Positions 1 to 64,000 of a DNA stretch of 64,000 nt are shown here, one piece after another (position 1 is the first letter of the stretch; every line of letters begins with the position of its first letter). Source of the DNA: Rhodanobacter sp. C06 (GTDB lineage Bacteria; Pseudomonadota; Gammaproteobacteria; Xanthomonadales; Rhodanobacteraceae). The notes beneath the pieces were generated by a model, which worked only from the letters and a program-made list of their open reading frames with translations, was not told the origin of the DNA and searched no databases. The stretch covers positions 62,001 to 126,000 of the forward strand of contig NZ_MUNP01000046.1 in NCBI RefSeq assembly GCF_002001105.1, in the 5' to 3' direction. Both the position numbers and the translations under genes were made by a program.

Positions 1-390
1 CGGCTGATCGCGGTGGCGTCGCTGGCGCAGGCGGTCGAGGTAAGCAACCGCTACGCGCCCGAGCACCTGATCCTGCAGGTGACCGCGCCGCGGGTGTTGC
101 TCGACGGCATCGAGAGCGCCGGTTCGGTGTTCCTGGGCGCGTGGACGCCCGAGTCGGTGGGCGACTATTGCAGCGGAAGCAACCATGTGCTGCCTACTTA
201 TGGTTACGCACGCAGCTACAGCGGTGTATCGGTAGCGAGCTACCAGAAACAGATCACGGTGCAGGAGCTCAGCGCCGACGGCCTGCGCGCCATCGGCCCG
301 TGCACCGCCACGCTGGCGGCGGCCGAACAACTGGAGGCACATCGCCGCGCGGTGACGCTGCGATTGGCCGAACTGGAGTCCATGACATGA
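1..390 (+). CDS. hisD: Histidinol dehydrogenase, 3' end only
   Basis: This is the C-terminal ~129 residues of the NAD-dependent zinc enzyme that oxidises L-histidinol to L-histidine, the last step of histidine synthesis. The reading frame is open from base 1, so the gene is cut by the window edge; it is not a small gene starting at the internal GTG at 13. The segment holds the catalytic Glu-His pair (RYAPEHL), the zinc-site region with GDY and GSNH, and a late His (LEAHRRAV), all in the order expected for HisD. The stop overlaps the hisC start by 4 bp (ATGA at 387-390), which indicates translational coupling. hisG should lie just upstream, outside the window. Confidence 0.95.
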
Positions 391-1520
391 ACGTGCTCGA
401 TCTCGCGCGGCCGGAAATCCGCGCCCTGCAGCCGTATTCCTCGGCGCGCATGGAGGCCAGCGGCGGCCAGCTGCTGCTCAACGCGAACGAATCCGCATGG
501 GCGCCCACCGGCGACAGCGGCACGGGCTGCAACCGCTATCCGGAACCGCAGCCGGCCGCGCTGGTGGACGCCTTGGCGCGGCTGTATGGCGTGTGCCGCG
601 AGCAGTTGCTGGTGGGCCGCGGCAGCGACGAGGCGATCGACCTGCTGGTACGCGCATTCTGCCGTGCCGGCCGCGATGCCATCCTGGTCCAGCCGCCCAC
701 CTTCGGCATGTACGCGGTATGTGCGCGCATCCAGGACGCGGACGTGGTCGAGGCGCCGCTGCGCCCGGACTTCACGTTGGACGTGGACGCCACGCTGGCC
801 ACACTCACGCCGGCGGTGAAACTGGTATTCGTCTGCACGCCGAACAATCCAGCGGGCAGCGTGGTGCCGCGCGCCGACATGGAGCGGCTGGCGCGGGCGC
901 TGGCCGGCCGCGCCTTGCTGGTGGTGGACGAGGCCTACGTGGAGTTCGCCGACGAGGGCAGCGTGGCCGACCTGCTGGATCGCCACGACAACCTCGCCGT
1001 GCTGCGCACGCTGTCCAAGGCCTGGGCGCTGGCCGGTGCGCGCGTCGGCTGCCTGCTGGCGCATCCGGACGTGGTGGCCCTGCTGCGCCGGATCATGCCG
1101 CCGTATCCGTTGCCGTTGCCCAGCGTGGAGGCGGCCTTGCTGGCGATCTCTGGCTGGGGGCAGGCGAACGCGCGCGCACACATCGACATCGTGCGCGCCG
1201 AGCGTGCGCGCTTGCGCACGGCGCTGGCGCGCCTGCCGGGCGTGCGCGCGGTGCTGCCATCGCAGGCGAATTTCCTCACCGTGCGTTTCGACGATGCCGG
1301 CGCGATGTACCAGCGCCTGTTCGACGCCGGCATCGTGGTGCGCGATGTACGGCGTTACCCGGGGCTGGACGATGCGCTGCGCATCACCGTCGGCACGCCG
1401 GCGGAGAACGAGCAAGTGCTGGCCGCCCTGGCTCGCGGCAAGGGCCTGTCCGGCGGGGCGGCACTTCTGAAGAGTTCCGCCAAGGATGGCCGGGGGGTTG
1501 CCGAGGGATCGGCCGCATGA
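387..1520 (+). CDS. hisC: Histidinol-phosphate aminotransferase
   Basis: This PLP-dependent class I/II aminotransferase (377 aa) converts imidazole-acetol phosphate plus glutamate to histidinol phosphate. The PLP lysine is K211 in the motif [14 protein letters not shown], preceded by the cofactor-contacting segments CTPNNPAG (150-157) and VVDEAYVEF (179-187). The start at 387 gives the normal N-terminus ([12 protein letters not shown]) and a 4-bp overlap with hisD; earlier in-frame ATGs would run deep into hisD and are not used. The last ~20 residues are a Lys/Ala/Gly-rich extension beyond the usual end. The stop overlaps the hisB start by 4 bp. Confidence 0.96.
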
Positions 1521-2581
1521 GTCGCCGCATCCTCTTCGTCGACCGCGACGGTTGCCTGATCGAGGAGCCGGCGGACGAACAGATCGACAGCTATGAGAAG
1601 CTGGCCCTGCTGCCGGGCGTGGTCGCTGCGCTGCAGCGCTTCGTCGCCGCCGGTTACGAGCTGGTGATGGTGACGAACCAGGACGGCCTCGGCACCGACC
1701 GCTTTCCGGAATCGCACTTCAGCGGGCCGCATGAGCTGCTGATGCGCATCCTGTCCTCGCAGGGCATCCGTTTCCGCGAGGTGCTGATCGACCGCAGTTT
1801 CCCTCACGAACGCAGGGACACGCGCAAGCCGGGTATCGGGCTGATGCGTGGCTGGCTTGCCGATGACAGCTGGAGCCGCGCTGCGTCGGCGATGGTCGGC
1901 GACCGCGAGACCGACCTGCAGTTCGCCGCGAACATCGGCGTGCGCGGGTTGCGCGTCGGCCCGCAAGGGATGGGCTGGGTCGAACTGGCGCACCAGTTGC
2001 TGGATGCGCCGCGCATGGCGACGGTGGTGCGCAACACGAAGGAAACAAGGATCACGGTCAACGTGGATCTGGACAAGGTGGCCGAACCCAGGGTGCATAC
2101 CGGCCTCGGCTTCTTCGACCACATGCTGGAGCAGATCGGCAAGCACGGCGGTTTCGCGTTGGAGCTGGTCTGCGACGGCGACACCCATATCGACGAGCAC
2201 CACACCATCGAGGACTGCGCGCTGGCGTTGGGCCAGGCCTTGAAGCAGGCGCTGGGCGACAAGCGCGGCATCGGCCGCTACGGCTTCTCGCTGCCGATGG
2301 ACGAGAGCGCGGCGGACGCGCGGCTGGACCTGTCCGGGCGCCCGTACTTCGTGTTCGAGGGAAACTTCCCGCGCGAGCGCGTGGGCGAGGTGCCGACCGA
2401 GCTGGTGCCGCACTTCTTCCGCTCGCTGTGCGAGACGCTGGGCGCGAACCTGCACCTGAGCGTGCGCGGCGAGAACGCGCACCACATGGTCGAGGCCTGC
2501 TTCAAGGTGGTGGCGCGCACGCTGCGCCAGGCGCTGCGTCGCGAGGGCAGCGAACTGCCCAGCACCAAGGGAACCTTGTAA
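1517..2581 (+). CDS. hisB: Bifunctional histidinol-phosphatase / imidazoleglycerol-phosphate dehydratase
   Basis: This 354-aa fusion carries two non-consecutive histidine steps. Residues 1 to ~165 are a HAD-type histidinol-phosphatase and ~170-354 the Mn-dependent IGP dehydratase. The HAD motif is VDRDGCL, with D9 and D11 present but Cys at position 13 where the E. coli enzyme has Thr. The four-ligand Cys/His zinc loop of E. coli HisB is not conserved: the matching stretch reads [15 protein letters not shown], with no cysteines. The dehydratase half keeps the metal-binding clusters FFDHML and DEHHTIED and the motif GENAHHMVE. The phosphatase half is therefore clearly HAD-related, but its metal site differs from the enteric model. 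It overlaps hisC by 4 bp and hisH by 1 bp. Confidence 0.96.
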
Positions 2582-3171
2582 TGGCGGTGGTTCTCGTCGA
2601 TGCCGGCGGCACCAACATCGGTTCGGTGCGCTACGCACTGCAGCGCCTCGGTGCGGATGCCGCGCTCACCGCGGACGCGGCGACGATCCGCGCCGCCGAC
2701 AAGGTGATCCTGCCCGGCGTGGGCGCGGCGGGCCCCGGCATGGCAAGGCTGCGCGAACTGGGACTGGTCGAGCTGCTGCGTTCGCTGCGCCAGCCGGTAC
2801 TGGGCGTGTGCCTGGGCATGCAGTTGCTGTGCGCGCACTCGGAGGAGGGCGACACCGTATGCCTGGGCCTGATCCCGGCGACGGTGCGCCGCTTCGCCGA
2901 GCGCCCCGGCCTGCGCGTGCCGCACATGGGCTGGAATGGTTTGTCGGTGCAGCGCGAACATCCGCTGTTGACCGGACTCGCCGATGGCGAGCAGGCGTAT
3001 TTCGTGCACAGCTATGCGGTGCCCGCAGGCGAGTGGACGCTGGCCACCGCGGACTACGGCGTACCGTTCTCCGCCGTGGTCGCGCGCGACAATTTCCATG
3101 GCATGCAATTCCATCCCGAGCGTTCGGCCGCGGTCGGCGCGAAGCTGCTGAAGAACTTCCTCGACCTATGA
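2581..3171 (+). CDS. hisH: Imidazole glycerol phosphate synthase, glutaminase subunit
   Basis: HisH is the class I glutamine amidotransferase that makes ammonia from glutamine and channels it to HisF. At 196 aa it has the normal length. The catalytic triad is visible at the usual numbers: C77 in LGVCLGMQ, and H178 and E180 in GMQFHPERS. The oxyanion-strand residues PGVGA (45-49) are present. The ATG overlaps the hisB stop (TAATG), consistent with a single coupled operon in which HisH and HisF are made together. Confidence 0.96.
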
Positions 3172-3896
3172 CATTCACTGTGATTCCCGCCATCGACCTG
3201 CGCGGCGGCAGCGTGGTACGTCTGAAGCAGGGCGACTACGCGCAGCAGACCACCTACGCCAGCGATCCCCGCGGCGTCGCCGCACGTTATGCGCAAGCGG
3301 GTGCGACCTGGCTGCACCTGGTGGATCTGGACGGCGCGCGCTCGGGCCAGCTGGACAACCTCGCGGTGATCGCCGCGATCGCCGCCGACGGCATGGCGAT
3401 CCAGGCCGGCGGTGGCGTGCGCGAGGAAGCCGACTTGCAGCGCCTGTTCGAAGCCGGCGTGCGGCGCGTGGTGCTGGGCAGCGTGGCGATCCGCGATCCC
3501 GAGCGCGTCGCCGGCTGGCTGGCGACATACGGCGCCGAGCGCCTGACGCTCGCGCTGGATACGCGTCGCATCGACGGCCGTTGGGCCCTGCCCAGTGCCG
3601 GCTGGACCGAAGTCGAGGCACGCACGCTGGACGAACTGGCGCCGTGGTACGCCGCGCGTGGTGCGCGGCATCTGCTGTGCACCGACATCGACCGCGACGG
3701 CATGCTGGCCGGCTTCAATCTCGATCTGTATCGCCACCTCGCCGACACTGTGCCGCAGCTGGCGGTGCAGGCTTCCGGCGGCGTGCGTTCGCTGGACGAT
3801 ATCCGCGCGGCGCGCGAGGCCGGCGCGCAGGGCGTGATCCTCGGCCGCGCGCTGCTGGATGGGCGCTTCACGGTGGAAGAGGCACTCGCATGCTGA
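3168..3896 (+). CDS. hisA: Phosphoribosyl-formimino-AICAR phosphate isomerase
   Basis: HisA is a (beta/alpha)8-barrel Amadori isomerase that converts ProFAR to PRFAR, the substrate of HisF. The 242-aa protein has the general acid/base aspartates D10 ([10 protein letters not shown]) and D131 (TLALDTR) on the two opposing barrel strands. The two phosphate-binding loops QAGGGVR (79-85) and [11 protein letters not shown] are intact. The start overlaps the hisH stop by 4 bp, and the 3' end overlaps hisF by 7 bp. Confidence 0.96.
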
Positions 3897-4660
3897 GCCG
3901 CCGCATCATTCCCTGCCTCGACGTGCGCGATGGCCAGGTGGTCAAGGGCGTGCGTTTCCGCGACCACGTGGTGATGGGCGAGATCGTCGAGCTGGCGTTG
4001 CGCTATCGCGACGAAGGCGCCGACGAACTGGTGTTCTACGACATCACCGCCAGCCCGGAAGGCCGCAGCGTGGATCGCGGCTGGGTGGAGAAGGTCGCCC
4101 GCGCGATCGATATCCCGTTCTGCGTCGCCGGCGGCATCCGCTCGGTCGACGAGGCGCGCGCGGTGCTGCATGCCGGCGCCGACAAGATCTCGGTGAACTC
4201 GCCCGCGCTCGAACGCCCCGAGTTGATCGACGAACTCGCCGCCGCGTTCGGCGTGCAATGCGTGGTGGTCGGCATCGACTCGCTGCGCGATGCCGACGGC
4301 GAGTGGCGCGTGCGCCAGTACACCGGCGATCCCGCGAAGACGCAGGCGCTGGCGCGCAGGACGATGGACTGGATGATCGAGGCGCAACAGCGCGGCGCGG
4401 GCGAGATCGTGCTCAACTGCATGGGCAGCGACGGCGTGCGCCGGGGCTACGATCTGGAGCAGCTGTCGCGCGCCCGAGCGATCTGCCGCGTGCCGCTGAT
4501 CGCCTCCGGCGGCGCCGGCGAACCCGAGCATTTCCGCAACGCCTTCGTCGACGCCGACGTGGACGGCGCGCTGGCCGCCAGCGTATTCCACTCCGGCGCC
4601 ATCGCGATCCCCGCGCTCAAGCGCTACTTGCAAGAGCAGGGCGTGGCGGTGCGGTCGTGA
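3890..4660 (+). CDS. hisF: Imidazole glycerol phosphate synthase, cyclase subunit
   Basis: HisF (256 aa) is the cyclase that uses HisH-derived ammonia to turn PRFAR into imidazole glycerol phosphate and AICAR. The barrel aspartates fall at the canonical positions D11 ([10 protein letters not shown]) and D130 (VVVGIDS). The phosphate loops VAGGIRS and [12 protein letters not shown] are present. The ATG at 3890 lies inside the end of hisA, a 7-bp overlap. A 19-bp gap separates it from hisIE, the only real spacer in the operon. Confidence 0.96.
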
Positions 4661-4679
4661 GTCTCAAGGAAAGACAGCC

Positions 4680-5309
4680 ATGAGTGATTCCAACATCGAT
4701 ACCGGCCGCCTCGACTGGGCCAAGGGCGACGGTCTGCTGCCGGCGATCGTGCAGCACTGGCTGAGTGGCGAAGTGCTGATGCTTGGCTACATGAACGCCG
4801 AGGCGCTGGCGCATACCAGGGCCAGCGGCCACGTCACCTTCTACAGCCGCAGCAAGCGGCGCCTGTGGACCAAGGGCGAAAGCTCGGGCCACGTCCTTGT
4901 ACTGAAGGGTATCCGGATCGACTGCGATGCCGACAGCTTGCTGGTGCAAGCCGATCCGCACGGTCCGACCTGCCACCTTGGCACTTCCAGCTGCTTCGGC
5001 GACCGCGCCGACGTACGTCCGCCGCTGGGCTTCCTCGCCGAGCTCGATGCGCTGGTCGCGCAGCGCCATGCCGAGCGGCCCGCAGACAGCTACACCACCA
5101 AATTGTTCGATGGCGGCGTGCGCCGCATCGCGCAGAAAGTGGGCGAGGAGGGCGTGGAAACCGCGCTCGCCGCCGTGGCGCAGGGCGATGAGGAACTGCT
5201 GGGCGAAGCAGCGGACCTGGTGTTCCACCTCATCGTGCTGCTGCGCGACCGTGGCTTGTCGTTGGCCGACGTGGCCGCCGTGCTGGCGAGGCGGCACGCC
5301 GAACGCTGA
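4680..5309 (+). CDS. hisI: Phosphoribosyl-AMP cyclohydrolase / phosphoribosyl-ATP pyrophosphohydrolase
   Basis: This bifunctional HisIE (209 aa) performs steps 2 and 3 of histidine synthesis. Residues 1 to ~120 are the zinc/magnesium cyclohydrolase, with the signature RRLWTKGESSGH and the metal residues of DCDADS and TCHLGTSSCF. Residues ~125-209 are the all-helical pyrophosphohydrolase, recognisable from KVGEEGVE and the acidic GEAADLVFHL helix. A sequence resembling a ribosome site (AAGGAAAG) lies ahead of the ATG. It is the last gene of the his operon; the next gene converges on it only 10 bp away, and no strong terminator hairpin fits between them. Confidence 0.96.
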   Translation: MSDSNIDTGRLDWAKGDGLLPAIVQHWLSGEVLMLGYMNAEALAHTRASGHVTFYSRSKRRLWTKGESSGHVLVLKGIRIDCDADSLLVQADPHGPTCHLGTSSCFGDRADVRPPLGFLAELDALVAQRHAERPADSYTTKLFDGGVRRIAQKVGEEGVETALAAVAQGDEELLGEAADLVFHLIVLLRDRGLSLADVAAVLARRHAER

Positions 5310-5319
5310 TCGCGGTACC

Positions 5320-6342
5320 TCAGAAGGTCGCTGCGGCGGTGCTGGCGGCCGGCGCGGGCGGTGCCGGCGCGAACGGCACCGCCGGTCCAGCCGTGATGCC
5401 CTTGCGCCACGCATCCAGTTGCGCCGCTATGCCCTTGCCGACATAGCTCTGCGGTTCCGAGGGCGTGAGCTTGTCGCGCTGCTCCCACTGCGCGATCTCG
5501 GCCTTGGCCTGGGCGAAGGCGTCGACGAAGTTGTCGCTGCGGTTCAACGCGTCGACCAGCCAGGCATGGCCGAAGTAGGTGAGTTCCGATTCGCTGCCGC
5601 AGCCGAAGGAGCTGCGGTCGCTGCGCGCGGCGGTGAGTACCAGGGTGCCGTCGCCGGCGAGCGGCGGGATGAAGCCGCCGGAGTAGCAGGCGTTGACCAC
5701 CACCACCTTCCACTTGAACGGGTGCTCCTTGAGGATGTCGGCGAGGTCCTGCGCGCCGATCTGGTCCAGCGGCAGCGGGTCCATGTCCACCAGCAGTTCG
5801 TGGTCCTCGCTGCCGTGGCTGGCCATGTAGAGCATCAGGATGTCGTCGGGCTGCATGACCTTGGCGAGGCCGTCCAGCGCGCCTTCCAGGTTGCTCCAGC
5901 TGGCCAGCGGATGCGTGGCGAGCGAGGCGGGATTGTTTTCCAGCACCAGCGCGTGGGCGCTGGCGCCGAAGCGCTGGCGGAACATGCGGGCCGCGTATTC
6001 GGCCTCGTTGCGGAACACGTCTTCGCTGCCGTCGCCCGCGAACGCGAGCAGATAGAGGTTGGGCTTGCCGGGTACGCGCGGGCCCAGCGAGGCCAGGGCG
6101 TCGTGCAGCTTCTGCGGCTGGGCGTACAGCACCTGTTCGGGCGTGGGGCCCTGGTTCGGCCAGTCGGCGGCACTATCGTCGTCGTCGCTGCTGTCGGCGA
6201 CGGAACTGGCGGTGGCGGCGTCGTTCGCCGTCGCCGCCGTGGGCGCGCCGACGACGGCTGGCGCCGGTGCATGGCCGGGCAGCCACAGCATCAGCAGCAC
6301 GCCGGCGGCGAAGGCGAGCAGGGCGGTGAGGGCAGTGCGCAT
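5320..6342 (-). CDS. Membrane-anchored C13 (legumain/caspase-fold) peptidase
   Basis: The 340-aa protein has a short N-terminus with one hydrophobic segment (about residues 5-22), then a low-complexity Ala/Asp/Ser stretch, then a soluble domain of the C13 family of caspase-fold cysteine peptidases. The catalytic dyad is visible as His in LYMASHGSEDH and Cys in VVVNACYSGGF, each after a hydrophobic strand as in legumain-like enzymes. The N-terminus could be an uncleaved anchor or signal peptide, placing the enzyme on the periplasmic side; that is inference. The substrate is unknown. It converges on the his operon and shows no functional link to its neighbours. Confidence 0.8.
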   Translation of the reverse strand: MRTALTALLAFAAGVLLMLWLPGHAPAPAVVGAPTAATANDAATASSVADSSDDDDSAADWPNQGPTPEQVLYAQPQKLHDALASLGPRVPGKPNLYLLAFAGDGSEDVFRNEAEYAARMFRQRFGASAHALVLENNPASLATHPLASWSNLEGALDGLAKVMQPDDILMLYMASHGSEDHELLVDMDPLPLDQIGAQDLADILKEHPFKWKVVVVNACYSGGFIPPLAGDGTLVLTAARSDRSSFGCGSESELTYFGHAWLVDALNRSDNFVDAFAQAKAEIAQWEQRDKLTPSEPQSYVGKGIAAQLDAWRKGITAGPAVPFAPAPPAPAASTAAATF

Positions 6343-6359
6343 GCGGCGGCTCGCTCAGG

Positions 6360-7052
6360 TCAGGGCGTGATGGCGTCGAAATCGGCGTAGGCGGGATGGC
6401 GCGGCTGCGCCGGCAGCGCCTGCGGCGGGCGCAGCAGCCAGCCGGTGCGGAAACCGGCAGCCCGTGCGGCGTCCAGTTCCTCGACGATGTCGGAGAGGAA
6501 CAGTATGTGCGCGGGCTGCTCGCCGATCGCCGCGGCGATCTTCGCGTAGGAGGCCTGCTCGCGCTTGGGGCCGGTCTCGGTGTCGAAGTAACCGGCGAAC
6601 AGCGGCGTGAGGTCGCCCGCCTCGCTGTAGCCGAAGAACAGTTTCTGCGCCGGCACCGAACCGGAGGAATACACGTACAACCGCAGCCCTTCGGCCCGCC
6701 AGGCGCGCAGCCGTGCCGCCACCTCGGGATAGACGTGGGCGCGGTAGTCGCCGGCCGCGTAGCCTTCCTGCCAGATCATGCCTTGCAGTGCCTTCAGCGC
6801 GGTGGACTTGCGGTCCTCGGCTATCCAGCGCAGCAGCAGTTCGATCACTTCCTGCCGGCTGGCTTCGATGTAGCCGGCCTCTTTCGCCGCCTCGTGCAGC
6901 CAGTGCTGCAGCTCGGGGTGATCGGCATGGGTCTCGACATAGGCGGGCAGGCGCTTACGCGCGTAAGGGAACAGCACGTCCTTGACGAAGCTGATCGAAC
7001 TGGTGGTGCCTTCGATGTCGGTGAGGATGGCGCGGATTTCGGACATGGCCAT
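6360..7052 (-). CDS. mtnC: Enolase-phosphatase E1 (methionine salvage)
   Basis: MtnC is the bifunctional HAD-family enzyme that enolises and dephosphorylates 2,3-diketo-5-methylthiopentyl-1-phosphate to the acireductone. The N-terminus carries the family-specific motif [12 protein letters not shown] (D12, E14), and the C-terminal HAD aspartate region reads [18 protein letters not shown]. The length (230 aa) is normal. Two ATGs are possible, at 7052 and 7046 (MSEIRAIL); the second resembles most homologues. It is the last gene of mtnB-mtnD-mtnC, 80 bp after mtnD. Confidence 0.93.
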
Positions 7053-7132
7053 GGGAACGTTTAGCGGAGCGGCCAGTTTACCCGGGCTTGGAGCTCATCC
7101 CCTCTGCCGGAGGCAGGGGGGGCGATCGCGGC

Positions 7133-7690
7133 TTAGCCAGCGGCGAGCGGCGCCATGCGCGGGAAGCCCTGCGCGATATCGCTGCCGGTGAAGTTCGCCA
7201 CCCAGCCGTCCTTGTTGGTGAACAGGCGGATCGCCACGAAATACGGCGCCTCGCTCATGTCGAACCAGTGGCGGGTGCCGTCGGGCACGCCGATCAGGTC
7301 GCCGGCCTCGCACAGCACGTCGTAGACCTTGCCCTCGATGTGCAGGGTGAACTGGCCGGCACCGGCGACGAAGAAGCGCACTTCGTCCTCGCTGTGGGTG
7401 TGCTCGCCGAGGAACTTCTGGCGCAACGCGGCACGCTCGGGGTGGTCGGGCTTCAGGCTGATCACGTCCACCGACTGGTAGCCTTCCTCGCGCATCAGGC
7501 GGTCGATGTCGGCATGGTAGGCGGCGATCACCTCGTCCTGGCTGGCGCCGGGCGCGATCGGCTGGTTCGCGGCCCACTGCTCGAAGCGCACGCCGACCCT
7601 GGCCAGTTCGCGGGCGATGGCCGCATGTTCGGCATGCGTGGACAGCGGTGCCTCGGGATGGTGCTCGTCGAAGATGCGCAGACGGCTCAT
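7133..7690 (-). CDS. mtnD: Acireductone dioxygenase
   Basis: This cupin (185 aa) uses Fe2+ to cleave acireductone to formate and the methionine precursor 2-oxo-4-methylthiobutyrate; with Ni2+ the same fold gives an off-pathway product. The metal ligands fall at H97, H99 and E103 ([13 protein letters not shown]) and H141 (GTRHWFDM), one residue off the Klebsiella numbering. The ATG at 7690 overlaps the mtnB stop by 4 bp, so the two are translationally coupled. Confidence 0.95.
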
Positions 7691-8334
7691 GCGGAGAGTC
7701 TCCTCAGGTCGAGTTCGCAGCCCAGCAGGAATTCCAGCGCCTCCAGGTGGCGGCGCGCCTCGGCCATGTCGCGGCCCCAGGTGTAGATGCCGTGGCCGTC
7801 GATCAGGTAGGCCGCGAGCGGCTTGCCGGCGTCCAGCCAGGCATCGACGCGCGCCACCAGTTCGGGCATGTGCTGGGTGTTGGGAAATACCGGGATCTCC
7901 AGCACGCTTTCGTGCGTGGTGTGGCCGGTGATCGCCTTCTGCAGTTCCCAGCCTTGCAGGCGCACCACGCCGGCCTGCGCATACAGCCGCGAAGCCACGC
8001 TTTGCGTGCGCGAATGGGTGTGCAGCACGGCCTGTGCTTCCGGCCAGTGACGGTAGACCTGGGTGTGCAGCGCGGTTTCCGCGCTGGGGCGGGCATCGGT
8101 GCCCACGGCGTGGCCCTGCATGTCCACCAGCATGATGTCGTCGCGGCTGAGCTTGCCTTTGTCGCGGCCGGAGATCGTGATCGCGGCGTGCCCGCCATCG
8201 ACGCGCATCGAGAAGTTGCTGCTGGTGGCGGGCGTCCAGCCGGCGAGCGCCAGTTCGCGCGCGGCGTCGGCAATGGCGTCGGCGCGCGCGGCGAACAGGT
8301 CGGGCGGAATCGAATCGGGCAGTTGCTGGCTCAT
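7687..8334 (-). CDS. mtnB: Methylthioribulose-1-phosphate dehydratase
   Basis: MtnB (215 aa) is a zinc-dependent class II aldolase-fold dehydratase acting before MtnC in methylthioadenosine recycling. The zinc histidines are in [11 protein letters not shown] (H105, H107) with a further His in [10 protein letters not shown]; the catalytic acid E86 lies in SAETALHT. The start MSQQLPDS at 8334 is chosen over an upstream in-frame ATG at 8511, which would run through the divergent promoter region. It leads the mtnBDC unit. mtnA and mtnN are not in the window. Confidence 0.93.
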
Positions 8335-8510
8335 GCAAATGGACGTCCAAACGAGGGCGGGATCATACCACGCGGGGCTCGCCGCCCTGCGGCAACCTGT
8401 CTCAACCAAATGCGAGCCATTCGCGCCGCGCGTGCGGTGGTGGGCGTAGCATGGCGGATGGCTCCATCGCGGCATGCGATGGAGGTTCTCCCCAACGACG
8501 GAGGTTTCCA

Positions 8511-8843
8511 ATGTCGCATGACGAAAACAATGAATCGCGTCGCCGTTTCCTGAAGGTGGCCGCCGGCACCACGGCTGCCGCGGTCGTGATGGGCGGGCTG
8601 CCGCGTTTCGCGCGCGCCGCCGATCTGCCGCACGTGACCGACGCGGACCCGACCGCGAAGGCGCTGGGTTACGTGGAGGACGCCAGCAAGACCACCAACC
8701 CCAAGCACAAGGCCGGCGACGATTGCACGAACTGCCAGTTCTACTCCGGCGGTCCGACCGGTTACGGCCCCTGCGCGCTGTTCCCCGGGAAGTCCGTCAA
8801 CGCAAAGGGCTGGTGCGTGTCGCATTCGCCGAAGGCGGGCTGA
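8511..8843 (+). CDS. hip: High-potential iron-sulfur protein (HiPIP), Tat-exported
   Basis: This is a small periplasmic [4Fe-4S] electron carrier (110 aa) of the HiPIP family. The N-terminus is a twin-arginine signal ([11 protein letters not shown], residues 9-19, then a hydrophobic stretch) with likely cleavage after ARA near residue 36. The four cluster cysteines are C72, C75, C88 and C102 (CTNC, GPC, GWC). A strong ribosome site (GGAGGT) precedes the ATG at 8511. It is divergent from mtnBDC and followed by its own terminator, so it is monocistronic. Its redox partner is not evident here. Confidence 0.93.
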
Positions 8844-8874
8844 TCGCGCAGCCTGGTCTCGACCGCAACGAGCG

Positions 8875-8904
8875 AAAGGCCGGCACGGGTTGCCGGCCTT
8901 TTTT
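8875..8904 (+). terminator. Rho-independent terminator after the HiPIP gene
   Basis: A perfect 10-bp stem (AAGGCCGGCA / TGCCGGCCTT) with a 5-nt loop is followed by six T residues, 32 bp downstream of the HiPIP stop codon. Confidence 0.9.
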
Positions 8905-9273
8905 GTGTGGCCATGCGGGCACGATGGCTGCGCGCGGTGCGCGGCGGGATCGAGGAGGGGGATTCGGCGGGAAAAGTGCTGCCCGGCGCGTCGGGTTGAG
9001 GAGCTACCCACCTGACGCGCCGGGCGGCGATCCGGGGCCCACTGCCAAGTGATCAACCCTCGGACTGGGGATGATACCCCTCGTCGGGCCAAATGGGCGG
9101 TCGGGAGTCGAGATTCTTTCGGAAATATTCCGTTAAGCTGTTCAAAAACAACAACTTGTCCTGCATTTGTGATGCAATGCAGGCAGGAATCAAGCCGGTA
9201 GCCATAACGAGTGCAATGACGGGCATATGCCGAAAATCGTCGATTTTCGGCGAGATTTGGCGGGATTGGAGGC
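8905..9273. other. Non-coding interval with strong hairpins, no gene recognised
   Basis: About 370 bp between the HiPIP terminator and the end of the convergent permease gene. It contains a 12-bp perfect inverted repeat (8981-8992 with 9014-9025) whose loop can pair further (GGGT with ACCC). Then follows a stretch richer in A and T than its surroundings (about 9110-9260). At 9229-9251 there is a 23-bp palindrome (arms GCCGAAAATCG / CGATTTTCGGC) just beyond the permease stop; it lacks a T-run on either strand, so it is at best a weak terminator. Short open frames here have no coding signature. Confidence 0.5.
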
Positions 9274-10728
9274 TCAGGCTGATGGCGCGTTTACCCGCGC
9301 GCGGCGCAGCTGGCTGTGCCGGTAGCCGTAGCCGAAGTAGATCGCCAGCCCAATCAGGGTCCAGATGCTCATCAGCAGCCATTGGTACCAGTTCTCCCAG
9401 TACAGCAGGCCGAGGCAGCTGGCCACGCCCAGCGTGCAGATCACCGGCGCCCACGGCACGCGGAAGGTGCGCGGCAGGTCGGGGCGGGTGTAGCGCAGGA
9501 TGAAAACGCCGGCGCAGACCGCGACGAAGGCGATCAGCGTACCCATCGAGACGAGATCGCCGAGGATGTCCAGTGGGAACACCGCAGCCAGCGCCGCGAT
9601 GCCGATGCCGGTGATCACGGTATTGATGTGCGGCGTCTTGTAGCGTGGGTGGATCTTCGAGAACACCGGCGGCAGCAGGCCGTCGTTGCCCATGATCATG
9701 AAGATGCGCGGCTGCGCGATGATCATCACCAGGATGACCGAGGACAGGCCGATCAGCGCGCCGATCTCCACCACCCAGCGCAACCAGTTCAGTTGCGGGT
9801 GCGCCTTCACCGCGGTGACCACCGGCTCGCTAGTACCCAACTGGTCGAACGGCAGCAGGCCGGTGATCACGGCCGCCATGCCGATATACAGCACGGTGCA
9901 CACCGCCAGCGAGACGAGAGTGCTGATCGGCAGGTCGCGCTGCGGGTTCTTCGCTTCCTGCGCCGCGGTGGAGGTGGCCTCGAAGCCGATGTAGGCGAAG
10001 AACACCAGGGTCGAGGCGCGCATGATGCCCGCCCAGCCGTATTTCTCCGGCCCCTGCTGCGGCGGGATGAACGGATGCCACAGGTCCGGGTTCACGTACT
10101 GCCAGCCGGCCACGATCACGATCACGATCAGGCCGACCTTGAGCAGCACCATCGCCAGGTTCGCGCCGCTGGATTCGCGGATGCCCACGTAGCACAGCCA
10201 GGTCAGCGCCAGGGTGATCGCGACCGCCGGCAGGTTGAACAGCGCGCCGGTGGCGACGAGGTGGCCACCCTGGTAAGCCAGCGGCGCATTGGTCAGCACC
10301 GCGGGCAGGTGCAGCCCCATGTTGTCGAGCAGGCTGGTGAAGTAGCCGGTCCAGCTCACCGCCACCGCCGAGGCGGAAACGCCGTATTCCAGCACCATGT
10401 TCCAGCCGATGAACCAGGCCACCAGTTCGCCCAGCGTGGCGTAGGCGTAGGAATACGAGCTGCCCGACATCGGTATGAGCGTGGCGAACTCGGCGTAGCA
10501 CAACGCGGTGAAGCTGCAGCAGATCGCCGCGATGATGAATGACAGGATGATCGCCGGCCCCGCATGCTCGGCCGCCGCCTGGCCAGTGATCACGAAGATG
10601 CCGCCGCCGATCACCGCGCCGATGCCCAGTGCGGTCAGGCCCCAGGGGCCGAGCGTGCGCTGCAGCGCGATGCCATGAGCGGCGTCGGCGCCGAATTCGG
10701 TCTTGCGGGCGAGCAGTTGTTTGAGCAT
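9274..10728 (-). CDS. APC-family amino-acid permease (first of two)
   Basis: A 484-aa polytopic membrane protein of the amino acid-polyamine-organocation family, with about 12 hydrophobic segments. The first helix has the substrate-site signature GIGAVIGGGIFVITG, and the sixth region reads VFFAYIGFEATSTAAQE, as in cationic/branched amino-acid permeases of the YfnA/CAT type. The start MLKQLLARKTEF at 10728 is preferred because upstream in-frame sequence lies inside the repeat element at 10740-11014. Substrate specificity cannot be read from sequence. It is in tandem with a paralogue at 11085-12569. Confidence 0.88.
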   Translation of the reverse strand: MLKQLLARKTEFGADAAHGIALQRTLGPWGLTALGIGAVIGGGIFVITGQAAAEHAGPAIILSFIIAAICCSFTALCYAEFATLIPMSGSSYSYAYATLGELVAWFIGWNMVLEYGVSASAVAVSWTGYFTSLLDNMGLHLPAVLTNAPLAYQGGHLVATGALFNLPAVAITLALTWLCYVGIRESSGANLAMVLLKVGLIVIVIVAGWQYVNPDLWHPFIPPQQGPEKYGWAGIMRASTLVFFAYIGFEATSTAAQEAKNPQRDLPISTLVSLAVCTVLYIGMAAVITGLLPFDQLGTSEPVVTAVKAHPQLNWLRWVVEIGALIGLSSVILVMIIAQPRIFMIMGNDGLLPPVFSKIHPRYKTPHINTVITGIGIAALAAVFPLDILGDLVSMGTLIAFVAVCAGVFILRYTRPDLPRTFRVPWAPVICTLGVASCLGLLYWENWYQWLLMSIWTLIGLAIYFGYGYRHSQLRRARVNAPSA

Positions 10729-10739
10729 GGGGCCTAGAA

Positions 10740-11014
10740 CCTGTTCGATGTCTCCGCATGGCCCGCGCCGGGAGCTGTTTGCGCGCAGACCAAGGAAGAA
10801 CGAAGGAGTGGACGTCCGTCCACGACTGAGTGATGACGCAGGGATGCGGGCAAACAGACCCGGCCCCGGAATTGATGGGTGCGGGGGTTGCCTTGCCGTG
10901 GCAGCCATGCGACAGCGCGCGGCTTGACCTGCGAGCCAGGCGGGCGCTGCGCCACGCGCCACCACCTGACGGCCACGGCAACGCAACACGGGCTATGTGG
11001 AGACATCGAACAGG
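10740..11014 (+). repeat. 275-bp palindromic-ended repeat element, copy 1
   Basis: This element lies between the two permease genes and has a near-identical partner in the opposite orientation at 35225-35507. The ends form long inverted arms (left from 10740 CCTGTTCGATG, right ending CATCGAACAGG at 11014). Internal pairings visible are 10775-10782 with 10850-10857 (CTGTTTGC / GCAAACAG), 10808-10814 with 10817-10823 (GTGGACG / CGTCCAC), and 10887-10902 with 10972-10987 (one mismatch). It has no credible protein frame. It resembles a non-autonomous mobile unit (MITE-like) or a dispersed structured RNA. Confidence 0.85.
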
Positions 11015-11084
11015 CTCTCGGAACATGAAACCGGCACGACGTTGTCGTGCCGGCAGTATGGCGAATGGCTTGTATGCGCGCGGA

Positions 11085-12569
11085 TCAGTCCGCCTCGGTA
11101 CCGCAGGCCAAGTGGCTCCTGCGGTAGCCGTACAGGTAATACACCACCAGGCCGATCGCGCCCCACACGAAGAACGTGATCTTCGCTTCCTTCGAGAGGT
11201 TGAGGAACAGCAGCAGGCAGCCGATCACCGCCAACGGGCAGATCAGCCACGGCAGCGGGGTGCGGAACGGACGCGGGCGCTCGGGCTGGGTGCGGCGCAG
11301 GATCAGCACGCCAATCGCCACCATGATGAAGGCGAACAGCGTGCCCGAGTTGGTGATGTCGGCGAGGATGCCCACCGGGAACAGCGCGCCGAACAGCGAA
11401 ACGAAGGTGCCGGTAATCAGCGTGATGATGTGCGGCGTATGGAAGCGCGGATGGATCTTGGCCAGCTTGCTGGGCAGCAGGCCGTCGCGCGACATGGTGA
11501 AAAAGATGCGCGTCTGGCCGTAGGTCATCGTCAGGATCACCGACGGCAGCGCGATGCTGGCGGCGAAGGCGATGAAGGCGGCGGTATTGGTATGGCCTAG
11601 AAGGCGCACCACGTGGGCCAGCGCCTCCTTGCTGCAGACCAGTGCCTCCGAGCCCTGGCAGGCCGCGGCAAACGCCGGCGTGCCCGGCTCCAGTGCCACC
11701 CCGTTCGGGCCCAGCATGGGCTGCGCGCCTATCGAGCCCACCGCTGCGTAGCTCACCAGCAGGTAATAGATGGTGCAGACGCCGAGCGAAGCGATCAGCG
11801 CGATAGGGATGTTGCGGTTCGGGTTCTTGGTTTCCTCGGCTGCCGTGGAGATGGCATCGAAGCCGATGTAGGCGAACACGATGGAAGCCGCCGCGCCCAG
11901 CACGCCGATGCCGCCCATCGGGCTGCCCCAGCCGTTCGGCACGAACGGTGTGAAGTTCTGGTCCTTCACCGCCGGCAAGGCGACGATGATGAAGGCGGTG
12001 AGGGCGATGATCTTGATCAGCACCAGCACGGTGTTGACCTTGGCCGACTTCGAGGTGCCGATCACCAGCAGGCCGGTGACCGCCAGGCCGATCAGGCAGG
12101 CCAGCAGGTTGAAGCTGCCGCCATCCATCGGACCCACCTGCAGGAAGTGTGGCAAACCGAATCCGGCATGGCTGAGCAGACCGTTGACGTAACCGGCCCA
12201 GCCCACGCAGACGGTGCTGGCGGCGATGGTGTATTCCAGCACCAGCGCCCAGCCGACGATCCAGGCAACACCTTCGCCGAGCACGCCGTACGTATAGGTG
12301 TAGGCCGAACCGGCCACCGGCACCATCGCGGCGAGTTCCGCGTAGGCCAAGGCGGCGAACGCGCACACCACTGCGGCAATCACGAACGCGATCATCATGC
12401 CGGGGCCGGCCTTCTGGCCCGCTTCGGCGGTGAGCACGAAGATGCCGGTGCCGATGATCGCGCCGATGCCGAGCATGGTGAGCTGGAAGGCACCGAGCTG
12501 GCGGGTGAGGCTTTTCTTTTCCGCCGTGGCGATGATCTGGTCGATCGGCTTGATGCGCTTGAACAGCAT
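11085..12569 (-). CDS. APC-family amino-acid permease (second of two)
   Basis: A 494-aa integral membrane transporter, about 12 helices, of the same family as the gene at 9274-10728. It shares the first-helix motif GIGAIIGTGIFVLTA and the VFAYIGFDAISTAAEETKNP block. A longer extracytoplasmic loop (about residues 315-350) carries two cysteines (ACQGSEALVCSKE). The ATG at 12569 has a GGAG ribosome site. In-frame upstream sequence would extend into the region divergent to the NUDIX gene and is rejected. Likely a general or cationic amino-acid carrier; the substrate is not determinable. Confidence 0.88.
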   Translation of the reverse strand: MLFKRIKPIDQIIATAEKKSLTRQLGAFQLTMLGIGAIIGTGIFVLTAEAGQKAGPGMMIAFVIAAVVCAFAALAYAELAAMVPVAGSAYTYTYGVLGEGVAWIVGWALVLEYTIAASTVCVGWAGYVNGLLSHAGFGLPHFLQVGPMDGGSFNLLACLIGLAVTGLLVIGTSKSAKVNTVLVLIKIIALTAFIIVALPAVKDQNFTPFVPNGWGSPMGGIGVLGAAASIVFAYIGFDAISTAAEETKNPNRNIPIALIASLGVCTIYYLLVSYAAVGSIGAQPMLGPNGVALEPGTPAFAAACQGSEALVCSKEALAHVVRLLGHTNTAAFIAFAASIALPSVILTMTYGQTRIFFTMSRDGLLPSKLAKIHPRFHTPHIITLITGTFVSLFGALFPVGILADITNSGTLFAFIMVAIGVLILRRTQPERPRPFRTPLPWLICPLAVIGCLLLFLNLSKEAKITFFVWGAIGLVVYYLYGYRRSHLACGTEAD

Positions 12570-12733
12570 GCGGTGGCTCCCCGGGGAAACAGCGACGTCA
12601 CGCTCGAACGGAAACGCGACGAAGTGGGACGCGACGAGCCGACGGACGGCCAACCATAGCGGAGCGTCCGGAGGGGTACAAGACGCGATGCAGCTAGAAT
12701 GCATGCAGTTTTCCACTTCCCCTGCCACAAGTC

Positions 12734-13351
12734 ATGCCAGCCTATTTTCCGCGCCTTGCCGCTGCTCTGGACGACTACCTCGCGCGCCATCCCGACGAGG
12801 GCGATGTCGTCGCCGACTTCGAACAATTCCTCGCCTCGGATGCGTCCGTATTCGAGCGCCACCATGCCGCCGGACATTTCACCGGTTCGGCGTGGCTGGT
12901 GAGCGCGGACGGCGAGCGCGTACTGCTCACCCATCACCGCAAGCTGCGGCGCTGGTTGCAACTGGGCGGTCATGCCGACGGCGATGCCAACCTCGCGCGC
13001 GTTGCGCTGCGCGAGGCAGAGGAGGAGTCCGGCCTGGGCCAGCTGGTGGTCGAGCCGGAGATCTTCGACCTCGACGCCCATCGCATTGCTGCCCACATCC
13101 CTGTGGCCAGCCCTGGCGGGCCGGCTGCGCCGTCCGGGTTCGCTCCGGGCGAACCTCATCCGGTCCGCGGCGAGGAAGCCGAACACTGGCATTACGACGT
13201 GCGCCACGTGGTGCGCGCCACCGGCGACGAGGAGTTCGCGGTCAGCGCGGAGTCGCTGGCGCTGGCATGGAAGCCGGTGCGCGAGATCGCCACCGACCCG
13301 CAGGCGGATGCGTCGTTGCGGCGCATGGCGCGCAAATGGCTGGCACGCTAG
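12734..13351 (+). CDS. NUDIX hydrolase
   Basis: A 205-aa protein with a NUDIX domain from about residue 45. The NUDIX box reads GGHADGD, seven residues, then REAEEESGL, keeping the metal-binding RExxEExG core; the first Glu of the classical box is replaced by Ala. This GGHxDGD form occurs in a recognised subgroup of uncharacterised NUDIX enzymes. The substrate is unknown (nucleoside diphosphate derivatives are usual for the superfamily). It is divergent from the permease. A TAGAAT hexamer at 12695-12700 may be a -10 element, but no clear -35 is present. Confidence 0.85.
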   Translation: MPAYFPRLAAALDDYLARHPDEGDVVADFEQFLASDASVFERHHAAGHFTGSAWLVSADGERVLLTHHRKLRRWLQLGGHADGDANLARVALREAEEESGLGQLVVEPEIFDLDAHRIAAHIPVASPGGPAAPSGFAPGEPHPVRGEEAEHWHYDVRHVVRATGDEEFAVSAESLALAWKPVREIATDPQADASLRRMARKWLAR

Positions 13352-13353
13352 CT

Positions 13354-13419
13354 GTAGAGCGCACCCTGTGCGCGAATCGCCTTTGCGAAAAGCCAATCGC
13401 GCACGGGGTGCGCTCCTAC
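13354..13419. repeat. REP-type palindromic repeat between convergent genes
   Basis: Imperfect inverted repeat with arms of the form GTAG(G)AGCGCACCC(T/C)GTGCGCGA, left near 13354-13377 and right near 13396-13419. It fills the gap between the NUDIX gene and the convergent dioxygenase gene. The right arm contains the TAG stop codon (minus strand, 13416-13418) of the dioxygenase. It is the same family as the repeat at 32976-33052. Confidence 0.85.
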
Positions 13420-13937
13420 GCGTAACGTGCCGGCGCCGGATTGAGGTGGCCGCAGCCTTGGCAGGTGCGCGCCTCGCGCGAGCCGTAGAAGCGCTCGAAC
13501 ACCGGCGGGAAATCGCGCTCGATGCTCTCGAGCGTGAAATATTCCTCGTACAGCTTGTGGTTGCAGCGTTCGCAGAACCACAGCAGGCCGTCCTTTTCGT
13601 GCTCGAGTCGCCGCCGTTCGATCACCAACCCGATCGAGTCGGCCATGCGCTGCGGCGAGTGCGGCACGCGCGGCGGCAGGTAGAACATTTCGCCGGCACG
13701 GATCGGCAGGTCGCGCGCCACGCCATCGTCCTGCACCTTCAGCACCATCTCGCCTTCGAGCTGGTAGAAGAATTCCGGGCCCTCGTCCCAGTGGTAGTCG
13801 GTGCGCGCATTCGGGCCGCCCACGATCATCACGATGAAGTCGCCGTCGACGATGCACTTGTTGCCCACCGGCGGCTTCAGCAGGTGGCGGTGCTCGGCTA
13901 TCCAGCGTTGCAGGTTGAACGGCGGTGTGAGGGCCAT
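13416..13937 (-). CDS. nbaC: 3-hydroxyanthranilate 3,4-dioxygenase
   Basis: A 173-aa cupin that opens the ring of 3-hydroxyanthranilate to the precursor of quinolinate, in kynurenine-type tryptophan degradation or de novo NAD synthesis. The catalytic Fe(II) ligands match H49, E55 ([11 protein letters not shown]) and H93 (RVPHSPQR). The bacterial rubredoxin-like second iron site is complete, with C122/C125 (CERC) and C159/C162 (CQGC). The other kynurenine-pathway genes are not in this window. The last codons run into a REP repeat that provides the stop. Confidence 0.94.
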
Positions 13938-14013
13938 GCGGGCGGTCCGTGGAAGACCCTCCTACCTTAGCGCCGGCGCGCCGCGGCGAAAACCGCCGGC
14001 GGCAAGCTGCGGA

Positions 14014-14880
14014 TCAATGTGCGGCCAGCAGCTTGCGCGACCACAGCCACCATTCGAATTCCTGCAGCCAGTGCGCGCTGCTGGCATCCGGTTGCCGTGC
14101 CGAGAAGCCGTGGCCGCCGGCTTCGTAGATATGTGCTTCGGGCTTGTCGCCGGCCTTGACCAGGGCTTGGTAGAAGCGCGCCATCGCGTCGCCGGCGATG
14201 GCGTCGTCCTGCGCCCAGGCCATGAACACCGGCGGCAGGCCGGCGGGAACGGGCGGCATGGCCTCGAAAGGCGCGCCATAGACCAGTGCCGCGAAGTCCG
14301 GCCGCAGGGCGACATCTTGCTGCACCAGCACCTCGCTGGCGATCATGCCGCCGGCGGAGAAGCCCAGCAGGCCGACCCGGTTCGGCGCCACGTGCCATTC
14401 CGTTGCGTGCCGGCGCACCAGCCGGAGTGCCTGGACAGCGTCGGCGATGCCCCAGCGGCAGGCCCGATCCTCGCTGAGGTCCTTCGGCATGCCTTGCCCC
14501 TGCTTGTGCAGGAGGCGGTACTTCAACACGAAGGCGGCGATGCCCATGCGTTGCAGCTGGCGCGCCACGTCGCGGCCTTGCTCATCCATCACCAGCGCGA
14601 TGCAGGCGCCGCCCGGTGCGATCACCACGCCGGTGCCGGTGGCATGGCCGGGTGCGGGCAGGTAGACGGTGAGCGTCGGCGTTACCACGTCCTCGACCAC
14701 CGTGCCGATGGAGCGGTGGTCGACCTGCTGGTGCGGGAATACCTGTTCCTGCCAAGTCCAGTGCTCCGAGCCGGGCGCGACACCGGGCCACAGCTGGACG
14801 ACATCCTGGGCCAGGGCGCATCCGCCGGCCAGCCAGCAGGCTAGGGTGAACGCGAGTCGCGGGATGGCCGCACGCATCAT
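14014..14880 (-). CDS. Secreted alpha/beta-hydrolase (acetyl-esterase-like)
   Basis: A 288-aa protein with an N-terminal signal peptide (hydrophobic residues 5-24, likely cut after ALA). The alpha/beta-hydrolase domain has the nucleophile elbow GFSAGG (S175), an acid in AWAQDD (225/226) and the catalytic His in EAGGHGF (H257). The oxyanion region reads APGGAC where many esterases have HGG. The WPGVAPGS start of the mature protein is typical of carbohydrate acetyl-esterase-like hydrolases next to xylan enzymes, but no such genes are nearby. Tandem ATGs at 14880 and 14877 make the exact start uncertain by one residue. Confidence 0.82.
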   Translation of the reverse strand: MMRAAIPRLAFTLACWLAGGCALAQDVVQLWPGVAPGSEHWTWQEQVFPHQQVDHRSIGTVVEDVVTPTLTVYLPAPGHATGTGVVIAPGGACIALVMDEQGRDVARQLQRMGIAAFVLKYRLLHKQGQGMPKDLSEDRACRWGIADAVQALRLVRRHATEWHVAPNRVGLLGFSAGGMIASEVLVQQDVALRPDFAALVYGAPFEAMPPVPAGLPPVFMAWAQDDAIAGDAMARFYQALVKAGDKPEAHIYEAGGHGFSARQPDASSAHWLQEFEWWLWSRKLLAAH

Positions 14881-15060
14881 GGGAGCCACTCTGCAGGGAG
14901 GGGACGAAGCGCCCGCACGATACTCCTGCGCGATGCCATGGGAAAACCGCGCCGCATTTCGAAGCCGGCAACGAAATGCGCGGAGCGGCGCGCCAAGGAT
15001 TGGCACGGTGATCGACAAACAGTTCGCTTGCCCGGGCACATTCCTGCAATGGTGGAAACC

Positions 15061-15078
15061 GCCCCGCCTCGACGGGGC
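15061..15078 (-). terminator. Possible terminator hairpin after the fasciclin gene
   Basis: A GCCCCG/CGGGGC stem with a 6-nt loop lies 18 bp beyond the fasciclin-domain stop on the minus strand. It is followed only by GGTTTCC rather than a true T-run, so termination is uncertain. Confidence 0.4.
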
Positions 15079-15095
15079 AGCTTCATTGCCTGCTT

Positions 15096-15677
15096 TTACG
15101 GCATCAGCACCTTGTCGATCACGAAGATCACGCCATTGGACTGCATCACGTTGGCGATGGTGATATGGGCGGTGTTGCCCTTGGCGTCCGTGATGGCCCA
15201 AGCGTTGCCGTCCTTGCTCACGGCGAGGTCCTCGCCTTCGACGGTCTTCAGCTCGGCCTTGCCACCGCCTGCGGCCACCTTGTCGGCCAGATCGTGTGCG
15301 GTGAGCCGGCCCGGCACCACGTGGTAGGTAAGGATCTTCACCAGCGTTGCCTTGTTCTCCGGCTTCAGCAGGTTCTGCACGGTGCCGGCCGGCAGTGCGG
15401 CGAATGCCTCGTTGGTGGGCGCGAATACCGTGAACGGGCCCTTGCCTTCCAGCGTGCCGACCAGGCCGGCGGCCTTCACGGCCGCGACGAGGGTGGTGTG
15501 GTCCTTCGAGTTGACCGCGTTCTGGATGATGTTGCGCGAGGGATACATGGCCGCGCCGCCGACCATCACGGTCTTGTCCATCCCTTGTGGCGCCGCACTG
15601 GCCGCGAGCGGCAGGCCGATCAGGGCGAAGGCAAGGGCGGCGGACAGTACGCGAACATGGCGATTGAACAGTTTCAT
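15096..15677 (-). CDS. Fasciclin-domain periplasmic protein
   Basis: A 193-aa exported protein. Residues 1 to ~29 form a signal peptide ending in AASA-A. Residues ~50-190 are one FAS1 domain with the FAS1 box segments FTVFAPTNEAFAAL and ILTYHVVPGRLTAHDL and the terminal VIFVIDKVLMP strand. FAS1 domains mediate adhesion or surface interactions; the bacterial role is generally unknown. The ATG at 15677 has a good ribosome site (GGGAGA). It is a single gene, not obviously in an operon with the esterase. Confidence 0.9.
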   Translation of the reverse strand: MKLFNRHVRVLSAALAFALIGLPLAASAAPQGMDKTVMVGGAAMYPSRNIIQNAVNSKDHTTLVAAVKAAGLVGTLEGKGPFTVFAPTNEAFAALPAGTVQNLLKPENKATLVKILTYHVVPGRLTAHDLADKVAAGGGKAELKTVEGEDLAVSKDGNAWAITDAKGNTAHITIANVMQSNGVIFVIDKVLMP

Positions 15678-15790
15678 GGGCGATCTCCCTGTGGGGAATG
15701 ACTTCCGGACTGGAAGCAGAGAGATATACGTGCCCCGACAGGCGGCGGATGCAAGCGATCCCGATGGACGTCGAGCCGCTGTGGCGGCGC

Positions 15791-17680
15791 TCAGACTTCC
15801 AGCGTGGCGAGGTCGCCCTTTTCCTCCAGCCAGGCTTTGCGGTCGCCGGCACGTTTCTTGGCCAGCAGCAGGTCCATCAGCTTGGCGGTGCCGTCGTCGC
15901 CGTCCACGGTAAGCTGCACGAGGCGGCGGGTGTCGGGATGGATCGTCGATTCGCGCAGCTGCGGCGGGTTCATTTCGCCCAGGCCCTTGAAGCGGGTGAC
16001 CGCAACCGCGCCCTTCATCTTCTCGCGCTCGACCTTCTGCAGCATCGCCTGTTTCTCGTTCTCGTCGAGGCAGTAGAACACCTGTTTGCCCACGTCGACG
16101 CGGAACAGCGGCGGCATTGCCACGAACACGTGGCCTTCGCTGACCAGGTGCGGGAAGTGCTTCAGGAACAGCGCGCTGAGCAAGGTGGCGATGTGCAGGC
16201 CGTCGGAGTCGGCGTCGGCGAGGATGATGACCTTGCCGTAGCGCAGGCCGGCGAGGTCGTCCTTGCCGGGATCGCAGCCGATCGCCACGGCGAGGTTGTG
16301 CACTTCCTCGGAGGCGAGCACGGAAGTCGACTCCACCTCCCAGGTGTTGAGGATCTTGCCGCGCAGCGGCAGGATCGCCTGGAATTCCTTGTCGCGCGCC
16401 TGCTTGGCGCTGCCGCCGGCGGAGTCGCCCTCGACCAGGAACAGTTCGGTGCGCGACAGGTCGGTGGAGGTGCAGTCGGCCAGCTTGCCGGGCAGTTGCG
16501 GGCCCTGGACGATCTTCTTGCGCACGACTTGTTTGGCCGCTTTCAGCCGCGCGCTGGCGCGCTCGATCGCGAGTTGGGCGATGCGTTCGCCCAAGTCGAC
16601 ATTCTGGTTCAGCCACAGGCTGAAGGCGTCGTGGATCACGTTCTCCACCATGCCGGCGGCCTGGCGCGAGGACAGCCGCTCCTTCGTCTGGCCGGCGAAC
16701 TGCGGATCGAGCAGCTTGGCGCTGAGCACGAAGGCGAGCCGTTCCCACACGTCTTCCGGAGCCAGCTTCACGCCGCGCGGCAAGAGATTCCTGATGTCGC
16801 AGAATTCCCTGATGGCATTGGTGAGGCCCGAGCGCAGGCCGTTGACGTGGGTGCCGCCCTGGGCGGTGGGAATCAGGTTGACGTAGCTTTCCTGCACCAG
16901 CTCGCCTTCCGGCAGCCAGGCCAGCGCCACGTCCATGCCTTCGGTGTCGCGTGCGACATGGTGCACGAACAGTTCCGCCGGCAGCGCCTCGCCGCCGTCC
17001 AGTTCGCCGCGCAGGTAGTCGCGCAGGCCGTCCTCGTAGAACCACTCGCTGGTCTCGCCGCTGGCTTCGTCGACCAGCTTGACGTTGAGGCCCGCGCACA
17101 GCACGGCCTTGGCGCGCAACAGGTGCTTGAGCCTGGGCAGCGAGATCTTCGGCGAATCGAAGTATTTCGGGTCGGCCCAGAAGCGCACGGTGGTGCCGGT
17201 CTTCTTCTTCGGCACGGTGCCGATGACTTCCAGTTCGCTGACGCGATCACCGTGCTCGAACGCCATGCGGTATTCGTTGCCGTCGCGGCGGATCGTCACC
17301 TCGACCCGGGTCGACAGCGCGTTCACCACCGACACGCCCACGCCGTGCAAGCCGCCGGAGAAGTTGTAGTTCTTGCCGCTGAACTTGCCGCCGGCATGCA
17401 GGCGGGTGAGGATCAGTTCGACGCCGGGGACGCCTTCCTCGGGGTGGATGTCCACCGGCATGCCGCGGCCGTCGTCCGTCACCTCGACCGAGCCGTCCGC
17501 GTGCAGCACCACATCGATCGCCTTCGCGTGGCCGGCCAGCGCCTCGTCCACCGAGTTGTCGATCACTTCCTGCGCCATGTGGTTGGGGCGCGTGGTGTCG
17601 GTGTACATGCCCGGGCGGCGCTTGACCGGGTCCAGGCCGGAGAGGACTTCGATATCGGCGGCGTTGTAGCGACTGCTCAT
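15791..17680 (-). CDS. parE: DNA topoisomerase IV subunit B
   Basis: ParE supplies the ATPase and Toprim parts of topoisomerase IV, which unlinks daughter chromosomes with ParC. The 629-aa length is that of the E. coli protein. GHKL motifs are present: QEVIDNSVDEALAGH, DDGRGMPVD and GLHGVGVSVVNALS. The Toprim motifs are LVEGDSAGGSAK and DADSDGLHIATLL; the DADSDG form is that of gammaproteobacterial ParE rather than GyrB. The start MSSRYNAADIEVLSG at 17680 gives the conserved N-terminus. parC is not in the window. Confidence 0.95.
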   Translation of the reverse strand: MSSRYNAADIEVLSGLDPVKRRPGMYTDTTRPNHMAQEVIDNSVDEALAGHAKAIDVVLHADGSVEVTDDGRGMPVDIHPEEGVPGVELILTRLHAGGKFSGKNYNFSGGLHGVGVSVVNALSTRVEVTIRRDGNEYRMAFEHGDRVSELEVIGTVPKKKTGTTVRFWADPKYFDSPKISLPRLKHLLRAKAVLCAGLNVKLVDEASGETSEWFYEDGLRDYLRGELDGGEALPAELFVHHVARDTEGMDVALAWLPEGELVQESYVNLIPTAQGGTHVNGLRSGLTNAIREFCDIRNLLPRGVKLAPEDVWERLAFVLSAKLLDPQFAGQTKERLSSRQAAGMVENVIHDAFSLWLNQNVDLGERIAQLAIERASARLKAAKQVVRKKIVQGPQLPGKLADCTSTDLSRTELFLVEGDSAGGSAKQARDKEFQAILPLRGKILNTWEVESTSVLASEEVHNLAVAIGCDPGKDDLAGLRYGKVIILADADSDGLHIATLLSALFLKHFPHLVSEGHVFVAMPPLFRVDVGKQVFYCLDENEKQAMLQKVEREKMKGAVAVTRFKGLGEMNPPQLRESTIHPDTRRLVQLTVDGDDGTAKLMDLLLAKKRAGDRKAWLEEKGDLATLEV

Positions 17681-17755
17681 GTGTGTGTTTCGGATGATCC
17701 AAGACGGCGAAGCATGGGGTGCGTGGGCGGGAAGGGTCAAGCCGGGCCGCCGGAT

Positions 17756-19621
17756 CTAGCGATAGCCTTGCGCCTGCAACGAGAACAGGTGCGCGTAATG
17801 CCCATTCCCGGCCATCAACTGCGCATGGTTGCCGCGTTCGATGATGCGGCCGTCCTGGATCACGATGATCTGGTCGGCCATGCGTACGGTGGAGAAACGG
17901 TGCGAGATCAGGATCGCGATACGCCCACCGGCCAGCTCGCGGAAGTGTTCGAAGATGGTGGCCTCGGCGGCGGCGTCCATCGCCGCGGTAGGTTCGTCCA
18001 GTACCAGGATGTCGGCCTGCGAGCGCATGAAGGCGCGCGCCAGCGCGATCTTCTGCCATTGCCCGCCGGAAAGTTCGCGGCCGTCGCGGAACCACTTGCC
18101 GAGCTGAGTTTCGAAGCCGGCCGGCAGGCTGTCGATGAAGTCGCTGGCCATGCCCTTGTCGCTGGCCTCGCGCCAGCGCGCTGCGTCCTCGAAATGACTG
18201 ACGTCGCCGGCGCCGACGTTCTCGCCGACGCGCATCTGGTAGCGCGCGAAGTCCTGGAAGATCACGCCGATGCGTTGCAGCAGGGCGGCTTCGTCCCACT
18301 CGCGCAGGTCGGTGCCGTCGAGCAGGATGCAGCCGTGGTCGGGCGCATACAGCCGCGTCAGCAGCTTGATCAGGGTGGTCTTGCCCGAACCGTTCTGGCC
18401 GACCAGGGCCAGCGATTCTCCGGGGCGGATATGCAGGTTGATGTCGTGCAGCGCCGGTTCGCCGGCACCGGGGTAGGTGAAACTGACGTGCTCGAAGCGG
18501 ATGCCGTCCTCTGGCTGCGCGCCGCGCCGGGCCTTGCCCTGCGATGGCGGCACCGACGTTTCCAGGTACTCGTAGAGCGTCGACAGGTACAGGTTGTCCT
18601 CGTACATGCCGCCGATCGCCGACAGCATCGCCGACACCGCCGACTGGCCCTGGCGGAACAACATCAGGTACATCGTCATCTGTCCCAGCGTGATGCGGGA
18701 GACCACGGTGCTCGCGGCGATCCACGCATACGCACCGTACAGCGCCAGCGTGCCTAGCAGGCCCAGGCCGAAGCCCCAGCCGTCGCGGCGGATGGTGAGG
18801 TCGCGATCGGCGCTGTACAGCGTGTGGAAGATGTCGCGGTAGCGCTGCAGCAGCAGCGGGCCGAGGCCGAACAGCTTGACCTCCTTGGCGTGATCCTCGC
18901 GCGCCAGCACGGTCTCCAGATACAGCTGCATGCGCGTTTCCGGCGAGCGCCAGCGGAACAGCCGGAACGCGTCGCCGGAAAACTTGGTTTCGGCGAGGAA
19001 CGACGGCAGTCCGGCCAGCACCAGCACGGCCACCGCCCAAGGCGAAAACTGGTACAGCAGGGTGCTGTAGCTGACCAGCGAAATTACATTCTGTCCCAGC
19101 CCGAACGTGCGCGTCACCAGCGACAGCGGCCGGCTCGACGCCTCGCGCCGCGCGCGGGTGAGCTTGTCGTAGAACTCCGAATCCTCGAAGTGCGCCAGCT
19201 GCAACGTCAGTGCCTTCTCCAGGATCATCACGTTGACGCGTTGCCCGAGTTGTGCGCGCAGCAGCGACTGGCACGTCGACAAGCCGCGTTGCGCACCGGC
19301 CAGCGCGGCAACCAGCAAGCCTTCCAGCGCCACCCAAGCGAACACTGGCGCCAGTGAGGGGTGTGTGCCGGCCAGCCACTGGCGATTGGCGTCGACCACG
19401 GCGTCGACGATACGGGCGCCGACAAACGCCACGCCGGCTGGCAGCAAGCCGGCAGCAAGCGTCAGCAGCGCCAGTGCGATCGTCAGCGACCGGCTCGTCG
19501 TCCATACCAGTTGCAGCGCGCGCCCGCTGTAACGGAAAACGCCCAGAAACCCGCGCGTCGGGTCGGCGGGAGGCGTGGCGGGAGCAGGGGGCGGATGGGG
19601 TGGCACGTCGGCGGGGTCCAT
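17756..19621 (-). CDS. ABC transporter, fused permease and ATPase
   Basis: A 621-aa half-transporter of the exporter type. A proline-rich N-terminus is followed by a transmembrane domain (about residues 40-350) and an ATPase domain. Walker A is GQNGSGKT (408-415), the signature LSGGQ (517-521), Walker B ILVLDE (538-543) and the switch histidine is in LISHRF (574). It probably works as a homodimer exporting a lipid, peptide or drug-like compound; the substrate cannot be assigned. The start at 19621 (MDPADVPPHP) is the first ATG giving a plausible N-terminus, but a start further downstream is possible. Confidence 0.87.
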   Translation of the reverse strand: MDPADVPPHPPPAPATPPADPTRGFLGVFRYSGRALQLVWTTSRSLTIALALLTLAAGLLPAGVAFVGARIVDAVVDANRQWLAGTHPSLAPVFAWVALEGLLVAALAGAQRGLSTCQSLLRAQLGQRVNVMILEKALTLQLAHFEDSEFYDKLTRARREASSRPLSLVTRTFGLGQNVISLVSYSTLLYQFSPWAVAVLVLAGLPSFLAETKFSGDAFRLFRWRSPETRMQLYLETVLAREDHAKEVKLFGLGPLLLQRYRDIFHTLYSADRDLTIRRDGWGFGLGLLGTLALYGAYAWIAASTVVSRITLGQMTMYLMLFRQGQSAVSAMLSAIGGMYEDNLYLSTLYEYLETSVPPSQGKARRGAQPEDGIRFEHVSFTYPGAGEPALHDINLHIRPGESLALVGQNGSGKTTLIKLLTRLYAPDHGCILLDGTDLREWDEAALLQRIGVIFQDFARYQMRVGENVGAGDVSHFEDAARWREASDKGMASDFIDSLPAGFETQLGKWFRDGRELSGGQWQKIALARAFMRSQADILVLDEPTAAMDAAAEATIFEHFRELAGGRIAILISHRFSTVRMADQIIVIQDGRIIERGNHAQLMAGNGHYAHLFSLQAQGYR

Positions 19622-19872
19622 CGACTCGGTGGCGCGGCATGCGCGGACTCCCGAGATGGGGCTCGGCGGAACGCATGCAAGGCGACCACGATCCGGCGAC
19701 ATGCGTCGACGGCGTGCACCTGAACGCCCCGGGTCATGCCGCTGGATCGGCGAGCGCCGACACGCGTTGTCGCTTCATGCCTTTACAGCGAATCCAGCTC
19801 AAGCGATGCGTGCTTGTCTCGGCGAGTGATCCGTGACTTGCCAAAGGTACCTCGAAGTTTTTCCGGGGTGCC

Positions 19873-21681
19873 TTACAGCGGCGCGCAGTGGCGCTCCAGC
19901 CAGGCGAGGTCGGCGCCTTCCAGCAGCGGGCTGAGCGCGGCGCGCACGGTGGCGTGGTAGTCGTCCAGCCACGCGCGCTCGTCGGGGGCGAGCAGGCCGG
20001 GCTCCAGCGCGCGGCGGTCGAACGGGCACAAGGTGAGCGTCTCGAATGCGAGGAAGTCGCCGAACTCGGTGCGGTCGGCCTCGACCACCACCGCGAGGTT
20101 CTCGTGGCGGATGCCGTGGCGACCGGGCTTGTACAGGCCCGGCTCGATCGAGGAGATCATGCCCGGCTCCAGCGCCACCAGCGCGCCGCCGCTCACCGGC
20201 GGACGGATCGATTGCGGGCCTTCGTGCACGTTGAGGAAATAGCCCACGCCGTGGCCGGTGCCGTGGCCGTAGTCGCAGCCGGCGGCCCACAGCGGCGCGC
20301 GCGCCAGCGCGTCGAGCTGCGGGCCGCTGGCGCCTTTCGGAAAACGCGCGCGACTGAGCGCGATCATGCCCTTCAGTACCAGGGTGGCGTCGCGGCGCTG
20401 CTCGGCGGAGCTCTCGCCCAGCGCCAGCACGCGGGTGATGTCGGTGGTGCCGCCCAGGTACTGGCCGCCGGAGTCGATCAGCAGCAGTCCCTTGGCCTGC
20501 AGCGCGCTGTGCGATTCCTGCGTGGCGCGGTAGTGCGGCAGCGCGCCGTTGGCCTGGTAGCCGGCGATGGTGGCGAAGCTCTCGCCCACGAATTCGGGTT
20601 GGGCGGCGCGCGCGGCATGCACCAGGCGGTGCACGTCCAGTTCGGTGAGCGGTTTGCCCTGGGTCAACTGGTGCTCGATCTCGCGGAACGCACCGGCCAG
20701 CGCCGCGCCGTCGCGACGCATCACCTCGCGCACGCGGTCCAGTTCGGCGGGGCTCTTCACCGCCTTGAACGCGGTGCTGGGATTGGCGGCCTCGATGCGT
20801 CCCACCTCGGCGGCGATCGCGTTGCTGATCGCGCAGACCACGCGGGCGGGATCAAACAACAAGGTGTCGGCCTTGCCCAGTTCCGCCAGCGCACCGGTGA
20901 TGCCGGCGTAGGGCGCGAGCACGATGCCGTCGGCGGCGAGCCGGGCGACCAGCGCGTCGTCGAACTTGCCGCGCTCGGCGAACAAGGTGGCTTTGCCGTC
21001 GACGGCGACCAGCAAGTGGGCCAGGAAGACCGGGTTGCACTCCACGTCGCTGCCGCGCAGGTTCGTCAGCCAGGCGATGTCGTCGAGGCTGGAGAGCAGG
21101 TGATGCGTGGCGCCGTGCTTGCGCAGCGCGTTGCGCAGGCGGGCGAGCTTGTCCGCGCGCGGCGTGCAGGCCCAGGCGATCGGGTGCTCGACGATGCGCG
21201 CATGGGGCAGGGCGGGGCGGTCATGCCAGATCGCGCCGGGCAGGTCGAGGTCGCTGCGCACGCGCACGCCGTGTTCGGCCAGTTTGCCTTCCATCGCGCG
21301 CAGGCCGGCCAGCGACACGCTGTCGCCGGCCACCGCCAGCACCTCGTCCCGGTGCAGCTGCGCGGCCAGCCAGTCCAGGTGCTCGGGCGTGTGCGGCACG
21401 CGCAGCTTCATCAGCGCGATGCCGCTGCCGGCGAGCTGCTGCTCGGCTTGTGCGAAGTAGCGCGAGTCGGTCCACAGGCCGGCGTGCTCTCGGCCCACGA
21501 TCAAGATGCCGGCAGAACCGGTGAAGCCGGACAGCCAGGCGCGTGCCTGCCAGCGCTCGGGCAGGTACTCGGAAAGATGCGGGTCGGCGCTGGGAACGAT
21601 CGCGGCGGCGACGCCGTGCTGCTGCATGGCCGCGCGCAGCGCGGCGATCCGGGCGGGGATGGAGGGGCTCATGCGCGGCAT
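19873..21681 (-). CDS. pepP: Xaa-Pro aminopeptidase (M24B family)
   Basis: A 602-aa metallopeptidase that removes N-terminal residues preceding proline. It has the two N-terminal creatinase-like domains of the long aminopeptidase P form and a C-terminal pita-bread catalytic domain. All five metal ligands are visible in order: LLIDSGGQY, GTTDITR, GHGTGHGVG, SSIEPGLY and RHENLAVVVE. The ATG at 21681 has a plausible ribosome site (GAGCAGG, 7-nt spacer); the ATG at 21672 is the alternative. It is divergent from cyoABCD. Confidence 0.93.
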   Translation of the reverse strand: MPRMSPSIPARIAALRAAMQQHGVAAAIVPSADPHLSEYLPERWQARAWLSGFTGSAGILIVGREHAGLWTDSRYFAQAEQQLAGSGIALMKLRVPHTPEHLDWLAAQLHRDEVLAVAGDSVSLAGLRAMEGKLAEHGVRVRSDLDLPGAIWHDRPALPHARIVEHPIAWACTPRADKLARLRNALRKHGATHHLLSSLDDIAWLTNLRGSDVECNPVFLAHLLVAVDGKATLFAERGKFDDALVARLAADGIVLAPYAGITGALAELGKADTLLFDPARVVCAISNAIAAEVGRIEAANPSTAFKAVKSPAELDRVREVMRRDGAALAGAFREIEHQLTQGKPLTELDVHRLVHAARAAQPEFVGESFATIAGYQANGALPHYRATQESHSALQAKGLLLIDSGGQYLGGTTDITRVLALGESSAEQRRDATLVLKGMIALSRARFPKGASGPQLDALARAPLWAAGCDYGHGTGHGVGYFLNVHEGPQSIRPPVSGGALVALEPGMISSIEPGLYKPGRHGIRHENLAVVVEADRTEFGDFLAFETLTLCPFDRRALEPGLLAPDERAWLDDYHATVRAALSPLLEGADLAWLERHCAPL

Positions 21682-21863
21682 GTTAGAGCCTGCTCACGAT
21701 GCCCGCCACAACGTCGCGCGGCAAGCAACGCGCAAGATCATCGCGCAGCATGTTTCAACTGCGGCATTGTGTCTCGACGGGGTGTCATTTCGCGCCGCCA
21801 CTGACTACGATGCGCGCGCCGCATCCCCACGGCATCCCCTTCAAGCCGTCCAAAGAGTCGTTC

Positions 21864-22817
21864 GTGAGCAAACGTAGCGTCGTTTCCGCCTTGCGCTGGT
21901 CGTGCGCAGGCCTGGCCGTGTTCCTCGCCGGCTGCAACATGGAAGTCCTCTCGCCGAAGGGCGACGTGGGCATGCATGAAAAGAACCTGATCCTGATCGC
22001 GCTCGGGCTGATGTCCGTGGTGGTGATCCCGGTGATCGTGCTGACCCTGTGGTTCGCGTGGCGCTACCGCGCCTCCAACACCAAGGCCACCTACGCGCCG
22101 AAGTGGTCGCACTCGACGAAGATCGAGGCGGCGATGTGGGGCATCCCCTGCGTCATCATCGCGATCCTCGGCGTGATCACCTGGCGCAGCACGCACCAGC
22201 TCGATCCGTACAAGCCGCTGGTGTCCGACGTGAAGCCGGTGACCATCGAGGCGGTGGCGATGGACTGGAAGTGGCTGTTCATCTACCCGGACTACGGCGT
22301 GGCCAGCGTCAACCAGATCGCGTTCCCGGTGGATACGCCGGTGAACTTCAAGATCACCTCGGCCACCGTGATGAACGCGTTCTTCATCCCGCAGCTGGGC
22401 AGCCAGATCTACGCGATGGCGGGCATGCAGACCAAACTGCACCTGATCGCGCGCGAGGCGGGCAGCTACGACGGCCTGTCCTCCAACTACAGCGGTGCCG
22501 GCTTCTCCGACATGCGCTTCAAGGCGATCGCCACCACGGAGCAGGGCTTCCAGGACTGGCTGGCGAAGGCGAAGGCCGGCGCGGCCACGCTCGACCTGCC
22601 GACCTACCAGGCGCTGGAGCAGCCCAGTGAGAAGGTGCCGGTGTCGTATTACGCGACGGTTGCGCCCGGCCTGTTCGAGGACATCCTGCACAAGGACATG
22701 GACGGCAAGCCCGCTGGCGACAAGCCGATGGAAGGCATGCCGATGCACGGCGAGCCGGCGCATGACGGCGTCGCCGTCGCCGCCTCGCACAACGATCACG
22801 CCCAGGCTGCGGAGTAA
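21864..22817 (+). CDS. cyoA: Cytochrome bo3 quinol oxidase subunit II
   Basis: Membrane-anchored subunit II of the proton-pumping terminal oxidase. The GTG start at 21864 (AAAGAG upstream) gives a 317-aa protein with a lipoprotein signal ending in FLAGC (C24) and two further membrane helices (about 40-62 and 82-102). The cupredoxin domain lacks the CuA cysteines: the ligand region reads YDGLSSNYSGAGF. This is diagnostic of quinol rather than cytochrome c oxidases. An ATG at 21810 would add a non-conserved tail that spoils the signal peptide. The C-terminus is His/Met-rich, with several metal-capable residues. First gene of cyoABCD. Confidence 0.94.
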   Translation: MSKRSVVSALRWSCAGLAVFLAGCNMEVLSPKGDVGMHEKNLILIALGLMSVVVIPVIVLTLWFAWRYRASNTKATYAPKWSHSTKIEAAMWGIPCVIIAILGVITWRSTHQLDPYKPLVSDVKPVTIEAVAMDWKWLFIYPDYGVASVNQIAFPVDTPVNFKITSATVMNAFFIPQLGSQIYAMAGMQTKLHLIAREAGSYDGLSSNYSGAGFSDMRFKAIATTEQGFQDWLAKAKAGAATLDLPTYQALEQPSEKVPVSYYATVAPGLFEDILHKDMDGKPAGDKPMEGMPMHGEPAHDGVAVAASHNDHAQAAE

Positions 22818-22820
22818 GCC

Positions 22821-24836
22821 ATGTTCGGAAAGCTTTCCCTCTCGTCGATCCCGTTCGACCAGCCGATCGTGATGGTTACCCTGTTGATGGTGGCCATCGG
22901 CGGCGCGGCCCTGTTCGGCGGCATCACCTACTTCCGCAAGTGGGGCTACCTGTGGAACGAGTGGTTCACCACGGTGGACCACAAGAAGATCGGCATCATG
23001 TACGTCATCCTGGCGCTGGTGATGCTGCTGCGCGGCTTCGCCGATGCGATCATGATGCGCGGCCAGCAGGCGCTGGCCGCTGCCGGCGACCAGGGCTACC
23101 TGCCGCCGCATCACTTCGACCAGATCTTCAGCGCGCACGGCACGATCATGATCTTCTTCATGGCGATGCCGTTCATCGTGGGCCTGATGAACCTGATCGT
23201 GCCGCTGCAGATCGGCGCACGAGACGTGGCCTATCCGTTCCTGAATTCGCTGAGCTTCTGGCTCACCGCCTCGGGCGTGGTGCTGATCATGCTGTCGCTG
23301 TTCATCGGCGAGTTCTCCACCGCCGGCTGGCTGGCCTATCCGCCGCTGTCCGAGCTGCAGTTCAGTCCGGGCGTGGGCGTGGACTACTACATCTGGGCGC
23401 TGCAGCTGTCGGGCCTGGGCACCACGCTCAGCGGCATCAACTTCATCGTCACCATCCTGCGCATGCGCACCCCGGGCATGACGCTGATGAAGATGCCGGT
23501 GTTCAGCTGGACCGCGCTGGTCACCAACGTGCTGATCGTGGCGGCGTTCCCGATTCTCACCGTGACGCTGGCCCTGCTCGGCGCCGACCGTTACCTCGGC
23601 ATGCACTTCTTCACGAACGACCTCGGCGGCAACGCCATGATGTACGTGAACCTGATCTGGATCTGGGGCCACCCCGAGGTCTACATCCTGATGGTGCCGT
23701 GCTTCGGCGTGTTCTCCGAGATCATCTCCACGTTCTCCGGCAAGCCGCTGTTCGGCTACAAGTCGATGGTGTGGGCCACGGTGGCGATCGGCGTGCTGTC
23801 CTTCCTGGTGTGGCTGCACCACTTCTTCACCATGGGCTCGGGCGCCAACGTCAACGCGTTCTTCGGCATCGCCACGATGGTGATCTCGATCCCCACCGGC
23901 GTGAAGGTGTTCAACTGGCTGTTCACCATGTACCGCGGCCGCATCCGCTTCACCGTGCCGGTGCTGTGGACGATCGGCTTCATGGTGACCTTCGTGATCG
24001 GCGGCATGACCGGCGTGCTGCTGGCGGTGCCGGGCGCGGACTTCGTGCTGCACAACAGCCTGTTCCTGATCGCGCACTTCCACAACATGATCATCGGCGG
24101 CGTGGTATTCGGCTGCCTGGCCGCGCTGAACTTCTGGTTCCCGAAGGCGTTCGGCTTCAAGCTGGAGGAGCGCTGGGGCAAGTGGTCGTTCTGGTGCTGG
24201 CTGGTGGGCTTCTACGTGGCCTTCTTCCCGCTGTACGCACTCGGCTTCATGGGTGCCACCCGCCGCATGCAGCACTACGACAACCCGGCCTGGCAGCCTT
24301 ACTTCGTGGTGGCCTTCATCGGCGCCGCGATCATCATGGCGGGCATCGGCTTCACCGTGCTGCAGATCGCGGTGAGCATCCGCAACCGCGCGGCCAACCG
24401 CGACCTCACCGGCGACCCCTGGGGTGGCCGCACGCTGGAGTGGGCGACCAGCTCGCCGGCGCCGTTCTACAACTTCGCGGTGCTGCCCGAGGTGAGCGAG
24501 CTCGACCAGTTCTGGGCGGACAAGGAGCACAAGCGCGCCTACCCGCGCCATGCCCACTACGCCGACATCCACATGCCGCGCAACACCGGCGTGGGCGTGG
24601 TGATGGGCGGCCTCGCCACGGTGCTGGGCTTCGGCTTGATCTGGCACATCTGGTGGCTGGCGATCCTGGGCCTGGCCGGCATGATCGGTGCGTTCATCGC
24701 GCGCTCCTACGACCGTGACGTCGACTACTACGTGCCCGGTGCCGAGGTCGAGAAGATCGAGCGCGAGCGGCTGGTGCCGCTGTCCAAGCTGATTGACCAG
24801 GTGGGCGCCGCTCCCGCCGAGCAGAAGGTGGCCTAA
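22821..24836 (+). CDS. cyoB: Cytochrome bo3 quinol oxidase subunit I
   Basis: The 671-aa heme-copper catalytic subunit. Haem and CuB ligands are visible: H106, WGHPEVY (with the crosslinked Tyr), WLHHFFT and the final pair in LIAHFHNMI. The high-affinity ubiquinol site residues occur at the E. coli numbers R71, D75, H98 and Q101 (LLRGFAD and HHFDQ), which confirms quinol as the electron donor. It starts 3 bp after cyoA and overlaps cyoC by 1 bp. Confidence 0.97.
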
Positions 24837-25450
24837 TGAATACCTCCGTCATCACTGCCGGCCACGACGTGGCCGGCCACCACGAGCATCACGACGACGG
24901 CTCCAAGACCCTGCTGGGGTTCTGGATCTACCTGATGAGCGACTGCCTGATCTTCTCGGGCCTGTTCGCCACCTTCGCCGTGATGGCCCACGCCTACGCG
25001 GGCGGTCCCACCGGCAAGGAGATCTTCGATCTCAAGTACGTGCTGGGCGAGACCATGCTGCTGCTGGTCAGCAGCTTCACCTTCGGCATGGCGATGCTGA
25101 ACATGCACGCCGGTCGCCGCAACAAGGTGCTGGCGTGGCTGGCGATCACCTTCCTGTTCGGCGCGGCCTTCGTGGGCATGGAAATCCACGAATTCGCGGC
25201 GCTGATCCACGAGGGCGCGGGCCCGGATCGCAGCGCGTTCCTGTCGGCCTATTTCACCCTGGTCGGCACGCACGGCCTGCACGTCACCTGCGGCCTGATC
25301 TGGATCGTGGTGATGCTGGACATGGTGCGTCGCCACGGCCTGGATGCCGTGGTCAAGCGCCGGCTGTCCTGCCTCAGCCTGTTCTGGCATTTCCTCGACG
25401 TGATCTGGATCTGCGTGTTCACTTTTGTCTATCTGCACGGGGTGCTGTGA
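24836..25450 (+). CDS. cyoC: Cytochrome bo3 quinol oxidase subunit III
   Basis: A 204-aa membrane protein with five hydrophobic helices, as in quinol-oxidase subunit III. The His/Asp-rich N-terminus (HDVAGHHEHHDD) precedes the first helix (LLGFWIYLMSDCLIFSGLF), which is the family signature. Subunit III stabilises the complex and its proton-uptake path. The ATG overlaps the cyoB stop (TAATG) and the stop overlaps cyoD (TGATG). Confidence 0.95.
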   Translation: MNTSVITAGHDVAGHHEHHDDGSKTLLGFWIYLMSDCLIFSGLFATFAVMAHAYAGGPTGKEIFDLKYVLGETMLLLVSSFTFGMAMLNMHAGRRNKVLAWLAITFLFGAAFVGMEIHEFAALIHEGAGPDRSAFLSAYFTLVGTHGLHVTCGLIWIVVMLDMVRRHGLDAVVKRRLSCLSLFWHFLDVIWICVFTFVYLHGVL

Positions 25451-25797
25451 TGTCGCACGCTCATGAACAGGCCGCCCACGGCGGCAAGCACGGGACGCTG
25501 TCGTCCTACCTGGTCGGCTTCGGGCTGTCGCTGGTGCTCACCCTGCTTTCCTTCGGCTGCGTGATGACCGGGATGGTGCCGCACCACCTGATCGTGCCTG
25601 GCCTGATGGTGTTCTGCGTGGCCCAGGTGCTGGTGCAGCTCGGCTTCTTCCTGCACATGGGCATCGCGCCGGAGCAGCGCGAGAACCTGATGGTGGCCGC
25701 GTGCGCGCTGCTGTTCATCGCCATCGTGGTGATCGGCTCGCTGTGGGTGCTGCACAACATGAATGTCTACATGGTGCCGGGCATGTCGCACGGCTGA
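25450..25797 (+). CDS. cyoD: Cytochrome bo3 quinol oxidase subunit IV
   Basis: A 115-aa, three-helix subunit that helps assemble CuB-containing subunit I. Family features are the GTLSSYLVGFGLSLVLT first helix, LVQLGFFLHM, and the third helix ending in VLHNMNVYMVP. It is the last gene of the cluster and is followed by a strong terminator. cyoE (haem O synthase), which follows cyoD in enterobacteria, is absent here and must be elsewhere. Confidence 0.95.
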   Translation: MSHAHEQAAHGGKHGTLSSYLVGFGLSLVLTLLSFGCVMTGMVPHHLIVPGLMVFCVAQVLVQLGFFLHMGIAPEQRENLMVAACALLFIAIVVIGSLWVLHNMNVYMVPGMSHG

Positions 25798-25822
25798 GGT
25801 CGCGCTTCCGAGTATTCCGCTG

Positions 25823-25853
25823 CCGGCGGCCTTGCGAGGGGCCGCCGGTTTTT
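25823..25853 (+). terminator. Rho-independent terminator of cyoABCD
   Basis: A 9-bp perfect GC stem (CCGGCGGCC / GGCCGCCGG) with an 8-nt loop, followed by TTTTT, starting 26 bp after the cyoD stop. Confidence 0.92.
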
Positions 25854-25880
25854 GTTTGGCTTGTGGTGCTGCAAGCACAG

Positions 25881-28130
<2,250 letters not shown>

Positions 28131-28150
28131 AAGGTTCTTGCCTCCCTGCG

Positions 28151-28185
28151 ACTGGGTCCCGGCCAATCCATGGCCGGGATGACGG
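28151..28185. repeat. Short palindromic repeat in the pyrG-kdsA gap
   Basis: A 7-bp GC hairpin (CCCGGCC 28158-28164 with GGCCGGG 28172-28178) framed by CTGGGT and ATGACGG. It resembles a short dispersed repeat type common in high-GC proteobacteria. Only one copy is seen in this window, so the family assignment is weak. Confidence 0.4.
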
Positions 28186-28221
28186 TGCGGCGGCATCGCT
28201 GCAACCCGGAGGGCTGCAGCG

Positions 28222-29055
28222 ATGAAACTCTGCAACTTTGAAGTCGGTTTGGACCAACCGCTGTTCCTGATCGCCGGCCCTTGCGTGGTCGAGTCCGAAC
28301 AGCTGCAACTGGATACCGCGGGCACGCTGAAGGAGATCACCGGCAGGCTCGGCGTGAACTTCATCTTCAAGTCCAGCTTCGACAAGGCCAACCGCTCCTC
28401 CGGCACCAGCTTCCGCGGCCCGGGCATGGAGGAGGGCTTGCGCATCCTCGGCGAGGTGAAACGCCAGATCGGCGTGCCGGTGCTCACCGACGTGCACGAA
28501 TACACCCCGTTCGGGGAGGTCGCCGCGGTGGTGGACGTGTTGCAGACGCCGGCCTTCCTGTGCCGGCAGACCGATTTCATCCAGGCCGTGGCCCGCGCCG
28601 GCAAGCCGGTGAACATCAAGAAGGGCCAGTTCCTCGCGCCCTGGGACATGAAGAACGTCGTGGACAAGGCCAAGGCCGTGGGCAACGACGAGATCCTGGT
28701 GTGCGAGCGCGGCGCGAGCTTCGGCTACAACAACCTCGTTTCCGACATGCGCTCGCTGAGCGCGATGCGCGACACGGGTTGCCCGGTGGTGTTCGACGCC
28801 ACCCATTCGGTGCAATTGCCGGGCGGCCAGGGCACCAGCTCCGGCGGCCAGCGCGAGTTCGTGCCGGTGCTGGCGCGTGCCGCGGTGGCCGCGGGTGTGG
28901 CCGGCCTGTTCGCCGAGACGCACCCCGATCCGAGCAAGGCGCTCTCCGACGGCCCGAACGCCTGGCCACTGGACAAGATGGAAGCGCTGCTGGAAACCCT
29001 GCTGGAACTGGATGCCGTGACCAAGCGCCACGGCTTCCTCGAGAACACTTTGTAA
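28222..29055 (+). CDS. kdsA: 3-deoxy-D-manno-octulosonate 8-phosphate synthase
   Basis: KdsA (277 aa) condenses phosphoenolpyruvate with arabinose 5-phosphate to KDO-8-phosphate for lipopolysaccharide inner core. Substrate-binding motifs include [29 protein letters not shown] and the conserved [13 protein letters not shown]. The metal-site Asn seen in metal-independent enzymes matches [16 protein letters not shown], so it is probably the metal-independent type. It lies between pyrG and eno, an order common in gammaproteobacteria. A strong GGAGGG site precedes the ATG. Confidence 0.95.
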
Positions 29056-30414
<1,359 letters not shown>

Positions 30415-30431
30415 TCCGGCGCCCCCGGCCC

Positions 30432-30782
30432 ATGCTGCGCTGGATCGCCCTCGTCCTGTTCTTGCTGCTGATCGGACTGCAGATGAAGCTGTGGTCCGCG
30501 CACGGCGGTGTGCATGAAGTGGATGCCCTGCGCGTATCGATCAAGAAGCAGACCGACGAGAACGCGCGCCTGCAGCAGCGCAACCAGGCGCTGGCCGCCG
30601 ACGTGACCGACCTCAAGCACGGCGACCAGGCGATCGAGGCGCGTGCGCGCACCGAGCTGGGCCTGATCAAGCCGGGCGAGACCTTCTACCAGGTCGACAA
30701 CCAGCCCGCGGGGGCCAGCAGCACGCTGCCCCTGCCGCCGCCGGCCCGGCCCGGCGGCGCTACCGGTGGCGTTGTCAAATGA
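30432..30782 (+). CDS. ftsB: Cell-division protein FtsB
   Basis: A 116-aa bitopic membrane protein. It has a short cytoplasmic tip, one transmembrane helix (about residues 3-20) and a periplasmic coiled coil (about 30-70, heptad pattern with ENARLQQRNQAL). FtsB forms the FtsQ-FtsB-FtsL complex that activates septal peptidoglycan synthesis. The C-terminal ~30 residues are Pro/Gly-rich, an extension beyond the E. coli protein. Location between eno and ispD is the conserved gammaproteobacterial position; its stop overlaps ispD by 4 bp. Confidence 0.93.
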   Translation: MLRWIALVLFLLLIGLQMKLWSAHGGVHEVDALRVSIKKQTDENARLQQRNQALAADVTDLKHGDQAIEARARTELGLIKPGETFYQVDNQPAGASSTLPLPPPARPGGATGGVVK

Positions 30783-31471
30783 ACACGGCCTTGTGGTGCG
30801 TGGTGCCGGCCGCCGGTCGCGGCACCCGGATGGGTACGGACTGTCCCAAGCAATACCTGCCGCTGGCTGGTCGGCCACTGATCGCGCACACGCTGGAGCG
30901 GCTGGCCGCGCACCCGCGCATCGCCGGCCTGATGGTCGTGCTGGGCGCGAAGGATGAGCACTGGTCCGGCGGCACGACCCTGCACGGCAAGCCGGTGTGC
31001 ACCGCGATCGGCGGCACCGAGCGCAGCGATTCGGTGCTGGCGGGCCTGCATGCCCTGCCGCCCGAGGTGTGCGAGGCCGACTTCGTGCTGGTGCACGATG
31101 CCGCGCGCCCCTGCGTGCGTGCAGCCGACATCGCGCGCCTGATCGAACAGGCCGCGCAGGCGGATGGCGGCCTGCTCGGTGCGCCGTTGCGCGACACACT
31201 GAAGCGCGCGGGGGAAGGCGGGCGCAGCCTTGCCACCGAACCGCGCGAGCTGCGCTGGCGCGCGTTCACGCCGCAGATGTTCCGCCGCGGTGAGCTCGTC
31301 GCCGCGCTGCGGGCCGCGGCGCGCGATGGTCGCGCGGTCAGCGACGAGGCGATGGCGATGGAACTGGCCGGCTTCCGGCCGCTGCTGGTCGAGGGCGCCG
31401 AGGACAACATCAAGGTGACTACGGCGGCGGACCTCGCGCTCGCCGAATTCCTGCTGGCGAGGACGGCGTGA
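30779..31471 (+). CDS. ispD: 2-C-methyl-D-erythritol 4-phosphate cytidylyltransferase
   Basis: IspD (230 aa) attaches CMP to methylerythritol phosphate in the non-mevalonate isoprenoid pathway. The nucleotide-binding loop is [10 protein letters not shown] followed by KQYLPLAG. Further motifs are [22 protein letters not shown] and the [11 protein letters not shown] block near the end. It overlaps ftsB (ATGA) and abuts or overlaps ispF, a coupled pair that catalyses alternate steps of the pathway. Confidence 0.95.
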
Positions 31472-31947
31472 GCATGCGCATCGGCAACGGTTTCGACGTA
31501 CACGCCTTCGGCGCGGGCGCCCATGTCACCCTGGGCGGCGTGCGCATCCCCCACGCTCGCGGTCTGGTCGCGCACTCCGACGGCGATGTGGTGATCCACG
31601 CCCTGTGCGACGCGATCTTCGGCGCGCTGGCGCTGGGCGACATCGGCAAGCACTTCCCGCCTTCCGACGAGCGTTGGCGCGATGCCGACAGCAGGCAGTT
31701 CCTGCGCCACGCGGCCTTGCTGATGACGCAACACGGCTACGCGCTGGGCAACGCCGACATCACCGTGATTTGCGAATCGCCCAAGGTCGGCCCGCACGCA
31801 CAGGCCATTCGCGAAAACCTCGCCGCCGACCTCGAATGCGAACTTGGCCGCATCAGCGTCAAGGCCACCACCACCGAAAAGCTGGGTTTTGCCGGCCGTG
31901 GCGAAGGCATCGCAGCCCAGGCCTGCGTGTTGCTGATCGAACGCTGA
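31468..31947 (+). CDS. ispF: 2-C-methyl-D-erythritol 2,4-cyclodiphosphate synthase
   Basis: IspF (159 aa from the GTG, 157 aa from the ATG at 31474) cyclises CDP-methylerythritol 2-phosphate. Zinc ligands D10 and H12 lie in [10 protein letters not shown]; most homologues have GHGFDVH, so the second residue differs. Other conserved blocks are [26 protein letters not shown] and [15 protein letters not shown]. The GTG start overlaps the ispD stop and sits 5 nt from a GAGGA ribosome site, so it is slightly preferred. Confidence 0.94.
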
Positions 31948-31958
31948 GAGGCAGGCCC

Positions 31959-32978
31959 ATGACAAACCAGGAGCTTCCTTTCGCCCATGGCGCCATCCCA
32001 CCTTTGACAGCGCGTCTTCGCCTTACTCATGAAGATTTCCTCGTTGAGGAAATCCTGGGCTACGACGCCGACGGCAGCGGCGAGCACGCGCTGCTGTGGG
32101 TGGAAAAGCGCGGTGCAAATACCGATTGGGTGGCGCGCGAACTGGCGAAGTTCGCCGGCGTGCCGCCGCTGGCGGTGGGCTATGCCGGCCTCAAGGACCG
32201 CAACGCGGTGACCCGGCAGACCTTCTCGGTGCAACTGGCGGGCAAGCCCGACCTGGACTGGTCCGTGTTTCCGCATGCGGAAGTGAGGGTGCTTGCCGCC
32301 ACCCGCCACGGCCGCAAGCTCAAGCATGGTGCGTTGCGCGGCAACCGCTTCGTGCTGGTGCTGCGCGAGGCGCGGGGCGAGCGCGAACGCGCCGAGCAGG
32401 TGCTGGCCGCGATCGCCGCGCGCGGCGTGCCGAACTATTTCGGCGAGCAGCGTTTCGGCCGCGAAGGCGGCAACCTGGAACAGGCACGGGCGATGTTCGC
32501 AGGACGGCGGGTGGATCGCGACAAGCGTGGTTTCCTGCTTTCCGCTGCCCGCTCGCAGATCTTCAACAGCGTGCTCGCCGCCCGCGTCGAGCGCGGTACA
32601 TGGGATGCGCCGCTGGATGGCGAAATCTGGTCGCTGGCCGGTTCGCGTTCGTGGTTCGGACCCGAGCCGTACAGCGATGTGCTGGCCCAACGGCTTGCCA
32701 GCGGCGACATTCAGCCCTCGGGCCCGCTGTGGGGGCAGGGCGAACCACCCAGCACGGGCGAGGCGGGCGCGCTGGAGCGGGAAGTCGCTGCCGCTCACGC
32801 CGATCTCGCCGAAGGCGTTGCTGCCGCGCGCATGGACCAGGAGCGCCGCCCGTTGCGCCTGCTGCCGAAAGACCTGCGCTGGCGCTGGCTGGCGGACGAT
32901 GCGCTGGAGCTGTCGTTCGAGCTGCCGGCCGGGGCGTATGCGACGGTGGTGGCGCGCGAAGTGGCCTCAACATTGTAG
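31959..32978 (+). CDS. truD: tRNA pseudouridine(13) synthase
   Basis: TruD (339 aa) isomerises U13 of tRNA-Glu and some other tRNAs. The catalytic aspartate is D80 in GYAGLKDRNAVTRQ, the same number as in E. coli. The N-terminal EDFLVEE strand and the PNYFGEQRFGR block of the TRUD insertion region are conserved. It follows ispF by 11 bp, in the conserved ispD-ispF-truD order of gammaproteobacteria. Its TAG stop codon is formed by the first bases of the REP repeat at 32976. Confidence 0.94.
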   Translation: MTNQELPFAHGAIPPLTARLRLTHEDFLVEEILGYDADGSGEHALLWVEKRGANTDWVARELAKFAGVPPLAVGYAGLKDRNAVTRQTFSVQLAGKPDLDWSVFPHAEVRVLAATRHGRKLKHGALRGNRFVLVLREARGERERAEQVLAAIAARGVPNYFGEQRFGREGGNLEQARAMFAGRRVDRDKRGFLLSAARSQIFNSVLAARVERGTWDAPLDGEIWSLAGSRSWFGPEPYSDVLAQRLASGDIQPSGPLWGQGEPPSTGEAGALEREVAAAHADLAEGVAAARMDQERRPLRLLPKDLRWRWLADDALELSFELPAGAYATVVAREVASTL

Positions 32979-33052
32979 GAGCGCACCCTGTGCGCGAATG
33001 CTCTGATGCCTTGATCGAGGCGAATGGCATTCGCGCACAGGGTGCGCTCCTA
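32976..33052. repeat. REP palindrome forming both flanking stop codons
   Basis: Perfect 25-bp inverted repeat, left arm 32976-33000 and right arm 33028-33052, beginning TAGGAGCGCACC, with a 27-bp loop. The left TAG is the stop of truD and the right-arm TAG (minus strand) is the stop of the convergent smr gene. It is the same family as 13354-13419 and could also act as a bidirectional transcription end or RNA-stability hairpin. Confidence 0.92.
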
Positions 33053-33601
33053 TCGGAGATTCCTGAGGAGCACGACCACGGCCCCGGTGCCGCCTTGCGC
33101 CGGCCGTGCCGAAGCAAACGCGATCACGTCGTCGCGCCGGCGCAGCAGGCGGTCGGTGAGCGCCTTGAGCACCGGGCCGGCGGCCTTCGAACGCAGCCCC
33201 TTGCCGTGGATGATGCGCACGCAGCGCAGCCCGCGCCGGCGTGCCTCGGCGAGGAAGGTCGCGATGGAGGCTTGGGCGGCGGCGGCATTCATCTGGTGCA
33301 GGTCGAGCTCGTCCTGCACGCTGAACTGGCCGCGCTTCAGCTCGCGCAGCAGCTTCGGCGGGTAACCCTCGCGCAGGTAAGTCAGTTCCTCGCCCACTTC
33401 GAGGGTGGCCGGGTCGAACGCCATCTCCAGCAGCTCGCCCGGCACCGCCGCCTCGTCGGCTTCGAGCATGCGCGGCAACGGCTCGGGTTTCGGCGCCGGC
33501 GGTGGCGCGGCGACGGGATCGATGCGACGTATCTCGCCGATCGCCTCGCGGAACAGGCGAGCGTCATCTTCGCTGATCACGGTGGGCGGCCGGCGTTTCA
33601 T
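33050..33601 (-). CDS. smrA: Smr-domain protein (putative endonuclease)
   Basis: A 183-aa protein with a variable N-terminus and a C-terminal Smr domain (about residues 95-175). The Smr motifs are the strand ELDLHQMNAAAA with its Leu-Asp-Leu-His core and IIHGKGLRSKAAGPVL with the HGKG loop. Smr domains of the YdaL/SmrA type are nicking or structure-selective nucleases, or RNA-binding modules; the exact role here is unknown. The stop codon lies in the REP repeat. Confidence 0.88.
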   Translation of the reverse strand: MKRRPPTVISEDDARLFREAIGEIRRIDPVAAPPPAPKPEPLPRMLEADEAAVPGELLEMAFDPATLEVGEELTYLREGYPPKLLRELKRGQFSVQDELDLHQMNAAAAQASIATFLAEARRRGLRCVRIIHGKGLRSKAAGPVLKALTDRLLRRRDDVIAFASARPAQGGTGAVVVLLRNLR

Positions 33602-33728
33602 GCAGCGATGCTAGCAAGTCGCGGTGGCCAGCCGTGAAACGGCGGGTGCGCTCCGGTAAACTCGGGCAGTTGCAGGGTGCGCATGCCACGAATGGCGATG
33701 CGCTGCGGTCGACTCAACACGGATCAGC

Positions 33729-34517
33729 ATGCGAGTTCTTGTCAGCAACGACGATGGCGTGGATGCGAAAGGCATCCACGTGCTTGCCGAGCGTCTCGGC
33801 GAAGTGGGCGAGGTGACGGTGGTGGCGCCCGATCGCGACCGCTCCGGCGCCAGCAATTCGCTGACCCTGGACGCGCCGCTGCGCGTGCTGCACATGGAGG
33901 ATGGCCGCTACCGCGTGGCCGGCACGCCCACCGATTGCGTGCACCTGGCGCTGTCCGGCCTGCTGGCCGAGGAGCCCGACATCGTGGTGTCGGGCATCAA
34001 CAACTCGGCCAACCTCGGCGACGACGTGATCTATTCCGGCACGGTGTCGGCGGCAATGGAAGGGCGCTTCCTCGGCCTGCCCGCGATCGCGGTGTCGCTG
34101 GTCAGCGACGACCATCGCGGCACGCATTACGACTCGGCGGCGAATGCGGTGCTGCTGCTGATGCGCCGGTTGCTGGTCGATCCGCTACCGGCCGACACCA
34201 TCCTCAACGTCAACGTGCCGGACCGGCCGTGGGTGGAGATCCGCGGTTTCGAGGTCACCCGGCTGGGCCGCCGTCATCGCGCGGCGCCGTGCATCGCGCA
34301 GACCGATCCGCGCGGCCGCCAAGTGTGGTGGATCGGCCCCGCGGGCGAGGCGGACGACGCCGGCCCGGGCACGGATTTCGACGCGGTGCGGCGCGGCTAC
34401 GTTTCGGTGACGCCGATCCACGTCGACCTCACCCGCTTCCAGGCGCTGGAGAAGGTCAGCAGCTGGATGCAGGCGCTCAGCGACGACATGGCCGCTCCCG
34501 GCCACAAGGCGGCCTGA
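33729..34517 (+). CDS. surE: 5'/3'-nucleotidase SurE
   Basis: SurE (262 aa) is a metal-dependent phosphatase of nucleoside monophosphates linked to stationary-phase survival. Metal ligands are D8, D9 (VSNDDGVDA), S39 (DRDRSGAS) and the Asn in [19 protein letters not shown]. It begins the cluster surE-pcm-yqaA-nlpD, whose order is conserved in related genomes. The pcm start lies 3 bp after its stop. Confidence 0.95.
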
Positions 34518-34520
34518 GTG

Positions 34521-35216
34521 ATGAACATGCATACGCTGCCTCCCGCGGTACTGAAAGGCGAGGGCATGACCTCGCAGCGCGCCCGCGACCGCCTCGCCAC
34601 CCAACTGCGCGAGGGCGGCATCCGCGATCCGCGGGTGATCGACGTGATCCGCAACGTGCCGCGCCATCATTTCATTGACCAGGCGCTGCATTCGCGCGCC
34701 TACGAGAACACCGCGCTCCCGATCGGCCACGGCCAGACCATCTCGCAACCCTGGGTGGTGGCGCGGATGACCGAGGCGCTGCTCGAGCACTTCGACGTGC
34801 GCAAGGAAAAGCCCGGTCGGGTGCTGGAGATCGGCACCGGCTCCGGCTACCAGGCGGTGGTGCTGGCCGCGCTGGTGGAACAGGTCTACACGGTGGAACG
34901 CATCGAGGAACTGCTGCGCCAGGCGCGCCGCCGTTTCCGCCAGTTGGGCCTCGCCAACATCCGCTCGCGCTACGACGACGGCAAGCTGGGTTGGGCCGAC
35001 GAGGCGCCGTTCGACGCGATCATCCTCACCGCCGCCGGCGACACCATCCCCAGCCGCATCCTCGAACAGCTCAGCCCCAGCGGCGTGCTGGTGGCCCCGG
35101 TGGGCTCGCCCAGCAGCCAGGTGCTGATCCGCTTGCGCGGCGACGGGCAGGGCGACTTCGCCCAGGAAGAACTCGGCGCGGTCAGCTTCGTGCCGCTCCT
35201 GGGCGGCATCGGCTGA
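34521..35216 (+). CDS. pcm: Protein-L-isoaspartate O-methyltransferase
   Basis: Pcm (231 aa) methylates isoaspartyl residues in damaged proteins so they can revert to aspartate. Motif I for S-adenosylmethionine is [11 protein letters not shown], preceded by the family motif [17 protein letters not shown]. An N-terminal ~15-residue extension precedes the usual [10 protein letters not shown] start; an ATG at 34566 could also be used. The following repeat element separates it from yqaA. Confidence 0.94.
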
Positions 35217-35224
35217 TGCAACGA

Positions 35225-35507
35225 AGAGTCTGCTCAATGTCTCCACATAGCCCGCGTTGCCTTGCCGTGGCCGCCAGGTGGGAGTGCGCGGCGCAGCGCC
35301 TGCCTGGCTGGCAGGTCAAGCCGCGCGCTGCCGCATGGCTGCCACGGCAAGGTAACCCCCGCACCCATCAATTCCGGGGCCGGGTCCGTTTGCCCGCATC
35401 CCTGCGTCATCACTCAGTCGTGGACGGACGTCCACTCCTTCGTTCTTCCTTGGTCTGCGCGCAAACAGCTCCCGGCGCGGGCCATGCGGAGGCATTGAGC
35501 AGACTCT
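35225..35507 (-). repeat. 283-bp palindromic-ended repeat element, copy 2
   Basis: This is the inverted partner of 10740-11014, over 90% identical by eye through the core. The outer arms are AGAGTCTGCTCAATG (35225-35239) and its complement ending at 35507. It fills the gap between pcm and yqaA almost exactly. Read on the minus strand it has the same orientation as copy 1. The hairpin GTGGACG/CGTCCAC and the other internal pairings are conserved. Confidence 0.88.
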
Positions 35508-35524
35508 CCAAGGAAACCGACTAG

Positions 35525-36133
35525 ATGCGCCTGTTCGGCAAGCTCTATGCCCGCGCCTTGGTGTGGGCACGCCATCCGCACGCGATCCGCTACCTGTGCG
35601 CGCTCAGCTTCTTCGAGGCCTTCATCTTCCCGATCATGCCGGAGGTGATGCTGGCGCCGATGATGCTGGGCAAGCGGCATCGGGCGTTCTTCTACGCCAA
35701 CCTCAGCCTCGCGTTCTCGCTGCTGGGCTCGCTGGTCGGTTACACGCTGGGGCACTGGGCGTTCACGGCGCTGAAACCGCTGCTGGACACGTTACACCTG
35801 CTGAGTCCGATCGAGCAGGGCGTGGCTAGTCTGCGTACGCAGATGGCGGAGCATCGCTGGGGGCTTTACGGTGTGCTGATTCTCGCCGCGCTGCAGCCGG
35901 TGGTGCCGATGAAGTTCGTGACCTGGGCCTCGGGCATCGTCGGCGTGCCGGTGCTGCCCTTCCTCGGCTGCGTGGCGCTGGGGCGCGGCAAGCGCGTGTG
36001 GCTGCTTGCGCTCTTGATCTGGCTGTTCGGCGAGCGCGCCGAACACTTGCTGCACAAGTACATCGAGTGGATCGGCTGGATCGTGCTGGTGTTGCTGGGC
36101 CTGCTGCTGGCGTGGTGGATCTGGCGGCATTGA
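35525..36133 (+). CDS. yqaA: DedA/YqaA-type inner-membrane protein
   Basis: A 202-aa polytopic protein of the SNARE-associated / DedA superfamily (YqaA branch). Features are the re-entrant-loop-like segment ALSFFEAFIFPIMPEVMLAP near the N-terminus, further hydrophobic helices, and GRGKRVWLLALLIW. DedA proteins act in lipid or membrane homeostasis, and some are now viewed as lipid scramblases or transporters; the exact role of YqaA is unknown. It lies between pcm and nlpD. Confidence 0.85.
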   Translation: MRLFGKLYARALVWARHPHAIRYLCALSFFEAFIFPIMPEVMLAPMMLGKRHRAFFYANLSLAFSLLGSLVGYTLGHWAFTALKPLLDTLHLLSPIEQGVASLRTQMAEHRWGLYGVLILAALQPVVPMKFVTWASGIVGVPVLPFLGCVALGRGKRVWLLALLIWLFGERAEHLLHKYIEWIGWIVLVLLGLLLAWWIWRH

Positions 36134-36182
36134 GCCTCGCGGGCACGCCGTGCCTCGCATGAAAAAACAGGGAGGCCTCGCT

Positions 36183-37154
36183 ATGCTGGCGCGCATGAAT
36201 CGACACCTCGCTCCATGGCTGCTCGCCATCGCCTTGCTGGCGCTGTCCGCCTGCAGCACCGTGGTGGTGGAGCCGGCCACGGGCCAAGGCGGCCGCCATG
36301 CCGTCCCGGTCGTGGCGCACACATCGGTACCCGGCGGCAGCTACGCGGTGGTGCGGGGGGACACCTTGTATTCGATCGCCTTCCGCAAGGGCGTGGACTT
36401 CCGCGACCTGGCGAAATGGAATGGCATCGCCGCGCCCTACACGATCTGGCCTGGCCAGCATTTGCGCTTGTCGCCGCCGCCGGGCGGCGCGCCGAGGTCG
36501 CACGCAGCCGTGGCCACGACGGAAAAGGCGAGGTCGACGCCCGCGGCTGCGGCACTGTCGGCTCCCGTGTTCCAGAGCGTGCCGGCAACGGCTTCGGCGC
36601 CGCCGGCGAGCCCCCATGTGTCGACGGCGACCGGGTCGGCTACCGTCCCGGCCGCGCATGCGCCAACCGTCGCAGCCGCGCCGGCCACGGCCGTGAGCAC
36701 CGAAGTGCCGGTGGCGGGAGAGCCGAAGGCGGCCGTGCCGCCGCCGGCCCCGGCGGTGGCGAGCGGGGGGTCGCGCGCGGCGGGCGGCGTGAGCTGGCGC
36801 TGGCCGGCGGACGGCCAGATCATCAAGCGCTTCACGCCCGGCGACGCGGTGCCGGGCATCGAGATCGCCGGCAAGGCGGGCGATCCGGTGCGCGCTGCGG
36901 CCGATGGCGTGGTGGTGTACAGCGGCAACGGCCTGGTCGGCTACGGCGAGCTGGTCATCATCAAGCACAACGACAGCCTGCTGTCGGCCTACGGGCACAA
37001 CAGCAAGCGGTTGGTGAAGGAAGGCCAGCGCGTCAGTGCCGGCCAGCAGATCGCCGAGATGGGTTCCAGCGGCGCCTCGCGCGTCGAGCTGGGCTTCCAG
37101 ATCCGCAAGGACGGCAACCCGGTCGACCCGTTGAACTACCTGCCGGCGAAGTAG
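36183..37154 (+). CDS. nlpD: NlpD-type lipoprotein, LysM + degenerate M23 domain
   Basis: A 323-aa outer-membrane lipoprotein likely to activate a septal N-acetylmuramoyl amidase (AmiC-type). The start at 36183 follows GGAGG with an 8-nt spacer; other ATGs at 36159 and 36195 are possible. The lipobox is LSACS. A LysM domain follows at about residues 55-100, then an Ala/Pro-rich linker and an M23/LytM domain (about 215-323). The M23 zinc ligands are mostly lost (GIEIAGKAG, YGHN retained, LGFQIR where catalytic enzymes have H-x-H), as in the non-enzymatic E. coli NlpD. rpoS does not follow. Confidence 0.9.
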   Translation: MLARMNRHLAPWLLAIALLALSACSTVVVEPATGQGGRHAVPVVAHTSVPGGSYAVVRGDTLYSIAFRKGVDFRDLAKWNGIAAPYTIWPGQHLRLSPPPGGAPRSHAAVATTEKARSTPAAAALSAPVFQSVPATASAPPASPHVSTATGSATVPAAHAPTVAAAPATAVSTEVPVAGEPKAAVPPPAPAVASGGSRAAGGVSWRWPADGQIIKRFTPGDAVPGIEIAGKAGDPVRAAADGVVVYSGNGLVGYGELVIIKHNDSLLSAYGHNSKRLVKEGQRVSAGQQIAEMGSSGASRVELGFQIRKDGNPVDPLNYLPAK

Positions 37155-37265
37155 CGCCCCAGGGATGGGGCGCTCGTCAGGCAATCACGAAGTGATTGCC
37201 TGACGGAGCTGAGCCGGGCGTTTCCGGCTCAGCGAGCCAGGAAAGTGCAGGAGCACTTTCCTGGC
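37153..37265 (+). other. Array of four consecutive stem-loops after nlpD
   Basis: Four back-to-back perfect hairpins occur with almost no spacer. SL1 is 37153-37160/37167-37174 (loop AGGGAT). SL2 is 37175-37188/37192-37205 (14 bp, loop GAA). SL3 is 37208-37217/37224-37233 (loop GCGTTT). SL4 is 37236-37248/37253-37265 (13 bp, loop AGGA). SL1 begins inside the nlpD stop codon. No T-run follows, so this is not a simple terminator. Two loops carry A-N-GGA or AGGA, the shape of CsrA/RsmA sites; that function is inferred. Confidence 0.75.
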
Positions 37266-37319
37266 CATCAAGAACGGCTATTGGGTTGATTGTGGCGCGA
37301 CGCTTGAAGCTTCCCGATG

Positions 37320-37694
37320 TCAGCCAGGCAGCATGAACGCAGCCACCACGTGCCGCCCCTCACCAGCCAGCAGGTTGTAGGTGCGTGCCGCGGCGGCATT
37401 GTCCATCACCTCGACGCCGATGCCTTTGCGCAGGAAACCGGCCATGAAGGCGGCGGCAGGGAATGCCTGGCGCGCGCCCGTGCCCAGCAGCACCAGTTCC
37501 GGCTGCAGGGCAAGCAGGGTCTCGACATGCTTGGCATCGAGCGCACCGGCCGCGTGCACTGGCCAGTGCTCGACCACGCGGTCGGGCGCCAGCAGGAAGC
37601 TGTCAGTGAGCTCGCGGTCGATCAGGGTGATGCCATGTTCGCCAACCCGGCGCACGAACAGGTAACCCTCGGGGCGGTCGAGCGCGAGGTCCAT
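37320..37694 (-). CDS. Mth938-like domain protein (DUF498)
   Basis: A 124-aa soluble protein of the Mth938 / NDUFAF3 family, recognisable from the LVLLGTGARQAFP block and the GIGVEVMDNAAAARTYNLLAGEG-type C-terminal region. Bacterial members have no settled biochemical function; the mitochondrial homologue assists complex I assembly. It starts at the yhbY stop with a 1-bp overlap, so the two are co-translated. Confidence 0.85.
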   Translation of the reverse strand: MDLALDRPEGYLFVRRVGEHGITLIDRELTDSFLLAPDRVVEHWPVHAAGALDAKHVETLLALQPELVLLGTGARQAFPAAAFMAGFLRKGIGVEVMDNAAAARTYNLLAGEGRHVVAAFMLPG

Positions 37695-37990
37695 CAGCGG
37701 GGGAGCGCGATCTTCGGTTCGTCGGCGTTGCGGCGGAACAGCACGGCGACGTGGCCAATCTGCTGCACCGCCTCGGCGCCGGTGCCGGCCAGCAAGGTGT
37801 CGAGCTGGGCCTGCCGCTCCTCCTTGTCGCCGCCGGAGAGCTTCACCTTGACCAGCTCGTGGATCTCCAGCGCCTGGCCGAGCTCCTTGACCACGGCCTC
37901 GCTGGCGCCCTTGTTGCCGAGCAGGACGACGGGGTTCAGGCCATGGGAGAGGCTACGCAGGTAACGGGTCTGCGAGGGGGAGAGGGCCAT
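37694..37990 (-). CDS. yhbY: Ribosome-associated CRM-domain RNA-binding protein YhbY
   Basis: A 98-aa single CRM domain protein with the GLNPVVLLGNKGAS loop (GxxG-type RNA-binding turn). YhbY associates with pre-50S particles in E. coli and probably helps ribosome assembly. The start MALSPSQTRYL at 37990 is the conserved one. It is divergent from rlmE, the usual arrangement in gammaproteobacteria. Confidence 0.93.
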   Translation of the reverse strand: MALSPSQTRYLRSLSHGLNPVVLLGNKGASEAVVKELGQALEIHELVKVKLSGGDKEERQAQLDTLLAGTGAEAVQQIGHVAVLFRRNADEPKIALPR

Positions 37991-38066
37991 GCGGCGGCTT
38001 CGATTCGCGGGGAGTGAGCGGCAAAGGGTATCATGCGCCCCGATTCCCCTGCAGTGATGCTGTCCC

Positions 38067-38713
38067 ATGAGCCGCAGCAAGAGCAGCGCCGGCTGGCTGC
38101 GCGAACATTTCAGCGACGTCTACGTGAAGAAGGCGCAGGCCGAGGGCGTGCGCTCGCGCGCGGTCTACAAGCTGGAGGAACTGATCGACCGCGACCGCCT
38201 GCTGAAGCCCGGCATGACCGTGGTGGACCTGGGCGCGGCGCCGGGCGGCTGGTCGCAACTGGTGCGCCAGCGGCTGGGCGACAACGGCAAGGTGTTCGCG
38301 CTGGACATCCTGCCGATGCAGGGCATCGCCGGGGTGGACTTCCTCGAAGGCGATTTCCGCGAAGAAAGCGTGCTGCGGGCGCTGGAGGCGCGGCTGGCCG
38401 GGCTGCCGGTCGATCTTGTACTGTCCGACATGGCCCCCAATATGAGTGGAGTGGCGCTGGCCGACCAGATTCGTGCGATGGACCTGGCCGAGCTTGCGCT
38501 GGATTTCTCCCGGCAGTGGCTGAAACCGGGCGGCGCGTTCCTGATCAAGCTGTTCCAGGGCGCCGGCTTCGACGATTACATTCGCAGCTTGCGCGCGGAC
38601 TTCTCGCGCGTGACGATGCGTAAACCAAAGGCCTCGCGCGCACGTTCGCGCGAGGTGTACGCACTGGCGACCGGCCGCAAGGCCGTCGCGGTGCAACCGG
38701 GCGGGAACCGCGC

Positions 38714-38717
<4 letters not shown>
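38067..38717 (+). CDS. rlmE: 23S rRNA (uridine-2552) 2'-O-methyltransferase
   Basis: RlmE/FtsJ (216 aa) methylates U2552 of 23S rRNA late in 50S assembly. The K-D-K-E catalytic set is recognisable: Lys in AVYKLEEL, Asp in [10 protein letters not shown], Lys in [12 protein letters not shown] and Glu in SREVYALA. The SAM motif is [13 protein letters not shown]. The ATGA overlap with ftsH (38714-38717) is the normal rlmE-ftsH coupling. Confidence 0.95.
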
Positions 38718-40669
<1,952 letters not shown>

Positions 40670-40714
40670 ATCGGACGTCTGGACGTCCATACGGTCGGGA
40701 GTGTCGGATCATGC

Positions 40715-40742
40715 GAAGGGAGCGGCGACGTCCGCTCCCTTC
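40715..40742 (+). terminator. Terminator-like hairpin after ftsH
   Basis: A perfect 11-bp stem (GAAGGGAGCGG / CCGCTCCCTTC) with a 6-nt loop, followed by GTCGTTT. The T-run is weak but the position, 46 bp after ftsH, fits transcription end. Confidence 0.65.
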
Positions 40743-40851
40743 GTCGTTTGCGCATGGCCGGAATCGCGCCGTTCGACGGGACCTTCGCATGGCGAAGCGC
40801 GGCGAGGGCAGGATGCCGGTAGCGCATGCGAAAAAAAATTCACGAAAGGTG

Positions 40852-40880
40852 TTGACCTTCGCGGCATGACCCTGAATAAT
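40852..40880 (+). promoter_or_regulatory. Sigma70-type promoter of the tRNA cluster
   Basis: TTGACC (40852-40857) and AATAAT (40875-40880) are separated by exactly 17 bp, with an A-tract upstream (40831-40838). It lies 57 bp ahead of the first tRNA. Confidence 0.75.
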
Positions 40881-40937
40881 TCCGCTCCTCGCTTCGGTGG
40901 TTCGGGAAACCGGTCGACGGAGTGGCAAGTTCAGTGC

Positions 40938-41014
40938 GCGCCCGTAGCTCAGTTGGATAGAGTACCTGGCTACGAACTAGGTGGTCGGGAGTTCGAATCT
41001 CTCCGGGCGCGCCA
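40938..41014 (+). tRNA. tRNA-Arg (anticodon ACG)
   Basis: 77-nt cloverleaf with CCA encoded. Acceptor is GCGCCCG / CGGGCGC and the anticodon loop CTACGAA reads ACG, normally modified to ICG, for CGU/CGC/CGA codons. First tRNA of the cluster. Confidence 0.96.
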
Positions 41015-41190
41015 TTTTGTACTGCAAGGCGAGGTGCTCGCGCTTCGTCTTGCTTCCACGGAGCGGCGCAGTTTGTCGGTGCCGTGGAACGGTGGGCAAG
41101 GTGCCCTGAGCGATGCGCGCGGATTGACGGTTGGCATGGTCGCCCGTAGCATTCCAAGGTTCCGTTGATGAAGGCTGTCGCGGGCTCGTT

Positions 41191-41267
41191 CGGGGTATAG
41201 CTCAGTCTGGTAGAGCGTTGCGTTTGGGACGCAAAAGTCGGGGGTTCGAATCCCTCTGCCCCGACCA
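41191..41267 (+). tRNA. tRNA-Pro (anticodon TGG)
   Basis: 77-nt cloverleaf ending in CCA. The acceptor begins CGGGGTA and the anticodon loop TTTGGGA reads TGG. A 176-bp gap from tRNA-Arg holds no recognisable gene. Confidence 0.96.
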
Positions 41268-41292
41268 GTTGCGTGTTCTGCCGTCGGCGTCC

Positions 41293-41369
41293 GCGCCTGT
41301 AGCTCAACCGGATAGAGCATCGGCCTTCTAAGCCGACGGTTGCAGGTTCGAGTCCTGTCGGGCGCACCA
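41293..41369 (+). tRNA. tRNA-Arg (anticodon TCT)
   Basis: 77-nt cloverleaf with encoded CCA. Anticodon stem TCGGC / GCCGA with loop CTTCTAA, anticodon TCT, reading AGA/AGG codons, which are rare in high-GC genomes. Confidence 0.96.
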
Positions 41370-41383
41370 GTTAAGTGTTTCAT

Positions 41384-41461
41384 GGTGGGCGTAGCTCAGC
41401 TGGTTAGAGTCCCGGATTGTGATTCCGGTTGTCGTGGGTTCGAATCCCATCGCTCACCCCA
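41384..41461 (+). tRNA. tRNA-His (anticodon GTG)
   Basis: 78 nt including the extra 5' G (41384) that pairs with discriminator C73, the identity element of tRNA-His. The anticodon loop TTGTGAT reads GTG. CCA is encoded. Confidence 0.95.
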
Positions 41462-41474
41462 AATTGAAGTTTCA

Positions 41475-41550
<76 letters not shown>

Positions 41551-41558
41551 ATTTGCCT

Positions 41559-41591
41559 AGCGCCGACCCTTGCGGTCGGCGCTTCGTTTTT
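41559..41591 (+). terminator. Terminator of the Arg-Pro-Arg-His-Lys tRNA operon
   Basis: 10-bp perfect stem AGCGCCGACC / GGTCGGCGCT, 5-nt loop, then TCGTTTTT, starting 8 bp after tRNA-Lys. Confidence 0.9.
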
Positions 41592-41627
41592 GGGCCGCGC
41601 AAAGCCGGGCCGATGTGCGCTGCATGC

Positions 41628-41657
41628 TTGTGCTGCGGCTTGGCGCACCCGTACAAT
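41628..41657 (+). promoter_or_regulatory. Possible promoter of tRNA-Leu / tig
   Basis: TTGTGC (41628-41633) and TACAAT (41652-41657) with an 18-bp spacer, about 95 bp before tRNA-Leu. The -35 is a poor match, so confidence is limited. Confidence 0.45.
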
Positions 41658-41752
41658 GAACCGCTTTAGCGCTGGGTAATCATCGACTTAGGCTGCGGCG
41701 GGGCAGGCGTGGCGCGCGCGCCGTGGCTGCCTCGGCGGCCGGGCTGGGCAAG

Positions 41753-41838
41753 GCGAAAGTGGCGGAACTGGTAGACGCACCAGATTTAGGTTCTGGCGGG
41801 TAACCCCCGTGCGGGTTCGAGTCCCGCCTTTCGCACCA
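41753..41838 (+). tRNA. tRNA-Leu (anticodon TAG)
   Basis: 86-nt class II tRNA with a long variable arm and encoded CCA. The anticodon loop TTTAGGT reads TAG. It lies 83 bp upstream of tig with no terminator between, so the two may be co-transcribed. Confidence 0.95.
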
Positions 41839-41921
41839 TGCCACGATGGTTTTCCGGCGCCTTAACGGTTGCCGCCAGGGTGCCCGCCGGGTGCCACAAC
41901 AATCAGGTTCCAGGAGACGAC

Positions 41922-43214
41922 ATGCAGGTTTCGGTTGAGAACATCGGCACGCTCGAGCGCAAGCTCACGGTGAAGTTTCCCGCCGAGCGTTACGAGACGC
42001 AGGTGAGTGCGCGCATCGCGGAGCTGGGGCGCACGGTACGCCTGAAGGGTTTTCGTCCGGGCAAGGTGCCGGTGGCGGTCATCAAGCAGCGTTTCGGTGA
42101 GCAGGTGCGCGGCGAAGTGCTGTCCGACCTGATCGGCAGCACGTTGCGCGAGGCGGTGACGCAGGAGAAGCTGCAGCCGGTCGCGAACCCCGCGATCGAC
42201 ACCACCGGCAAGCCGGAGAACGGCGAGATCGCCTATACCGCCACCTTCGAGGTGATGCCGGAGTTCCCGGCGGTCGATGTCGCCGCGCTGGAGATCAAGC
42301 GTCCACAGGCCGAGGTGGCCGACGCCGACGTGGAGAAGATGCTGGAAACGCTGCGCCAGCAGCGCCGCAGCTTCGAGCTGGTCGAACGCGCGTCGGCCGA
42401 AGGCGATTTCGTGATGTTCGAGTACGCCGCACAGGCCGGCGACTACCGCTTCCCGGCCGACGGCCTGGAGCGTGCGGGCAGCGTGCTCGGTTCGGGCAAC
42501 CTGTTCAAGGCGCTGGACGAAGCGCTGACCGGTCGCAGGGGCGACGACAGCTACGAGGCCGACATCGAGTTCCCGGCGGACTTCCGCAACGAGGGCCTGG
42601 CTGGCAAGAGCGCCAAGGTGAGCTTCAAGATCGTCAAGGTGCAGGAGCCGAAGCTGCCGGAGATCGACGCCGAGTTCGCCAAGCTGTTCGGCATCGCTGA
42701 CGGCGACCTGGAGCACTTCCGCAAGGAAGTGCGCGCGAATCTCGAGCGCGAGCTGAAGGCCGCGCTGATGGGCCGGCTGAAGTCCGAGGTGGCCGAGAAG
42801 CTGGCCGACGCGCATCCCGCGCTGGACGTGCCGAAGCTGATGGTGCAGTCCGAGGCGCAGGCGATGGCCGCGGGCAGCGTGCCGCGTGGCCAGCAGGCGC
42901 CGCCGCAGCTGGTCGAGGCCGCGCTGCCGATGGCGCGCAAGCGCGTGATCGCCGGCCTGCTGATGGGCGAGATCGCCCGCAACCAGGAGCTGAAGATCGA
43001 CCGCAAGCGCGTGGCCGAGCAGCTCGCCGCGATCGCCTCGACCTACGAGGAGCCGGAAAAGGTCATTGAACTCTACAACGGCGACCCCCAGTTGATGTCA
43101 GGGCTGCAGAACCGCGTCATGGAAGACCAGGTGGCCGAGTGGGTGGCGGAGCACGCCAATACCACCAACCTCGACCTGAGCTTCGACGAGGTGATGCGCC
43201 CCGCGGGCGCCTGA
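41922..43214 (+). CDS. tig: Trigger factor
   Basis: Trigger factor (430 aa) is the ribosome-docked chaperone and prolyl isomerase. The ribosome-binding signature GFRPGKVP is near residue 45. The FKBP-like domain spans about 150-245, and the C-terminal arm domain follows. The ATG at 41922 has an AGGAGA ribosome site 6 nt upstream; upstream in-frame ATG codons overlap the tRNA-Leu 3' end and are not used. It heads the conserved tig-clpP-clpX-lon-hupB string. Confidence 0.95.
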   Translation: MQVSVENIGTLERKLTVKFPAERYETQVSARIAELGRTVRLKGFRPGKVPVAVIKQRFGEQVRGEVLSDLIGSTLREAVTQEKLQPVANPAIDTTGKPENGEIAYTATFEVMPEFPAVDVAALEIKRPQAEVADADVEKMLETLRQQRRSFELVERASAEGDFVMFEYAAQAGDYRFPADGLERAGSVLGSGNLFKALDEALTGRRGDDSYEADIEFPADFRNEGLAGKSAKVSFKIVKVQEPKLPEIDAEFAKLFGIADGDLEHFRKEVRANLERELKAALMGRLKSEVAEKLADAHPALDVPKLMVQSEAQAMAAGSVPRGQQAPPQLVEAALPMARKRVIAGLLMGEIARNQELKIDRKRVAEQLAAIASTYEEPEKVIELYNGDPQLMSGLQNRVMEDQVAEWVAEHANTTNLDLSFDEVMRPAGA

Positions 43215-43298
43215 CGATCAGGCATCCGCCCATCGGGTCTGGCGCAGACTGGGCCCGGTGGCATACTTCAGGCACATCAACGAGAGAGCGCAAACACC

Positions 43299-43922
43299 AT
43301 GGAACCGATTCAGAACCTCAACCTGGTGCCGATGGTCGTCGAGCAGACTGCCCGCGGCGAGCGCTCCTACGACATCTACTCGCGCCTGCTCAAGGAGCGG
43401 GTGATCTTCCTGGTGGGCGAGGTCAACGACCAGGTGGCGAACCTGCTGGTCGCGCAGATGCTGTTCCTGGAGTCGGAAAATCCGGACAAGGACATCCACC
43501 TGTACATCAACAGCCCGGGCGGCGCGGTCACCGCAGGGCTGGCGATCTACGACACCATGCAGTACATCAAGCCCGACGTCAGCACCATGTGCATCGGCCA
43601 GGCCTGCAGCGCCGCGTCGCTGCTGCTGATGGCCGGCGCCAAGGGCAAGCGCTATTCGCTGCCCAACTCACGCGTGATGATCCACCAGCCGTCGGGCGGC
43701 GCCCGCGGCCAGGCGACTGACATCGAGATCCAGGCGCAGGAAATCCTGTACCTGCGCCGGCGCCTCAACGATATCTACGTGCAGCACACCGGCCAGCCGC
43801 TGGACAAGATCGAGCGTGACATGGAGCGCGACCGCTTCATGAGCGCGGAGGCGGCCTGCGAGTACGGCCTGATCGATGCGGTGCTCGATCGTCGCGCCGT
43901 CGACACGGTCAAGTCGGCCTGA
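43299..43922 (+). CDS. clpP: ATP-dependent Clp protease, proteolytic subunit
   Basis: ClpP (207 aa) forms the tetradecameric serine-protease chamber that works with ClpX or ClpA. The triad is S104 (GQACSAAS), H129 (VMIHQPSGG) and D178 (IERDMERD). The residues after the catalytic Ser are AAS, where E. coli has MGA. The N-terminal [24 protein letters not shown] is the usual propeptide/axial-loop region. It is 84 bp after tig. Confidence 0.95.
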
Positions 43923-44003
43923 GAGTGTCCTTGCGATCATCCCTGATCGCGAAGGTCAAACGGGCGGCCATCCTTGGCCGCACACTTCACGGTTGGGTCC
44001 CTG

Positions 44004-44035
44004 GGGCTCCGCGCCTGCGGGCAGGCGCGGAGCCC
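44004..44035 (+). other. Very strong hairpin between clpP and clpX
   Basis: Perfect 15-bp GC stem (44004-44018 with 44021-44035) and a minimal loop, 82 bp after clpP and 57 bp before clpX. There is no T-run behind it. A TATTCT hexamer at 44041-44046 could be a -10 for clpX. It may limit read-through or protect the clpP mRNA end. Confidence 0.6.
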
Positions 44036-44091
44036 TGTGCTATTCTCGGCCGCAACCTGAATCACCCAGTTTCACCAGCGGAATCGAAAGT

Positions 44092-45384
44092 ATGAGCGAC
44101 GATCGGCAGGGGCGTTCCAGCGACGGCGGAAAGATTCTCTACTGCTCTTTCTGCGGCAAGAGCCAGCATGAAGTGCGCAAGCTGATCGCGGGTCCGTCCG
44201 TGTTCATCTGCGACGAATGCGTGGAGCTGTGCAACGACATCATCCGCGAGGAGCTGGAGGAGAAGGCCGCCTCCGGTCGCACCCAGCTGCCCAAACCCAA
44301 GGAGATCCGCGAGTCGCTCGACCAGTACGTGGTGGGCCAGACCCGTGCCAAGAAGGCGCTGGCGGTGGCGGTGTACAACCACTACAAGCGCATGGAATCG
44401 CGCCAGAAGAACGACGAGATCGAACTGGGCAAGTCCAACATCCTGCTGATCGGGCCCACCGGTTCGGGCAAGACGCTGCTGGCCGAGACGCTGGCGCGCC
44501 TGCTCAACGTGCCGTTCACGATCGCCGACGCCACCACGCTGACTGAAGCCGGTTACGTGGGCGAGGACGTCGAGAACATCATCCAGAAGCTGCTGCAGAA
44601 GTGCGACTACGACGTCGAGAAGGCGCAGTCGGGCATCGTCTACATCGACGAGATCGACAAGATCTCGCGCAAGAGCGAGAACCCGTCGATCACCCGCGAC
44701 GTCTCGGGCGAAGGCGTGCAGCAGGCGCTGCTGAAGCTGATCGAGGGCACCCTGGCCTCGGTGCCTCCGCAGGGCGGGCGCAAGCACCCGCAGCAGGAAT
44801 TCCTGCAGGTGGACACCAAGAACATCCTGTTCATCTGCGGTGGCGCGTTCGCGGGGCTGGAGAAGGTGATCCAGCAGCGCTCCGAGAATACCGGCATCGG
44901 CTTCGGCGCCGAGGTGCGCAGCAAGGAGCGCACCCAGAACCTGGGCAAGACGCTGGCCGACGTGGAGCCGGCGGATCTGGTGAAGTTCGGCCTGATCCCC
45001 GAGTTCGTCGGCCGCCTGCCGGTGGTCGCCACTCTGGACGAGCTGGACGAGGCGGCGCTGGTAAAGATCCTCACCGAGCCGAGGAACGCCGTCACCAAGC
45101 AATTCAAGAAACTGTTCGAGATGGAAGAGGTGGAGCTGGAGTTCCGCCCCGAGGCGCTGCAGGCGATCGCCAAGAAGGCGCTCAAGCGCAAGACCGGCGC
45201 CCGCGGCCTGCGCACCATCCTCGAACAAGTGCTGCTGGACACCATGTACGAGCTGCCGTCGCTGGAGCATGTCAGCAAGGTGGTGGTAGACGACGCGGTG
45301 ATCGATGGCCAGGCCGAGCCCTACCTGATCTACCGAGGCAACCTGCAGCAGCGCGTGGCGGGGGATGGCGGCGACGCCGCCTGA
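44092..45384 (+). CDS. clpX: ATP-dependent Clp protease, ATP-binding subunit ClpX
   Basis: ClpX (430 aa) is the AAA+ unfoldase partner of ClpP. The N-terminal zinc domain has C18, C21, C40 and C43 ([15 protein letters not shown]). Walker A is [14 protein letters not shown] and Walker [11 protein letters not shown]. The IGF loop that docks on ClpP appears as GIGFGAE, and the sensor region reads [10 protein letters not shown]. The start [13 protein letters not shown] at 44092 is the conserved one. Confidence 0.96.
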
Positions 45385-45608
45385 TCGCCGCCGGCTTCAC
45401 GTGAACGGCTCCGGCGCCCGCGCCGGGGCCGTTTTGTTTTGCGCGCGTCCCTCGCGCCGCCCCGCCGGACGCGCGGGAGGGCGTGCGGGGCGGTCCCTGC
45501 CGTTCCCCGGCAAAGCTTGCGTACCGACGGGTTCGCCACCACTTGACGTGTCATGGTGCCCGGCGCAGTGTCGGGCTTGTCCCACCGGATTCCCGTGAGA
45601 ACCCCTCG

Positions 45609-48098
45609 ATGGCCAAGAACGCTCCTATGCCTGCCGTAATCGACACGCTGCCCGTGCTGCCGCTGCGCGACGTGGTGGTCTATCCGCACATGGTCATCCC
45701 GCTGTTCGTGGGCCGCGACAAATCCATGCGCGCGCTGGAGCGCGCAATGGAGAGCGAACGGCAGATCCTGCTGGTGGCGCAGAAGAGCCCGGACATCGAC
45801 GACCCGGCGGTGGATGACCTGCAGCAGATCGGCACGCTGGCCGGCGTGCTGCAATTGCTGAAGCTGCCCGACGGCACGGTGAAGGTGCTGGTCGAGGGCC
45901 AGTCGCGGGTGTCCGTCGAGGACTGCCACGAGGATGGCGGCATGCTGGTGGCGCGCTCGCGCGTGATCGCGCCGGTCTACAGTGTCAAGGAGCGCGAGCT
46001 GGACGTGGTCTCGCGCACGCTGATCTCGCTGTTCGAGCAGCTGGTGAAGCAGAGCCGCAAGCTGCCGCCGGAAGTGCTGGCCAGCCTGTCCGGCATCGAA
46101 GATCCTTCGCGCGTGGCCGACTCGATCGCCGCGCATCTGTCCGTGCGCATGGCCGACAAGCAGAAGGTGCTGGAAACCGCCGACGTGGGCGAACGGCTGG
46201 AGCTCTTGATCGGCCTCGTCGACGGCGAGATGGACCTGCAGCAGGTGGAGAAGCGCATCCGCGGCCGCGTCAAGTCGCAGATGGAGAAGAGCCAGCGCGA
46301 GTACTACCTCAACGAGCAGATGAAGGCGATCCAGAAGGAACTGGGCGAAGGCGAGGATGGCCCGAACGAGGTCGAGGAGCTGCAGAAGAAGATCGAGAAC
46401 GCCGGCATGCCGAAGGCGGTGCTGGCCAAGGCGCGCCAGGAATTCGGCAAGCTGCGCCAGATGTCGCCGATGTCGGCCGAGGCCACGGTGGTGCGCAACT
46501 ACCTGGACTGGCTGGTCGGCGTGCCGTGGAAGAAGCGCAGCAAGGTGCGCAAGGACCTGGCGCTGGCGCAGCAGGTGCTGGATGCCGACCATTTCGGCCT
46601 GGAGAAGGTCAAGGACCGCATCCTCGAATACCTCGCCGTGCAGCATCGCGTGTCGGTGATGAAGGGGCCGATCCTGTGCCTGGTCGGTCCGCCCGGCGTG
46701 GGCAAGACCTCGCTCGGCCAGTCGATCGCCAAGGCCACCAACCGCAAGTTCGTCCGCATGTCGCTGGGTGGCGTGCGCGACGAGGCGGAAATCCGCGGTC
46801 ATCGCCGTACCTACATCGGTTCGATGCCGGGCCGCATCGTGCAGAACCTCAACAAGTCAGGCAGCAAGAACCCGCTGTTCGTGCTGGATGAGATCGACAA
46901 GATGTCGATGGACTTCCGTGGCGACCCGTCCTCGGCGCTGCTGGAAGTGCTCGATCCCGAGCAGAACCACGCGTTCAACGACCATTATCTCGAAGTCGAT
47001 CTCGACCTCTCCGAGGTGATGTGGATCGCCACCGCGAATTCGCTGAACATCCCGGGCCCGCTGCTCGACCGCATGGAGGTGATCCGCATCCCCGGCTATA
47101 CCGAGGACGAGAAGCTGGCGATCGCGCAGAAGTACCTGCTGCCGAAGCAGCTCAAGGCGAACGGCCTGAAGACCGAAGAACTGAGCGTGGTGGAGGAGGC
47201 CGTGCGCGACATCGTGCGCTACTACACGCGCGAGTCCGGCGTGCGCAGCCTCGAACGCGAGATTTCCAAGATCTGCCGCAAGGTGGTGAAGGAGCTCACC
47301 CTGGGCGAGGTGCGCAAGGCCAAGGGCAACGCCAAACCGGCGGCGGCGAAACCCGCTAAGGGCAAGGCAAAGGCGGCGGCGGCGGTGGTCGTGGATTCGG
47401 CGAATCTCGACCATTACCTCGGCGTGCGCCGCTTCGATTTCGGCCGCAAGGAACTGCAGAACGAAGTGGGCCTGGTCACCGGCCTGGCCTGGACCCAGGT
47501 GGGCGGCGAACTGCTCAGCATCGAGGCCTCGGTGGTGGCCGGTAAGGGCCGGCTGGTGCATACCGGCCAACTCGGCGACGTGATGAAGGAATCCATCCAG
47601 GCCGCGCTGTCGGTGGTGCGCGCGCGGGTGGACTTGCTAGGCATCGATCCCGAGTTCCACCAGAAGTTCGACATCCACGTGCACGTGCCCGAGGGCGCCA
47701 CGCCGAAAGACGGTCCCAGCGCCGGCATCGGCATGTGCACCGCGCTGGTGTCCGCGCTCACCAAGGTGCCGGTGCGTTCGGAAGTGGCGATGACCGGCGA
47801 GATCACCCTGCGCGGACGCGTGCTGCCGATTGGCGGTCTGAAGGAGAAACTGCTGGCCGCGCATCGCGGCGGCATCACCACGGTGATCATTCCCGAGGAC
47901 AACCAGAAGGATCTGGCCGACATGCCGGCCAACATCACCTCCTCGCTGGAGATCCACCCGGTGCGCTGGATCGACGAGGTGCTGGATATCGCGCTGGAGC
48001 GTCCGCTGCAGCCGAACGAAGCGAGGCCGGAATCGCACGCCGCGCGCGAGGAACAGACGGACGTCGACGAGGCGGAGTCGCACGCGCGCCCCCACTGA
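45609..48098 (+). CDS. lon: ATP-dependent protease La (Lon)
   Basis: Lon (829 aa) degrades damaged and regulatory proteins in the cytosol. It has the N-terminal LON domain ([19 protein letters not shown]), a coiled-coil middle region, the AAA+ module with Walker [13 protein letters not shown] and Walker [11 protein letters not shown], and the protease domain with catalytic Ser in [11 protein letters not shown] and Lys in [14 protein letters not shown]. It is longer than E. coli Lon, partly from a Lys/Ala-rich stretch between the ATPase and protease domains (about residues 569-596) and an acidic tail. The start follows a 224-bp gap after clpX. Confidence 0.95.
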
Positions 48099-48110
48099 GG
48101 CCGTTTGCGG

Positions 48111-48156
48111 GCAAGGCGTGACAGGATCCCGAAGTGGACAGGGCGCCTTGCGTTTT
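48111..48156 (+). terminator. Possible terminator after lon
   Basis: GCAAGGCG (48111-48118) pairs with CGCCTTGC (48144-48151) across a 25-nt loop, followed by GTTTTC. The large loop makes this only a moderate candidate. Confidence 0.45.
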
Positions 48157-48262
48157 CATGTGTTACGGGGAATCCGCAGGCGTTGCGGGTGTTTTGCGAT
48201 GCAGTCGCCGGCAAATCGCCGCTGCCGCTGCATGCGTCCTGAAAACCTTGCTGCAGCTTGTA

Positions 48263-48292
48263 TTGCGGTGTTCGGCGAGGCACTGGTATAAA
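48263..48292 (+). promoter_or_regulatory. Probable hupB promoter
   Basis: TTGCGG (48263-48268) and TATAAA (48287-48292) with an 18-bp spacer, predicting a ~140-nt leader before hupB. The rest of the 48099-48438 gap contains only the lon-end hairpin and no gene. Confidence 0.6.
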
Positions 48293-48438
48293 GGCGAAAC
48301 CGCAATCCCGGCGCCTGCTGCATGTGACCGTGATGCGGGGTTGCGTTACGGCGCCAAGCGGGTACCAACCATCCACGGCGGCTGCGTGCGCCCATGCCAC
48401 GGGGCGAGCCTGCCGCAAAACGTACTAGGGAGTTTTCA

Positions 48439-48711
48439 ATGAATAAAACCGATCTGATCAATGCCATCGCCGACAAGGCTGAACTGACCAAGGCCGACGC
48501 CGGTCGCGCGCTCGAAGCGTTCTTCGAGGTCGTGCAGAAGTCGCTGAAGAAGGGTGAGGACGTGTCGGTGGTCGGTTTCGGTACCTTCACCGTGCGCAAG
48601 CGCGCCGCCCGTACCGGTCGCAACCCGCGTACCAACGAGACGATCAAGATCAAGGCTTCGAAGGTTCCCGCCTTCAAGGCTGGCAAGACGCTCAAGGACG
48701 CCCTAAACTGA
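48439..48711 (+). CDS. hupB: DNA-binding protein HU (beta-type)
   Basis: A 90-aa histone-like HU protein that bends and compacts DNA. The sequence [20 protein letters not shown] at the N-terminus, [18 protein letters not shown] at the beta arm (with the intercalating Pro of GRNP) and the basic [12 protein letters not shown] tail are diagnostic. A GGGAG site precedes the ATG at 48439. Location after lon is the conserved gammaproteobacterial one. Confidence 0.96.
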
Positions 48712-48730
48712 GCGGCTGACGCTCGGTTTC

Positions 48731-48805
48731 GGGTGCTTAGCTCAGCGGTAGAGCGCCGCCCTTACAAGGCGATGGTCGTAGGTTCGATCCCTACAGCACC
48801 CACCA
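48731..48805 (+). tRNA. tRNA-Val (anticodon TAC)
   Basis: 75-nt cloverleaf with encoded CCA; acceptor GGGTGCT / AGCACCC and anticodon loop CTTACAA (TAC). The outermost anticodon-stem pair (27-43) is a C.A mismatch (CCGCC opposite GGCGA), which is unusual. It lies 19 bp after hupB. Confidence 0.94.
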
Positions 48806-48814
48806 GAACGATGT

Positions 48815-48891
48815 GGAGCGGTAGTTCAGTCGGTTAGAATGCTGGCCTGTCACGCCGGAGGTCGCGGGTTCGAGTCCCGTCCGCTCCGCCA
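48815..48891 (+). tRNA. tRNA-Asp (anticodon GTC), copy 1
   Basis: 77-nt cloverleaf with encoded CCA; anticodon loop CTGTCAC. It is identical to the copy on the minus strand at 62270-62346. It lies 9 bp after tRNA-Val and is probably co-transcribed. Confidence 0.96.
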
Positions 48892-48898
48892 CGGTTCG

Positions 48899-48930
48899 CA
48901 AGGGCGCCCCTGTGGCGCCCTTGTCGTTTG
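48899..48930 (+). terminator. Terminator after the Val-Asp tRNA pair
   Basis: 10-bp stem CAAGGGCGCC / GGCGCCCTTG with a 5-nt loop, then TCGTTT. Confidence 0.75.
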
Positions 48931-49036
48931 GATGGCGTTCCGGGGGAATCCGCTGTGACTGGCGCCACGCCGGCACCCAATGATTCATGCAACGTGCGCC
49001 GTGTGCGCCGATCAACACTGGCAGGAAGGGTAGGCA

Positions 49037-50941
49037 ATGCTGCAGGCAATGCGGAACAAGATGCATGGATGGCCGGCCGTCGTCCTTCTCGGGGTGGCCA
49101 CCTTCGCGATGACGTTCTTCGGCATCGAGGGCTACATCATGTCGCGTGCCGACACCTACGTGGCGAAGGTGGGCAAGCACGAGATCAGCCAGCAGGATTT
49201 CCAGGGCCGCATGAACCAGCTGCGCCAGCAGCTGAGTGCCGAGCAGGGTGACAGCTTCGATCCGGACGCGTTCGAGAAGCCGGAAACGAAGCTGAAGGTG
49301 CTGGACGGCATGATCGACCAGCAACTGCTGCTGAAGGCGAACCAGGACTGGGGCATCCGCGTGCCCGACCAGGCCGTGCGCGACTACATCGCGGCGATCC
49401 CGGCGTTCCAGATCAATGGCCAGTTCGATCCCGCCACCTACCGCACCTTGCTGGCCGAGCAGCGCAAGACGCCCGAGATGTTCCAGGGCGACGTGCGCGC
49501 CTCGCTGTCCACCCAGGCGCTGCCGAACGCGATCGATGCCAGCACGATCGTCACGGACGCCGAGATCGACCACTTCCTCGACCTGCGCATGCAGCGCCGC
49601 GACATCAGCTACGCCGTGCTGCCCAAGCCGCAGCCTGCCGACGCCACCGTCACCGACGCGCAGATCGCGGACTATTACAAGGCGCACCTCGCCGACTACA
49701 TGAACCCCGAGCAGGTGTCGCTGCAGTACCTCGAGGTGAACGGCGCCGACTTGAAGCCGGATGCCGCGCCCAGCGACGCCGACCTGATGAAGCGCTACGA
49801 GAGCGAGAAGCAGCGCTACGTGCAGCCCGAGCAGCGCGAGGTGTCGCACATCCTCGTCAACGTGCCCGCGAACGCCACGCCCGAGCAGCAGAAAGCTGCG
49901 CTGGCCAAGGCCGACAAGATCGCGGCCGAAGCCACGCCGGAGAACTTCGCCAAGCTGGCCGCGCAGGACTCGGACGACTTGGGCTCGAAGCGCCAGGGCG
50001 GCGACCTGGGCTGGCTGCAGAAGGGCGTGACCAATGCTGCCTTCGACACCGCGATGTTCGCGCTGCAGAAGGGCGAGATCTCCAAGCCGGTGCTGACCCC
50101 GGACGGCTACGACATCATCTGGCTGCGCGACACCCGCAGTGGCGAGGCCAAGTCCTTCGCAGAGGTGCGCGACCAGCTGCTGGCCGAGGCCACCGCGGGC
50201 GACAAGGACCGCAAGTACAACGAGGTGGCCGGCAAGTTGTCGGACAGCGCTTACCAGAATCCGTCCTCGCTGGAACCGGCCGCGCAGGCGCTGGGCCTTT
50301 CGGTCAAGACCACCGCGCTGTTCTCGCGCCAGGGCGGCGAGGGCATTGCCGCCAATCCCAAGGTGACCAAGGCGGCGTTCGGAAACGACGTGCTGGCGCA
50401 GGGCAACAACTCCAACCTCATCGAGCTCGGCAACGACGACGCGGTGGTGATCCGCGTGGCGAAGCACGTGCCCGCCGCGGCCAAGCCGCTGGCCCAGGTG
50501 CATGACGAGATCGGCAAGACCATCCTGGATCAGCGCATCGAGACGGCAGCGAAGCAGCAGGCCGATACCTTGCTGGCGCGCCTGCGCAAGGGCGAGGCGC
50601 TGGCCGCCGTGGCGGCCTCGGCCAACGCCGACATCAAGAGCGCGAACGAAGTGGTGCGCATCCAGACCGACGTGCCGGCGGCACTGCGCGACGAAGCCTT
50701 CCTGTTGCCGCATCCGGCCGAGGGCAAGCCGCAGTACGCCGCGGTGGACATGCGCGACGGCAGCTATGCGCTGCTGGCGGTGGACAAGGTGCAGGGAGCC
50801 GACCTGTCCAAGGTCACCTCCGAGCAGCGGAACATGCTGCGCCAGCAGATGATCCAGGCCTACGGCGCGGTGGCGACCCAGGAACTGATCAAGTCACTGC
50901 GCAACAGCACCGAGATCAAGATCGCCAAGGACCGGATGTAA
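49037..50941 (+). CDS. ppiD: Periplasmic folding chaperone / parvulin PpiD-like
   Basis: A 634-aa membrane-anchored protein with one N-terminal transmembrane helix (about residues 13-33), a SurA_N-like chaperone region, a parvulin domain (about 260-360, beginning REVSHILVNVP and containing GGDLGWLQKG), and a long C-terminal region. PpiD assists outward-translocating proteins at the Sec channel. It lies after hupB as in E. coli, here with two tRNAs between. The length is close to E. coli PpiD (623). Confidence 0.92.
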   Translation: MLQAMRNKMHGWPAVVLLGVATFAMTFFGIEGYIMSRADTYVAKVGKHEISQQDFQGRMNQLRQQLSAEQGDSFDPDAFEKPETKLKVLDGMIDQQLLLKANQDWGIRVPDQAVRDYIAAIPAFQINGQFDPATYRTLLAEQRKTPEMFQGDVRASLSTQALPNAIDASTIVTDAEIDHFLDLRMQRRDISYAVLPKPQPADATVTDAQIADYYKAHLADYMNPEQVSLQYLEVNGADLKPDAAPSDADLMKRYESEKQRYVQPEQREVSHILVNVPANATPEQQKAALAKADKIAAEATPENFAKLAAQDSDDLGSKRQGGDLGWLQKGVTNAAFDTAMFALQKGEISKPVLTPDGYDIIWLRDTRSGEAKSFAEVRDQLLAEATAGDKDRKYNEVAGKLSDSAYQNPSSLEPAAQALGLSVKTTALFSRQGGEGIAANPKVTKAAFGNDVLAQGNNSNLIELGNDDAVVIRVAKHVPAAAKPLAQVHDEIGKTILDQRIETAAKQQADTLLARLRKGEALAAVAASANADIKSANEVVRIQTDVPAALRDEAFLLPHPAEGKPQYAAVDMRDGSYALLAVDKVQGADLSKVTSEQRNMLRQQMIQAYGAVATQELIKSLRNSTEIKIAKDRM

Positions 50942-50965
50942 GTCCCCGGTCGATACGGAGCATGC

Positions 50966-50993
50966 GAAAAAGGCGGCCGTGGCCGCCTTTTTC
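50966..50993. terminator. Bidirectional terminator between ppiD and mltD
   Basis: Perfect 13-bp palindrome GAAAAAGGCGGCC / GGCCGCCTTTTTC with a 2-nt loop, giving a T-run on both strands between the convergent genes. Confidence 0.92.
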
Positions 50994-51033
50994 GTCTCCG
51001 CAACTCGGTGGTTGGTGGCGAGCGCCGGCCGGT

Positions 51034-52278
51034 TCAGCGCGAGGCGCTGATCTTGAGCACTTGGCCGGGCTTGATGGATTGTCCGTGCAGGTGGTTCCAG
51101 TGCTGCAGGTCACCCACGCTCACCGAATAGTGGCGGGCCAGCAGCCACAGGCTTTCGCCGGACTTCACACGGTGTGTCCGCGCGCGTCCCGCGACCGTCT
51201 GCGCGGGCTTCGCGCCGGCCGCACTCGCATCGGTGGCGTCGGTGGCGCCGATGCCGGTCGCGAACGAAGCCTCGGGCAGGCGATCGGCGCTCGCGCTGGC
51301 CGCCTGGTTCAGCAGCGCATCGCGGAACTGCTGCGCGTGGCTGACCGGCATCATCAGGTAGGAGGCGATGCTGGTGTCGGCGACGTCGTTGCGGAAGGCA
51401 GCGTTGAGGTTCTTCAGCTGGTCCAGCGGCATGCCGGCGCGATCGGCGGCACGCGCCAGCGGCATCGAGTGCGGCAGCGCCACCGAGACGAGGTGCTGGC
51501 TGGGCGTCAGCGTGGGCAGGCTGACGTGGAAGCGGTCGGGTTCGCGCACCACGCAGGCCATCGCCAGCAGCTTGGTGAGGTGCTCGCGGGTGATGTCGTG
51601 CACCGGCCAGCGCGGGATCACCGGTGTCGCTGGCGGCAGGCCGTGCTGCTGGACGAGCTTGCGCGTTCGGAACTCGCCGGCGTTGTAGGCATAGTCGGCG
51701 ACGCGCCAGTCGTGGAACTGATCGTGATAGTGGCTCAGCAGCTTCATCACCGCGTCGGCGGAAGCATGCACGTCGAGGCGGCCGTCGTAATGGCGATCCA
51801 CGCGCAGGCCCATGGCAGCCGCCGTGGTTGGCATGATCTGCCACATGCCGGCCGGACGGTCACGCCGGCCGGGGATCGGGCGGAAGCCGCTCTCGACCCA
51901 GGGCAGCAGCACGAACTCGCCGGCGACGTCGTGCTCGGCGGCCACCTGCTGCACGTAGGTGAGCTTGGGCAGCGCGTCGCGCACTTCCTGCTCGAAGCGC
52001 TGCGGGTTGCGCGTGTAGCGCCGCGCCCAGGACAGTACCGCGGGATCGGCATCGCAATCGGCCATCGCGAAGCTGCCGCGCAATCGATCCCAGACGTCGC
52101 TGGCCTCCGGCGCCGGTGCGGCCGTGATAGCTGGTGGCGGCGTTTCGATGGCGCCGGATGCTGACGGAACGAGAAGCGGCCCCGGCTCGGGACGTGGCGG
52201 CGGCGTGGTGGCGCAGGCGGCGAGCAGGGCCGAGAGCGCCAGCGGCAGCAATCGCTTCGGATAAAGATGCGTGCTCAT
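51034..52278 (-). CDS. mltD: Membrane-bound lytic murein transglycosylase D
   Basis: A 414-aa lipoprotein that cleaves peptidoglycan to 1,6-anhydro products. The signal ends in a lipobox LLAAC (C22). A family 1 lytic transglycosylase domain (about 105-260) has the catalytic E129 in LPWVESGF followed by AGMWQIMP and ADYAYNAG. One LysM domain closes the protein (RVKSGESLWLLARHYSVS). The start at 52278 overlaps the gloB stop by 4 bp; the gloB-mltD pairing is common in gammaproteobacteria. Confidence 0.94.
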   Translation of the reverse strand: MSTHLYPKRLLPLALSALLAACATTPPPRPEPGPLLVPSASGAIETPPPAITAAPAPEASDVWDRLRGSFAMADCDADPAVLSWARRYTRNPQRFEQEVRDALPKLTYVQQVAAEHDVAGEFVLLPWVESGFRPIPGRRDRPAGMWQIMPTTAAAMGLRVDRHYDGRLDVHASADAVMKLLSHYHDQFHDWRVADYAYNAGEFRTRKLVQQHGLPPATPVIPRWPVHDITREHLTKLLAMACVVREPDRFHVSLPTLTPSQHLVSVALPHSMPLARAADRAGMPLDQLKNLNAAFRNDVADTSIASYLMMPVSHAQQFRDALLNQAASASADRLPEASFATGIGATDATDASAAGAKPAQTVAGRARTHRVKSGESLWLLARHYSVSVGDLQHWNHLHGQSIKPGQVLKISASR

Positions 52279-53042
52279 GCGCGGAACGCATCCTTGGCCG
52301 CGCGCACGGTGGCGAAGCGGGTGGTGCGATCCGCGGGATCGCCAGACTGCCGCCGGCACCAGTCGACCACGGCCGGCGCGTCGGTGCGCAGGAAGGGATT
52401 GGTCGCCAGCTCGCTGGCCATGGATACCGGCAGGGTGGGGTGCTGCCGTGCGCGCAGCGTCTCCACCTCGCGCAGGCGCGCCGACAAGGCGGCATTGTCC
52501 GGTTCGACCTCGCGGGCGAAGCGGCCGTTGGCGGTGGTGTATTCATGGCCGCAGCAGAGCAGGGTGTTGGCCGGCAGTGTCGCGAGGCGATCCAGCGAAG
52601 CCAGCATCTGCGCGGGCGTGCCCTCGAACAGGCGGCCGCAGCCCAGGCTGAACAAGGTGTCGCCGGCCAGCAGCAAGCCTTCGCCGAGGTAGGCCACGTG
52701 GCTCAGCGTATGGCCGGGCACCGCGATCACCTCGAAGCTCGCCTGCGGCTGCGACAAGGTGATGCGCTCGCCGTCGCGCACGCGCACGGTGGCCGCCTCG
52801 ATGCGGGCATCCTCGGGCGCGTACACGGGCACGCCGTGCCGCTGGCGCAGCGCCAGCGCACCGCCGACATGATCGTGATGATGGTGGGTCAGCAGGATCG
52901 CCCGCAGCTGCAGCTTGCGCGTGGCCAGCGCCTGTTCCACCGGCGCATCGTCGCCGGGATCGACGACGAGCGCGTGGCCCGCGTCATCGTGCAGCAACCA
53001 GATGTAATTGTCGGCCAGCGCCGGTAACGGTACGAGATGCAT
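52275..53042 (-). CDS. gloB: Hydroxyacylglutathione hydrolase (glyoxalase II)
   Basis: GloB (255 aa) hydrolyses S-lactoylglutathione in methylglyoxal detoxification. The metallo-beta-lactamase metal motif is LTHHHHDHVGG (H53, H55, D57, H58), with further ligands in VPGHTLSH, LLAGDTLF and CCGHEYT. The C-terminal glutathione-binding part (NPFLRTD) is present. It is divergent from the methyltransferase-like gene by a ~246-bp interval with no other gene. Confidence 0.95.
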   Translation of the reverse strand: MHLVPLPALADNYIWLLHDDAGHALVVDPGDDAPVEQALATRKLQLRAILLTHHHHDHVGGALALRQRHGVPVYAPEDARIEAATVRVRDGERITLSQPQASFEVIAVPGHTLSHVAYLGEGLLLAGDTLFSLGCGRLFEGTPAQMLASLDRLATLPANTLLCCGHEYTTANGRFAREVEPDNAALSARLREVETLRARQHPTLPVSMASELATNPFLRTDAPAVVDWCRRQSGDPADRTTRFATVRAAKDAFRA

Positions 53043-53288
53043 GGCATGCTCCGCTGCGTTGGTTCACTAACGTGCAGACGCAGCCATCCCGGCATGCGCG
53101 AACCGGACGACTATAAACAGCCTGCTCCGGCGACTCGTTAGCATGTCGTTAATGCGAGTGGTGGCGGTTCAGCGATGTGAGGCGCGTCCGCAACGATCTG
53201 CGACACGGTCGGCGTTGCCAAACGCTACACTGCGGGCTGGATTTCGAGGATGGCCGGGGGTCGGCACCGCCGGCACCGGATCGAGTGC

Positions 53289-53972
53289 ATGCCGCTTCAA
53301 CGCGATCAGGACATACATGCCAGCGTTCCCCTGCGGCAGTTGCGCAGCGGACAATGGCGCAGCATGGCGCCCTTGCTGCAGCGCGAGACGGGGCGACGCG
53401 CATTGCGTATCGGCGTGGCCGACGACGACGCGGTGCCGCCCTTGCCCGACGTGACGTGGACGCGACTGTGGCTGACGGAGGGCGGCTACCGCGGCGACCT
53501 GCGCGGCCGTGCCGACGAACCGTTGCCCTTCATCGACGAAGCCTTCGACCTGGTCTGGTTGCAGCATGCGCTGGAGCCGGCACCGCAGGTCGCCGCGCTG
53601 CTGGCCGAGGCGTGCCGCGTGCTGGCCGCCGGCGGCGTGCTGGTGGTGACCGCGGTGCATCCGCTGGGCGGCTGGGCTCCCTGGTTCTGCTGGCGTGCAA
53701 GGAGGCAGCGGCAATCGCTGCAGTGGCCGTGGCGCCTGCGCCAGCAACTCCGGCGGCAAGGGCTGGAGATCGATGGCTTGCATCGGCTTGGCGCGGTTTG
53801 GCCCAGTGACGCACGGCCGGCGGGTGGCGACAGCCGCTGGGGTGGCGGCTATCTGTTGCTGGCGCGCAAGCAGCGGCGCCAGGCCATTCCCCTGAAATTG
53901 CGGCCGTTGCCGGCGCGCGCGCCGGTAAACGCGCACCTGTCGCCGGGCACGCGGCGGCACTCCGTATCTTGA
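53289..53972 (+). CDS. Methyltransferase-like protein upstream of rnhA
   Basis: A 227-aa protein with the tail of a class I SAM methyltransferase fold: LPFIDEAFDLVWLQHALEP (the methyltransferase-11 motif IV region) and LLAEACRVLAAGGVLVVTAVHPLGGW. The glycine-rich SAM loop is missing: the matching place reads ALRIGVADDDAVPP, so SAM binding is doubtful or unusual. Homologues lie between gloB and rnhA in many gammaproteobacteria. The ATG at 53289 is chosen; an upstream GTG at 53250 is in frame. Confidence 0.75.
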   Translation: MPLQRDQDIHASVPLRQLRSGQWRSMAPLLQRETGRRALRIGVADDDAVPPLPDVTWTRLWLTEGGYRGDLRGRADEPLPFIDEAFDLVWLQHALEPAPQVAALLAEACRVLAAGGVLVVTAVHPLGGWAPWFCWRARRQRQSLQWPWRLRQQLRRQGLEIDGLHRLGAVWPSDARPAGGDSRWGGGYLLLARKQRRQAIPLKLRPLPARAPVNAHLSPGTRRHSVS

Positions 53973-53984
53973 TTGGAAAACTGC

Positions 53985-54434
53985 GTGACGACTGAAGAAG
54001 TGGAAGCATTCACCGATGGCGCCTGCCTCGGCAATCCGGGACCCGGCGGCTGGGCGGCGCTGCTGCGCACCAAGGGCCGCGAACGCCTGCTGGCAGGCGG
54101 CGAGCCCGACACCACCAACAACCGCATGGAACTGATGGCGGCGATCGGCGCGCTGGAGGCGTTGACGCGACCCTGCGCCGTGCTGCTCACTACCGATTCG
54201 CGCTACGTGATACAGGGCATCGAGCAGTGGCTGCCGAAATGGCGCGCCAACGGCTGGCGCACCGCCGACAAGAAGCCGGTGAAGAACCAGGACCTGTGGG
54301 AGCGCCTCTCCACGGCGAGCGGCCATCATCGTGTGCGCTGGCAATGGGTGAAGGGTCACAACGGCCACGCCGAGAACGAACGCGTGGACCAGGCCGCACG
54401 CGAGCAGGCCGAACAGCACAGGAGCAACGCATGA
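53985..54434 (+). CDS. rnhA: Ribonuclease HI
   Basis: RNase HI (149 aa) degrades the RNA of RNA-DNA hybrids. The catalytic set is D11 ([14 protein letters not shown]), E49 (NNRMELMA), D71 (TTDSRYV), H125 ([10 protein letters not shown]) and D135, one residue offset from E. coli. The GTG at 53985 gives the family-length N-terminus; the in-frame TTG at 53973 is less likely. It overlaps dnaQ by 4 bp. Confidence 0.95.
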
Positions 54435-55171
54435 GGCAGGTGGTGCTGGACACGGAAACCACTGGCCTGGAAGTGCGCCAGGGCCACCGACTGGTGGAAA
54501 TCGCCTGTGTGGAAATGGTCGGGCGGCGGCTCACCGGCCGCTACTGGCAAACCTATCTCAATCCCCAGCGGGCGATGGACGAGGGCGCCAGCCAGGTTAC
54601 CGGCATCCGCGACGGCGATCTGGTCGACAAACCACTGTTCGCCAGCAAGGTGGACGAGTTCCTCGCCTTCGTCGATGGCGCGGAGCTGGTCATCCACAAC
54701 GCCAGCTTCGACGTGGGCTTCCTCGATGCCGAACTGGCACGCCTGGGCGAGGGCTACGGCCGCATCGGCGACCGCTGCAGCGTGCTCGACACGCTGGCGA
54801 TGGCGCGCGAACGCTACCCCGGCCAGCGCAACAGCCTCGACGCGCTGTGCAAGCGCCTCGGGGTGGACAACTCGCGCCGCGACCTGCATGGCGGCCTGAT
54901 CGACGCACAGTTGTTGGCTGACGTCTATCTCGCGATGACCTCGGGCCAGGTGGCGCTGGACTTGGCCTTCGAGCAGCCGCAGGAATCGTCGGCGACGACG
55001 GCAGCTGCGCCGCTGGTATTGCGCGGACGGCCGCGCGTGCTGCGCGCATCCGCCGAGGAGGCCGCCGCGCACGAGCAACGCCTCGATGCGCTGGACAAGG
55101 GCGCCGGCGGCGTCAGCGTCTGGCGCAAGCTGGAAACGGTCGAGGCGTCTGTGGAAGCCGGCTCAGCTTGA
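54431..55171 (+). CDS. dnaQ: DNA polymerase III epsilon subunit (proofreading exonuclease)
   Basis: DnaQ (246 aa) is the 3'-5' exonuclease of the replicative polymerase core. DEDDh motifs are D7 and E9 ([10 protein letters not shown]), Asp in [12 protein letters not shown], and the His/Asp pair in [15 protein letters not shown]. The C-terminal polymerase-binding tail follows a variable linker. Translational overlap with rnhA (ATGA) matches the common rnhA-dnaQ pair, here on the same strand rather than divergent as in E. coli. The stop overlaps the convergent phosphatase gene by 9 bp. Confidence 0.95.
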
Positions 55172-55864
55172 GCGCACCAGGATCGCGGTGATGTTGTCCT
55201 TGCCGCCGCGATCCAGCGCGTTCAACAGCAGCTGATCCACGCACTCCTGTGCGGCGAGGTCGGTACGCGCCACGGTGCGCGCGATCGAGGCCGCGTCGAG
55301 ATCCTCGGTCAGGCCGTCGCTGCATAGCAGGAAACCCATGCCGGGCACCACGCGGCCGTGCGCCATGCCGATGTGCAGCTGGGAGGGGGCAGTCACGCCC
55401 AGCGCCTGGGTCAGCACGTTGCGTTGCGGATGCCGCGCGGTATGCGCCGGATCCAGTTGCCCTGCCTCGACCAGCGCCTGCACCAGCGAGTGGTCGTGGC
55501 TGATCTGGCGCAGCTCGCGCCCGGTGGTGTAGATGCGGCTGTCGCCCACCCACGCCGCCTCGTAACCGTCCTCGTTCAGGCGCAAGGCCGCGATCGTGCT
55601 GCCCATCGGCATCACGTCGGCGTAGTCATGCAGTTGCGCCAGCAGATGTTCGTCGGCACCGCGAATCGCTTCGGCCAGGCTGTGCCCGCGGCTTACCAGC
55701 TCGACCACGCTGTCGCGCACGAGGGCCGAGGCCACCTCGCCGTGCAGGTGCCCGCCCATGCCATCGGCCACCAGGAACAGGCCGAGCGCCGCGTCGACGT
55801 AATAGGTGTCCTCGTTGCGCGTGCGGCGCAATCCGACGTGGGTGGCGTGTCCGAATTCGATCAT
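55163..55864 (-). CDS. PP2C-family serine/threonine phosphatase
   Basis: A 233-aa single-domain metal-dependent phosphatase of the Stp1/PrpC type. Metal and phosphate motifs are RNEDTYYVD, LVADGMGG, AAWVGDSRIY, LCSDGLTEDL and GGKDNITAIL. Such enzymes reverse Hanks-type kinase phosphorylation; no kinase is in the window. The start MIEFGHATHVGLRR at 55864 is chosen; longer in-frame extension would run through the tRNA-Ser terminator region. Confidence 0.92.
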   Translation of the reverse strand: MIEFGHATHVGLRRTRNEDTYYVDAALGLFLVADGMGGHLHGEVASALVRDSVVELVSRGHSLAEAIRGADEHLLAQLHDYADVMPMGSTIAALRLNEDGYEAAWVGDSRIYTTGRELRQISHDHSLVQALVEAGQLDPAHTARHPQRNVLTQALGVTAPSQLHIGMAHGRVVPGMGFLLCSDGLTEDLDAASIARTVARTDLAAQECVDQLLLNALDRGGKDNITAILVRSS

Positions 55865-55933
55865 GGGTGGAGCATGGCGGATGTTGGGGGAGGGTGCAAA
55901 AGCGAATGCGTGATTTGAAACATGGGTGGGATT

Positions 55934-56038
55934 GTTCGGCTCATCCATGAGCCGAACCCCTTCGCGCTTGCGCGCTGCGGGGCCAGCCTTCGGCTGTCCA
56001 AAATTGCTCCGGGCAATTTTGTCGAACCGAGTGGGTTC
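55934..56038 (-). other. Hairpin-rich leader region between tRNA-Ser and the phosphatase
   Basis: Successive stems are 55934-55944/55947-55957 (11 bp), 55984-55988/55992-55996, 56000-56007/56013-56020 (AAAATTGC / GCAATTTT) and 56024-56028/56034-56038. No protein is supported. Open frames here are by-products of the tRNA and palindromes. Confidence 0.55.
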
Positions 56039-56045
56039 GTCCACA

Positions 56046-56187
<142 letters not shown>

Positions 56188-56363
56188 AAAGGGGTCGCGT
56201 GGTCTGCGCGAGCCGGCGATTTTACGTGCTGGCCGGGGCCGTGACAAGCGCGGGCGGACCGGCTTGTCATGCCGGGCTGGTCGGCCAACTGGCTTCCCGG
56301 TCAGTCGCAGTCAGGTGTCGACCGCGGTATCCGGGTTCGGCGATGGGGCTGATGCCTGATCCA

Positions 56364-57155
56364 CTACTGCGGCGGAGCCGATCTTTCCGGCTCTCCGTGC
56401 GTGAGCGGATTCACCGAGACCTCGCGGAACAGCAGCATGTCGCGGAGGCGCGACGAGGCGCCGTCGTAGAACCCCGTTGCGGGGGCGAAGTCGCGCGGGT
56501 TGTCGAAGGTGCCGAAGAGGATGTCGAACAGCGGCACGTCAGCATAGTTGTTGCGGTGCCGTCCGCGCGCATGGTGCCAGGAGTGGCTCTCGGGTCGCTG
56601 GACGATGCAGCCGAGCCAGCGCGGTGTGCGCACATTGGTGTGCTGGAAGATCGACAGCAGGGTGAAGACGAGTAGGGCCGTCGTCGTCGCCGACGCGGAC
56701 AGGCCGACGACCAGGGGCAGCGCGAGGCTCGACATCGCCGTCCAGCCGATCATGTCCAACGGATGGAACCAGAACGCGCTCCAGGTATCGACGCGCTCGG
56801 CGCTGTGATGCATCTGGTGCAGGCCACGCCACAGTAGGTCGGAGGCGTGCATGCCGCGGTGGTAGAAGTAGCCGAGGCCTTCGTAGACGAGGACGCCGAC
56901 GAGGGCGCCAGTCGCGGTACCAAGGTGGCTGAGGTCGAAAAACTGCCACGACAACAGGTACTCGGTCCACAGCAGCGGCAGGTAGGTGGACAGCGTGAAA
57001 AAGAGTGCGAACGCGGCCAGTCCGCGCATTCGCCATGCAGGTGTCCGGGGCAATTCGCGTGCAGGGAAGAAATGCTCCCAGAGGATCAGTGCCGCGTAGA
57101 GTGCGAAGACGGTCAGGGAGATCGGATCGAGCAGGACTTCAATCGGCGTGGGCAT
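56364..57155 (-). CDS. Sterol-desaturase / fatty-acid-hydroxylase family membrane protein
   Basis: A 263-aa di-iron membrane oxygenase-type protein with several hydrophobic helices. The histidine clusters are HRGMH (99-103), HQMHH (113-117), H131, H172 and HSWHH (191-195), the layout of the fatty-acid hydroxylase superfamily. The substrate is unknown; lipids or hydrophobic small molecules are likely. It is divergent from a GlxA-type regulator 92 bp away, which suggests regulation by it. Confidence 0.87.
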   Translation of the reverse strand: MPTPIEVLLDPISLTVFALYAALILWEHFFPARELPRTPAWRMRGLAAFALFFTLSTYLPLLWTEYLLSWQFFDLSHLGTATGALVGVLVYEGLGYFYHRGMHASDLLWRGLHQMHHSAERVDTWSAFWFHPLDMIGWTAMSSLALPLVVGLSASATTTALLVFTLLSIFQHTNVRTPRWLGCIVQRPESHSWHHARGRHRNNYADVPLFDILFGTFDNPRDFAPATGFYDGASSRLRDMLLFREVSVNPLTHGEPERSAPPQ

Positions 57156-57247
57156 GGCGGCCTCCGGTTTGCCTGGTACGGGTTACGATAACCCGCACGT
57201 CAGCCACAGCCCCCAGTCATTTCGGCAGCGAATCGGACGGATCGGCC

Positions 57248-58279
57248 ATGACCGCAGCCCGCCAGCCCATGATCGCGATCCTTGCCGTACCCGAGACCTC
57301 GGCATCGGTCCTTTACGGCATGTACGACCTGTTCCGCTCGGCCGGCCGCGACTGGAACATGGCCATTGGCGGTGATGCGGGGCCGGGCGTCGTGCAGCCC
57401 GTCGTTGTCGCCACGCGCGAAGGCTCGTTCCCGATCGTCAACGACATCCACGTGACGCCGGAGACGACGATCGATCGCATCGGCTGCCCCGATGTCGTCG
57501 TCATTCCCGATCTGGCGGTCGATCCGGACGATCCTCGCAACCGCGAGCGCTTCGCGACCGAGATCGCTTGGCTCAGGGATTGCCATGCGCGCGGGGCGGT
57601 ACTCGCTTCGGCCTGCTCGGGCGCCCTGCTGTTCGCCGAGGCCGGTCTGCTCGACGGCTGCGATGCGACGACGCACTGGGCCTTCGCCGACGCGATCGCG
57701 CGGCGCCACCCGCGCATCCGCATGCGTCCGGAGAACGCGCTGGTCGTCACCGGCGAGGGGCATCGCCTGGTCATGGCCGGGGGAGGTACCTCATGGGCCG
57801 ACCTCGCGCTGTATCTGATCGCCCGCCTCGCCGGCGTCGAACAAGCCATGGGCACGGCACGCATGAACCTCGTCGAATGGCATGCGGTCGGCCAGCAGCC
57901 GTATGCGCGGCTCGCGCGTTCACGCCAGTCCGGGGATGCCGTGGTCGCGCGCTGCCAGGTCTGGATTGCCGAGCATTACCAGGAACCGGCGCCGGTCGCC
58001 GCGATGGTGCGCCTGAGCGAATTGCCCGAGCGGACCTTCAAGCGGCGCTTCCGGCTTGCGACCGGGCTGTCACCGCTCGAGTACGTCCACACGCTGCGCC
58101 TGGAGGAGGCCAAGCAGATGCTCGAAGCCGGCGACGAACCGATCGAGGCGATCGCCAATGCGGTCGGCTACGAGGACGCGGGCTTTTTCGGCAAACTGTT
58201 CCGGCGCAAGGTCGGGCTTGCGCCGGTCCAGTACCGGCGCCGCTTCGGGGCGATGCGGCGCTCGTTGTCGTCAGTCTGA
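57248..58279 (+). CDS. GlxA/FtrA-type AraC-family transcription regulator
   Basis: A 343-aa protein with an N-terminal DJ-1/PfpI-like (class I amidotransferase-like) domain (about 8-190) and a C-terminal AraC DNA-binding domain (about 235-335). The nucleophile-elbow position shows ASACSGALLFAEAG with C123. The two helix-turn-helix parts are visible around LPERTFKRRFRLATG and IANAVGYEDAGFFGKLFRR. Ligand unknown. It probably controls the divergent desaturase gene, and possibly itself. Confidence 0.9.
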   Translation: MTAARQPMIAILAVPETSASVLYGMYDLFRSAGRDWNMAIGGDAGPGVVQPVVVATREGSFPIVNDIHVTPETTIDRIGCPDVVVIPDLAVDPDDPRNRERFATEIAWLRDCHARGAVLASACSGALLFAEAGLLDGCDATTHWAFADAIARRHPRIRMRPENALVVTGEGHRLVMAGGGTSWADLALYLIARLAGVEQAMGTARMNLVEWHAVGQQPYARLARSRQSGDAVVARCQVWIAEHYQEPAPVAAMVRLSELPERTFKRRFRLATGLSPLEYVHTLRLEEAKQMLEAGDEPIEAIANAVGYEDAGFFGKLFRRKVGLAPVQYRRRFGAMRRSLSSV

Positions 58280-58289
58280 CGCGGAGGGC

Positions 58290-60662
<2,373 letters not shown>

Positions 60663-60894
60663 GGGTGTCTCCTCAGGAAGCGCCGCAACGAGTGGAATGG
60701 TCACAAAGCAAAGGCCCGAAGCGGGCCGCAAAGGATTGGTATTGTCCGCTGTCGATGGTGCATGGCACAAGAAGACCAATGCCGCCCGGCGCCGAGCCAA
60801 CTGCATACCAGTCAGGCGCCGGTCAAGCGGCGACAGCTTCCGGACCTTGCGATATGGTGCGCAGCAGGCAGGCGCCACGACCCTTGGACTCCCC

Positions 60895-61710
60895 ATGCAG
60901 CGCACGGTTTTCTTCATCTCCGACTCCACCGGCATCACCGCGGAGACGATCGGCAACAGCATCCTCGCGCAGTTCGAGGGGGTGCGTTTCGACAAGCACC
61001 GCTTGCCCTTCATCGACGACGCGACCAAGGCCGAGGCGGCCACGCTGCGCATCAAGACGCACTACGCCAAGAGCGGCGAGCGGCCGATCGTGGTCAACAC
61101 CATGGCCGACCGCGCCCTGTGCGAAATCGTGGCCGCCAGCGGTGCGCTGATGCTGGATGTGTTCGCGCCGTTCATCGGCCCCTTGGAGGATGAGCTGGGC
61201 GCAAAGCGTTCCGGTGCGGTGAACCGCTCGCACGGCCTGGTGGATTTCGACAAGTACGAGGCGCGCATCAACGCCACCAATTACGCGCTGTCGCACGACG
61301 ACGGCATCGACGTGGACTATGCGCAAGCCGACCTGATCCTGGTTGGCGTGTCGCGCTCGGGCAAGACGCCGACCTGCCTGTACATGGCCTTGCATTACGG
61401 CGTCAGCGCCGCCAACTACCCGTTGACCGACGAGGACCTGGAAAAACTGGAACTGCCGGCGCGCCTGCGGCCGTACCGCGACCGTCTGTTCGGGCTCACC
61501 ATCGAGCCCGAGCGGCTGGCGCAGATCCGCGAGCAGCGCCGCGCGGGCAGCCGTTACGCCACGATCAAGCAGTGCCGCTGGGAGCTGGAGCAGGCCGACC
61601 GGCTGATGCGCCAGGCCGGCATCCCGTTCCTCAACACCACGCACGTGTCGATCGAGGAGATCGCGAGCAAGATCTTCGCGAGCTTCGGCATCGAGCGCAC
61701 CATGTTCTGA
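60895..61710 (+). CDS. ppsR: PEP synthase regulatory protein (bifunctional kinase/phosphorylase)
   Basis: PpsR (DUF299 family, 271 aa) inactivates PEP synthase by ADP-dependent phosphorylation and reactivates it with phosphate. The N-terminus [19 protein letters not shown] is diagnostic, and the P-loop is [16 protein letters not shown]. Divergent pairing with ppsA is the normal arrangement and ties it to control of gluconeogenic flux. Confidence 0.95.
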
Positions 61711-61751
61711 AACCGCATCCTGCAACCACATCGGAGTAGCCAGCGCCCACC

Positions 61752-62210
61752 ATGAGTGCCGTACTCGACGACCGCCACAGCCTGTTGCCGGGACGCTTCG
61801 AGTTCCTGATGGGCCTGTATGCGGAGAACTACCACCGGCTGACGCGGCTGTTCGCGCCGCAGCAGTTGGCGCCGGGGAGCTACGTGTCGGACGTGGACGA
61901 CGGACTCAACGTGCACCTGGCGGTGCAGGAACGCCATCCCTACACCTTGGAACTGGAACTCACCTACGGTTTCGTCGATGCGCACACCGGCCACCGCGCG
62001 CCGTCGGCGCAGTTGCGCATGTACACCGACGCCCACGTGGCCGAGGCGCTGCACTGCCATCCAGGGCGACACCTGTGGCAGGTGCTTGGCCCGTTCGCGC
62101 CGGCACACACGGTGTTTCAGCATCGCCTGCAAATGAACGGGTTTCTCGCGCGCTGGCTGGAATACCTGGCGGAGCAGGGACATTCCGTCGGTACGCTTGA
62201 GATGTCTTGA
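61752..62210 (+). CDS. DUF1249 family protein (YqiB-like)
   Basis: A 152-aa soluble protein of the DUF1249/YqiB family with no established function. Conserved features include LMGLYAENYHRL near the N-terminus, the YTLELELTY strand and the C-terminal FLARWLEYLAEQGH helix. It sits 41 bp after ppsR and is probably co-transcribed; a terminator follows. Confidence 0.85.
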   Translation: MSAVLDDRHSLLPGRFEFLMGLYAENYHRLTRLFAPQQLAPGSYVSDVDDGLNVHLAVQERHPYTLELELTYGFVDAHTGHRAPSAQLRMYTDAHVAEALHCHPGRHLWQVLGPFAPAHTVFQHRLQMNGFLARWLEYLAEQGHSVGTLEMS

Positions 62211-62230
62211 TGCAACCCCGGATACAACCC

Positions 62231-62264
62231 AACAAGAAAGCCGCCCGGAGGCGGCTTTCTTGTT
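62231..62264. terminator. Bidirectional terminator between the DUF1249 gene and tRNA-Asp
   Basis: 15-bp perfect stem AACAAGAAAGCCGCC / GGCGGCTTTCTTGTT with a 4-nt loop. T-rich on both strands, it serves the plus-strand gene and the minus-strand tRNA genes. Confidence 0.9.
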
Positions 62265-62269
62265 GATCG

Positions 62270-62346
62270 TGGCGGAGCGGACGGGACTCGAACCCGCGAC
62301 CTCCGGCGTGACAGGCCAGCATTCTAACCGACTGAACTACCGCTCC
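62270..62346 (-). tRNA. tRNA-Asp (anticodon GTC), copy 2
   Basis: 77-nt cloverleaf with encoded CCA, identical in sequence to the copy at 48815-48891. Last of the minus-strand trio transcribed Ala-Glu-Asp. Confidence 0.96.
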
Positions 62347-62386
62347 ACATGTGTTTCCAGCAAACGTAACAACGCGTATCGAATCT

Positions 62387-62462
62387 TGGCGTCCCCACGG
62401 GGATTCGAACCCCGGTCGCCACCGTGAAAGGGTGATGTCCTAGGCCTCTAGACGATGGGGAC
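62387..62462 (-). tRNA. tRNA-Glu (anticodon TTC)
   Basis: 76-nt cloverleaf with encoded CCA; acceptor GTCCCCA, anticodon loop CTTTCAC (TTC). Confidence 0.95.
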
Positions 62463-62530
62463 GTTGCTTTTTCGGAAAGTCCGCACTGGAGGTGCGGTCT
62501 CTCGCAAAGGACTTGCCTTGAATCAAACGT

Positions 62531-62606
62531 TGGTGGAGCCAGGCGGGATCGAACCGCCGACCTCCTGCATGCCATGCAGGCGCTCTCCCAGCTGAGCTAT
62601 GGCCCC
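62531..62606 (-). tRNA. tRNA-Ala (anticodon GGC)
   Basis: 76-nt cloverleaf with encoded CCA; anticodon stem CCTGC / GCAGG with loop ATGGCAT (GGC). First gene of the minus-strand tRNA trio. Confidence 0.95.
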
Positions 62607-62775
62607 GCCGCTGGAAGCCGCAAAGAATAGGCGGGGGTCGCATTTCCGTCAAGCTTTTTTTCAAGAAATTTTCACGCGCTCGACGACGTCGAATCGGCGA
62701 GCTTCGCCCGGCCGCGATCACGGCCGGCGCGAGGCATCGTTTAAGCTTCCTGCATCGGCGCAACGAGAGGAAGAC

Positions 62776-64000
62776 ATGCACGAGATCGGCTTCATCCGCG
62801 ACCTCGCGATCGTGATGCTCGTGGCCGGCGCCGCCACGATCCTGTTCCAGCGTTTTCGCCAGCCGGTGCTGCTGGGCTACATCCTGGCCGGCGTGCTGAT
62901 CGGCCCGCATACGCCGGGCACGTTGGTGGCCGATCCGCGCGCGATCGACGACATCTCCAACCTCGGCGTGGTGCTGCTGATGTTCACGCTGGGGCTGGAG
63001 TTCAGCGTGCGCAAGCTGCGCGAGGTCGGCATCGGCGTGCTCGCCGTGGCGGTACTGGAAGTGGGGCTGATGCTGTGGATCGGCGTGGGCCTGGGCAGCC
63101 TGTTCGGCTGGAAGGGCATCGACGCGCTGTTCCTCGGCGCGATCATCGCGCTCTCCTCGACGATGGTCGCCACGCGCACGCTCAAGGAAAGCGGCAAGCA
63201 GGGCCAGCCGTTCGCGAAGCTGGTGGTGGGCCTGCTGGTGGCCGAGGACGTGCTCACCATCGTGATGCTGACCCTGCTCACCGCGGTGGCGATCGGAGGC
63301 ACCGTGCATGCGGACACCGCGTTCGCGCTGATCGGCCACCTCGGCCTGTTCGTGGTGGTGGGCATGGTCCTGGGCCTGCTGCTGCTGCCGCGGCTGGTGG
63401 ATTACGTGGCGGGCTTCGGCCGCGACGAGACCCTGCTGGTGAGCGTGCTCGGCATCTGCTTCGGCGCCAGCCTGCTGGCGGCGTGGATGGGTTTCAGCGT
63501 GGCACTGGGCGCGTTTCTTGCCGGCGCGGTGGTGGCCGAGGCGCGCAGCGTGGGGCGCGTGCTGCACCTGATCGAGCCGTTGCGCGACATGTTCGCGGCG
63601 CTGTTCTTCGTCGCGATCGGCCTGAAGATCGACCCGGCGATGCTGTGGCAGTACGCGTTGCCGGCGCTGCTGATCGCCGCCGTGGTGATCGTGGGCAAGA
63701 CGCTGGCCTGTGGACTCGGCATCCTCGCCGTGGGCCACGATGCGCGCACCGCGCTGCGTTCTGGCCTGGGCATGGCGCAGATCGGCGAGTTCTCGTTCGT
63801 GATCGCCACGCTGGGCCTGTCGCTGGGTGCGATCAGTGATTTCCTCTATCCGATCGCGGTGGCGGTGTCGGTGCTGTGCATGGCGGTATCGCCCTACCTG
63901 GGGCGCTCGGCCGACCACCTAGCCGATGGCCTGTCGCGCATCACGCCACGGCCGCTGCACGTGCTGGCCGACAGCTACAGCGGCTGGCTGGAGAACCTCC
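62776..64000 (+). CDS. CPA2-family cation/proton antiporter, 5' part (Kef-type)
   Basis: An open frame of 408 codons running off the window end. The protein has about 12 hydrophobic helices of the monovalent cation:proton antiporter-2 family. Motifs seen are PVLLGYILAGVLIGPHTPG, FTLGLEFS, ALSSTMVATRTL (family TM5 region), VAEDVLTIVML (the conserved transport Asp) and [23 protein letters not shown] ribosome site precedes the ATG at 62776. TrkA-N or other C-terminal domains, which would separate KefB/KefC from YbaL types, lie beyond the edge. Confidence 0.88.
   Translation, partial: MHEIGFIRDLAIVMLVAGAATILFQRFRQPVLLGYILAGVLIGPHTPGTLVADPRAIDDISNLGVVLLMFTLGLEFSVRKLREVGIGVLAVAVLEVGLMLWIGVGLGSLFGWKGIDALFLGAIIALSSTMVATRTLKESGKQGQPFAKLVVGLLVAEDVLTIVMLTLLTAVAIGGTVHADTAFALIGHLGLFVVVGMVLGLLLLPRLVDYVAGFGRDETLLVSVLGICFGASLLAAWMGFSVALGAFLAGAVVAEARSVGRVLHLIEPLRDMFAALFFVAIGLKIDPAMLWQYALPALLIAAVVIVGKTLACGLGILAVGHDARTALRSGLGMAQIGEFSFVIATLGLSLGAISDFLYPIAVAVSVLCMAVSPYLGRSADHLADGLSRITPRPLHVLADSYSGWLENL

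Follow-up and report, generated by a model that had tools for sequence, protein, structure and literature searches.

The element at positions 10737-11017 of the window, the 64,000-nucleotide stretch of Rhodanobacter sp. C06 DNA that was analysed, is almost certainly a non-autonomous DNA transposon (MITE), and its IS1031-type ends would place it in the IS5 family. Its copies pair with themselves from end to end in three arms, and the covariation between paired positions is real, very strong and spans the entire element. The account that we consider probable as a whole is that this is an IS5-type MITE in which all 266-300 bp form a conserved three-armed fold, kept because copies that pair throughout were tolerated during the spread of the family.

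Copy 1 was bounded by direct reading (281 bp, GAA...CTC) and extended further out than the arms described in the initial annotation of this DNA. Its parts, the second copy in the window and the adjoining genes were as follows.

10737..11017, plus strand: copy 1, a structured miniature element, assigned from its ends, its repeats in the same genome and its orthologue in genome G010
10737..10766, plus strand: 5' arm of P1, the left terminal inverted repeat, IS5-type GARCCTGTTC...
10767..10864, plus strand: P2 arm, whose internal loops are conserved and rich in purines
10808..10823, plus strand: apical hairpin of P2, GTGGACGTCCGTCCAC, within the most conserved part
10865..10886, plus strand: junction hairpin between P2 and P3, present in copy 1 in its long form
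10887..10987, plus strand: P3 arm, with many compensated transversions and with majority wobbles that read U.G on the minus strand
10988..11017, plus strand: 3' arm of P1, the right terminal inverted repeat
35226..35506, minus strand: copy 2, likewise 281 bp long
9274..10728, minus strand: amino acid permease gene next to copy 1, with 8 bp separating its presumed start codon from the left end of that copy
11085..12566, minus strand: another amino acid permease gene, with a presumed start codon, located upstream of copy 1

Copy 1 was placed between the two permease genes and had an orthologue of 97% identity in G010. Copy 2 was flanked by a PCMT methyltransferase gene and by a gene that matched the VTT domain (DedA-type) weakly (26.6 bits, below the Pfam cut-off of 33.9). 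The apical hairpin GTGGACGTCCGTCCAC was found, within two mismatches, only in the two window copies. At least 32 element matches were found in the same genome with 40 of 80 candidates scored, and on inspection these were 22-23 near-full copies and three end fragments. One of the contigs, C44 (182,054 bp; L354-L356), appeared to be a near-perfect inverted duplication about its centre. Agreement with the reverse complement was 1991 of 2000 bases at the ends and 1027 of 1028 at the centre, the only stretches compared. This looks like an assembly artefact or a hairpin-ended replicon, and consequently the element copies L019 and L020 are probably a single copy.

The wider family was collected with nhmmer. 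Of 461 hits, 227 partial ones and 30 that were duplicates, at contig edges or N-containing were removed, leaving 204 full-length sequences. Their lengths differed in steps that were not multiples of 3, indicating that the element is non-coding. Fourteen of these proved to be weak reverse-strand hits to copies that the set already contained; with them removed, 190 copies remained, on which the main counts rest.

The ends and flanks were those of a mobile element. The left end read GAG in 156 of 190 copies and the right end CTC in 159. Identical 3-bp flanks bordered 56 of the 190, compared with 20.6 when flanks were shuffled, while identity over 4 bp occurred in none; before cleaning, the 204 sequences included 63 with identical flanks, TNA in every case. 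No identical 3-bp flank was present in the other 134 copies, and a clean TNA duplication was absent both at copy 1 (CTA/TCG) and at copy 2. The copy 2 site was empty and continuous in 13 of 14 related genomes of the genus, the fourteenth having a partial match; five of the junctions were read. The second of the two sites tested, that of a copy designated L010 (C17:46993-47252 of the same genome), was empty in G010. The L010 copy apparently lies at the first codons of a gene, and the empty site in G010 reads straight through. An element with a long insert between its halves was not found among the fetched loci.

For the IS1031 subgroup of the IS5 family, the literature describes an insertion sequence, ISLrh, with TNA as target, two overlapping frameshifted ORFs and an end of 17 bp, GAACCTGT... 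(PMC12016507); another IS5 element has a TTA duplication (PMC2516522). This subgroup and its derived MITEs share with our element the GAR-CCTGT... ends and the 3-bp TNA duplication (PMC12016507). In relatives of the host, the IS5-family elements L162 (GAGCCTGTTCAAAGTCTC) and L314 shared the ends of our element and were flanked by TNA. The stretch GAGCCTGTTCAAAGTCT was common to L162, several copies of the element and one end of L314, there with a single difference. L162 matched PF13340, PF01609, PF13586 and NF033580 (NCBIfam IS5_3) and contained two ORFs, as ISLrh does (PMC12016507). The element differs from IS1031-type insertion sequences in having no coding capacity and in its branched interior fold, which was absent from the end-matched insertion sequence that was read.

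At least three classes of element ends were distinguished, GAGCCTG.. (141 of 190), GGGCCTGTT.. (16 copies, many continuing with ARCACTATT) and GGGCGTGTC.. (2 copies), together with intermediate types. IS5-type elements with resembling ends occurred in relatives: L162 and L314, L174 and L346, and L161, the last with ends only about 520 bp apart and a DUF4096 match below the cut-off, so that it may be truncated. The resemblance of three terminal-arm classes to three classes of IS5-type ends suggests that terminal covariation partly reflects recognition by the transposase. Covariation in P1 is to that extent ordinary, because both ends must suit one transposase.

The source of the transposase was less apparent. 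The draft genome that carries the window had no match to PF01609, PF13586 or PF13340. The end-matched insertion sequence was rare among carriers of the element: the transposase of the best one, L162, was found in 5 of 147 genomes of the bacterial family at E <= 1e-20, compared with 72 of the same 147 for the element. Proteins matching PF01609 were present in 14 of 24 genomes tried, their ends mostly unread or different; G010 had four such hits, of which L337, whose ends were read, has other ends. An end-matched mobiliser was thus not found where copies had moved, and the draft assembly may hide a transposase.

The 72 genomes with element matches covered 18 of 26 genera (E <= 0.001, some matches marginal). 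In a smaller sample, 26 of 37 genomes of the family were matched and one of 24 others, that one at E 8e-4. A scan with the core pattern named at least Rhodanobacter, Dyella, Fulvimonas, Luteimonas and a Rhodanobacteraceae bacterium. G010 alone had 21 element matches. Neither the distant BLAST search of plasmids and phages nor a search of IMG/VR viral contigs with the P2 core pattern (0 hits) returned the element. Published descriptions were sought in the titles and abstract openings of the open-licence literature, and none was found there; the element was classed as an apparently new variant of IS5-type MITE.

The initial annotation drew attention to the ends of the two window copies. The arms CCTGTTCGATG/CATCGAACAGG in copy 1 and TCTGCTCAATG/CATTGAGCAGA in copy 2 indeed paired perfectly within each copy and differed at three positions between copies. 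The two inner differences in copy 1, CCGCATGG against the complement of CCACATAG, were both G.T on the plus strand, and those in copy 2 were also both G.T in the orientation of the element, accompanied by one C.A. The covariance alignment proposed there was run on 37 gap-free copies, no more than 90% alike, taken from 77 with the modal length pattern. The consensus fold and pair list were derived from the 204-row alignment with both strands folded, and the conclusions were the same after cleaning to 190; weak reverse-strand rows numbered one in an earlier set of 126 rows and none in the set of 37.

The consensus was a closed three-way structure: the ends form P1, P2 has a conserved core rich in purines, and a tiny junction hairpin lies between it and P3. 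Among the 37 divergent copies, 95.8% of cells in the 100 pairs were paired, compared with 31-39% when the partners were slid. Both sides had changed in 62 of the 100 pairs (34.3 in shuffles), the covariation score was 0.355 (0.118 in shuffles), and none of 500 shuffles reached the observed value in any of five covariation measures. Many changes were transversion swaps of both partners, as in columns 144/228 (CG 15, GC 13, UA 8). The RNA folding z-score of the element was -9.8 for the plus strand and -9.4 for the minus strand, and none of 200 shuffles was equally stable. The junction hairpin was found by pattern in its short form, CCC-NNN-GGG, in 153 of 190 copies, and 134 of the 153 had a GNA triloop, 64 on the plus strand and 70 on the minus strand; these hairpins thus have a stable loop on either the plus or the minus strand, neither being preferred.

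Fold-wide covariation bears out the compensated pairing noted in the initial reading. Selection on a single strand, the plus strand of copy 1, was not supported. In P1, G.U and A.C on the plus strand were about equally frequent, the outcome named beforehand as refuting such selection: 126 and 119 parsimony changes and 13 and 12 columns in the 190 copies, 22 and 18 cells in the 37 divergent copies, and 112 and 127 in the earlier 126 rows (all parsimony change counts given here are approximate, since the repeats from which the tree was built recombine). Of the G.U pairs first noticed, two in number, one was the commonest state of its column (GT in 21 of 37). In the 190 copies P2 leaned weakly to the plus strand (117 versus 92 changes, 14 versus 13 columns) and P3 strongly to the minus strand (70 versus 210 changes, 4 versus 29 columns). 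Five P3 columns that were mostly C.A or A.C on the plus strand in the 37 copies read U.G on the minus strand. Within P3, the majority wobble columns (A1 columns 159/213, 162/210, 165/207 and 169/203) recur every 3-4 pairs. Unpaired P3 positions showed a similar skew (43 G>A versus 12 C>T, despite more C than G), so a strand-biased substitution process is possible for the P3 lean. The unpaired positions of P2 were 42% A and 41% G on the plus strand, and such purine-rich loops would suit a plus-strand RNA. The strand evidence was therefore self-contradictory, with the P2 loops pointing to the plus strand, P3 to the minus strand and P1 to neither.

These observations bear on whether the element is a mobile RNA gene, one strand of which is a structured RNA acting in trans or within host messages, with the MITE ends serving only for its spread. 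We regard this as unlikely. An RNA gene would account for 1) the fold-wide covariation, the conserved internal loops and the variable helix extensions, 2) the 83% purine content of the unpaired P2 positions on the plus strand, and 3) the five U.G majority columns of P3 and the excess of changes toward the minus strand. It is opposed by the disagreement of the strand hints between the three arms, by the same G>A skew at P3 positions that do not pair, by genes fused to the element with no orientation bias, by the decay of young copies regardless of pairing and by the Rfam search, which gave no match to the element at the gathering score; the best weak match, BTH_s1, reached 19.9 bits against a cut-off of 74.

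Recent change in the element was examined in five young orthologous pairs (identity >= 0.94). Of 15 pairs designated 'orthologous', at least four (L006/L081, L098/L126, L111/L125 and L114/L131) were not clearly the same insertion by their junctions and were not counted. The five pairs had accumulated 35 one-sided and no compensated changes; 34 could be classed, as 9 G.U, 9 A.C and 16 other mismatches. Young resident copies thus decay as if neutral and show no evidence of selection where they reside. Taken with the pairing of the family as a whole, this decay indicates that pairing was kept during spread and not visibly at young resident sites. Selection in situ at resident loci, as the sole cause of the pairing, was rejected because young orthologues decay.

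Copying of one arm onto the other, by template switching or conversion within the palindrome, would make the arms match in the absence of selection and had been offered as the main alternative. By parsimony, changes from one Watson-Crick pair to another were indeed about as frequent as one-sided changes in P1 (324 versus 312) and common in P3 (262 versus 391). However, close copies differed almost solely on one side, and the compensated share climbed gradually with divergence, being 0.07 for an identity of 0.90 and 0.59 for one of 0.70, although slow copying would likewise yield a rising share. P2 is equally palindromic and yet was not homogenised (116 doubles versus 372 one-sided changes). 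Moreover, non-pairing columns persist across the family, namely the P2 internal loops, one majority G.T column in P1 and, in P3, the five columns with a C.A or A.C majority. Simple copying would erase such columns and is therefore an unlikely main cause; slow copying could still have operated, and as an explanation of the matching arms we consider copying highly improbable.

The position of the element relative to genes was determined with a home-made GC3 ORF caller for 119 of the 190 copies (127 of 204 before cleaning). The 119 copies had 127 gene ends directed into them, 34 at distance 0 and 9 at -1, and a stop codon was fused to the boundary in 42 copies. The corresponding values before cleaning were 39 and 9 of 140 gene ends, and 47 of 127 copies. 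The fused genes showed no bias of orientation (23 versus 20). Neighbouring genes were co-directional in 30 copies on the plus and 45 on the minus strand, convergent in 26 and divergent in 18. The stop codons TAA and TGA are themselves TNA, so that target duplication restores the stop and the gene is left intact. Where NTA precedes the element, its first G completes TAG, and the stop is again kept. Insertion at stop codons can thus be explained simply, by the TNA duplication regenerating the stop.

A sequence of events consistent with these data can be proposed for the tolerated IS5-type MITE. An IS5-type transposase acting in trans would cut at the terminal repeats, which are the P1 stem, and insert the element at TNA. 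Insertion at a stop codon would leave the gene intact, and the element, whichever way round, would then occupy the 3' region of a transcript; the transcript of either strand may fold into a compact stem that screens neighbouring messages. Copies fully paired on both strands may then have been best tolerated while spreading, which is the least certain step; if so, pairing and not the letters would be conserved, mostly with no strand preference. The letters of P1 would drift with the transposase by which they are recognised. The absence of a G.U/A.C bias in P1 and of an orientation bias of fused genes was counted for this strand-neutral account, and the strand skew of P3, which it does not predict, counts against it. 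Tolerance is thus the presumed reason for conservation of the interior fold.

The fold might instead be used as DNA, a single-stranded hairpin or cruciform that joins the ends or is itself the substrate of transposition. The GNA triloop is very stable in DNA, and the junction hairpins have it on one strand or the other in nearly all short forms (134 of 153). DNA folding, which was run for the minus strand alone, gave a z-score of -7.9, the two strands of P1 behaved symmetrically, and the family remained paired while young resident copies decayed. On the other hand, UNCG and GNA loops are stable in RNA too, and IS5-type transposition is not known to require single strands. Use of the fold as DNA is accordingly doubtful, and a little more so than an RNA gene. 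A related proposal is that P2 and P3 constitute a functional mobile module, either an RNA acting in trans or a device for DNA synapsis. Survival across the family would then have come from swapping the closing-stem ends that a transposase recognises, a single core being carried by three or more IS5 end types, and from harmless landing at stop codons. Neither the module nor this mode of survival seems likely to us.

Several known repeats resemble the element in part. The target of ERIC is TA, and membership in ERIC/RU-1 failed on that target and on its size of 127 bp. The YPAL (RU-2) repeat of enterobacteria is, like the element, a non-coding MITE at intergenic sites. Retron msr-msd regions have an adjacent reverse transcriptase and a branching G in a1, and their a1 and a2 covary, resembling the arms of the element; this likeness was the sole ground for considering a retron, which was set aside. 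The further comparisons were made by description (PMC2229807, PMC3733652). ERIC/RU-1 is also a non-coding MITE of intergenic sites, is transcribed together with adjacent genes and influences mRNA stability; at 127 bp it differs from the three-armed element of 266-300 bp, which has TNA targets and belongs to another bacterial family (PMC2229807). For NEMIS/Correia, MITEs of Neisseria, an RNA hairpin has been proposed to act on neighbouring messages via RNase III; their sizes (about 107 and 155 bp) and host set them apart (PMC2229807). The CIR repeats of Caulobacter also have a phylogenetically conserved RNA model, which is two-armed; they are about 110 bp, with two arms and a linker, no pairing of the ends, a GANTC motif and unclear mobility (PMC2229807). 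REP/REPIN sequences with RAYT are palindromic, dispersed and extragenic like the element, with units of 20-40 bp tagged GTAG or CGTC (PMC3733652) compared with element ends of GAG...CTC; membership was rejected on size and ends. By analogy, the element may work like ERIC, NEMIS and similar palindromic MITEs.

Bacterial MITEs are usually seen as decayed transposon ends, whereas here a whole branched fold has been kept through hundreds of compensatory changes across genera, and the terminal arms resemble different IS5-type ends. With this family, the benefit that a transposon draws from an ability to fold becomes open to test, be it tolerance by neighbours, an RNA product or transposition itself, and the family constitutes a large natural covariation data set.

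Two minor observations were made. Some copies contained extra hairpins of about 30-45 nt (for example GAGTCCATGGATGGACTC) at similar insertion points, as extensions of the helices; they were located in the P2 arm in L009, L014, L021 and L022 and in the P3 arm in L006, L007 and L042. Elsewhere in the window, positions 56041-56201 on the minus strand matched the sRNA sX4 (RF02223) with 71.3 bits, just above the gathering score of 70, and this match overlaps a tRNA call at 56101-56187.
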